A program made the position numbers and the translations under genes. A DNA stretch of 35,722 nucleotides from the IMG/VR virus record IMGVR_UViG_3300028883_000093, positions 1 through 35,722 of that record, one strand, 5' to 3'. Shown piece after piece: positions 1-35,722 of this stretch (positions are counted from its first letter, which is position 1; the number at the start of each line of letters is the position of its first letter). Source of the stretch: a virus. Below the pieces are notes generated by a model. The model searched no databases, was not told the origin of the DNA, and saw only the letters and a program-made list of their open reading frames with translations.

Positions 1-1
1 C

Positions 2-841
2 AATGATGCTTTTAGTTTTCCAACCGCAGACGGTTCAGCCGATCAAATTCTAAAGACAGACGGAAGTGGTGTATTGAGTTGGATAGACCCAACATCTTCG
101 CTTGCGATAACAGATAATTACGTAGTTATAGGAACAGGAACAGGCGTTGAGGGAACGAGTGGATTTACTTACGATGGAAGTGAATTAACCTTAGATGGGG
201 ATATTCAAATTGCAGCTACTAAGGCAGCAAAAATATGGGTTGACACAACAGCGCCTTCAACGGTTAGTAAAGATTTGTATATTATTGGTAGTAAAGCAGG
301 AGGTGGAAGTTCGCCAGCGGAAACCGGAGGTAATGTTTTTATTAGTTCAGGAGAAGGAACATTTTATGCAGCAGATGATCAAAGTGGAGAAATAAGATTG
401 TACACTCCAAATAATGCAAAAGTTGGCGATATATTATTTCATATAACAGACGCAAGAGATACTACGGATGGAAAAGTTGGAATTAGAACAGATTCTCCAG
501 AAGCACATTTGGACGTTAATGGTATAATTAAATCTAATGGTTATGCTGGTAACTTTATTACAACAGAAACGAATTATACAGCAACTACAGATAATAGATT
601 TATAGTATTCACTTCTACTATGTCTGGTGTTGATACTTTAAAACTTGGTGATTTGATAGATGGACAGATGTTAACAGTAAGGTTAGAAGACGGCGGAGAT
701 TTGTTAATACGAGCAACATCAGGAACTATTGAAGATGGTACTGGGGCTGATAACCAAAATTATTCTCTAACTGATAGTGATGCTGTTGTTATAGTTCACG
801 AGGGAAGTGGTAACTGGTATGTAATGGGGAAACTTGATTAA
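2..841 (+). CDS. Tail-fibre-type protein, C-terminal part (5' end outside window)
   Basis: The frame is open from base 2, so this is the 3' part of a longer gene. The first residues (PTADGSADQILKTDGSG) match a linker common in phage and bacterial fibre proteins. A module follows with GTGTGVEG, DLYIIGSKAGGGS and VGIRTDSPEAHLDVNG. The last of these resembles the VGIGT.P...LDVNG segment often found before trimerisation or chaperone regions of fibres. The final ~90 residues are beta-rich and Gly/Asp-rich and may form the tip domain. The same module recurs near the N-terminus of the gene that runs off the right edge (from 32582), so the two may be ends of one gene in a circular genome. Expected role: host-surface contact. 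An internal ATG at 74 is unlikely to be the real start because coding signal continues upstream. Confidence 0.75.
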   Translation, partial: NDAFSFPTADGSADQILKTDGSGVLSWIDPTSSLAITDNYVVIGTGTGVEGTSGFTYDGSELTLDGDIQIAATKAAKIWVDTTAPSTVSKDLYIIGSKAGGGSSPAETGGNVFISSGEGTFYAADDQSGEIRLYTPNNAKVGDILFHITDARDTTDGKVGIRTDSPEAHLDVNGIIKSNGYAGNFITTETNYTATTDNRFIVFTSTMSGVDTLKLGDLIDGQMLTVRLEDGGDLLIRATSGTIEDGTGADNQNYSLTDSDAVVIVHEGSGNWYVMGKLD

Positions 842-852
842 AATAAAAAACA

Positions 853-1302
853 ATGAAAAAACTATTATTAGGAATTATGATTTTGGCAGCGTTTTCAGTA
901 AACGCGCAAACTTTGACTTTTGAAAGAGTTGATACAGCCGATGTGGTTACAGATTTATCAGGTGTAGAACATCCTGATTTGATCTTAGATATGACCAGTT
1001 TCTATGCTGACTTTAAAACCAATACGGTTTTTATGAACTTTAATTTTTATCATTCTGATCAAACTAAATTAGAGGGTAAAAATGTCATTCCATTGGAATT
1101 ACTTGGCATGAAAAACAATCTTAATTTACGGTTTACATTAGAAACTACCCCAAATTATCAAACGGTTTTGAATCTGCTAAACTTTACCGATTCTGGAACA
1201 TATTTCACTAACACAACAGCCGTTGAAAATTGGTTTTTAGATAATTACAACGATCCGTTAGAAGACCAGAAATTAGGCATAAACTGGAAAGCGGGAGAAT
1301 GA
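853..1302 (+). CDS. Small secreted protein of unknown function
   Basis: A 149-residue protein not assigned to a family. Residues 1-18 form a classic signal peptide: two Lys, a hydrophobic core, then VNAQ with likely cleavage before Gln19, the usual Bacteroidota pattern. The mature part is acidic and beta-prone, with no Cys pairs or catalytic motif seen. It begins 11 bases after the fibre gene and overlaps the next lipoprotein gene by ATGA, so the two are probably translated together. Its position between fibre and lysis genes could fit a surface-exclusion or virion-associated role, but that is only inference. Confidence 0.7.
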   Translation: MKKLLLGIMILAAFSVNAQTLTFERVDTADVVTDLSGVEHPDLILDMTSFYADFKTNTVFMNFNFYHSDQTKLEGKNVIPLELLGMKNNLNLRFTLETTPNYQTVLNLLNFTDSGTYFTNTTAVENWFLDNYNDPLEDQKLGINWKAGE

Positions 1303-1859
1303 AACGCTTGCTATACATATTAATTTTTTTATTATTCGTTTCATGCGAGCGTGAGGTGTTTATATCAAACGACACGTTAAGATTTAAGTTTGTAGTAGAT
1401 TCAAGCCAGATACAACCTCCTCCGGAAAAGAACGGTTGGACAAAAATATACGGATATACTTACGATTATGTGCATTATAATTCGTTTAGGGTAGTACAGA
1501 TGAACACATTGGATTCATACCCTGATTCAATTTGGATTGGTGTTTATTCTTATATTAATGGGTTCAGTCCGCAGGATTCAACTTATCTTAAACAAAAGGT
1601 ATTCAAGGCAGCAATAGGAGACACAATAGATTGTTTGATTAAAACGGATTATTATTATGCAGCTTATTACTTAACAGTAAGAGACAGAACATATACAGTT
1701 ATACAACAGAAAGATTGGATATATATTAATATGGGTTTTTTTCAGAACTTAAACTATCCATATATTGGTGGCACATATACGTATGAAGAAGATGTGCATT
1801 TTCCAATTTGGCGGAAAAAATGGTATAACTATACAATTAAGAAAGGGCAGCACCAATGA
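1299..1859 (+). CDS. Putative lipoprotein of unknown function
   Basis: A 186-residue protein with a short hydrophobic N-terminus ending in LLFVSC. Cys16 is therefore a likely lipidation site (signal peptidase II). The mature region is rich in Tyr and Trp with alternating beta-strand character, and no known domain was recognised. It overlaps the upstream secreted-protein gene and the downstream membrane-protein gene by 4 bases each. A phage lipoprotein next to small membrane proteins could be an outer-membrane spanin-type component or a superinfection-exclusion factor. At 186 residues it is long for an o-spanin and lacks a clear Pro-rich linker, so both ideas are weak. Confidence 0.65.
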   Translation: MKRLLYILIFLLFVSCEREVFISNDTLRFKFVVDSSQIQPPPEKNGWTKIYGYTYDYVHYNSFRVVQMNTLDSYPDSIWIGVYSYINGFSPQDSTYLKQKVFKAAIGDTIDCLIKTDYYYAAYYLTVRDRTYTVIQQKDWIYINMGFFQNLNYPYIGGTYTYEEDVHFPIWRKKWYNYTIKKGQHQ

Positions 1860-2077
1860 TTAATTTTATAATGACACAAGTACACGAGGTACGAGCATGG
1901 ATATTATCAGCTTCCAGTACAGCAATAGGATTTGTAACAGGCGAAGGCAAAGAAGTAGTGCAAACAGTATATCAATATCAATTTATAGATATATTGGAAT
2001 GTGTTGCGTTTATTGTAGCAATTATATCTGGCTTATTGGCTGCCTTTGTTTCAATTAAGAAACTTCTAAAAAAATGA
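1856..2077 (+). CDS. Small membrane protein, holin candidate
   Basis: A 73-residue protein with one strong transmembrane segment near residues 49-66 (CVAFIVAIISGLLAAFVSI), a weaker hydrophobic stretch at about 16-26, and a basic tail KKLLKK. Size, charged C-terminus and position fit a holin: the endolysin lies about 2.4 kb downstream in the same block. No sequence signature proves this. The start overlaps the lipoprotein stop, and the stop overlaps the start of a second small membrane protein, so three genes are chained by ATGA junctions. Confidence 0.6.
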   Translation: MINFIMTQVHEVRAWILSASSTAIGFVTGEGKEVVQTVYQYQFIDILECVAFIVAIISGLLAAFVSIKKLLKK

Positions 2078-2202
2078 AAATTATACAAACTTTTATAGCG
2101 TTTATTTTTTTAACAATCTATGTAGTATTAATATTTTGTTTTGCGCTATTAATAAGTCCTTTTTATTATACATACAAAATGTTAAAAAATGAAAATAGGT
2201 AA
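2074..2202 (+). CDS. Tiny single-pass membrane protein (42 aa)
   Basis: A very short reading frame, MKIIQTFIAF to KMLKNENR, almost entirely one transmembrane helix (about residues 6-31) followed by a short basic and polar tail. It starts inside the stop of the holin candidate (ATGA) and its end overlaps the next gene by 14 bases. The coupled start and textbook membrane topology support a real gene. It may be a second holin or antiholin component, but no family was recognised. Confidence 0.5.
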   Translation: MKIIQTFIAFIFLTIYVVLIFCFALLISPFYYTYKMLKNENR

Positions 2203-2395
2203 GACAACTATTGGCGTGAATAGCGTAAAAAAACCTGCTCCAAAATGGTATCAGAAGATTCAGAAGATACTTAATTATTTAGGCACTTCTTTAGTTACAT
2301 ATGGACTAGCAGACAATAATGATACTATCGGTTTTATTGCGATAGGTGCGATGGTTTTAGGTGAAATAATAAATCTTTTTACAAGCAATGAATAG
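2189..2395 (+). CDS. Small hydrophobic protein of unknown function
   Basis: A 68-residue protein with a basic N-terminal third (KKPAPKWYQKIQK) followed by two moderately hydrophobic segments (about 28-41 and 45-62) separated by DNNDT. This layout is a short membrane hairpin. Similar basic-then-hydrophobic small proteins occur near lysis genes in Bacteroidota phages, so a lysis role is possible but unproven. It overlaps the preceding tiny membrane gene and the following gene (8 bases). Confidence 0.55.
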   Translation: MKIGKTTIGVNSVKKPAPKWYQKIQKILNYLGTSLVTYGLADNNDTIGFIAIGAMVLGEIINLFTSNE

Positions 2396-2600
2396 ATTTG
2401 AAATATCAATTAAGCAAGATATATCTTCTTTGCATAGTCAACCTTTGTTTATGACAGCAACGGTAGGGTTTGAACATTCAGACGTAACGATTGAAGATTT
2501 ATTCAATGCTTTTCGATCTCTATTGATTGCCTGCACCTTTCATGACGATCAATATAAAAACCATATCTGTGAACTGGCAGAAGATTTTAAAGAAGATTAA
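2388..2600 (+). CDS. Hypothetical protein (70 aa)
   Basis: An unrecognised acidic 70-residue protein. It has predicted alternating strands in the N-terminal half (FEISIKQDIS, FMTATVGFEH) and a helical C-terminal half with IEDLFNAFRSLLIACTF. No signal peptide or membrane segment. It overlaps the previous gene by 8 bases, consistent with one transcription unit. Confidence 0.55.
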   Translation: MNRFEISIKQDISSLHSQPLFMTATVGFEHSDVTIEDLFNAFRSLLIACTFHDDQYKNHICELAEDFKED

Positions 2601-2688
2601 GAAGATTTTTAGATTCGGATATAAAGATGCAGTAGACGCTTCCGAGAAACGAAAGTTTAACAAAAAAATACATCATGGAATGTCCTGA
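2569..2688 (+). CDS. Possible tiny basic protein with GTG start (39 aa)
   Basis: A 39-residue frame beginning with GTG at 2569: (M)NWQKILKKIKKIFRFG, then YKDAVDASEKRKFNKKIHHGMS. It fills the gap between the 70-aa gene and the exonuclease gene, overlapping both. The composition is an amphipathic basic helix followed by a polar tail and looks protein-like, not random. There is no ATG in this frame before the stop, so the start is uncertain. It could also be chance coding. Confidence 0.35.
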   Translation: MNWQKILKKIKKIFRFGYKDAVDASEKRKFNKKIHHGMS

Positions 2689-3613
2689 TTGTAAGAGTGA
2701 AAATACTGTTAAAAATGGTAAAGATTATGAACAGAATGGTACGTTTCAAAAGTACATTTGTAGGGCTTGTAAGAGACAATTCAGGATAGAGTTATTTTCT
2801 ACTAAATTAATTACGAATGGCTATCACAACACGCCTAATAAGCCCTGCAACATACTTATATTTGATATTGAAGTTCTGCCAATGGAAGTCTTTGTTTGGG
2901 GGTTGTATAAACAAAGAATATCATACAAGAATATCATAAAGGAATGGATTGTATTATCCTGGGCTGCAAAGTGGTTATATGAAGATACTGTATTTAGCGA
3001 TGTGTTAACTAGAAAAGAGATTAAGAAAAGAGATGATAAGAGAATATTAAAGTCAATACATGAATTGTTTGATCAGGCAGATATTGTCGTAGCCCATAAC
3101 GGCAATCGATTTGATATAAGAAAACTAAATGCAAGGTGGATATATCATAAAATTAAGCCGCCTGCTCCTTATAAGTCGATAGATACGTTAAAGAAAAGTC
3201 AACAAACGCTAGGAACTTCATCTCATAAATTAGATTATTTAGGTAAATTTTTAGTGAATGACGAAAAACTAGATACCGACTTTCAATTATGGATTGATTG
3301 TAGAAACGGAGATCAACAAGCGTTAGCAGATATGCAGAATTACAACTGTAAAGATGTATTATTATTAGAAGAAGTTTATATTGAATTGTTGCCATGGATC
3401 AAGTTTCATCCTAATATTGGTATATATTACTCCGATGAAGAGATCAGATGCAGTAATTGCGGAGAGGCTAACATAAAGCCAACAGGGGGGTATTATACCA
3501 CGCAAGCTAATCAATATGCAGTATATCAATGTGCAAATTGTGGAGCGTATGCAAGACTTCCAAAAGGAGAAATAAGTTATTTAAAAAGAATGCAAACATT
3601 AAGACCGGTATGA
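2675..3613 (+). CDS. DnaQ/RNase H-like 3'-5' exonuclease with zinc ribbons at both ends
   Basis: A 312-residue predicted nuclease. The N-terminal zinc ribbon uses Cys3, Cys6, Cys29 and Cys32, like the ribbon of IS1 InsA-type proteins. The central exonuclease fold has Exo I DIE (64-66), Exo II HNGNRFD (141-147) and Exo III YNCKD (223-227), matching the predicted PolB-type exonuclease/RNase_H_2 family. A second ribbon uses Cys259, Cys262, Cys286 and Cys289. All four metal-binding acidic positions appear present, so it should be active on DNA or RNA ends. The role in the phage (recombination, host DNA breakdown or repair) is not shown by context. Its stop overlaps the DUF3310-like gene. Confidence 0.8.
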   Translation: MECPDCKSENTVKNGKDYEQNGTFQKYICRACKRQFRIELFSTKLITNGYHNTPNKPCNILIFDIEVLPMEVFVWGLYKQRISYKNIIKEWIVLSWAAKWLYEDTVFSDVLTRKEIKKRDDKRILKSIHELFDQADIVVAHNGNRFDIRKLNARWIYHKIKPPAPYKSIDTLKKSQQTLGTSSHKLDYLGKFLVNDEKLDTDFQLWIDCRNGDQQALADMQNYNCKDVLLLEEVYIELLPWIKFHPNIGIYYSDEEIRCSNCGEANIKPTGGYYTTQANQYAVYQCANCGAYARLPKGEISYLKRMQTLRPV

Positions 3614-3819
3614 GTTCATTTAACAAACAAGTAGGTGGAGATCATTATAAGAATTTCGCAATACAACCAGCAGAGTTTTCATTTAAAAACAAATTAAACT
3701 GGCAGCAAGGTGAAATAATTAAGTATATTTGCAGATATAAAGACAAAGGCAAAAAACAGGATTTAGAAAAAATAAAGCATATCGCGGATATGTTAATCGA
3801 ATTACACGAATGGAATTAA
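3610..3819 (+). CDS. DUF3310-like small phage protein
   Basis: A 69-residue protein matching the widespread DUF3310 (SaV-like) family. It has the N-terminal VGGDHYKNFAIQPAEF signature, then QGEIIKYICRYKDKGKKQDLEKIKH and a Leu-rich end. In other phages the family sits among nucleotide-metabolism and replication genes; its biochemical role is not settled. An upstream in-frame ATG at 3529 exists, but the family signature starts right after the ATG at 3610. That ATG also overlaps the previous stop as ATGA, so 3610 is chosen. Confidence 0.8.
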   Translation: MSSFNKQVGGDHYKNFAIQPAEFSFKNKLNWQQGEIIKYICRYKDKGKKQDLEKIKHIADMLIELHEWN

Positions 3820-4430
3820 ATCAGTTTAAAAAGGCAATAGAAGCGATTAGAGAGCAGATGAAGCTAGATGATAATATGGACAAGCATCTTAGCGAAGTCT
3901 TTACTGAAGCATCTGGGCTGCTTTATGTTGAAAGCCCAGCGATGGAAGGATTATTAGATTTGTTAAAAGATTTATGTAACGACAAAAATAATTGGATTAG
4001 GTATTATGTCTTTGAAATTGATTTCGGAAAGACAGCAGAAGTAATTGAAAACGGAAATGAAATACCTCTCAAAACAGTAGAGGATTTGTATAATTTAATA
4101 TTTAATAAAATGGAACAAGGAATTGAAAAAATCAAAAACGCACTTAGCGTAGTAATTGAAACAGCCGAGAAAGTTGATCAGGCATTAGCTGATGATGGCA
4201 AGATAAGTCTCTTTGAAGGCGTTGGCATAGCTATAAAAGCTGTAAAGTTTATTGGTGTTGTAAAGGATGCCGAGGAACTACAAACTGAATTTATGGATAT
4301 GGATGATGATGAGAAACAAGAACTCATTAACTATGTCGCTGATGAATTAGAGTTAACTAACGAGGAAACAGAAGAAAAGATCGAAGCTATTTTTTCTGCT
4401 CTTATAACATTAGCCGTTGAGATATTCTGA
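3810..4430 (+). CDS. Two-part hypothetical phage protein
   Basis: A 206-residue protein that looks like two small phage families joined. Residues 1-100 (FKKAIEAIREQM..., WIRYYVFEIDFGK, PLKTVEDLYNLI) resemble a common small phage protein of unknown function. Residues 101-206 begin with Met (ATG at 4110) and form an acidic all-helical region with IETAEKVDQALADDG and FEGVGIAIKAVKFIGV. The second half could also be translated by itself from 4110. No catalytic motif was seen. It lies between the DUF3310-like gene and the endolysin. Confidence 0.65.
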   Translation: MELNQFKKAIEAIREQMKLDDNMDKHLSEVFTEASGLLYVESPAMEGLLDLLKDLCNDKNNWIRYYVFEIDFGKTAEVIENGNEIPLKTVEDLYNLIFNKMEQGIEKIKNALSVVIETAEKVDQALADDGKISLFEGVGIAIKAVKFIGVVKDAEELQTEFMDMDDDEKQELINYVADELELTNEETEEKIEAIFSALITLAVEIF

Positions 4431-4431
4431 T

Positions 4432-4929
4432 ATGTCTGAAATTCCATCTATTAACAGTTTAATTGTCCAGGTTGCTGAAAGTTATGTAGGAAAAGAAGAA
4501 CTAGCTAATAATGCCGGTTTTATAGATAAAAAACTACAAGAAAAGATGCTAACGGTTGGTTGGCAACAAGGTTGGGCGTGGTGTGCATTATTTTGTGAGT
4601 TGGTTTGGAAAGAGGCGTATAGTAAAGTTAATAGTTTGTATATTGAAAAGTTAGATTATTTATTCTCAGCTTCAGCAACAAAGACATTTAGTAATTTTGA
4701 GGATTCTAATTTTTTTGTCAGTAATAAGCCTGCCGTTGGGGCGTTAGTGGCTTGGCAGTATAAGGATTCATGGCGTGGACATTTAGGTATTGTTACAAAA
4801 CCAGGAAATCCGTTTTACACCATCGAAGGTAACTGGGGAGATAAAGTTTCAAGATGTAAAAAGGAGTTAAGTTACGCAAAAGGAGATGTGAATCTGCTAG
4901 GGTTTGTATATCCTAAAAGACCTTTTTAA
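4432..4929 (+). CDS. Endolysin, CHAP/NlpC-P60-like peptidase
   Basis: A 165-residue cell-wall hydrolase. The papain-like core has catalytic Cys51 in the GWAWCALF motif, His117 in GHLGIV and an IEGNWG polar motif at 132-137. This order (Cys, His, polar residue) fits the CHAP/TIGR02594-like amidase or endopeptidase superfamily, which cuts peptide bonds in peptidoglycan during lysis. No signal peptide, so release through a holin is expected; small membrane proteins at 1856-2395 are candidates. An in-frame start at 4417 overlaps the previous gene by 14 bases, but ATG at 4432 fits the domain start better. A terminator follows directly. Confidence 0.85.
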   Translation: MSEIPSINSLIVQVAESYVGKEELANNAGFIDKKLQEKMLTVGWQQGWAWCALFCELVWKEAYSKVNSLYIEKLDYLFSASATKTFSNFEDSNFFVSNKPAVGALVAWQYKDSWRGHLGIVTKPGNPFYTIEGNWGDKVSRCKKELSYAKGDVNLLGFVYPKRPF

Positions 4930-4949
4930 TTTAAACTCATTCTAAATAG

Positions 4950-4991
4950 AAGCGTATTTGATTAGTTATTAACTAGTTAGATGCGCTTTTT
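4950..4991 (+). terminator. Probable Rho-independent terminator after the lysis block
   Basis: An AAGCGTAT arm (4950-4957) pairs with ATGCGCTT (4981-4988), with one G-T pair, and a T-run CTTTTTG follows. The intervening bases contain a further small inverted repeat (TAGTT...AACTA). It lies 21 bases after the endolysin stop and before the promoter-like site, so it probably ends the late transcript. Confidence 0.6.
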
Positions 4992-5045
4992 GTTACTTAT
5001 ACTCATTATAAATTAGTAAAATATTTTCTTATTAGCCATTTCTGT

Positions 5046-5058
5046 ATTATATTTACAG
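5046..5058 (+). promoter_or_regulatory. Promoter-like motif upstream of the early gene block
   Basis: The sequence ATTATATTTACAG contains TATATTTAC, close to the Bacteroidota -7 consensus TAnnTTTG. It lies 30-40 bases before the first gene of the block, directly after a terminator. The same 14 bases (with one more T in front) occur upstream of the terminase operon at 18360-18373, and both copies have an AAATATTTT run about 20 bases upstream. A clear -33 TTG was not found, so this is a candidate. Confidence 0.45.
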
Positions 5059-5085
5059 TATCAAATTAATCAAAACACTAAAATC

Positions 5086-5307
5086 ATGAAAAATGAAATT
5101 ATTTACTTAGACGCCTCAATGGAATCCAGTTTGGACAGAGCTGTGTTGCATTTCACACAGCGCAATAAAGTGTCTTGCAATTTCATCAAGTATGAAGTTG
5201 AAGATAATAACGGAATTTTGAAAGTTGAAATCGCTCCTACTCACGCACAATATCTTTATGAGATATTCTTCGAAATGGGGAGATTGTATCAGGCAGAAAA
5301 CAAATAA
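5086..5307 (+). CDS. Hypothetical early protein (73 aa)
   Basis: First gene after the promoter-like site. The 73-residue product has no recognised family; it has beta-prone segments (NFIKYEVEDNNGILKVEIAP) and a helical C-terminus (QYLYEIFFEMGRLYQ). No signal peptide or membrane segment. Small early proteins in this position often target host functions, but nothing in the sequence shows that here. Confidence 0.6.
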   Translation: MKNEIIYLDASMESSLDRAVLHFTQRNKVSCNFIKYEVEDNNGILKVEIAPTHAQYLYEIFFEMGRLYQAENK

Positions 5308-5314
5308 TAAACCA

Positions 5315-5332
5315 GCCCGCCGAAAGGCGGGC
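5315..5332. other. GC-rich hairpin with GAAA tetraloop
   Basis: A perfect 7-bp stem GCCCGCC/GGCGGGC closes a GAAA (GNRA-type) loop. It is all G/C in an AT-rich genome and stands 14 bases before the next ATG. There is no T-run on the + strand. On the minus strand it is followed by TGGTTTATTATTTG. It could attenuate or protect the early transcript. Confidence 0.6.
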
Positions 5333-5346
5333 ATAAAACTAAAATC

Positions 5347-5556
5347 ATGAAAACAAAAAAAACTTATGACGTGCATTTCAACGATGATCAAGACAGTAAC
5401 AGCAAGGGTTTTGAATATACCCTGCAAGAAGCCATAGAATACATTAAAGCCTGGAATGGAACTAATTACAGCTATTTTGGCGACTACAAAAGCGGCATGG
5501 CTTCAGTAGTTTGCAATGAAACTGGTGAGATTTATTATGAAGAAATAATCAAATAA
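5347..5556 (+). CDS. Hypothetical early protein (69 aa)
   Basis: A 69-residue acidic protein with mixed strands and helices: DVHFNDDQDS, a helix LQEAIEYIKAW, then YKSGMASVVCNETGEIYYEE. The layout resembles small phage DUF-type alpha/beta proteins, but I cannot name the family. It starts 14 bases after a strong GNRA hairpin, which may influence its translation. Confidence 0.6.
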   Translation: MKTKKTYDVHFNDDQDSNSKGFEYTLQEAIEYIKAWNGTNYSYFGDYKSGMASVVCNETGEIYYEEIIK

Positions 5557-5558
5557 TC

Positions 5559-5792
5559 ATGAACGTACAACCGCATCGAAAAATTGACAGGGAAATCCTG
5601 TCGTTAAAAAATCAGATCAGATTTATAACTGATCATCCGATCACTACCTTTGATCAGTTTGTTAAAGATCAGCAACAAATTGCTCAACTGACCTACAAAC
5701 TTGAATTTCTGATCAACAGAAAATCCGGTAGAGCCAAGAATTTCGATACTTACAAGATCGCAAAAGAAACTAATAATCTCAAACTACACTAA
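5559..5792 (+). CDS. Hypothetical helical protein (77 aa)
   Basis: A 77-residue, probably helical protein with two helices (REILSLKNQIRFITDHP and FVKDQQQIAQLTYKLEFLINRK) that could form a small antiparallel coiled coil. It has a basic tail and no recognised family. It begins 2 bases after the preceding stop. Its DNA holds several GATC sites in a short stretch, possibly chance. Confidence 0.55.
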   Translation: MNVQPHRKIDREILSLKNQIRFITDHPITTFDQFVKDQQQIAQLTYKLEFLINRKSGRAKNFDTYKIAKETNNLKLH

Positions 5793-5793
5793 A

Positions 5794-6099
5794 ATGAATC
5801 AGATAATTAAAGAACTCATCATCGACGAGATAGAATCAAAAGTCGATGACATAATGGTAGACCCTGGTTATGGTGAAGACGGCAGAGAAGACTGGGATAT
5901 AAATATCAACTTTGAATTAGGCAGATATACCATATTTGCAGTCGGTCATGCTATCGCCATATTCAACAAGAAACCGGGCAACTGGTTACAGCCTCCCGAA
6001 AAAACATATCTACAACGCAAAGCATATATTGACTACATAATATACCATGACGAGATCGGACATAAAGTATGCGAAGATTCAGTTACATTTAATTTATAA
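5794..6099 (+). CDS. Hypothetical protein (101 aa)
   Basis: A 101-residue acidic protein. A helical N-terminus (IIKELIIDEIESKVDDIM) is followed by a beta-rich body (DININFELGRYTIFAVGHAI) and an aromatic, charged end. The next gene (6135) has the same general layout: a short helix, then an xFELxxY strand. The two may be distant paralogues, but identity is low by eye. No known domain. Confidence 0.55.
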   Translation: MNQIIKELIIDEIESKVDDIMVDPGYGEDGREDWDININFELGRYTIFAVGHAIAIFNKKPGNWLQPPEKTYLQRKAYIDYIIYHDEIGHKVCEDSVTFNL

Positions 6100-6134
6100 T
6101 CAATTTAAACAATTTAAAACTTAATTTTACAATC

Positions 6135-6425
6135 ATGAACAACAACAATTTAATCAGCCAAATCATCGCAACAGTAGTTGACAACTCGGATAAATTTGAG
6201 CACGGGTTCACCGAGTTTGCTAATTTTGAACTATATATTAATATAGAAAACTCAGGCATTTTTGTTGATATAACTCACAAAGAGTTACAGATAGTCAACA
6301 GAACGACAAATAAATATGAGTGGGAAATCACATTCATAGGTAAATTAATGTCAAGCACTTATCTCAATAAAATACTGATAGAAATATATGAGAAATTAAA
6401 CCTATACATAAATGCAAAAAGGTAA
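6135..6425 (+). CDS. Hypothetical protein (96 aa)
   Basis: A 96-residue protein with a helical N-terminus, beta strands (NFELYINIENSGIFVDIT, EWEITFIG) and a C-terminal helix (LNKILIEIYEKLNLYI). Similar in layout to the preceding gene product. No family recognised. Its end overlaps the next start by 14 bases. Confidence 0.55.
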   Translation: MNNNNLISQIIATVVDNSDKFEHGFTEFANFELYINIENSGIFVDITHKELQIVNRTTNKYEWEITFIGKLMSSTYLNKILIEIYEKLNLYINAKR

Positions 6426-6603
6426 TAAATACAAAGTGGTTAAAAAAGTGTCTAATTTTAACAGAGAGCGCACTGGCTTAATTATCGTTACTGATGTAAT
6501 AGATAATGTCATAGAGTATCGTGGCGCTCTTAGAGAGCTTTATTTTAGCTCAAAAAAAGAATTTAGAAAATTAATCAAAAAAGAAATATTATGTCAAAAG
6601 TAA
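6412..6603 (+). CDS. Hypothetical basic protein (63 aa)
   Basis: A 63-residue, strongly basic protein with a beta-rich core (TGLIIVTDVIDNVIEYRG) and a Lys-rich tail. The size and fold type would suit a small nucleic-acid-binding protein, but no motif proves it. It overlaps the genes on both sides, including the Rad52-like gene by 13 bases, so it probably belongs to the recombination operon. Confidence 0.55.
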   Translation: MQKGNKYKVVKKVSNFNRERTGLIIVTDVIDNVIEYRGALRELYFSSKKEFRKLIKKEILCQK

Positions 6604-7256
6604 TTAAGCTAGATGATCTTTATTCAAATAAAGCACTAGCAAAAAAGGAATCAGAATTAGTAGCGTTATTAAACAAGCCTCCAAAAAAAGAATGGGTAAA
6701 GGAACACCCTTTTGTTAAAGGACTTTTATATTTGCCTATCGAACGAGTTGAATATCTCTTAACTGCTATATATATTAAATGGCGTTTTGAGATCAGAGAA
6801 GTGAAATTAATTGGTAACTCAGTAGTAATTCATGGTAGACTTCACGTTAAAGATCCGATCACAAATGAATGGGATTGGAACGATGGAGTTGGCGGTCAGC
6901 CATTGCAAACTGAGAAAGATGCCGGAGCTATCGACTTCAATCAACTAAAAACAAATGCAGTTCAGTTAGCTGCTCCGGCAGCTGAGAGCTATGCGATTAA
7001 AGACGCAGCTGAGAAGTTTGGTAGAATATTTGGTAAAGATATAAACCGTAAAGATTTGATCAGCTATGAGCTGATGGAGAACAGGTTTAGTATTGATGAA
7101 GCGAAAAGAAAATTATCTGAGTACATTTCAGAATGTCAGGACGAGGAGATAAACGAGAAAGTTATAGCAGAAGTAACAGAAGCTGAGGATATGGGTGTGA
7201 ACACTGTTGATTTCTATGAACGCATAATCAAGGAGAATTATGAAAATAGATCATGA
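6591..7256 (+). CDS. Rad52/Rad22-like single-strand annealing protein
   Basis: A 221-residue protein. Residues 45-152 carry the Rad52-like annealing core: YLPIERVEYLLTAIY, a beta-sheet with VIHGRLHVKDP, WNDGVGGQPLQTEKDAGAI, then AAESYAIKDAAEKFGRIFGKD. This family binds single-stranded DNA as rings and anneals complementary strands in phage recombination. The C-terminal third is charged and helical and probably holds protein contacts. It overlaps the RecE-like exonuclease gene by 17 bases, giving the standard two-component recombination pair (5'-3' resection plus annealing). Confidence 0.85.
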   Translation: MSKVIKLDDLYSNKALAKKESELVALLNKPPKKEWVKEHPFVKGLLYLPIERVEYLLTAIYIKWRFEIREVKLIGNSVVIHGRLHVKDPITNEWDWNDGVGGQPLQTEKDAGAIDFNQLKTNAVQLAAPAAESYAIKDAAEKFGRIFGKDINRKDLISYELMENRFSIDEAKRKLSEYISECQDEEINEKVIAEVTEAEDMGVNTVDFYERIIKENYENRS

Positions 7257-8058
7257 ATTTTTGAATAAACGTCCGTTAAGTGCTTCGAGTTTGAAAGCAT
7301 TTCGCAAGTCTCCAAAACATTATATTCAGTACTTAACAGAACCTTACAAAACAACTCCAGCGCTAATATTTGGTAGCCTTGTTGATTGTCTTGTGCTAAC
7401 TCCAGAGCTATACGAAAAGCGATTTATTCTTATGCCAAAAATTGATAGGCGTACAAAGTTAGGTAAGATTGACTATGAAAATTTTTTGAAAAAAGCAGAG
7501 AATAAAACCGTGATCACTGAGGAACAATTAGAGAACGCAAAAAAATGCAAAGAATCTTTATATAGTGTGCAAATGAGTAGAGAGTTACTCGAATCGGTTA
7601 AAAAAATACAAATCAAACTTAAATGGAAATCAAAAGGTCTTCCTATGATCGGGTATGCAGACTTTGAAAGTAATACGTGGGGTGAAACTTTTATAGTTGA
7701 TTTAAAAACAACAGCAGATGCTGACCCTGATAACTTCATACGATCTGCAATTAAGTTCGATTATATTATTCAATGCGGGGCTTATCTTGATGCTTACATA
7801 AAGAAATTTTATCAGTTTCCTTATTTTATTTTTCTTGCAGTAGAAAATTCAGAGCCTTTTAACGTATCAGTTAATTTTTGCGATAATAAATTCACTGAGC
7901 TGGCAAAAGACGAGCTTTATGGTACTTTACAAGTATTTAAAAAATGTATGGATTTAAACGCTTGGAAACAAGGATATGAGTTTCGAATTATCGATGGCTT
8001 AAATTATTTTACAATGCAATTACCGAATTATTATAAACCAAAATACATAGGATTATGA
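7240..8058 (+). CDS. RecE-like PD-(D/E)XK exonuclease
   Basis: A 272-residue nuclease of the RecE/exonuclease VIII-like family (DUF3799 type). The N-terminus has LSASSLKAFRKSPKHY and IFGSLVD. The catalytic core has GYADF (Asp141), VDLKTT (Asp154, Lys156) and the conserved QCGAYLDAY helix from Gln178. This is the order expected for an active PD-(D/E)XK site. It would degrade one strand of duplex DNA ends and hand the exposed strand to the Rad52-like annealing protein encoded just upstream. Its stop overlaps the next start by 4 bases. Confidence 0.85.
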   Translation: MKIDHEFLNKRPLSASSLKAFRKSPKHYIQYLTEPYKTTPALIFGSLVDCLVLTPELYEKRFILMPKIDRRTKLGKIDYENFLKKAENKTVITEEQLENAKKCKESLYSVQMSRELLESVKKIQIKLKWKSKGLPMIGYADFESNTWGETFIVDLKTTADADPDNFIRSAIKFDYIIQCGAYLDAYIKKFYQFPYFIFLAVENSEPFNVSVNFCDNKFTELAKDELYGTLQVFKKCMDLNAWKQGYEFRIIDGLNYFTMQLPNYYKPKYIGL

Positions 8059-8246
8059 CACAAACAGAACAAATCAAAAATTACTTAGAGCAAGGTGATT
8101 CGATAACTCCATTAAAAGCTCTTAATTTATTCGGCTGTTTTAGATTAGGTGCAAGAATTTACGATCTAAAACAATCAGGAATGAAAATCAAAACAGAAAT
8201 AATAACAAAGAACAATAAACGGTTCGCTAAATACACAAAATCATGA
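8055..8246 (+). CDS. Small helix-turn-helix protein
   Basis: A 63-residue protein fitting the HTH_39-type family found in many phages: IKNYLEQGDSITPLKALNLFG, then RLGARIYDLKQSGMKIKTE, a helix-turn-helix with a short beta wing. It may bind DNA as a regulator or replication accessory. It is linked to both neighbours by 4-base overlaps, and lies between the recombination pair and a membrane protein. Confidence 0.75.
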   Translation: MTQTEQIKNYLEQGDSITPLKALNLFGCFRLGARIYDLKQSGMKIKTEIITKNNKRFAKYTKS

Positions 8247-8497
8247 CAGCATTAAAAGTAATAGCAATAGTAATTATTTGCATTATCATAATTACTTTTC
8301 TCCTGTGGTTAAAAATTGAAGTATGGAAGCGGAATATCGAACCTGGAGACAGATGTGCGTACTACATTGACAACGATCGTTTTTTTGCTCAGATTACTGA
8401 TATTAAAACAGATTCAGTCAAAATCATATACCCGTTTACTAATGATCTGAAACAAATCTGGGTTAGCAAGTCTGATATATATCCGGACTGGTGTTAA
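8243..8497 (+). CDS. Membrane-anchored small protein
   Basis: An 84-residue protein. Residues 4-23 form a strong transmembrane helix, then a basic stretch (KIEVWKR), then a ~55-residue soluble beta-rich domain (GDRCAYYIDNDRFFAQITDI, VKIIYPFTND) that looks like a small SH3-like or Tudor-like barrel. No family named. It is the last gene before the attenuator-like region. Confidence 0.6.
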   Translation: MTALKVIAIVIICIIIITFLLWLKIEVWKRNIEPGDRCAYYIDNDRFFAQITDIKTDSVKIIYPFTNDLKQIWVSKSDIYPDWC

Positions 8498-8571
8498 GAA
8501 GTATTAACATCTATTTGGTATCATAATGAAAAAAATAGTAATTTTATACTTGAGTTAATAATCGCCAAATC

Positions 8572-8670
8572 ATGACACAAATTTCTTTTCATAATTATAA
8601 GTTTTGGTTAATTGGAGGGGTCTCAACTTGGCGGTTGCCCCTCTTTTTTTATTTATTCTATCATGGCTAA
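8572..8670 (+). CDS. Possible 32-aa leader peptide overlapping a terminator
   Basis: A short frame from ATG 8572, with the same aaatcATG leader used by several genes here, to TAA 8670. The product begins MTQISFHNYKFWLIGG and ends in aromatic residues. It passes completely through the terminator hairpin at 8615-8650 and its stop overlaps the start of the replication gene (8663). This is the layout of a translated leader that could prevent hairpin formation. It may be chance, as the peptide itself shows nothing familiar. Confidence 0.35.
   Translation: MTQISFHNYKFWLIGGVSTWRLPLFFYLFYHG
8615..8650 (+). terminator. Rho-independent terminator or attenuator before the replication genes
   Basis: GAGGGG (8615-8620) pairs with CCCCTC (8638-8643) and is followed directly by seven or more T. 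It stands 13 bases before the replication-protein ATG, so it would cut the early transcript just before that gene unless read through. This fits attenuation or a boundary between two transcription units. Confidence 0.7.
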
Positions 8671-9394
8671 AAGATTTACTGATACAGAAAAATGGCGTAA
8701 ACAGTTTATAAAGAGTTTGCAAACAGTATATAAACTGTTATGGATTTATATTTTAGACGATTGCGATCATGCCGGTATTTGGCATGTTGAACCCGAAATT
8801 GCATCTATTAGAATCGGAGAACAGGTAAACATCGAAGAAGCAAAAAAACAATTTAATGATCATATAATTGAATTTGATAAAGGCGAAAAATGGCTGATTA
8901 AAGATTTTATAAATTTTCAGTACGGGGAGTTGAACGAAAATGTAAAAGCGCACAAATCTGTAATTATTAGATTACAAAAATATAATCTGATTGATAAAAA
9001 TAAACAGTTTGCAAACCCTTTGCAAAGGGTTAAAGATAAAGATATGGATAAAGATAAGGAAAAGAATAAAGAAAAAGATAAAGATAGAAGCCGAAAAAAA
9101 GAAATAATACTCCCTTTTGATTCTTATAATTTTAAAAAATATTGGAATTATTGGAAAGAGTATAAGGCAAAGGAATTTAACTTTAAATATAAATCTGAAA
9201 TATCAGAGCAGGCTGCGCTAAAAAAATTATCTGGACTAGCCAAAACAGAAGATCAGGCAATAAAAATAATCATGCAGTCAATTGAAAATAACTGGAAAGG
9301 ATTTTTTAATTTAAAAAATAATCATGAAACTTCAACACTTAAAGAAGAAATATTTGCAAGAATGGAGACCAGATACGCTGACAAAGACAAATAA
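8663..9394 (+). CDS. Putative replication initiator with N-terminal winged helix
   Basis: A 243-residue protein resembling replication proteins of Bacteroidota phages. The N-terminal domain (1-120) contains YKLLWIYILDDCDHAGIW and EIASIRIGE, a winged-helix-like block. A Lys/Asp-rich linker (about 123-147) separates it from a helical C-terminal domain (about 155-235). That domain has YWNYWKEYKAKE and KLSGLAKTEDQAIKIIMQSI, similar to primosomal DnaD/DnaT-like tails. The gene itself carries a perfect palindrome and repeats in the linker region, as an origin inside lambda O would. The ATG at 8663 follows the terminator; an upstream TTG at 8612 would translate through the hairpin and is rejected. 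Confidence 0.65.
   Translation: MAKRFTDTEKWRKQFIKSLQTVYKLLWIYILDDCDHAGIWHVEPEIASIRIGEQVNIEEAKKQFNDHIIEFDKGEKWLIKDFINFQYGELNENVKAHKSVIIRLQKYNLIDKNKQFANPLQRVKDKDMDKDKEKNKEKDKDRSRKKEIILPFDSYNFKKYWNYWKEYKAKEFNFKYKSEISEQAALKKLSGLAKTEDQAIKIIMQSIENNWKGFFNLKNNHETSTLKEEIFARMETRYADKDK
9014..9086. repeat. Perfect 18-bp palindrome and iteron-like repeats, origin candidate
   Basis: AACCCTTTGCAAAGGGTT (9014-9031) is a perfect 18-bp palindrome. It is followed by three exact GATAAAGATA repeats (9035, 9047, 9077) in a purine-rich, easily melted stretch. All lie inside the putative initiator gene between its two domains. The layout recalls lambda ori inside gene O. The repeats also encode the Lys/Asp linker, so part of the pattern may come from the protein. 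Confidence 0.45.
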
Positions 9395-9836
9395 CTATTT
9401 GCAGGTCTTTCAAAGCACAAGACCGAGTTTAGCATTGATCAAAAAAGAATTAGGCAACGAATTTTTAAGGGATTTGATATTATTATGGCTGTTAGAATTC
9501 AATGAGTATATTAATAATAGACTTACAGATACTCAGTTACATTTGATTGCTCGTGATATTGAGATGGATTATTATTATTATAAACCGGACGATCTTGCGT
9601 ATTTATTTAAGCAGTTAAAGCAGCATAAATGGGTTTATTGTTCGTTAGCTGAATTTTCTCAAGCTATTAAACAGTATGATGAATTAAGATGCCAAGAAGC
9701 CGTAAGAGATAGCCAGGCAGAATCAGAGTACCATAAAAGCAATTCAAAACGTATGTTTGAAAGGCAAAGCGATAAAATTCAGGATTTCAAAAAGAAAGCC
9801 AATTATCAAGAATTAAAGAAAAAATATAATTTATAA
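9324..9836 (+). CDS. Putative replication accessory protein
   Basis: A 170-residue helical protein. It has LALIKKELGNEFLRDLILLWLLEFNEYIN, LHLIARDIEM and LAYLFKQLKQHKW, then a charged coiled tail from about residue 125. The arrangement matches a protein commonly found directly after the initiator in Bacteroidota phages and prophages (DUF6633-like, from memory), possibly a helicase-loader analogue. The function is not proven. From ATG 9324 it overlaps the initiator gene by 71 bases; a later TTG near 9400 is an alternative start that still keeps the conserved part. Confidence 0.6.
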   Translation: MKLQHLKKKYLQEWRPDTLTKTNNYLQVFQSTRPSLALIKKELGNEFLRDLILLWLLEFNEYINNRLTDTQLHLIARDIEMDYYYYKPDDLAYLFKQLKQHKWVYCSLAEFSQAIKQYDELRCQEAVRDSQAESEYHKSNSKRMFERQSDKIQDFKKKANYQELKKKYNL

Positions 9837-9871
9837 TCGTTTTAAGTAACTAAAATTTTAAATTTATAATT

Positions 9872-10150
9872 ATGAAAGAAAATATTTTAAAAAAAGCAGA
9901 AAAAATATTATATCAAAGGGCTCAAGAAAAAGAAAGAAAAAATGGAGATATGATACAAGGTATGAAACGTGCATCAAGGATTGCCTCAGGCATGCTAGGT
10001 GAAACCATTACACCAGAGATGATATTAATATCATTAATAGCTTTAAAGTTGTCTCGTGCTTCCTATTCATACAACGAAGATCATTATTTAGATGCAATAA
10101 ATTATTTAGCAACATTAAATGATATAAAAAATGATAGTAACAATAATTGA
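9872..10150 (+). CDS. DUF6378-like small phage protein
   Basis: A 92-residue helical protein with the order KAEKILYQRAQEK...GDMIQGMKRAS..., then TPEMILISLIALKLSRAS and HYLDAINYLATL. This is like DUF6378-type phage proteins, where the conserved parts are a Gly-Asp turn, a core hydrophobic helix and a final Asp-containing helix. The biochemical role of that family is not established. It ends by overlapping the glucosyltransferase gene by 20 bases and may be cotranscribed with the DNA-modification genes. Confidence 0.6.
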   Translation: MKENILKKAEKILYQRAQEKERKNGDMIQGMKRASRIASGMLGETITPEMILISLIALKLSRASYSYNEDHYLDAINYLATLNDIKNDSNNN

Positions 10151-11078
10151 TTTTATTGAAGATATACCAGATAAATATTATTCCCATAAAACACTTGAGT
10201 CATATTTTTTTATTAAATTATTAAAAGAAAATGGGTATTCTGTTAACAGAAATAATATATTAGGTATTGAAGATTTTATAGTTATTAGATTAAGTCAACC
10301 TAATTTTTTTGGTGGTATAATAAAACAATATAAAGTTAATGAGATAAAAAAAATTATAAAATCTGAAGCAAAAATATATTTTTTAGCAAACGATCCACGT
10401 ATAAAGCTTATTAATTATGCAAATGTGTATAAAAAAAGAGGATGTAATATAACTGATGAACAAGTTATTTTATTTGATAATGTAATAAAAAATTCTACGG
10501 CTATATTTAGCGGACAAAACTATACTAAATTTCATAATAATGATTTAAAATCAATACATGTTAATTATTTTGCATATATATTTTATAATATTTTACAAAT
10601 AAATAAACATAATTCTGATATTAGTTTGTTTTCTGAATCGTATAATTATAATTATGATTTTGTATATTATGGTGATAATAGAGGTAAATATCGTCATGAG
10701 CTATTGTTAAAGTATATACCAAAAGAAACAAATAATATAATAATAGCTTATAAAAAATTAAACGGAAATAAAAAATTAAAGCATAATCAGTTATTAAAAA
10801 TATTAAATAAATGCAAAACATCGTTAATAATATCAGATAAAGAACACCAAAAAAATGTATTAACTTATAGATATTATGAAGTGATGATGAGTAATTGTTT
10901 TGCGTGTATACCTTTTGAATATTGTAATATAGATTATGCTCCAAAAGATAATTTTATATCTTCTAATAAAGATATTGAATATATTATAAATAATTTTGAC
11001 AGTAAGTTAATTGTAAATCAAAATAAATTTATAGAAACGTATTTAGAACAATTTAGTAATTTAAAAATTGTATTATGA
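10131..11078 (+). CDS. T4-type DNA beta-glucosyltransferase homologue
   Basis: A 315-residue protein that aligns by eye along its length with phage T4 beta-glucosyltransferase, which moves glucose from UDP-glucose to 5-hydroxymethylcytosine in DNA. Matching features: Glu23 in the LESYFFIKLLKENG helix (T4 Glu22), NFFGG at 58-62 (also NFFGG in T4), IYFLANDPRI with Asp88 at the place of catalytic Asp100, and YGDNRGKYR with Arg184 and Arg188 (T4 Arg191 and Arg195, UDP binding). SLIISDKEHQKNVLTYRYYE has Arg247 and Glu250 at the places of T4 Arg269 and Glu272. The T4 comparison is from memory. The dUTPase and dCMP hydroxymethylase genes follow with overlaps, supporting DNA modification. The DNA is markedly richer in A/T than its surroundings, suggesting transfer. 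Confidence 0.75.
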   Translation: MIVTIIDFIEDIPDKYYSHKTLESYFFIKLLKENGYSVNRNNILGIEDFIVIRLSQPNFFGGIIKQYKVNEIKKIIKSEAKIYFLANDPRIKLINYANVYKKRGCNITDEQVILFDNVIKNSTAIFSGQNYTKFHNNDLKSIHVNYFAYIFYNILQINKHNSDISLFSESYNYNYDFVYYGDNRGKYRHELLLKYIPKETNNIIIAYKKLNGNKKLKHNQLLKILNKCKTSLIISDKEHQKNVLTYRYYEVMMSNCFACIPFEYCNIDYAPKDNFISSNKDIEYIINNFDSKLIVNQNKFIETYLEQFSNLKIVL

Positions 11079-11572
11079 AATATACTAAAATTTATAAAGT
11101 AAAATCTCCTACAATAGGAACAGAGTTATCAGCCGGTATTGATTTCTATATACCAGAGTTTACAGAAAGTTTTTCAAAAAGATTTTTATCTATTAATAAT
11201 AATATAACACTTAATTTTGATTCTAATTTCTTTAGATTAGCGCCACATGAGAGAGTTAATATTCCATCTGGAATAAAAGTTGAATTAAAAGAAAATCAAT
11301 GTTTAATAGCTTTTAATAAATCAGGTGTATCGACAAAACTAGGATTAGATGTATTAGCATGCGTAATAGATTCTGATTACCAAGGTGAAATTCATTTATC
11401 ATTAGTGAATACTTCTATTAACTACATTGATTTATATGCTGGCCAAAAAATAGTTCAGTTTATTTTATTTAATATACCAAAAGTTATGTTAATAGAAGTA
11501 AGTGAAAAAAGTATGTATTTAAAAAAAACTAAAAGAAGCAAAAATGGATTTGGTTCAACAGGAGAATTTTAA
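11075..11572 (+). CDS. dut: dUTPase-family nucleotidohydrolase (possibly dCTP/dUTP)
   Basis: A 165-residue trimeric-type dUTPase. The five motifs are present in order: AGIDFY (20-25), NKSGVSTKLG (81-90), GLDVLACVIDSDYQGEI (90-106), AGQKIVQFIL (122-131) and the C-terminal RSKNGFGSTGEF. Motif 2 normally reads RSG or RSS; here Lys replaces Arg. Residues 28-52 are a short insertion. The standard reaction is dUTP to dUMP and PPi. Because it sits between genes for a glucosyltransferase and a dCMP hydroxymethylase, it may instead or also act on dCTP to make dCMP for modification; that is inference. Start overlaps the previous stop by ATGA. Confidence 0.85.
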   Translation: MKYTKIYKVKSPTIGTELSAGIDFYIPEFTESFSKRFLSINNNITLNFDSNFFRLAPHERVNIPSGIKVELKENQCLIAFNKSGVSTKLGLDVLACVIDSDYQGEIHLSLVNTSINYIDLYAGQKIVQFILFNIPKVMLIEVSEKSMYLKKTKRSKNGFGSTGEF

Positions 11573-12245
11573 TAGCTCTCAAGATGCTTTTGAGTACTTT
11601 TATGATTTTATTTTACAAAATGGATATAATTATCAAAATACAAAAGCAATTTTTAATACAAAAATAGTATTAGAAAATCCACTTAATAATAAAATTTATA
11701 CTAAGTGGAGAAAATGGAGATTAAGTTATGCAGAAGAAGAATGGAATTGGTATAATGATAAGACACTTAACCCTGATAGAGTGATAAAAGCAGGAGCTAA
11801 ATTATGGGATAAATTAAAAGATGAAAATGGCAACGTAATGTCAAATTATGGTTATTGGTGGAATATGCATAATCAATTAGATAATGTGATAAACGAACTA
11901 AGAGTGAATCCTACTACACGACAAGCATCCATATCATTATTAGATACTAAAATCAAAGATCAAAATCTAAAAGATATAATATGTACTTGGGGAATACAAT
12001 TTTATATCATAAATAATAAATTGAATATGAGTATAATGATGCGTTCTAATGATTTGATTTATGGTTTTTGTAATGATCAATATTGTTTTTCTCAATTACA
12101 AAAATATGTTTCTAATAAATTAAATTTAGAAATAGGAATATACACTCATTTTGTTAACAATTTACATATTTATAAAAAACACTGGAGTTTAAAAAATGAT
12201 AACAATAGCAACAATACTGGAAAGTCTCCGATCGTTAAAAGATAA
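11544..12245 (+). CDS. dCMP hydroxymethylase (T4 gp42-like, thymidylate synthase fold)
   Basis: A 233-residue member of the thymidylate synthase superfamily. The nucleophile Cys147 lies in ICTWGIQFYI. The phosphate and base site reads MRSNDLIYGFCND (166-178), almost the same as T4 gp42 MRSNDVVFGFRND, and NNLHIYKKH (205-213) holds the His/Tyr pair. The Asn that binds the uracil ring in thymidylate synthase (E. coli Asn177) is Asp178 here, as in T4 gp42 Asp179. This is the hallmark of an enzyme acting on cytosine. The N-terminal EEEWNWY, SNYGYWW and ELRVNPTTRQASI also match gp42. It would make 5-hydroxymethyl-dCMP with methylene-tetrahydrofolate. It overlaps the dUTPase gene by 29 bases and the next gene by 50. 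Confidence 0.8.
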   Translation: MDLVQQENFNSSQDAFEYFYDFILQNGYNYQNTKAIFNTKIVLENPLNNKIYTKWRKWRLSYAEEEWNWYNDKTLNPDRVIKAGAKLWDKLKDENGNVMSNYGYWWNMHNQLDNVINELRVNPTTRQASISLLDTKIKDQNLKDIICTWGIQFYIINNKLNMSIMMRSNDLIYGFCNDQYCFSQLQKYVSNKLNLEIGIYTHFVNNLHIYKKHWSLKNDNNSNNTGKSPIVKR

Positions 12246-12549
12246 AACGTGGAAGGTTACGTTTGAAACTAACGAATTAACTCCTCAGCAGATCGGAGCA
12301 ATGAGCGAACTACAATCCGAGTTTTGCTACTTAGCAATTAAAAAAGAGCCTTTTAAATCTAAAGAGTTAGACGATCTGAATCAAATTAGAGCTGATTTTG
12401 ATGATCAACAAAAAAGCCAATCACAAAGATTAAGAGCAGTTTTTTACAGATTATGGGAGCAATCAGATGAAGGATATGAGGACTTTGAACTTTATTACAG
12501 ATTTAAAATGGATAAGGTTATTAATCATTATAAAGGGTTTTTAAAATGA
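12196..12549 (+). CDS. Conserved phage protein of unknown function
   Basis: A 117-residue protein. The N-terminal half is beta-rich (KTWKVTFETNELTPQQIGAM) and the C-terminal half helical with SQRLRAVFYRLWEQSDEGYEDFELYY. I recognise this pattern from small proteins shared by many phages near recombination genes, but know no function. Base composition returns to the genome norm here after the AT-rich modification block. It overlaps the hydroxymethylase gene by 50 bases. Confidence 0.6.
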   Translation: MITIATILESLRSLKDKTWKVTFETNELTPQQIGAMSELQSEFCYLAIKKEPFKSKELDDLNQIRADFDDQQKSQSQRLRAVFYRLWEQSDEGYEDFELYYRFKMDKVINHYKGFLK

Positions 12550-13244
12550 GAAAATATATTATTTTTATGGTACTATTGACAGGTTGTTCAATTAACAAAT
12601 TTACTCCTAAAGTAAAAAATATAACTTACACTCCTGATTTTGACAAAGTAACAGTAAGAGGAATTAAAATTACAAAATTACATACTCCATTTGACTTGTC
12701 GTTTCGGCACATTGATTATTGGGATAATAAACCTAATGTTAAATATGATACTAACCTTATACGATTAAATGATCAAACCCTGGAGTTCTACACTAAACGA
12801 GATACTTCAGCTTGCATTAAATCTAACTTTATTTTTAAATATGGTAAGGTCGGAGCGTTGATTAAGTTTGAGGACTTTCCAAATAACTTCCCTGCATTTT
12901 GGTTGATGGGGTTTAATTTAATGCCAGAGATTGACATAATTGAGTATGACGGCAATCGGGCCTGGTCAACTATTCATTTCGGGTATTCATACGAGAAAGG
13001 GCAGAATAAGCATGTTGGTACGGGAGAGATAAAAGGATTAAATCCAACGGAGTATAATTGGTATGAATGCGAGGTTACTCCGTATTGGATTAAGTTTTAT
13101 GTGAACGGGCAAGAAACAGCAAAGATTAAATACCCACTTGCTAACAATGACAGTTACGTTCAATTCAACTCAGGATATACAGGAGAAGTCCAAGTGGATA
13201 GGCTAAGTATTAGTGTTAAGGGTTTTTATTATATTAAATATTAA
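12546..13244 (+). CDS. GH16-like glycoside hydrolase lipoprotein
   Basis: A 232-residue protein with a short lipoprotein signal ending LLTGC (Cys14). The body fits the GH16 beta-jelly-roll family. It has FPAFWLMG (115-122, substrate cleft) and PEIDIIEYDG, where Glu128, Asp130 and Glu133 match the E-x-D-x-x-E catalytic motif (nucleophile, helper, acid/base). It also has IHFGYSY, a late WYECEVTPYWIKFYVNGQE strand set and a final VDRLSIS strand. GH16 enzymes cut beta-1,3 or beta-1,4 glucans and galactans such as laminarin, agar or carrageenan. The lipoprotein signal suggests display on the infected cell, not in the virion. It lies in the early or accessory region, away from tail genes, next to the cassette-like repeats. 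Confidence 0.75.
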   Translation: MRKYIIFMVLLTGCSINKFTPKVKNITYTPDFDKVTVRGIKITKLHTPFDLSFRHIDYWDNKPNVKYDTNLIRLNDQTLEFYTKRDTSACIKSNFIFKYGKVGALIKFEDFPNNFPAFWLMGFNLMPEIDIIEYDGNRAWSTIHFGYSYEKGQNKHVGTGEIKGLNPTEYNWYECEVTPYWIKFYVNGQETAKIKYPLANNDSYVQFNSGYTGEVQVDRLSISVKGFYYIKY

Positions 13245-13266
13245 CTAACGTGTAAAGTATATAAAC
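13245..13266 (+). repeat. Cassette-repeat arm A, copy 1
   Basis: This 22-base element begins CTAACGTGTAAAGTATAT directly after the GH16-like stop. Related copies start at 14524 and 14855. Its end (GTATATAAAC) is complementary to GTTTTATATAC in element B at 13528 with one bulged base, so the two could form the outer stem of an attC-like structure around the 70-aa gene. Confidence 0.45.
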
Positions 13267-13276
13267 AAAAAAAAGC

Positions 13277-13489
13277 ATGGCAGATTTAGAAAAAATATAT
13301 GCTGATAAAAAAGCGTGGATGTATTACCAATGGGAAAATGGAGCTGTTTACGTATATTGTAGGTGTACCGAATGTGGAAGATTTTTAAAACGAGGTAAAG
13401 TACTTATGAATTATATTGGTGATGTGAAGTTCGAAGGTTGGGAGTGTAAGGTACACGGAGAAGCAAACCCTTTTTATGATATTAATTAA
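13277..13489 (+). CDS. Small putative zinc-binding protein (70 aa)
   Basis: A 70-residue protein with CRCTECGRF and later WECKVHGE, which gives Cys28, Cys30, Cys33, Cys57 and His60 as a possible zinc site. Tyr/Trp-rich start (WMYYQWENGAVYVY). No family named. It lies between the complementary arms A1 and B1 of the cassette-like repeat, so it may have been inserted there or may be part of the mobile unit. Confidence 0.6.
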   Translation: MADLEKIYADKKAWMYYQWENGAVYVYCRCTECGRFLKRGKVLMNYIGDVKFEGWECKVHGEANPFYDIN

Positions 13490-13527
13490 AATTTAGTACA
13501 AACTTTAAAAAAGACCACAGAGGCATT

Positions 13528-13551
13528 GTTTTATATACTTTGTTATGTGGC
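13528..13551 (+). repeat. Cassette-repeat element B, copy 1
   Basis: This 24-base element contains TTATATACTTTGTTATGTGG. Its end, GTTATGTGGC (13542-13551), is an exact reverse complement of GCCACATAAC at 14001-14010. The pair bounds a block with two small genes. GTTATG is close to the integron core site GTTRRRY. A second copy of B lies at 14632-14655. Confidence 0.45.
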
Positions 13552-13573
13552 GTTATTTAAAATAATTATAAAT

Positions 13574-13756
13574 ATGCAATTAGAAATTACAACAACAAGA
13601 AAAAAAATAGAAAAAGTAAACTACTTAATTTCATTAGCAATTGATTCAGCTAAAGAAAATCTAGCGTTTTTAAAAGCTGCTGACTTAACAGAAAAAGACT
13701 TAGATGATGTTGAGAGTTTTAGAAAACAAATGTTAAAAGGTTACTTTAAAATATAA
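13574..13756 (+). CDS. Hypothetical helical protein (60 aa)
   Basis: A 60-residue helical protein, MQLEITTTRKKIEKVNYLIS to a basic tail. It has heptad-like leucines and an acidic turn (LTEKDLDDVESF), suggesting a helical hairpin. An upstream in-frame start at 13526 would read through the repeat element B, so the ATG at 13574 is chosen. It is the first gene inside the block bounded by the 10-base inverted repeat. Confidence 0.55.
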   Translation: MQLEITTTRKKIEKVNYLISLAIDSAKENLAFLKAADLTEKDLDDVESFRKQMLKGYFKI

Positions 13757-13768
13757 AACAATAAAATT

Positions 13769-13999
13769 ATGACAAAAGAAACGATGATTTGGCAAACTCT
13801 TTCAATGATAATAGCTGGAATGGCTGTTAATAAAACTTTGCCTGAAACTAAGGAGCAATTTGTTGATAAAGTAGTAACTGATGCAACTCACTTAATTGAT
13901 TATCCACGAGAAGATATTGAGCAAATTCTAAAAACAACAAATTGCACAGAGTTTGCCGAAATACTATGCTCATTATACGCAGAAAGTAGCCAAAAATAA
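13769..13999 (+). CDS. Hypothetical protein (76 aa)
   Basis: A 76-residue acidic, helical protein (MIWQTLSMIIAGMAVNKTLP, FVDKVVTDATHLIDYPREDI, CTEFAEILCSLY). No family recognised. Its leader AAAACAATAAAATTATGA is repeated exactly before the gene at 14045, suggesting shared initiation sequence or shared origin. Its stop is 1 base before the GCCACATAAC arm that closes this block. Confidence 0.55.
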   Translation: MTKETMIWQTLSMIIAGMAVNKTLPETKEQFVDKVVTDATHLIDYPREDIEQILKTTNCTEFAEILCSLYAESSQK

Positions 14000-14000
14000 T

Positions 14001-14032
14001 GCCACATAACACAAAAATCAAAACCGTTTTAA
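14001..14032 (+). repeat. Cassette-repeat element C, copy 1
   Basis: It starts with GCCACATAAC, the exact inverse of 13542-13551, and continues with ACAAAAATCAAAACCGTTTT. The part from 14008 to 14032 is repeated exactly at 14818-14842, and a partly matching copy lies at 17581-17605. Non-coding and directly after a stop codon in all cases. Confidence 0.55.
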
Positions 14033-14044
14033 AACAATAAAATT

Positions 14045-14257
14045 ATGAAATACGAAAATTTAAAAAAGCTAGTCAAAATCTTACAAGAAGATATGACAGT
14101 AATAGAAATACATAATGCAGTCAAAGAACTTACTGATCTTATTATCAGGTCTGAAAAAATGGAAAACGCTTTGGAAGATATAAAAAACTGGAACGAGGAG
14201 TTAGAATACGTATGGGATGACCCAGAGAATAGAGCAAGTGAAGCATTAAAAGATTAA
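14045..14257 (+). CDS. Hypothetical acidic helical protein (70 aa)
   Basis: A 70-residue, strongly acidic helical protein (LKKLVKILQEDMTVIEIHNA, ALEDIKNWNEELEYVWDDPE). It could be a DNA mimic or a protein-interaction module by charge, but nothing specific is recognised. It begins with the same AAAACAATAAAATTATGA leader as the gene at 13769 and follows repeat C. Confidence 0.55.
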   Translation: MKYENLKKLVKILQEDMTVIEIHNAVKELTDLIIRSEKMENALEDIKNWNEELEYVWDDPENRASEALKD

Positions 14258-14261
14258 AATT

Positions 14262-14528
14262 ATGAAATTATACAGACTAATAAATATCGAGTACAACAGC
14301 TGGAATGCTCTAATTATAGAAGTATTAAGGATTAACGAAAGATGCTTGTTTGCAATAAATATTTCTTTTAATTTTCTATTAATTGATTTATTTTATAGAT
14401 CAATTATTATTTTCGATAAGACAGAAAATATATATCCTATGTGCGATGAATGTGGAAAGAAACTAACGCTTGTAAGACCAGGTAAATATCAATGTGATAA
14501 CGAGAACTGTCCTGGCAATGGTGGCTAA
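14262..14528 (+). CDS. Hypothetical protein with C-terminal zinc ribbon
   Basis: An 88-residue protein in two parts: a hydrophobic N-terminal region (NISFNFLLIDLFYRSIIIF) and a short C-terminal zinc ribbon with CDEC and CDNENC. The ribbon could also be translated alone from ATG 14440 (29 residues). The N-terminal part may be a fusion or chance extension. The stop overlaps the A2 repeat arm, placing this gene at the edge of a cassette-like unit. Confidence 0.5.
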   Translation: MKLYRLINIEYNSWNALIIEVLRINERCLFAINISFNFLLIDLFYRSIIIFDKTENIYPMCDECGKKLTLVRPGKYQCDNENCPGNGG

Positions 14529-14655
14529 CGTGCCGAGTATATGAAACGGTTGGGATAGGATGTATTTACCTATCCGAAACCGATAAAGTTAATTAAGTGC
14601 AAGTGGGCTAAAAAGACGCATAACACCACACTTTTTTATATACAATGTTGTGCGC
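14524..14655 (+). repeat. attC-like element (A2 to B2)
   Basis: An imperfect long inverted structure. Arm A2 (GCTAACGTGCCGAGTATATG, from 14524) can pair with B2 (TTTTATATACAATGTTGTGC, near 14634-14653). Between them is a strong hairpin at 14547-14582: CGGTT/AACCG enclosing GGATAGG/CCTATCC. Paired outer arms, an inner variable hairpin and a GTTGTG end resemble integron attC sites. No integrase gene is in the window. Confidence 0.45.
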
Positions 14656-14664
14656 AGTTTAATT

Positions 14665-14808
14665 ATGTTTAAATGGTTTAAAATAGTAAAGTTTCTTCGC
14701 CAAATGCGAAAAAAATATAATAGATACGACTTTAAGATAGTTACATCAGATAGAGAAATGATAATTTATATGGTAGGTGAAGAAGAGGAACTTCGGTTGC
14801 GTTGGTAA
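14665..14808 (+). CDS. Small cassette-borne protein (47 aa)
   Basis: A 47-residue protein, MFKWFKIVKFLRQMRKKYNR then a beta-strand and acidic end GEEEELRLRW. It exactly fills the space between GTTGTGCGC (14647-14655) and its near-inverse GCACACAAC (14812-14820): 9 bases separate the first arm from the ATG and 3 separate the stop from the second. This one-gene-per-unit layout is like an integron cassette. No family recognised; the basic start could bind nucleic acid. Confidence 0.5.
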   Translation: MFKWFKIVKFLRQMRKKYNRYDFKIVTSDREMIIYMVGEEEELRLRW

Positions 14809-14811
14809 ATT

Positions 14812-14875
14812 GCACACAACACAAAAATCAAAACCGTTTTAATGCCTGTTATAACTAGCGTGTAAAGTTATGAAC
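14812..14875 (+). repeat. Cassette-repeat element C (copy 2) followed by arm A (copy 3)
   Basis: It opens with GCACACAAC, inverse of 14647-14655 with one mismatch, then the 25-base direct repeat shared with 14008-14032. Arm A3 follows (CTAGCGTGTAAAGTTATGAA, from 14855), similar to A1 (13245). The HNH gene follows 21 bases later. Confidence 0.5.
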
Positions 14876-14895
14876 TCTAAATAAAAGTTAAAATT

Positions 14896-15123
14896 ATGAA
14901 AAAACACATCAAAACATACCTTAATCATTTCCATAATCCTGATTTCGTAGCTTGCGAGATGTGCGGAAGACGAGCTGTCGATATTCATCATATCGTATAT
15001 AAGTCAAGAGGTGGAACTGATGATTTTGAAAATTTAATAGCATTGTGCCGGCATTGCCATAATCTCGCACATGCTGAAAGAATAACAATTAACGAACTAA
15101 AACAAAATAAAAAATGGAATTAA
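14896..15123 (+). CDS. HNH endonuclease
   Basis: A 75-residue HNH nuclease. It has structural zinc Cys20, Cys23, Cys51 and Cys54, the DIHHI motif (29-33) with catalytic His, GGTDDFENLIAL with Asn46, and HNLAH with His59. In many tailed phages a small HNH protein is encoded near the terminase and helps cut DNA at cos ends during packaging. Here it is 3.3 kb upstream of the terminase genes on the same strand, so this role is plausible; a homing role is the alternative. It overlaps the next gene by 10 bases. Confidence 0.85.
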   Translation: MKKHIKTYLNHFHNPDFVACEMCGRRAVDIHHIVYKSRGGTDDFENLIALCRHCHNLAHAERITINELKQNKKWN

Positions 15124-15629
15124 TCAAAGACTTACAACAGATTATTGAGAAGAGTAAAGACAGTCGGGAAGCTGCCGAAGCTATTTATAAACGATTTTTT
15201 GATTATGAGTGTAATCACGATGGCTATTTACAGATTATCCTGGATAAAGCAAAAATGACAAACCAAACATTCATTGGGAGATGCAAATTAAGAGATTTGC
15301 AAGATGTGAAAATGATGATCACTTATTTGATGTATCTGAAAATCGGCAGCTATCAAAAGATGAGATATATTTGCAGAAGAACGCATGCAACGATTATCTA
15401 TCGAGTTAAAATGCATAAATTCCTATATGAAACCGATCATGAGTATAAAGAAAAATTTGATCAATTAAAACAAGAAATCAATGAATTTTATCAGAATCAA
15501 GAAAAATCTATACTGTCGAAAGATAGTCAAGGAGAGAGTATTTGTCAGCAAGGACAAGAAACGGGAGAATGTAATGACACACACGCAGCGGAAGAAAATA
15601 TATCAGCAAATGAAGCGAATTGCGTATAA
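15114..15629 (+). CDS. DnaA domain IV-like DNA-binding protein
   Basis: A 171-residue protein. Residues 62-115 (LQDVKMMITYLMYLKIGSY, ICRRTHATIIYRVKMH) match the C-terminal DNA-binding domain of DnaA, where the signature is D/T-H-x-T/A-V/I in a helix-turn-helix. There is no AAA+ ATPase domain. Similar stand-alone DnaA-tail proteins occur in Bacteroidota phages. It may bind DnaA-box-like sites for replication or transcription. The last ~45 residues are Gln/Glu-rich and probably unstructured; they overlap the next gene by 56 bases. Confidence 0.65.
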   Translation: MELIKDLQQIIEKSKDSREAAEAIYKRFFDYECNHDGYLQIILDKAKMTNQTFIGRCKLRDLQDVKMMITYLMYLKIGSYQKMRYICRRTHATIIYRVKMHKFLYETDHEYKEKFDQLKQEINEFYQNQEKSILSKDSQGESICQQGQETGECNDTHAAEENISANEANCV

Positions 15630-15738
15630 TAATCATTTTAGCTTTCAAGTGATCACAAGCGAAAGTCAATTAAAATTTATTCCTCCATTTAAAATTGATT
15701 TCACACAAGAAAATTTATTAATTTTGAATACAAAATGA
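15574..15738 (+). CDS. Hypothetical small protein (54 aa)
   Basis: A 54-residue protein starting MTHTQRKKIYQQMKRIAYNN and ending in a beta-rich segment (FSFQVITSESQLKFIPPF). The ATG at 15574 is chosen because a GGGAG stretch lies just upstream, and the longer frame from 15481 would fully overlap the DnaA-like gene's tail. No family recognised. It overlaps the VRR-NUC gene by 4 bases. Confidence 0.5.
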   Translation: MTHTQRKKIYQQMKRIAYNNHFSFQVITSESQLKFIPPFKIDFTQENLLILNTK

Positions 15739-16082
15739 AAAATGAAGCACAATTACAATCTGAATGTGTTAAATGGTTCAGATTACAATACCCGCATTTA
15801 AAAAAACTATTATTCGCTATCCCAAATGGCGGTACTAGAAACAAGATCGAAGCCGTTAATTTAAAACGACAAGGAGTAGTATCAGGAGTTGCCGATATGT
15901 TTCTAAGCATAGGTAACATGGTTTTTCACGGATTTTACATTGAATTTAAGTACGGCAAAAACAAGGTAACTCAGAACCAAAAAGAATTTTTGCAAGCAGT
16001 TTATGAACAAGGCTATCAATTTGCAGTTGTAAGAGATTTTGACACATTTAAAGAATTAATCGAAAATTATATGAAATTATGA
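15735..16082 (+). CDS. VRR-NUC domain nuclease
   Basis: A 115-residue stand-alone VRR-NUC protein, a PD-(D/E)XK-type endonuclease. The N-terminus has E-x-x-LQ-x-E (Glu4 to Glu10). IPNGGTR and GVVSGVADMFL give Asp54; YIEFKYGKNKVTQNQKEFL gives Glu70, Lys72 and Gln80. The catalytic set is complete. Phage members of this family cut branched DNA such as Holliday junctions or replication forks before packaging. It lies between the DnaA-like and glycosyltransferase genes, with 4-base overlaps. Confidence 0.85.
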   Translation: MKNEAQLQSECVKWFRLQYPHLKKLLFAIPNGGTRNKIEAVNLKRQGVVSGVADMFLSIGNMVFHGFYIEFKYGKNKVTQNQKEFLQAVYEQGYQFAVVRDFDTFKELIENYMKL

Positions 16083-16654
16083 AACTAATATGGACAGGCT
16101 CAGACGTATTATACGCAACACGATTTCCTAAACAGCTTCCTAAAAGAAAATGGATATACTGTTTAGGCATGAAAATATTTGCTAAAATAGCTGATAAATT
16201 TGTGCAGAATCATATCGTAGTATCGGAGCATTTAATCAAAGAACTCAAACCTTTAAAACTTAAAAAGTCATTTGAAGTCAGAGAGACACCAATAGATATA
16301 ATTAAGATAGACAAAATTAAAGTAAAAAGACTTAGCATAAATAAATCAGCTAGAAGTAAAACAATTATATATTATCTACCAGCAAAAGGTAATAGAGATT
16401 TCAATAAGTGGTTGTATGGATATGATATAGTTTGTAAATTACAAATTAGATTTAAAGATCACTATTTTCATGCTTTAACAGGTAAATCAAATATGGAATT
16501 AGTATATCCTTATGTAGATGCTTACATAAGACCTAATCGACATGATGGAAACCCACGCGTGGTTAGAGAATGTCAATATCTGGGAATTCCGGTAATGGCA
16601 ACAAAAGAAAATCCAAGACTTGAAGAATTTACTAAATTTATAGAACAGTTATGA
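16079..16654 (+). CDS. Short GT-B glycosyltransferase-like protein
   Basis: A 191-residue protein. Its C-terminal half has the nucleotide-sugar binding signature of GT4-type enzymes: VDAYIRPNRHDGNPRVVREC (146-165) with Glu164, then LGIPVMATKENP. The N-terminal half (SEHLIKELKPL, PIDIIKI) resembles the end of the acceptor domain. A normal GT-B enzyme has 350 or more residues, so this is a reduced form or a fragment kept as a working gene. It belongs with the formyltransferase (16888) and GT-A (17769) genes, which suggests joint glycan or base modification. Target unknown. Confidence 0.65.
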   Translation: MKLIWTGSDVLYATRFPKQLPKRKWIYCLGMKIFAKIADKFVQNHIVVSEHLIKELKPLKLKKSFEVRETPIDIIKIDKIKVKRLSINKSARSKTIIYYLPAKGNRDFNKWLYGYDIVCKLQIRFKDHYFHALTGKSNMELVYPYVDAYIRPNRHDGNPRVVRECQYLGIPVMATKENPRLEEFTKFIEQL

Positions 16655-16881
16655 AAAAATTAGAGATCACTTGTAAAACCTGTATACATTCCTGGAGTAA
16701 AAGTTGCATTAAATGTGATAATTATGATAATTGGGAATATGCTGCTACAATTAGAGAGAAAGCTGAAAAATATTTTGAAGATGAGATAAACGGTGAACCA
16801 TTATACCAGGATTCAGTCATAGACTGGCTTACTGACTTTGCAACGAAATTAATAAGTGAACGTACAACAAAAAAGGAGTGA
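16651..16881 (+). CDS. Small Cys-rich hypothetical protein (76 aa)
   Basis: A 76-residue protein with four Cys near the start (ITCKTCIHSWSKSCIKCDNY), a likely zinc site, followed by an acidic helical region (IREKAEKYFEDEINGE, VIDWLTDFATKLI). No family recognised. It starts within the stop of the glycosyltransferase gene and ends 6 bases before the formyltransferase start, so it is part of that operon segment. Confidence 0.55.
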   Translation: MKKLEITCKTCIHSWSKSCIKCDNYDNWEYAATIREKAEKYFEDEINGEPLYQDSVIDWLTDFATKLISERTTKKE

Positions 16882-16887
16882 ACGGAA

Positions 16888-17541
16888 ATGAACAAAAAAA
16901 TAGCAGTCATAACTTATGATGTTCCACATAGAAAAACCCAAGACATATTACTGAGCTTAATGGGAAGAAATGTTACCGTAATAGCCATGCCGTTTAAAGA
17001 GAGAAAATTAATCAAAAAACTCTATTGGCATAGACCAAATATGAACACAACGGTATCAACTGTTGAATTATGTAAATACTTGAAATTTAACTATGTTAGA
17101 CATAATAACCCCTGTGAAATAATTTGTGATCTAGATGTTACCTTAATTGGTGGGTGCGGAATAATAGAAGCAGGTGGGTGGAAAATTATTAACGCACATC
17201 CAGGATATTTGCCATTTAATAGGGGTTTAGACGCTTTGAAGTGGGCGATATACAACGGAGACCCAATAGGTGTTACCACGCATGTAATAGATTCAGAAAT
17301 TGATTCAGGCTATTTAATAGAACAAAAAATTATCAATGTTGGATTTTATGACACATTCCATTCTGTTGCATTGCGACAATATGAAATGGAAATTGAAATG
17401 ATTGTCAGGGCTATTGATATGCCTGTTGGTGAAAAAATATTTAATAAACATCATTTACCAAATAAAAGGATGCCGATAGAATTAGAGCCTATTATGATGG
17501 AAAGATTTAATAAGTTGCGTTCTAATTCTAAATTGTTTTGA
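16888..17541 (+). CDS. Formyltransferase of the PurN/Fmt fold
   Basis: A 217-residue enzyme with the formyltransferase catalytic site: INAHPGYLPFNRG (Asn102, His104 and the LPxxRG loop) and THVIDSEIDSGYLI (Asp139), equal to the Asn-His-Asp triad of GAR transformylase. It moves a formyl group from 10-formyl-tetrahydrofolate to an amine. The N-terminus (VITYDVPHRKT, HRP) is closest in memory to sugar-amine formyltransferases of surface-glycan clusters and to phage homologues, not to tRNA-Fmt, and the tRNA-binding C-terminal domain is absent. Flanking glycosyltransferases support an amino-sugar substrate. A GGAG-like site (aaaaaaggagtg) precedes the ATG. Confidence 0.8.
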   Translation: MNKKIAVITYDVPHRKTQDILLSLMGRNVTVIAMPFKERKLIKKLYWHRPNMNTTVSTVELCKYLKFNYVRHNNPCEIICDLDVTLIGGCGIIEAGGWKIINAHPGYLPFNRGLDALKWAIYNGDPIGVTTHVIDSEIDSGYLIEQKIINVGFYDTFHSVALRQYEMEIEMIVRAIDMPVGEKIFNKHHLPNKRMPIELEPIMMERFNKLRSNSKLF

Positions 17542-17580
17542 AAAAACAAAAGCGGGGCTGGCAAAAATTTAAAATTATAT

Positions 17581-17605
17581 TGCACTTAACACAAAAATCA
17601 AAATC
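17581..17605 (+). repeat. Cassette-repeat element C, copy 3 (diverged)
   Basis: TGCACTTAACACAAAAATCA starts this copy. It matches the copies at 14001 and 14812 over most of the 25-base core (one change near the end) and again lies downstream of a stop codon. It marks the start of a 227-base gap that holds a gene remnant. Confidence 0.5.
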
Positions 17606-17617
17606 ATTGAGATATGA

Positions 17618-17722
17618 AACATAATACTCGAAAAATTAAAGCTCTATCAAAGATGGAACAAACAGAAGCTACCCTGCGTTTATTATGTTTCTAATGATGC
17701 TGATAATGAGGCTATACAATAA
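17618..17722 (+). pseudogene. Possible gene remnant
   Basis: In the gap before the GT-A gene, one frame reads LEKLKLYQRWNKQKLPCVYY, then VSNDADNEAIQ and a stop. It looks protein-like but has no ATG, GTG or TTG before an upstream TGA. A competing 26-codon frame from ATG 17614 is less protein-like. The remnant lies right after repeat C, and a short CGGCA/TGCCG hairpin follows at 17731-17755. Best read as a decayed fragment; an indel in the assembly is another option. Confidence 0.3.
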
Positions 17723-17768
17723 ATATAAAACGGCAACAAAGTTAAATTAGTGCCGAAATATAAAAATC

Positions 17769-18323
17769 ATGAAACTAATAACAGCATATAACAAACAAAT
17801 GAAACCGTATTACGAGAATCTGAAACGATCTTGCGATAAATACGGGTATGATCTTTACAGCGAACAAATCAATATAGAAAGATCAGATTATACAGGTAAG
17901 CAAAAATCAAACACATTCAAACCAGAATTTGTATTGAAATGTATGCAGAAGTTTGGAGAAGTATTATGGCTGGACTCTGATTGTCAGATCATGTCGAAAT
18001 TAAAAGACTTTCCTAAATCGGATATGACAGTAACCACGAGAAGAAATCAAAACCTCAATAATATGTTTAGCGGTTATCTTAACTCGGGAGTGGTATTTTG
18101 CAGAGATATAAACCTGATATATAAATGGATTGAGTTAACCAAAAGACATGGCAAAGATCAAACAGCATTACATCACTTGGTATTAGATAAGAAAAGAAAT
18201 ATATTAGAAGTACCTTGTCGGATATGGAATTATATCTATCTTCCTGATGTGCCTAAAGAAGCTAAAATAATTCATTACAAAGGAGAGACACGAAAATACT
18301 TTAAAGATTATTGTATTTTATAA
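17769..18323 (+). CDS. GT-A glycosyltransferase (GT8/GT77-like)
   Basis: A 184-residue nucleotide-diphosphate-sugar transferase. Motifs: VLWLDSDC with the metal-binding DSD (69-71), GYLNSGVVF (102-110), GKDQTAL (128-134) and IIHYKG (167-172). This order matches GT8 and GT77-like families with a retaining mechanism. It is short but complete in motifs. With the formyltransferase and GT-B-like protein just upstream, it may act in one glycan or DNA-base modification pathway; it could also act on host surface glycans. It has a typical aaaaatcATG leader and is the last gene before the terminase promoter-like site. Confidence 0.75.
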   Translation: MKLITAYNKQMKPYYENLKRSCDKYGYDLYSEQINIERSDYTGKQKSNTFKPEFVLKCMQKFGEVLWLDSDCQIMSKLKDFPKSDMTVTTRRNQNLNNMFSGYLNSGVVFCRDINLIYKWIELTKRHGKDQTALHHLVLDKKRNILEVPCRIWNYIYLPDVPKEAKIIHYKGETRKYFKDYCIL

Positions 18324-18351
18324 CTTATAATAAATATTTTTTATCATTATA

Positions 18352-18389
18352 AGATATTATATTATATTTACAGCACAGATATAATATCT
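18352..18389 (+). promoter_or_regulatory. Promoter-like motif inside a perfect inverted repeat
   Basis: AGATATTATA (18352-18361) and TATAATATCT (18380-18389) are perfect 10-base inverted arms. Between them lies TATATTTAC (18363-18371), part of the 14 bases shared with the early promoter-like site at 5045-5058. The right arm ends 1 base before the small-terminase ATG. It could be an operator over a late promoter or a hairpin hiding the start codon. Confidence 0.45.
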
Positions 18390-18390
18390 A

Positions 18391-18789
18391 ATGGCAAGAC
18401 CCTCAAAATTAAATCAAACCCTTTTAAACACCTTTAAAGAGGTAGTTGAGAGTAATATACTCTATTGTACCGATGAGGATTTATTCTTGCTACTTAACAA
18501 AAGATTAGATAAAAAAGATCAGATTTGTTACTCTACATTCCAAAAATGGAAAGCAGGCAGTCAGGAAAAAAACGAATTGTTTGAAGAGTTTTTACTTGTT
18601 ATTAAAGGAGCTTTAATAAAACAGAAACAAACTTTGTTATCAAGTCTCAAGACAACAGATCAAGCCTGGCAAAGATTTGCGTGGATAATAGAGCGAAAAT
18701 TTGATGAATGGAATATCACTATCAAGAACAAAGTAGAAAGCAACTCAACTGTTAATCTACATTTCGATAAAGAAGATGAAGGTCTTTAA
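18391..18789 (+). CDS. Terminase small subunit (putative)
   Basis: A 132-residue helical protein. Its N-terminal half is a helix-turn-helix-like region (ARPSKLNQTLLNTFKEVVES, TDEDLFLLLNKRL, CYSTFQKWKAG), followed by helices for assembly (FLLVIKGALIKQKQTLLSSL, WQRFAWIIERKFDEW). This is the usual plan of small terminases that recognise the packaging site. The assignment depends strongly on the large-terminase gene, which starts inside its end (14-base overlap). First gene of the morphogenesis operon. Confidence 0.75.
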   Translation: MARPSKLNQTLLNTFKEVVESNILYCTDEDLFLLLNKRLDKKDQICYSTFQKWKAGSQEKNELFEEFLLVIKGALIKQKQTLLSSLKTTDQAWQRFAWIIERKFDEWNITIKNKVESNSTVNLHFDKEDEGL

Positions 18790-20008
18790 TAAAACAGATA
18801 AGCAGAAAGAAGCTATCAAGTTGCTGAAAAGCTCAGCAAATAAAATCTTATTACGTGGTGGTTCAAGATCAGGAAAGACCTTTATACTGGATTATGCTAT
18901 ATTTTTAAGAGCATTTAAAACTAAATCCCGTCATGCTATTCTCAGATACAGATTTAATCATATTAAAACCTCTCAATGGTATGATACAATTCCAAAAATG
19001 TTAGAACTATGTTTTCCTGGAGTTGAAGTCAAAGAGCGTAAACAAGATTGGTTTTATGAGCTGCCGAACGGATCTACTGTTTGGTTGGGTGGTTTAGATG
19101 ATAAAGAGAGAACAGAAAAGATACTAGGAAACGAATACTCAACGATATATTTCAACGAGATTAGTCAAATAAGCTACCAAAGCTATTTAATGGGTTCAAC
19201 AAGATTAGCTGAGAACTCAGGATTGAATTTGAAATTATATTTTGACTGTAATCCTCCATCACCAAAACACTGGTCGTATGATATGTTTATTAAAAAGCTA
19301 ATACCAGGAACTAAACAATCGATAACAGGAACAGCAACTATGTTAATGAATCCTTATGATAATCCAAACTTGCCTAAAGATTATATCAAAGATCATTTAG
19401 AGAACTTGCCAGAAAGAATGAAAAAACGTTTTCTGTTAGGTGAGTTTGTTGATGATGTTGAGGGCGCGTTATGGAATCAGAAGCTAATAGACATAAACAA
19501 AATCGATCGAGCTTGTGAGTTAATAAGAATAGTAGTTGCTATTGACCCAGCCGTTACATCGAACAAAGATTCAAACGAAACAGGTATAATAGTTGCAGGT
19601 TTAGGAATAGACGGCAAAGCATATATACTGGAAGATCGATCAGGTAAATACACACCAAATCAATGGGCAAGGATAGCTATTAGTTTATATGACAAACATA
19701 ATGCAGATGCTGTAATTGGAGAGGTTAACAACGGCGGAGATATGATCGAGACTATTATAAGGTCAGTTGATAGCGATGTGAATTATAAATCTGTTCATGC
19801 TAGTAAGGGTAAATATACACGTGCTGAGCCGATAGCTGGATTATACGAACAAGGGAAAGTATATCATGTAGGAGAACTGATAGAGTTAGAAGAACAGATG
19901 ACTACATGGAATGCACAGATAGGAGAGAAAAGCCCCGACAGAATTGATGCAATGGTCTGGGCTGTGAGTGAGTTGATGTTAAATAAATCTGAATTGGTAA
20001 TCATATGA
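18776..20008 (+). CDS. Terminase large subunit
   Basis: A 410-residue packaging motor and nuclease. The ATPase domain has Walker A GGSRSGKT (28-35) and Walker B IYFNE with Glu128, then coupling motif FDCNPPS. The RNase H-like nuclease domain has VAIDPAV (Asp257), GEVNNGG (Glu316) and SPDRIDAMVWA (Asp391). The layout matches the Terminase_3/PBSX-type family. It cuts concatemers and drives DNA into the prohead at the portal encoded next (4-base overlap). Confidence 0.95.
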   Translation: MKVFNKTDKQKEAIKLLKSSANKILLRGGSRSGKTFILDYAIFLRAFKTKSRHAILRYRFNHIKTSQWYDTIPKMLELCFPGVEVKERKQDWFYELPNGSTVWLGGLDDKERTEKILGNEYSTIYFNEISQISYQSYLMGSTRLAENSGLNLKLYFDCNPPSPKHWSYDMFIKKLIPGTKQSITGTATMLMNPYDNPNLPKDYIKDHLENLPERMKKRFLLGEFVDDVEGALWNQKLIDINKIDRACELIRIVVAIDPAVTSNKDSNETGIIVAGLGIDGKAYILEDRSGKYTPNQWARIAISLYDKHNADAVIGEVNNGGDMIETIIRSVDSDVNYKSVHASKGKYTRAEPIAGLYEQGKVYHVGELIELEEQMTTWNAQIGEKSPDRIDAMVWAVSELMLNKSELVII

Positions 20009-21309
20009 AGTTAGTAGATATATTCAAGCGTAAAGCAAATAAGTTATATTACTCCGTGTATCAATTCCTGATGGATGGAAGCCCTATTAATGTATTTGGT
20101 GATAACGAGAGCTATGTAACAGAGGGATATAACGGCAATCCTGATGTATATTCTATCATTAATCGAATAGCTGATAATGCTTGCAGACCTGAGTTAAAGC
20201 TCTGTTACAAAGATAAAGATGAGATCATTAAATTAGATACGCACCCTGCATTAGATTTACTCTATCAGCCTAATGATTACATGACATACAAAGAATTTTT
20301 AAGAGGGTGGTATGTTTATAAATTCTCAATCGGCAATAGTTATGTATATAGATTATGTCTGGAATCAGGAAACAACGTAGGCAAACCGGTCGAATTGCAT
20401 ATTACTCCATCTGCTTTTATGGAAATAGAATCAGGCGGGTGGATGAACCCGGTAAAAGGGTATAAATTACTATTGGGCGATCAGCAAACGTTATTCAATC
20501 CTGATGAGATTTGGCACTCAAAGTTCTTTAATCCTGACTTTCAACAATCATATCACCTGTACGGGTTAAGTCCTATCGAGGTTGCTGCTAAAATAATCAA
20601 TGCTCAAAACGCTGGGTATAATGCTACAGGAAAAGCATTTGAGAATGGTGGAGTACCTTTTGTAATGACAGGGAAAGATAGCAAAGATCACTGGACAGAA
20701 GAACAGCAAAAAAGAATAGTAAAGAAATTCAAAGAGAATCATGGCGGATCTGATAACGCAGGAAAACCAATGTTCTTATCTAACCCAGTTGAGTTGCATC
20801 AAGTAGGATTATCTCCGGTTGATTTGAATATCATTGAATCAACTAAAGACGGTCGTAAGATATTATGTAATGTACTTGGTGGAGTACCTGCCGGATTGTT
20901 AAATGATCAGCAAGCTGATACTTACAATAATATGAAAGAACGTGGTAAAGCACTGTTCAGAAATGTAATAATACCTAATAATCAGGATTTTGCCGATGGA
21001 TTGTCAAGATTTATTCTTCCTTACTATAAACAGAAAGATAGTAAAGATTATTACTTTGAGTTTGATTATACAGGCATAGAAGAATTACAAGAAGATTTAA
21101 AAGAGAAAGTAGATGCGTTAGTAAATGCTTATGGATTGACATTAAGGCAAAAGTTAGAGATTGCAGGGCTTCCGGCAGATAATGAAGATAAAGAGCTGGA
21201 TAAAATATATATTCCTATTGGATTAACAACCGTTGGAGAGGACGAAATACCTCAAGATGACGTGGATAAATATTATTCTGATAATAATATAAATGATTAT
21301 AAGAAATGA
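20005..21309 (+). CDS. Portal protein, HK97 family
   Basis: A 434-residue portal protein: DVYSIINRIADNACRPELKL near residue 47, LYQPNDYMTYKEFLRGWYVY, YGLSPIEVAAKIINAQNAGY and a C-terminal adaptor region with YNNMKERGKALFRNVIIP. This is the HK97-type (Phage_portal family) order. It forms the 12-mer ring for DNA entry and exit. The acidic C-terminus is probably flexible. It overlaps terminase and the next gene by 4 bases each. Confidence 0.9.
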   Translation: MKLVDIFKRKANKLYYSVYQFLMDGSPINVFGDNESYVTEGYNGNPDVYSIINRIADNACRPELKLCYKDKDEIIKLDTHPALDLLYQPNDYMTYKEFLRGWYVYKFSIGNSYVYRLCLESGNNVGKPVELHITPSAFMEIESGGWMNPVKGYKLLLGDQQTLFNPDEIWHSKFFNPDFQQSYHLYGLSPIEVAAKIINAQNAGYNATGKAFENGGVPFVMTGKDSKDHWTEEQQKRIVKKFKENHGGSDNAGKPMFLSNPVELHQVGLSPVDLNIIESTKDGRKILCNVLGGVPAGLLNDQQADTYNNMKERGKALFRNVIIPNNQDFADGLSRFILPYYKQKDSKDYYFEFDYTGIEELQEDLKEKVDALVNAYGLTLRQKLEIAGLPADNEDKELDKIYIPIGLTTVGEDEIPQDDVDKYYSDNNINDYKK

Positions 21310-21530
21310 GCAGATTGATAAAAGTACCGATGATATATACCGATAATCAATTATCAGAGCTTGGTGTTGATAGCGGAGGTGTTGTTGACACTTATGTTTT
21401 TCTCGATCAAATCATAGGTTTTCATGACGATGGCAATAATATAACAGGACTACATCTGCCTTATGGTTGTGTTCAAGTGAATTGTAATATTAGCGAGTTT
21501 ATTAATCTAGTGACAGAAAATAAAAATTGA
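21306..21530 (+). CDS. Hypothetical protein in head operon (74 aa)
   Basis: A 74-residue beta-rich protein (LIKVPMIYTDNQLSELGVDS, DTYVFLDQIIGFHDDG, NITGLHLPYGCVQVNCNISE). No family recognised. It lies between portal and MuF-like genes with overlaps on both sides, so it is probably made together with head proteins, perhaps as a minor virion or assembly factor. Confidence 0.6.
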   Translation: MSRLIKVPMIYTDNQLSELGVDSGGVVDTYVFLDQIIGFHDDGNNITGLHLPYGCVQVNCNISEFINLVTENKN

Positions 21531-22342
21531 GTGAAGCAATAAAATATTGGAAAGCATTTGATCGTAACAGACGCAAGTACGAACGTAGGGTTATTAATAA
21601 CTTTCGTAAGTCTCTGAACGCTCAGATTAAACCAGTATTAGCAAGAATATTAATCACTAAAGACCCAGAGGAAGTAATTAGCCAGATAAGTATGTTAGTA
21701 AAAGATGATTCGATACGTGATGAGATGATACGTACCTATCAAATCGTAGGCGTTGATTTTGCTAAACGTGAATACTCACAAATTGTCAAATCTGATTACA
21801 GAGATTTTCTGACTAAAGATCAAGCCGAGGATTTGGAAGATACCTGGATGCTGCATATGAAAGAATTTGCGTTAACAAAAGCAGGTGAAAGAATCACATT
21901 AATAACAGGAACAACTAGACAGCAAGCAATCAGAGAGATAAGAAAAGGATTAAAGATAACTATTGAAGAAGGATTAGGAATAGACGAGAGTGCCGAGATC
22001 ATAGAGGAACTTGTTAGAAGTAAGTGGCGTGAAGTATCGAGATACAGAGCAGCAAGAATAGCAAGAACAGAGATAATATCAGCATCAAACGAAGGAAGTT
22101 TTAAAGGCGCAAGAGATACCGGGTTAAACATGAATAAATTATGGATTGCAACACCTACAGGAGAGACAAGACCGGCACACATGCAAGCAGGGGATTTGTA
22201 TGGTAAGGGATATGGGATACCAATGGAAGAAGCGTTTAATGTAGATGGTGAAAGATTAATGTATCCTGGTGATCCGGCTGGAAGTGCAGGGAATGTAATT
22301 AATTGTAGATGTGCAATAGGATATGAGGAGACAAAGATATGA
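21527..22342 (+). CDS. MuF/SPP1 gp7-like head morphogenesis protein
   Basis: A 271-residue protein. The long helical N-terminal part is followed by the MuF-type domain: RAARIARTEIISASNEGSF, LWIATPTGETRPAHMQAGD and the end VINCRCAIGYEE. These match the conserved ARTE...H...NCRC pattern. Such proteins bind the portal and are injected or help capsid assembly. The start is TTG at 21527, which overlaps the previous stop; no ATG or GTG gives a full-length product. Confidence 0.88.
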   Translation: MSEAIKYWKAFDRNRRKYERRVINNFRKSLNAQIKPVLARILITKDPEEVISQISMLVKDDSIRDEMIRTYQIVGVDFAKREYSQIVKSDYRDFLTKDQAEDLEDTWMLHMKEFALTKAGERITLITGTTRQQAIREIRKGLKITIEEGLGIDESAEIIEELVRSKWREVSRYRAARIARTEIISASNEGSFKGARDTGLNMNKLWIATPTGETRPAHMQAGDLYGKGYGIPMEEAFNVDGERLMYPGDPAGSAGNVINCRCAIGYEETKI

Positions 22343-22971
22343 AATACAAAGATTTTAAATACAGGATTGAAGATGTTGACGAAAAGGGAACAGTCGTTAT
22401 GTATGTTTCAGCATTCGGCAACAAAGACAGCGATGGAGATATAATCCAAAAAGGTGCGTATAAGAAAACCATCAAAGAGGGTATGCAACGCATTAAGCAT
22501 TTGAAAGATCACAACAGATTTATGCTATTGGGATTACCTAAAGAGATGGAAGAAGATTCAACAGGGCTGAAAGTCAAATCAGTTATTAATATCAAAAAAG
22601 AACTAGGCAGGGAAACCTATGAGGATTATAAATTCTTTGCTGAGCATAATAGAACGCTTGAGCATTCAGTAGGTATTGACATCTTGAAAGCTGACGATAA
22701 TATACTAACAGAGTTAAAACTCTGGGAGTACTCAACATTATCATTCTTGGGAGCAAACTCAGAAACTCCTCTGTTGGATATTAAATCACATAAAGATATT
22801 GGAGAAACAATTACAATGCTTGAAAATATGTTAAAAGGGCAATATTCTGATGAAAAGCTATTACAAATCGAGCAAAAGATAAAAGAATTAAACACTCTGA
22901 TCAATGAGCCGTCTGATGACACTAATGAATTAGAGCCGTTAATAGATAAGTGGTATAAATTATTTAATTAA
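22339..22971 (+). CDS. Prohead protease (HK97 gp4-like, S78)
   Basis: A 210-residue maturation protease: VMYVSAFGNKDSDGDIIQKG (the GxxD..GDxI strand), LKDHNRFMLLG with catalytic His58, and LEHSVG with catalytic Ser110 followed by LWEYSTLSFLGAN. This is the herpesvirus-assemblin-like fold of HK97 proheads. The C-terminal ~55 residues are helical and may target the scaffold. It precedes the capsid gene, as is standard, and would trim the capsid N-terminal scaffold region. Confidence 0.9.
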   Translation: MKYKDFKYRIEDVDEKGTVVMYVSAFGNKDSDGDIIQKGAYKKTIKEGMQRIKHLKDHNRFMLLGLPKEMEEDSTGLKVKSVINIKKELGRETYEDYKFFAEHNRTLEHSVGIDILKADDNILTELKLWEYSTLSFLGANSETPLLDIKSHKDIGETITMLENMLKGQYSDEKLLQIEQKIKELNTLINEPSDDTNELEPLIDKWYKLFN

Positions 22972-22977
22972 GGAGAC

Positions 22978-24264
22978 ATGGAAAAATTTGAGAAAATGAT
23001 TCAAGATACTCAGAAATCTCTTGACGGTCTTAAATCGGCAATCGAGGCAAAGGCAGCTACAAAGGATTTTGAGGACTTGAAAACCTCACTTAACGATATT
23101 AAAGTTAAAGTTGAGGGCGTGAGCATGGTAGGCGACAAAGCCATACAGGACTATGTGAAAACGCAGCAGGAACAGATCGACAGTCTGGAAACAAAGATTT
23201 TGAAAGAGATCAAATCTGGAGACAGCAAACCGATGACGCTGAAAGAAAGAATCGGCAAGATGACCGCAGAGGAAGATTTTGCTAAAAAAATAAAAGAAGG
23301 TCATGAGCTTACTATTAAAGCATCCGACATGACAACTTCTTCTTTTACTGGTGATAGCGGCACTATCGGACTTGATCAGTTGTTTTTACCTGGAATTGCA
23401 AAAGCACCTTGGAGAGACAATCCGCTGTTCGCTGCTACTCCTAAACAGGTAGTTGGCGAAAAGATTCATGAAATTGCATGGTATGAAGAAACTTCAAAGA
23501 CTAATTCTGCTGCTGGTGTAGCTGAACAATCTGGAAGTTTTGCACAATCTGATGCAGCTTGGACTCGTTACAAAGAGGACTTCTACAAACTTGGACATCA
23601 CGCAGAATTTACAGAAGAAATGCTGGAAGATTCTCTGTATGCTCAAGGTGAGATCAATGATCTTCTTCAAAATGGACTTCTAAGAAAAATCGAAGCTGAT
23701 ATGTTTAATGGTGTAGGAAGTGGAAGTAATACCATATTAGGTATGCTGGACAGTACATCTGGATGGGCAAAAGATTTTGCCAAACCAACTGGTACAGACA
23801 CCATAACATCACCGAATAACTTCGATGTTCTTTCAGTAGCTAAAGATCAGGTAGGACTTGGCGATACAGGTAAAACGTTCAACAAAGGATTTATTGCAAC
23901 AGTTGCATTTGTTAATCCTGCGGAATTAGGAAATCTAAGACGACTGAGAGACGATAACGGACAGTATTACATTCCTATGATCACAAGTCAGGGAGTTGGT
24001 ATTGTAGTTGATGGACTTTTGTTGGTACCATCGTTCGATGTTGCAGTCAACAAATTCGTTGTTTGTAATCCTGAGCGCGCTAAAGCGTACATTAAGAGAA
24101 ATATTACTTTGAAGCGTTCTGAGAACGTGGCAAGTAATTTCTTAACTGATGTAATCACGATTAAAGCAAGCATCAGATTAGCTTATGTTCATAAGAATGT
24201 TGATGAGTTTGCGTTTGTGTATGGAGACTTCGATACAGCTAAAACAGCGATAACTACTACATAA
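22978..24264 (+). CDS. Major capsid protein, HK97 fold
   Basis: A 428-residue capsid protein. Residues 1-105 form a coiled, charged delta or scaffold domain (QKSLDGLKSAIEAKAATKDF, YVKTQQEQIDSLETKILKEI) that the prohead protease likely removes. The rest has the HK97 E-loop and P-domain features: HEIAWYEETSKTNSAAGVAE, EDFYKLGHHAEFTEEMLEDS, LRRLRDDNGQYYIP and a final VHKNVDEFAFVYGDFD. A true Shine-Dalgarno site (AAGGAG, 22970-22975) precedes it, unusual in this genome and consistent with high expression. Confidence 0.93.
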   Translation: MEKFEKMIQDTQKSLDGLKSAIEAKAATKDFEDLKTSLNDIKVKVEGVSMVGDKAIQDYVKTQQEQIDSLETKILKEIKSGDSKPMTLKERIGKMTAEEDFAKKIKEGHELTIKASDMTTSSFTGDSGTIGLDQLFLPGIAKAPWRDNPLFAATPKQVVGEKIHEIAWYEETSKTNSAAGVAEQSGSFAQSDAAWTRYKEDFYKLGHHAEFTEEMLEDSLYAQGEINDLLQNGLLRKIEADMFNGVGSGSNTILGMLDSTSGWAKDFAKPTGTDTITSPNNFDVLSVAKDQVGLGDTGKTFNKGFIATVAFVNPAELGNLRRLRDDNGQYYIPMITSQGVGIVVDGLLLVPSFDVAVNKFVVCNPERAKAYIKRNITLKRSENVASNFLTDVITIKASIRLAYVHKNVDEFAFVYGDFDTAKTAITTT

Positions 24265-24273
24265 AAGGAGGAT

Positions 24274-24702
24274 ATGATGAAAAAGTTAATTGTAATATTA
24301 CTCATGTTAGTTGCAGTAGTTGGATATTCTCAGAATTTCACAGAATATACTGCAACAATAACACCAGATACGCTGACTAAAGTAGAGACTGAATATTTTG
24401 CTACCGGAGAGATAACAACTCCGGCTAAAACCGTAGCTATTCAGACTTTATGCACACAATTAGGCGGAACTTCAGATGGTTCTGCAATACTTCAAGTTAG
24501 TTTAGATGGAACAAGTTATCAGACATTGACAGAGACTGCTAATTTTGCTCATTTTTTGACTAACGACACTTTAACTATTACTAACGGAGTGATTTGGCAG
24601 ATCGCACTAAAAGAAGCACCTTGGAAGTATTATCGAGTTGCTGCTACCGGTACAGCCAATGATACTACATTGGTAACTGTTAAATATACTGTTAAATATT
24701 AA
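24274..24702 (+). CDS. Secreted or virion-associated beta-rich protein
   Basis: A 142-residue protein with a Bacteroidota-type signal peptide (MKKLIVILLMLVAVVGYSQ, cut before Gln) and a beta-sandwich body rich in Thr (VSLDGTSYQTLT, APWKYYRVAATGTANDTTLV). It follows the capsid gene, where decoration proteins are often encoded, yet the signal peptide predicts export. AAGGAGG (24265-24271) is an excellent ribosome site; its spacing fits ATG 24277 better than ATG 24274. Function unknown. Confidence 0.7.
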   Translation: MMKKLIVILLMLVAVVGYSQNFTEYTATITPDTLTKVETEYFATGEITTPAKTVAIQTLCTQLGGTSDGSAILQVSLDGTSYQTLTETANFAHFLTNDTLTITNGVIWQIALKEAPWKYYRVAATGTANDTTLVTVKYTVKY

Positions 24703-24707
24703 TTCAT

Positions 24708-24733
24708 TAAGGGAGTGGGCAACTGCTCCCTTA
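24708..24733 (+). terminator. Hairpin after the capsid block (weak terminator or processing site)
   Basis: TAAGGGAG (24708-24715) pairs perfectly with CTCCCTTA (24726-24733). No T-run follows, so it may act as a 3' stabilising structure that keeps capsid mRNA levels high over the downstream connector genes, or as a partial terminator. Confidence 0.5.
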
Positions 24734-24746
24734 TAAACAATCTAAT

Positions 24747-24902
24747 ATGAAAGAATATATTTACATAAAGGGAAAACATAAAGGTAAAAAAACCTATCTG
24801 GATAATAATGCAGCTCATTGTTTATTACAGTTGGACATTATAAAAGAATATAAAGCTCCATTGAAAACAAAAGAGTATAAGGGCAAAACAAAAACAAAAT
24901 GA
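24747..24902 (+). CDS. Small basic protein (51 aa)
   Basis: A 51-residue Lys-rich protein (MKEYIYIKGKHKGKKTYLDN, a Leu/Ile helix, then KTKEYKGKTKTK). Small proteins of this kind often lie between capsid and head-tail connector genes. Its stop overlaps the connector start (ATGA), which supports real translation. Function unknown; the charge suggests nucleic-acid or virion contact. Confidence 0.6.
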   Translation: MKEYIYIKGKHKGKKTYLDNNAAHCLLQLDIIKEYKAPLKTKEYKGKTKTK

Positions 24903-25477
24903 CAACAAAGGTAATCACAGACGTAGGTACTGAGTTATTGACAACAGCAAAAGCTAAAGCATGGGGGCGTATCTCTGAGACAACGGACGATACTTTGATT
25001 GGAGAATTAATTACAGCCGTCAGACAAGCAACGGAAAATTATATCGGCAGAGCTATTGGAGAGCAAACTCGTGAGGTTTATTTTGATGAGTTACCAAAAG
25101 ATCGTATGCTGGAACTGCCTTATCCTCCTCATACTTCGATTAGTTCAGTGAAGTCAGTTGATTATGAGCGTACAGAAACCGAGTTAACAGTGAATGAAGG
25201 GTATTATTATCATGGTTTAACTGAATATAAAATCGAGATAACTCAATCATTCTTAACCGGAACGCTGGAAAGCTCATTAAAAAATGCTTATAAGATTCAA
25301 TATGTTTGTGGTTATACATCATCAGATGTACCCGAAGCGCTTTTAAAAGCAATGGCTCGAATTGTTGCCAGAAATTATCAGATGCGTGGTGATGATCTTC
25401 CTGGTGCTGATGTTTTTATTCTCGACGGACAAGATAAGTTGATGTTAAATCCATTCAGACGTATAGTATGGTTCTAA
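24899..25477 (+). CDS. Head-tail connector (gp6-like)
   Basis: A 192-residue connector: LLTTAKAKAWGRISETTDDT, LIGELITAVRQATENYIGRA, the strand FDELPKDRMLELPYPPHTSI, KIQYVCGYTSSDVPEALLKA and ARIVARNYQMRGD. This matches HK97 gp6/SPP1 gp15-like adaptor proteins that bind below the portal. It overlaps the head-closure gene by 10 bases. Confidence 0.85.
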   Translation: MTTKVITDVGTELLTTAKAKAWGRISETTDDTLIGELITAVRQATENYIGRAIGEQTREVYFDELPKDRMLELPYPPHTSISSVKSVDYERTETELTVNEGYYYHGLTEYKIEITQSFLTGTLESSLKNAYKIQYVCGYTSSDVPEALLKAMARIVARNYQMRGDDLPGADVFILDGQDKLMLNPFRRIVWF

Positions 25478-25800
25478 ATCACAACATAGGACAGTTAAGA
25501 AATCGAGTAACCGTTAAGCGTTATTCTAAGATTAGTGATAATAAGGGTGGTTATACTAATACAACCGCAACTCTTTATACCGACTGGGCTAACGTTCAGC
25601 CAATGACAGGGCAAAGGTTGTTGGAATATGAAAAGATAACAGATAAAAAGCCTTTTGTGATTACTATGAGAAAGCGATCAGATAAAACGATCAGCAAACA
25701 GACGGATTATATCGAATATAGCTCAGAGAAATATATTATTCACTCGTTAACTGACCTGGATAATCGTGGCATTTGGATTGAATTAATTTGCGTGAAATGA
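25468..25800 (+). CDS. Head closure protein (SPP1 gp16-like)
   Basis: A 110-residue protein of the phage head-tail joining family: IGQLRNRVTVKRYSKISDNK, the YTDWANVQPMTGQRLLEYEK strand and turn, ITMRKRSDKTISKQTDYIEY and a C-terminal IHSLTDLDNRGIWIELICVK. It would close the connector before tail attachment. Gene order between gp6-like and gp10-like supports this. Confidence 0.85.
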   Translation: MVLNHNIGQLRNRVTVKRYSKISDNKGGYTNTTATLYTDWANVQPMTGQRLLEYEKITDKKPFVITMRKRSDKTISKQTDYIEYSSEKYIIHSLTDLDNRGIWIELICVK

Positions 25801-26195
25801 ATACTAAGATAGAAATAACACAAGCATCGTTAAAGAACTTTAAAAAGAAGCTCAAGAATATGAGCAAAGAGCAGGAGCGCAAATTAAGAAATGCTGTTAT
25901 TGAAACCGCTTTACTTGTTGAATCTGATTCTAAAATGAAAACACCAGTAAAAACAGGCAGACTAAGATCATCAATACATCAAGAAAATTCATCAACAACA
26001 AATTATCAATATTCAGACAGTACAGGTAAATCATATAATGGTTATTTAGGCGGAGTTAAAGAAAAATTACAAGCAATAGTAGGTACAAATGTTCGGTATG
26101 CTTTAAAGCAAGAAGCTATACATTCGTATTTAAGCAGCGCAATAGCTTTTAATAGGATTAAGTTTATCGAAAAGGTAAAAAAGATATTAAAATGA
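25797..26195 (+). CDS. HK97 gp10-like tail component
   Basis: A 132-residue protein with ALLVESDSKMKTPVKTGRLR SSI, the typical xPxxTGxLRxSI signature of HK97 gp10-like proteins, then a beta region (LQAIVGTNVRYALKQE) ending in a basic helix. It takes part in tail completion or head-tail joining. ATG 25797 overlaps the previous stop (ATGA); an in-frame TTG at 25788 is less likely. Confidence 0.82.
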   Translation: MNTKIEITQASLKNFKKKLKNMSKEQERKLRNAVIETALLVESDSKMKTPVKTGRLRSSIHQENSSTTNYQYSDSTGKSYNGYLGGVKEKLQAIVGTNVRYALKQEAIHSYLSSAIAFNRIKFIEKVKKILK

Positions 26196-26617
26196 CAGAT
26201 TTAAGTTCGGCATTATATACAGCATTTTATTCAGCATTGAACACAATTAGTTATGGTGGCTCAACAATAGGCTGTTATTCCTTTGCTCCTAACGATGCCG
26301 AGATGCCTTACATCGTATTAGATAATCCTATTTATATAGAAAACGGAACTAAAGACCGCGCATTATTCGATACAACAATAAACGTAAAGATATATGATGC
26401 AAGCGATTCAAGAGAAGCAACAACTAACGCAATAGATGCAATAGGAAACTCAGTAATTAACACAATACTAACAACAATAACAGAAAGAATTAGTTTATCA
26501 GGGTATGCGACAGTAGATGTTAAACTAGATAATGTAGTAATATTATCTCCTGAGATGACAGAAACGCAAGCAATTTGGATTAAAATAATTAGATTTAGAT
26601 TAATAATTGAAGAATAA
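26192..26617 (+). CDS. Tail completion/terminator protein (DUF3168-like)
   Basis: A 141-residue protein: LYTAFYSALNTISYGGSTIG, YSFAPNDAEMPYIVLDNPIY, an INVKIYDASDSREAT strand, and INTILTTITERISLSGYATV with a final beta strand. This fits the DUF3168 or gpU-like tail terminator family, which stops tail-tube growth and joins it to the head. Position between gp10-like and tail-tube genes agrees. Confidence 0.75.
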   Translation: MTDLSSALYTAFYSALNTISYGGSTIGCYSFAPNDAEMPYIVLDNPIYIENGTKDRALFDTTINVKIYDASDSREATTNAIDAIGNSVINTILTTITERISLSGYATVDVKLDNVVILSPEMTETQAIWIKIIRFRLIIEE

Positions 26618-26638
26618 TAACCTTAAAAACAAAGAAAA

Positions 26639-27049
26639 ATGGCAGTAGAAAGAGGAATGGACGTGCTGATACAAATTGATACAGTTTCATTAACAGCACA
26701 GACTGACGCAAGTTTTGAAATGGTTGCAGATATGTTAGATGCAACAACAAAGCTAAGCACAAACAATGCAAAGGAATACTTGAAAGGCGAGCATGGTGGA
26801 ACTTTCTCCGCAAGTGGAAAGTATGACATGACAGCAACCGAAGGCGTTGATGAAGCGCTTGCAGATCTGAAAGCAGGTACAACAGTAGTAATCAAATGGG
26901 GTGGAATTGGTGAAGGAGATACTTATTACTCAGCTAACGCTAAGGTATCTAGAGTTTCATTATCAGCTCCTAGAAATGACATTGTTACTTTTGATATTGA
27001 TTTTCAAATTACAGGAGATCAAACCACTGCAACTGTAGCCAGTTCATGA
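26639..27049 (+). CDS. Major tail (tube) protein
   Basis: A 136-residue tail tube protein of the TP901-1 type: MDVLIQIDTVSLTAQTDAS, TTKLSTNNAKEYLKGEHGGT, FSASGKYDMTATEGVDEALA and a final VTFDIDFQITGDQTT strand. It assembles as hexamer rings around the tape measure. Rich in Ser and Thr; the next gene, overlapping by 4 bases, encodes a GalNAc-transferase-like enzyme, so this abundant protein is a candidate for glycosylation. Confidence 0.88.
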   Translation: MAVERGMDVLIQIDTVSLTAQTDASFEMVADMLDATTKLSTNNAKEYLKGEHGGTFSASGKYDMTATEGVDEALADLKAGTTVVIKWGGIGEGDTYYSANAKVSRVSLSAPRNDIVTFDIDFQITGDQTTATVASS

Positions 27050-27933
27050 CAAGTATAATTATTCCAACGCATAATGATTTCGAGTTTCTAAGTGAAACGA
27101 TAAAAAGCATTAGGCAAACCGTATGTTGCGATGTTGAATTGATTGTTGTTAATGATGGTGGTAAGCGCCCCGATGTAAGGGCAGATGTGATACTGGACAA
27201 AAAGAGAGGTGGTATCGGGGCAGCTTACGATTATGGCATTAAACACGCAGAAGGGGATATTGTTGTATTAGCGGATTGCGACTTGCGATTTACTCCAGGT
27301 TGGTTAGATCGTTTCATTGAAACGTTAGATACTTACCCAGAGAGTTTGGTTTGTGGAACTTGTTTGGAATATGATATATTTAACAGGAATATCGAGAAGC
27401 CTAACGAACGATATGGAGCTAATATCTGGGAGTGGTACCCTAGTCAGTATAACGGTATTACTTTTAAGATGCCACTAAAAACTGATTGGAACTATCATAA
27501 AAAAGGAGATATATTTCCTGTAGATTCAGTTCTGGGTGGTTGTTATGCTGTTCGTAAAGATTGGTTTAATAAATGTTTAGCTCATAAGGGGCATTATATC
27601 TGGGGTGGTCGTGATGCTTTAATAAGTCTAAGAACCTGGATTATGGGTGGGCAATGCTTATGCGATTCACGAGCTAAGATAGGGCATATCTTCCGCAGAC
27701 ATCATACACATGGAGCAACGATGAAACATTGGACATATAATAAGATGTTAACCGTGATGACGATGTTTGAAGGACAGAAGTTAAGGGATTATATGACAGC
27801 GATTAAGCGTATGCCGGAATTCAGAGAAGCTATGTGTTATGTTGACTACAATGAAATTGAATTAATTAGAAAATATTTTGCATTAAACAGAAAAAAATCT
27901 CAAGCATGGCTGTACACAAATGTAATACAATAA
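27046..27933 (+). CDS. GT2/GT27-like glycosyltransferase resembling polypeptide GalNAc transferases
   Basis: A 295-residue GT-A enzyme. Start TSIIIPTHNDFEFLSETIKS with VELIVVNDGG (UDP binding), the metal site ADCDL (Asp77, Asp79), GGCYAVRKDWF (164-174), YIWGGRDALISLRTWIMGGQ (184-203) and KIGHIFR (211-217). The last blocks match the signature of polypeptide N-acetylgalactosaminyltransferases (GG.FAI...WGGEN.E.S.R.W.CGG...VGHIFR). The lectin domain of those enzymes is absent. Placed in the tail operon between tail tube and chaperone genes, and coupled to the tail tube gene by a 4-base overlap, it may add sugar to virion protein; that target is inference. Confidence 0.8.
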   Translation: MTSIIIPTHNDFEFLSETIKSIRQTVCCDVELIVVNDGGKRPDVRADVILDKKRGGIGAAYDYGIKHAEGDIVVLADCDLRFTPGWLDRFIETLDTYPESLVCGTCLEYDIFNRNIEKPNERYGANIWEWYPSQYNGITFKMPLKTDWNYHKKGDIFPVDSVLGGCYAVRKDWFNKCLAHKGHYIWGGRDALISLRTWIMGGQCLCDSRAKIGHIFRRHHTHGATMKHWTYNKMLTVMTMFEGQKLRDYMTAIKRMPEFREAMCYVDYNEIELIRKYFALNRKKSQAWLYTNVIQ

Positions 27934-28256
27934 AGCTAGATCGGGAGCGTCCGATTAATTTTGGTATCAACCAAACAATATTATTTTGTGATGAGTTTCA
28001 GATCGATCTCCCAGAAGCAACCGAGTTGATTCAAAAATCATTCACAGGTAAAAGCCTAAAAGGATTGGTTACTTTAATATACACAGCGTTGATAGATGGT
28101 TGTCGGTTAATTGATCAAGAAAAAGACTTTACTAAGGAAGATGTAGGTGATTGGTTAGATTATATAGAAGCTGATGAGATGGTTAAGATACTCAATATTT
28201 ATACAAAAAGTATGCCGGAAGGAGAAGGAGAAAAAAAAAAGACTAACATGGAATGA
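27906..28256 (+). CDS. Tail assembly chaperone (gpG-like)
   Basis: A 116-residue protein in the position of tail assembly chaperones, directly before the tape measure region. It is helical with NFGINQTILFCDEFQIDLPE, LKGLVTLIYTALIDGC and DWLDYIEADEMVKILNIY. Its last codons contain an A10 tract (28231-28240) and it stops 14 bases later. A second frame continues without a good start of its own, as expected for the G/GT arrangement. It overlaps the glycosyltransferase gene by 28 bases. Confidence 0.8.
   Translation: MAVHKCNTIKLDRERPINFGINQTILFCDEFQIDLPEATELIQKSFTGKSLKGLVTLIYTALIDGCRLIDQEKDFTKEDVGDWLDYIEADEMVKILNIYTKSMPEGEGEKKKTNME
28231..28240 (+). other. A10 slippery tract for recoding of the tail chaperone
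   Basis: Ten A follow GGAG. The upstream gene is in the frame of 27906 and the downstream one is offset by +1, so a +1 or -2 ribosomal shift, or loss of one A (gain of two) by RNA polymerase slippage, would join them. Tail chaperone genes of siphoviruses very often use such recoding. A homopolymer sequencing error is the alternative. Confidence 0.6.
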
Positions 28257-28554
28257 TGTTTATGAAATTGCATACGGCATGATCGGATTAAAAACATACG
28301 AGTTCAAAGATTTAACTTGGAAAGAGTTTGGGTATTACGTATCAGGATTTTGGCGAAAAGAAACTGAAGCGTGGAAAAGAGCAAGATTTATCTGTATGGA
28401 ATTAGTGAGAGGAAATCCTCATTACAAACCTGGAGATAGAAATAGCATAATGGATAAGTTGAATCCGTTTGAAGATCGAGCAGAAAGATTAATATTGCAC
28501 ACAAAAGAGAGAGCTAATAAATTAGCAAAGTTATGGAAGAAAAATCCTAAATAA
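28231..28554 (+). CDS. Tail chaperone T extension made by recoding (gpT-like)
   Basis: About 100 codons after the A10 tract: RLTWNDVYEIAYGMIGLKTY, then LTWKEFGYYVSGFWRKETEA, WKRARFICMELVRGN and a basic C-terminus. The first in-frame ATG (28279) lies inside the conserved part, and a frame opening at 28174 overlaps the upstream gene out of frame, so separate initiation is unlikely. The LTW.EF motif and position directly before the tape measure match T domains that bind the tape measure. It ends immediately before the tape measure ATG. Confidence 0.65.
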   Translation, partial: KKKRLTWNDVYEIAYGMIGLKTYEFKDLTWKEFGYYVSGFWRKETEAWKRARFICMELVRGNPHYKPGDRNSIMDKLNPFEDRAERLILHTKERANKLAKLWKKNPK

Positions 28555-30645
28555 ATGGCAACAGAAGTTTTAAAAGCAATAATCAAAGGCGACAACAAAC
28601 CTTATAAAAAGGCATTGAACGAAGCTGAGAAGCAGACTAATCAATTTTCAAAGCAGATAAAAAAGATTGGTGGGTTAATAGCTGGTGCGTTTGCTCTTAA
28701 TGAGATTAAAGCATTTACTATTGGGGCTGCTAAATTAGATGCTAAACTTCAAGGTGTTGAACGTGCATTTGCTAAATTGAATCAACCTAGTCTATTATCT
28801 GATCTACAAAAAGCAACTAGAGGAACTGTTACTGATTTAGAATTAATGCAAAGAGCAGTCCAAGCAAAAAACTTCAAAATACCATTAGATCAATTAGCAA
28901 CATATTTTAAATTTGCCACAGACAGAGCTATTGAAACTGGTGAATCTGTTGATTACTTAGTGGAATCTATTATTACGGGTATCGGTCGTAAAAGTGTTAT
29001 GATTATGGATAACTTAGGCATTAGTGCAGCTGAGTTATCACAAAAGACAAAAGAATTAGGAGATTTTGGTGCAGCAGCAGGGCATATAATTAACCAAGAA
29101 ATGTCTAAAGCTGGTAATGTAGCTGATACATCTGCAACGAGATATGCACGCTGGGCTACTATAATGGAAAACTTCGAAACAAAAGTTGGTGGAGTTGCAA
29201 ATTCGTTCATTGATTTAATATTGCCAATAAAAAAAGGTAGTGAATTATTATCAGAGCAAAGAGTTAGAGTTAATTCATTAGTAATTCAATTAACCGCTTT
29301 AAATACGAGCGAAGAAAGTAGAAAAAAAATATACGACGAGCTAAAAACTTTATCTAAAGATGTAGTCGATGGTATAGATGCCGAGAATATTAACATAAAA
29401 AAATTAACAGCTAATCTAAAGTTATATAACGAGGAGCAGATTAAAAAAATCGCTATCGCCAGAAGTGAAGAACGGATTCAAGACTTACAAGATAAAGCAG
29501 GCAAAGCATTAGATAAAAGATTATCAGATGAAGAACGTTTGTCATTAGTCTTAAACAGAAATGCTAATTATGCTGCTAAATTCGGAGAAACATACGAAAA
29601 GCAAGCAAAAGACATTGTAAATAGTTCTAAGAGTTACGAGAACAAATTAAAAGATTTAAAATCATTACTAGAAGAAATTGATAAAGCTGGCGGAGATCAA
29701 TTTACAAATGCAGCTATAAAAGAACTAGAAACATCTCAAGATAATTACAATGATTTAAAACGTGAAGAAAAGCGATTATTTCAACAAGTAAATGTAGAGC
29801 TTCAAAAATATACGGATAGATATAAAAAAATATTTGGTGTAGGAAAATCAACTACTGAACTATTAAAATCCAGTGCTGTTTCTGGTTTGTCAAATACGCT
29901 AAAAAAAGAAGCTAGTGTAATAGTAAACACTTATGATGATCTTGCAGATCAGTTAGCTGAAGTTCAAAAACAGATTAGAGATAATGTACTAAATGGAACA
30001 CAAGAGTTTCTGCAAGGCTTATTAGAGCAAGAAAGAGCTATTAAAGACGCTATCAAAAGAATAGATAATGCGGTATTGAAATTATATCGTCCTACTTTAG
30101 TTAGCATAACTCCTTTACAAAGCATAAAAGCAACAAGCGTACAAGGTAATGATACAGAAATAGAAGGTTTAAGCGGAATAGGAACACAAGGGCTTGCAGC
30201 AGCGACAAGCGGATTAGCAGAAGCAGGCAAAGAAGCATTTGAACAAGCAGACAATTTTCGTGATATAACTATAAAATTAACAGATGCGTTCGGTGGCTTG
30301 TTTAATGAGCTAACAGATAGTATGGAAGATACATCAAGTAGATTTTTAAAGATACTATCATCAATGGTCAGTTTTGTTGGTATAATATCAGGCGATACCG
30401 CATTTACAGCATTTGGTTCATTATTTAGTAATATAATAGGATTCGCAGATGGTGGCACAACGCCTTATACGGGTAACTTCTTAGTTGGCGAACGTGGGCC
30501 TGAAATGGTCAGTCTCCCTGGTGGAGCAAAGATAACTCCGAATAACTTACTAGCGGGTTCTCAAGAATTACACGCACGCATTACAGGTGAAGATATTTAT
30601 TTGTCAAATAAACGATATACAGAGAAATTAAATAAGATAACTTAA
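28555..30645 (+). CDS. Tape measure protein
   Basis: A 696-residue tail-length protein. The N-terminal region (KKIGGLIAGAFALNEIKAFT, LQGVERAFAKLNQPSLLSDL, GESVDYLVESIITGIGRKSV) is the typical tape measure entry. A long charged coiled-coil runs from about residue 200 to 500. A hydrophobic segment near 600-625 (ILSSMVSFVGIISGDTAFTA) precedes the C-terminal FADGGTTPYTGNFLVGERGP motif. Using about 1.5 angstroms per residue, the tail would be near 100 nm. It starts right after the chaperone stop. Confidence 0.9.
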   Translation: MATEVLKAIIKGDNKPYKKALNEAEKQTNQFSKQIKKIGGLIAGAFALNEIKAFTIGAAKLDAKLQGVERAFAKLNQPSLLSDLQKATRGTVTDLELMQRAVQAKNFKIPLDQLATYFKFATDRAIETGESVDYLVESIITGIGRKSVMIMDNLGISAAELSQKTKELGDFGAAAGHIINQEMSKAGNVADTSATRYARWATIMENFETKVGGVANSFIDLILPIKKGSELLSEQRVRVNSLVIQLTALNTSEESRKKIYDELKTLSKDVVDGIDAENINIKKLTANLKLYNEEQIKKIAIARSEERIQDLQDKAGKALDKRLSDEERLSLVLNRNANYAAKFGETYEKQAKDIVNSSKSYENKLKDLKSLLEEIDKAGGDQFTNAAIKELETSQDNYNDLKREEKRLFQQVNVELQKYTDRYKKIFGVGKSTTELLKSSAVSGLSNTLKKEASVIVNTYDDLADQLAEVQKQIRDNVLNGTQEFLQGLLEQERAIKDAIKRIDNAVLKLYRPTLVSITPLQSIKATSVQGNDTEIEGLSGIGTQGLAAATSGLAEAGKEAFEQADNFRDITIKLTDAFGGLFNELTDSMEDTSSRFLKILSSMVSFVGIISGDTAFTAFGSLFSNIIGFADGGTTPYTGNFLVGERGPEMVSLPGGAKITPNNLLAGSQELHARITGEDIYLSNKRYTEKLNKIT

Positions 30646-32585
30646 TGGCTTACGGTCTTAAATATCAGTTAGAATTTGAATCAATAGATGGTAAAGAGTG
30701 CGAAATCAATCTATATAAAGAAGATTATTCAGGTGCTGTTACTGATGTCAATGGTGGTAATGTGCCTATACGCATTAAAAGGTATGGAGCTGGTAAGAGT
30801 TTATTCGATGAGCCTATTCGTGGAACAGAGGCCGTTGTTCAGTTATATTCTGAATCTGATGAGCAGTTTTCTGATATATTTCTAAATACATCAAGAAAAT
30901 ATAAACTTGAATACATTGAGGACAAAAATACTATATTCGAAGGGTTTGTTTATCCTGAGCAGTATCAGGAGCCTTATTTACATTATCCTTATTTAGTTAC
31001 AATAAGAGCTTACGATGCGTTAGGCGAATTGCGTAACGCTGACTTTAATCCTTATGACTATTACGGATATACTGTATCATATAGACAAACATTAATTAAT
31101 ATAATAAGTAAATGTTTACTAAGAAATGGACTTGATTATCAGATCAGATACATAGGTAATATTGCTCATTATGTCGATGGTACAAGTAATGACTATGTAA
31201 ACTTTCTTGAAAATACTTATATTGATTATCGAATATTCAGAGACGGATCAGGTTGGAAGAACTGTTATGAAATCTTAACGAGTATATTAAAGTCTATTGG
31301 TTGTGTGATTATGCAAAACGCAGGGCAGTTTTATATTATCCGTGTTGATTATTTAAAGTACAATACAACACATCAATACAAGCTCTACACTCATTTAGGA
31401 GCTCCTGGTGCAAGTAGTGGTACGACTAATGAGATAGATATAACCGGAACAACTGGCAGTCCTCTATGTGTCTTTGTAGGTCGTAACGCTGTAATGGAGA
31501 TACTTCCAGCTTATAAACGAGTTCAGATCACACATGACCCAGGCAGAAGAAACAATATTTTGAACTTTAACAATTTTGATGGTAATTTCTATGATGATGA
31601 GTTTAGTGGCAACGTGCCTAACTCGTGGGCTTATGATAGTTTTTACATAGACCCTTTTCATATATCTGGTTCTGATGAGTTGATACTATTATTTAACTCA
31701 AATATAGGTACAACGCCTGATCATGCTATCACACAAAGCATAGTTATAAGCGAAGCAGGGAATACTAATACCGTTCCTGGTGGTAAAGTCAAATTCTCAT
31801 TCAAATACAATTGCGGTAATAACTCAACCGTAACTATGTATTGTTATGTATATTTAGTTTTGAATGGAGCTGGGTATGCTTATCTTGATGCTGATGGAGA
31901 ATGGCAAAGTACTTTTCAAACTATTCCTATTGAGATCACAAAAAAAGACGCAGCAGAGTATAAGACATTTGAGATCACGAGCGAATTAGAGACTATGTTT
32001 GGTGCTGGTGAATATAAGATTAATGTAGGTATTGCGCAGCCAGTCGAAGGAACAAGCAAACCGCAGACTAAACTAAAAAACATAAAGTTAAAAGTATATA
32101 CCGAACAATGGCAAGATGTAGACACCGAGACGGATAATATAGATGTATTAATTAATGAAGATTTTAGTTACTTAAATCCGATTAATACGGACATAGGAGA
32201 GGAGAATGATAAAGATACAGCAGAGGGTTATTATCGGGACGTTTTCTTTAAGAACAACCTGTTTAACACAGATGATGTAATTACAGAATGGAAGATATAT
32301 GATGGTTCTGACTTCGTAACGCAAGGGCATTTAATATCAGGAGTGAAACGATTAGAGATACAGTCGAGACATAATGAGCCTAGCAGAATTATTAGAGGAG
32401 CTATTAGAGGTGATCTTGATTTTTATCGAGTTTTAAAAGATGCTGGAGGAAATAAATATTTTCCTAACAGCTTAGAATATAATCCTAAGAATCAGCTCTG
32501 GACAGGTGAGTGGATTCAGATACTAAGAGTAACGAATGCTTTAGGTGATTTTAATGATGACTTTAACAACGATTTTTTAATATGA
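30645..32585 (+). CDS. Large tail/baseplate protein
   Basis: A 646-residue beta-rich protein. The N-terminus (YGLKYQLEFESIDGKECEIN, PIRIKRYGAGKSLFDEPIRG) resembles tail proteins that follow the tape measure in Bacteroidota phages and that take the place of Dit/Tal hub proteins. The middle (320-480) looks like a carbohydrate-binding jelly roll (NNSTVTMYCYVYLVLNGAGY, YKINVGIAQP). It overlaps the tape measure stop by 1 base and the fibre start by 4. Probably the tail tip hub and fibre anchor. Confidence 0.75.
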   Translation: MAYGLKYQLEFESIDGKECEINLYKEDYSGAVTDVNGGNVPIRIKRYGAGKSLFDEPIRGTEAVVQLYSESDEQFSDIFLNTSRKYKLEYIEDKNTIFEGFVYPEQYQEPYLHYPYLVTIRAYDALGELRNADFNPYDYYGYTVSYRQTLINIISKCLLRNGLDYQIRYIGNIAHYVDGTSNDYVNFLENTYIDYRIFRDGSGWKNCYEILTSILKSIGCVIMQNAGQFYIIRVDYLKYNTTHQYKLYTHLGAPGASSGTTNEIDITGTTGSPLCVFVGRNAVMEILPAYKRVQITHDPGRRNNILNFNNFDGNFYDDEFSGNVPNSWAYDSFYIDPFHISGSDELILLFNSNIGTTPDHAITQSIVISEAGNTNTVPGGKVKFSFKYNCGNNSTVTMYCYVYLVLNGAGYAYLDADGEWQSTFQTIPIEITKKDAAEYKTFEITSELETMFGAGEYKINVGIAQPVEGTSKPQTKLKNIKLKVYTEQWQDVDTETDNIDVLINEDFSYLNPINTDIGEENDKDTAEGYYRDVFFKNNLFNTDDVITEWKIYDGSDFVTQGHLISGVKRLEIQSRHNEPSRIIRGAIRGDLDFYRVLKDAGGNKYFPNSLEYNPKNQLWTGEWIQILRVTNALGDFNDDFNNDFLI

Positions 32586-35500
32586 AACGATTAATTTTAT
32601 TTTTATTCATGATTCCTGTTATCGCTTACACGCAGATAACAGATGATAGTCTAAGGACTTACACCGATGCTAATATTACCACTAATGCTTCGAGAGCAAT
32701 AACTGGATTAATGGTTAATACTATTTTAAACGATTTAATTGATAGCAAAGTTAATGTAGATAGCGTTTTCAATGTGGTTAGTTATCAAAACGATACTTTG
32801 ATTTTCAACTTTAACGGTTTGAGCAACGACACGTTAATAGCAGGCGAATCTGGTGTGGTTATCGGAGATAATTACATTGTTCGTGGTACTGGTTCTGGTG
32901 TCGAAGGCGATATTAATTTATATTTTGAATATACAGCGCTAAATGATTCAGGGTTATTAGTAATTAATGGAGATATTAAGTATGATTCAACTAAGAACAG
33001 ACATTTGTTTATCGCCCAGAGTGCCACGAATGTAAACGGTAAAGACTTATATATTACTGCTGGTAAAGCTGGTGGTGGCAGCGGTGAACATGGTGGAGAC
33101 GTTCATATTAGAGGTGGAGAAGCAACAGGGGTAACAGCTCCAGCAGGTGGTGAGGTTTATATTTATGGCAGAGATTCAGACGCTAGCGGAGATGTGATCT
33201 TGCAGGCAAACGATACAGATACTTTGATAGGCAATGTAGGTATTAAGACTCTCACGCCTTTGTATGATCTTGATGTTAATGGTGTCATACACGCTGATTC
33301 GTTAGTATTAGATAATGCCGGAGCTATACAATCAGGAGAGAATTATGTAACGACTGGAACAGAAGTGTATGGTATTACAGGAGACACGACTTACACAGAA
33401 CGAAATTATGTAACTAATGGTGAGACACTAACTCAAAGCATTGATACATTAGATATATTTTTAAAATCTTGGCTTGATAACGTGCAATCTTCAGGGAAGT
33501 TGTATGGGTTTGAAATGACCGATGGCGGTAGTGGAACAATAGACATTGGTGCTGGGATTGGGTATATCAAAGAAACGGATAGTGCAAGGGCAAGCACAAA
33601 AATATTTGAATATTCAGGAACAACAGGGTTGGCGTTAACTAATGGTGTTGTTAACTTTATTTATGTGGATTATAATAGTGGCAGTCCTGTGGCTGGTGCA
33701 ACGATAACACAAGGTAATATATCCTTTACCGACCAAATCGGAATTGGTAGGGTATTTCGCAATGGAACGGATTTAAAAATATTAAATGGTGGAGTAAAGG
33801 TTTATGACGCGACTTTTAGAACTCATAAGCGTCTGGCGGCAGTAGATGGGTTTATACACGCTTCGGGTTCTGCTACTTCAATGTCTGGGTTGAAAGTTAT
33901 AATATCTAGTGGCAAGATTTATAATGGATTAACGGAGATTACTGTTGGCGGTTTGAATACATCAACTGGGGGTACATTTACATACTTATACCAAGATGGG
34001 TTAGGGTCGTTTACTTCTGTAGGTGCGCAAACTGATATTAATAATACGCAATATGATGATGGTGACGGCACATTAGGAACGCTATCAAATGGTCGATATG
34101 GGGTGCATTGGGTTTATTGGTGTACAGGTAGTGAACAATACTATGTAGTATATGGAACAGGGAATTATAAGTTAAACGAAGCTCAAGAAGCGCAACCACC
34201 TACTGCATTACCGCCTTGTTTGACGGATTTAGGATTTTTGACAGCTAAGATAATTATTGAAAAAAATGCAGCTACATCCGATAGAATAGATTACCCTTGG
34301 GATGTTTCGTTTTCTGGTAGTGGTGCAACAGATCACGGGGATTTATCAGGGCTGACAGACGATGATCACCCACAATACATTGAATGGAACGACACGACTT
34401 CTTATATTGGCGAGAGGGATTACACGGAAGAAAACTACATTAACGATTATGAAACGGTAGCAAGTTCTTTAGATGCTTTAGATCAAGCGGTTAACGATGT
34501 AGGCACGGCAGGGTTAGACACCCTAAGAAGTTATGCAGACTGGGCGCAATATGTAGATGGTGGGTATTATTTTGATGGGGTGGATGATTATGTAAGACCG
34601 ATCAATAGTTTTTATTGGACAACTGGCGAAAGTATAGAAATGATTGTAAAATTTGATGAAGTTGATAATTTTAGATCGTTATTTGGTTATGTTGATGTGA
34701 AAAATTATATTCGATTAAGGTCAGGTAACGAAGCTAATGCGTTTTATTTAGAAACCAAAACTAACGATGATGATTTAATTATTACTCATAATGCTGGATT
34801 TGAAACAGGAAAATATTACCATTTAGTTTGGGTCTGGAATGCAGATACTACATTTAGTGTGTATGTAGATTCTGAATTAAAAGTAACAACAACAGGAAAA
34901 ACAGCAGATGATAGTTTACAGGTTAGGGATATTGGCAGAGGCTATACAAGTAATCCTTTTTGGGGTTCTATTAATAAATTCACCCACTTCAACCGCGCCC
35001 TAACCGCCCAAGAGGTAAAGGATTATTTCAATGGTACGAAGAAGTGGGAAGATGAGTTTACTACTAATGAAGAATTGGTTACTAACGGGGATTTTGCAAC
35101 AGGCGATTTGACAGGTTGGGTAAATTCAGAAGGCAATGTTGTAGTTACATCTGAAAAAGCTGTATTTGATGGAACAAGCGCAACAGAAAGGTTAACGCAA
35201 AATATTGGCTCTGTATTAGGGAAAACTTATAGCATTACATATACAATTTCAGATTATTCACAAGGAAATTGCAAAATACAAATTGGTGGTACTGGTACAG
35301 GTTGGACTACCAGAACCGCAAACGGAACTTATACAGAAACAGGTCAAACATCAAGTATCGGTACTTCTACAATATATATATTAACAACATCAAATTTTAT
35401 AGGTAAAATTGATGATATTTCAGTAGTTAAACTCGGCATAACAGCCCAATACACTTCTGAAGGCTTTGCAACCGATACCGCCTACGATCAATCAGGCAAT

Positions 35501-35722
35501 GGTAATCACGGAGTAGTAAGTGGAGCAGAATTATTTGGAAAACCAGAAACCACCGCAATTAATAATTTAAGGGTAGAAGGCAATATCAATATCGATGATG
35601 ATAAATATATTGGATTAGGGGCAGACAAGGGGAGAATAGAATTTGACGATCAACCGACCGATGAGTTGAATATCTTGGGGGCTAACGTAGGCATAGGAAC
35701 AGATGCGCCAGCCTATAAATTA
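32582..35722 (+). CDS. Large tail fibre / receptor-binding protein (3' end outside window)
   Basis: Open for 1047 codons to the window edge. The N-terminus (MKRLILFLFMIPVIAYTQ) reads like a Bacteroidota signal peptide. Residues about 92-240 form a module (GTGSGVEG, DLYITAGKAGGGSG, VGIKTLTPLYDLDVNG) also present at the left edge of the window. Then DHGDLSGLTDDDHPQY (~584), a known phage-fibre motif, a LamG/concanavalin-like domain (~663-820: YYFDGVDDYVRP, FNRALTAQEVKDYFNG), and a CBM4/9-like domain (~827-950: NGDFATGDLTGW to KIDDISVVKL). It ends near VGIGTDAPAYKL. Two sugar-binding domains suggest binding to host surface polysaccharide. Confidence 0.85.
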   Translation, partial: MKRLILFLFMIPVIAYTQITDDSLRTYTDANITTNASRAITGLMVNTILNDLIDSKVNVDSVFNVVSYQNDTLIFNFNGLSNDTLIAGESGVVIGDNYIVRGTGSGVEGDINLYFEYTALNDSGLLVINGDIKYDSTKNRHLFIAQSATNVNGKDLYITAGKAGGGSGEHGGDVHIRGGEATGVTAPAGGEVYIYGRDSDASGDVILQANDTDTLIGNVGIKTLTPLYDLDVNGVIHADSLVLDNAGAIQSGENYVTTGTEVYGITGDTTYTERNYVTNGETLTQSIDTLDIFLKSWLDNVQSSGKLYGFEMTDGGSGTIDIGAGIGYIKETDSARASTKIFEYSGTTGLALTNGVVNFIYVDYNSGSPVAGATITQGNISFTDQIGIGRVFRNGTDLKILNGGVKVYDATFRTHKRLAAVDGFIHASGSATSMSGLKVIISSGKIYNGLTEITVGGLNTSTGGTFTYLYQDGLGSFTSVGAQTDINNTQYDDGDGTLGTLSNGRYGVHWVYWCTGSEQYYVVYGTGNYKLNEAQEAQPPTALPPCLTDLGFLTAKIIIEKNAATSDRIDYPWDVSFSGSGATDHGDLSGLTDDDHPQYIEWNDTTSYIGERDYTEENYINDYETVASSLDALDQAVNDVGTAGLDTLRSYADWAQYVDGGYYFDGVDDYVRPINSFYWTTGESIEMIVKFDEVDNFRSLFGYVDVKNYIRLRSGNEANAFYLETKTNDDDLIITHNAGFETGKYYHLVWVWNADTTFSVYVDSELKVTTTGKTADDSLQVRDIGRGYTSNPFWGSINKFTHFNRALTAQEVKDYFNGTKKWEDEFTTNEELVTNGDFATGDLTGWVNSEGNVVVTSEKAVFDGTSATERLTQNIGSVLGKTYSITYTISDYSQGNCKIQIGGTGTGWTTRTANGTYTETGQTSSIGTSTIYILTTSNFIGKIDDISVVKLGITAQYTSEGFATDTAYDQSGNGNHGVVSGAELFGKPETTAINNLRVEGNINIDDDKYIGLGADKGRIEFDDQPTDELNILGANVGIGTDAPAYKL

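Follow-up and report, generated by a model that had tools for sequence, protein, structure and literature searches.

A GalNAc-transferase-like GT2 glycosyltransferase gene in the tail operon of a likely Bacteroidota siphophage

The tail operon and other genes of the window

We analyzed IMG/VR record IMGVR_UViG_3300028883_000093, positions 1 to 35,722 (the window, 35,722 nt), a virus contig without a host genome. It encodes a siphophage structural module in the order terminase, portal, head morphogenesis, protease, HK97-type capsid, head-tail connector, head closure, HK97-gp10-like neck, tail completion, tail tube, glycosyltransferase (GT), two genes in the chaperone position, and tape measure (Table 1). 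After the tape measure come a minor-tail-like protein and then a long protein with a laminin-G-like domain. The head-tail operon around the GT gene is intact. The host is likely a member of the Bacteroidota because the relatives of the tape measure, minor tail protein, and capsid are from Porphyromonas, Flavobacterium, Cellulophaga, and Tenacibaculum phages; for the tape measure, tblastn matches to those of Porphyromonas phages have E values of about 1e-30.

Table 1. Position and supporting matches of the features discussed in the text.
Feature	Position	Strand	Evidence
T4 DNA β-glucosyltransferase-like protein	10131..11078	+	phrog_7922 E 1.3e-6; PDB 1bgt E 7.3e-5
Thymidylate-synthase-family protein, dCMP-hydroxymethylase signature MRSND..GF.ND	11544..12245	+	PDB 1b49 (T4 dCMP hydroxymethylase, gp42) E 1.4e-14; phrog_160 E 1.1e-36
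HK97-type major capsid protein, other possible acceptor	22978..24264	+	Phage_capsid E 2.2e-18
Major tail tube protein, 136 aa	26639..27049	+	Phage_tail_2 E 5.7e-7; phrog_1407 E 2.7e-17
ATGA, GT start on tube stop (translational coupling)	27046..27049	+	Sequence; 4-base overlap
GT2/GT-A glycosyltransferase with pp-GalNAc-T-like acceptor half, 295 aa	27046..27933	+	Pfam PF00535; PDB
Chaperone-position gene, ORF 1	27906..28256	+	phrog_2115 tail protein E 0.006 (weak); position
Tail assembly chaperone, ORF 2, phi12:1 gp56 homologue	28174..28554	+	blastp E 1e-10; phrog_16333 E 6.8e-8
Tape measure protein	28555..30645	+	phrog_19914 tape measure E 1.6e-6

As originally predicted, the GT gene lies between the tube gene and the chaperone-position genes, the latter identified in part by their position, and the predicted 4-base overlap with the tube gene is present as ATGA. 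At its 3′ end the GT gene shares 28 bases with ORF 1, which begins inside it. In a Pfam profile search residues 3-130 of the GT matched Glycos_transf_2 (PF00535) with an E value of 8.1e-22 and a score of 78.4 bits against a curated cut-off of 23.3. The ORF is real and no chance explanation is needed. The protein has no transmembrane segment, its highest 19-residue hydropathy being 0.76. Both the codon usage and the GC content of the gene are inside the phage's own range, and promoter and terminator signals around it are not above shuffle expectation. Downstream, the reading frames of the two chaperone-position ORFs differ where they overlap (28174-28256), a stretch that includes an A10 run (28231-28240), and a programmed +1/-2 frameshift is possible there.

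The early region of the window contains candidate genes for DNA modification. The gene for the T4 β-glucosyltransferase-like protein adjoins those for a dUTPase and the dCMP-hydroxymethylase-like protein, and all three are unusually AT-rich (GC 0.19-0.25 versus 0.33 for the window). From these sequence matches the phage probably makes glucosyl-5hmC DNA. Two further genes were noted. Positions 16888-17541 encode a formyltransferase-fold protein that is nearest to sugar-nucleotide N-formyltransferases (6v33, E 5e-12), and positions 12546-13244, outside the tail module, encode a protein with a GH16 family domain (E 5e-12), possibly a polysaccharide-degrading enzyme.

Relation to the polypeptide GalNAc-transferases

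The original prediction described the GT as polypeptide-GalNAc-transferase-like on the basis of the motifs WGGRD...S.R.W..GG and GHIFR. Both are exact in the sequence. The protein has DCD at residue 77, GGCYAV at 164, WGGRD at 186, and GHIFR at 213, with Asp77/Asp79, Trp186, Arg189-Asp190, and His214 as the notable residues. Among solved structures, the polypeptide GalNAc-transferases (pp-GalNAc-Ts, family GT27), the mucin-type enzymes of animals, are the closest in sequence (best match 2d7i, E 2.3e-13, residues 2-223) and in fold. All 50 top PDB fold matches of an AlphaFold model of the GT are pp-GalNAc-Ts (E 9e-14 to 9e-11, about 15-20% identity in the fold alignment), though the PDB holds few bacterial GT2 enzymes with such a motif set and the model, built from a shallow ten-sequence alignment, is modest (mean pLDDT 66). 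The acceptor-half blocks GG.YAV, WGG...S.R.W..GG, and GH.FR are common to the window GT and GT27. Against a viral structure library the model matched generic phage GT2 proteins, and in Bacteroidota chromosomes (396 genomes) the best matches to the GT span the donor half only.

The GT27 likeness is incomplete at the catalytic residues and in domain make-up. The metal-ligand His of the GH.FR block is present as His214. However, residues 77-79 read DCD in place of the GT27 DXH metal motif, where GalNAc-T10 and GalNAc-T4 align DSH and DCH. The GT27 consensus WGGE[NQ] is replaced at residues 186-190 by WGGRD, with Arg for the catalytic-site Glu and then Asp. The C-terminal ricin-type lectin domain of GT27 is missing, the protein ending at residue 295 with Glycos_transf_2 as the only Pfam domain. 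Strict GT27 membership fails because of these three departures, and judged by its sequence features the enzyme should be called a GalNAc-T-like GT2 rather than a polypeptide GalNAc-transferase sensu stricto. The original description thus held for the nearest structures but not for the family itself, and GalNAc as the sugar, Ser/Thr as the acceptor, and an alpha linkage are therefore not readable from the sequence.

The protein belongs to GT2 by its profile score, its DXD motif (D77-C-D79), and R189-D190, which retains the Asp of the (E)D motif. In inverting GT2 enzymes the catalytic base is an Asp at the position matching the 'RD' motif (GT2/GT7/GT27 chemistry). Asp190 may accordingly serve as the acidic base. 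Because it sits where inverting GT2 enzymes carry their base, a beta linkage would be no less likely than the alpha-GalNAc of GT27.

Occurrence of the gene and of similar enzymes in phages

To compare gene order, which the original prediction had proposed surveying in related phages, we examined the interval between the tube and the chaperones. The fully annotated Cellulophaga phage phi12:1 has no GT there: directly behind its tube gene, whose product is of the same Pfam family, come two short genes, of which the latter is a homologue of ORF 2, and next the tape measure gene. The same interval in lambda, HK97, and TP901-1 is also free of a GT. Around the tube gene of six prophage-like loci from Bacteroidota, all with this tube family, the stretch examined showed no GT-like ORF, and no protein similar to the GT was seen in the stretches examined of Flavobacterium 11b, snork6-1, Tenacibaculum JQ, and two Porphyromonas phages. 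A search of related prophages with ORF 2 gave no match, which says nothing as to absence. Of 17 virus records with a related terminase or tape measure, some of them fragments, none has a Glycos_transf_2 domain, and exact-peptide scans of viral and genome contigs gave no close homologue of the GT. The order is not conserved, and the exact one of the window is common to no relative examined. On these comparisons the GT gene is a lineage-specific accessory insertion, because a tube-chaperone GT was not found in the related phages and prophages examined, and it is well integrated, with overlaps at both ends and a composition within the phage range.

Similar enzymes are encoded in other phages. An alignment-based scan of IMG/VR with GalNAc-T-like proteins gave eight viral loci (L131 to L138). 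L131 encodes a GalNAc-T-like GT fused to Methyltransf_24, then a methyltransferase, two unassigned ORFs, a portal (E 5.8e-66), and head morphogenesis, so that three genes separate fusion and portal. The nearest solved structures to its GT part are likewise pp-GalNAc-Ts. In L135 a similar long protein is encoded one gene ahead of a head-tail adaptor and head closure; the same protein occurs in L136 and L137, and L138 encodes a similar GalNAc-T-like protein. In L133 a heptosyltransferase-like gene lies upstream. L132 and L134, identical contigs to L108 and L107, respectively, are in polysaccharide-type GT clusters and not in structural modules. The L131 fusion and the L135-L138 proteins resemble the window GT in the same acceptor-half motif region, with a head-module location in L131 and L135, but they keep DXH, have a fused methyltransferase, and are about 24% identical to it. 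WGG-Glu is missing in other phage relatives as well, with WGNVG in L131, L133, and L135 where the window GT has WGGRD. The fusion of GT and Methyltransf_24 (L131 and L135-L138, the domain being demonstrated for L131) is found, in L131 and L135, in the head module of unrelated phages and looks like an undescribed recurrent arrangement.

Four GenBank entries named 'Bacteriophage sp.' (MT836906, MT837284, MT837923, and MT839756) look like bacterial polysaccharide biosynthesis loci, not phages. Two bacterial matches to the GalNAc-T-like DNA signature (L109 and L110) are due to chance and lie outside any GT gene. On contig IMGVR_UViG_3300035698_005670 (L100), three GT2 and two methyltransferase-like genes are found directly upstream of a putative large terminase.

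Possible acceptors and comparison with known systems

The original prediction proposed that a virion protein is glycosylated, citing Ser/Thr-rich tail proteins. The tail tube protein ends in ...TGDQTTATVASS, with Ser or Thr at six of the last 15 residues, and the capsid has five of 15; these counts are the highest among the 47 proteins examined. HK97, however, is equally rich (6/15 and 5/15), and Che8, with proven glycosylation, is poorer (2/15 and 3/15). Ser/Thr-rich C-termini thus do not discriminate, and after these controls we do not take them as evidence of glycosylation. The suggestion of immune evasion is also unsupported. Glycosylation of the virion itself is known for phage GTs elsewhere, on capsid and tail tube, and the GT gene is in the tail operon. 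That position alone is circumstantial, since relatives do not share the order of genes, and it does not prove the substrate.

The enzyme could instead act on the host envelope, altering a surface glycan late in infection and so masking receptors from superinfection or keeping progeny from binding to debris. Remote bacterial relatives of the GT sit in polysaccharide loci, as do two of the GalNAc-T-like phage relatives (L107/L134 and L108/L132) in their GT clusters, and the best PHROGs family is GtrB-like O-antigen conversion (E 1.1e-6), a match over residues 3-96 only, the generic nucleotide-binding half. What the window GT has in common with GtrB-type serotype-conversion enzymes is this GT2 donor half, to which the family matches are confined. 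Unlike them it has no membrane helices, neither a flippase or anchoring partner nor GtrA or GtrC was found in the annotated window, and the gene is in the middle of a late tail operon, making an envelope substrate unlikely. DNA as the substrate is a live rival because the phage has DNA-glucosylation candidates of its own. In that case the GT would glycosylate hydroxymethylcytosine in the DNA of the phage itself, perhaps attaching the second sugar there, in line with the hydroxymethylase-like, dUTPase, and β-glucosyltransferase-like proteins and with T4, which uses two DNA GTs (PMC13216743). But a dedicated candidate for that task already adjoins the hydroxymethylase in the early region, about 15 kb from the tail GT, and the latter resembles enzymes with peptide acceptors; we regard this role as distinctly doubtful.

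There are two further explanations. Absence from every related phage examined and the sporadic distribution would suit a selfish or neutral gene, recently captured and tolerated because its insertion site is permissive, that does nothing for the particle. We think this improbable for an intact ORF with its catalytic motifs, overlaps at both ends, and phage-matched composition, especially as similar enzymes recur in structural modules. The protein could also be a virion component, a sugar-binding domain of weak catalytic activity that serves assembly or adsorption, as its gene lies between two virion-related genes and Arg replaces the Glu of GT27 WGGE. This seems highly improbable, since the protein keeps an intact DXD and GHIFR as well as Trp186 and Asp190, and the same Glu is missing from other phage relatives.

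We give about an even chance to glycosylation of a virion protein by a laterally acquired, late GT, most likely acting on the tube and/or the capsid. Observations consistent with it are the GT-A/GT2 motifs (DXD, GG.YAV, WGG-RD, and GH.FR), the coupling to the tube gene, the insertion, and the presence of similar enzymes in the head modules of other phages. Counting against it are the lack of an adjacent methyltransferase and of detectable homology to Che8 gp109 or gp110, the gene order found in no relative, and the two phage relatives in polysaccharide-type GT clusters. In this reading an accessory gene gained by lateral transfer, presumably expressed late, would encode an enzyme that draws on a nucleotide-sugar of the host and glycosylates a virion protein synthesized in the same period. 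By analogy with the virion-glycosylating GTs of mycobacteriophages, its likeliest acceptor would be the tail tube subunit and/or the major capsid protein. The benefit may be an altered surface, adsorption, or masking. More tentatively, a sparse clade of GalNAc-T-like GTs in structural operons of unrelated environmental phages might O-glycosylate virion peptides, with the member here, coupled to the tube gene, decorating the tube during assembly. Such a clade, if real, would give viruses of prokaryotes a counterpart to mucin-type glycosylation.

Virion glycosylation by phage enzymes is, in the literature examined, demonstrated for a few mycobacteriophages. A GalNAc-T-like GT encoded among the tail genes of a likely Bacteroidota phage, together with similar enzymes in head modules of unrelated phages, suggests a wider occurrence of particle glycosylation, with other enzyme classes involved. 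The GT and the adjacent tail tube make a small, directly testable enzyme-acceptor pair.

Among Bacteroidota siphophages with related tail genes, phi12:1 and its relatives carry, between the head morphogenesis and protease genes, a Methyltransf_24 gene along with another GT, and for phi18:1 a GT has been reported within the structural module (PMC11946311). These structural-operon GTs (gp40/gp41, TOD1/MUCI70-like) differ from the window GT in family and in lying in the head module beside a methyltransferase, with no GT in the tube-chaperone gap. The mycobacteriophage GTs (Che8 gp108-gp110, Corndog gp38, and Myrna) are also phage-encoded and modify capsid and tail tube (Freeman 2023, as cited in PMC12363180, PMC11600133, and PMC12619734). 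In Che8 the GT genes are at the right genome end, while the window GT is in the tail operon and has no detectable homology to gp109 or gp110 (blastp E > 9). Like the head-module relatives of the window GT, Che8 gp108 combines GT2 with Methyltransf_24, and it is grouped with gp110 in a set of three GT genes.
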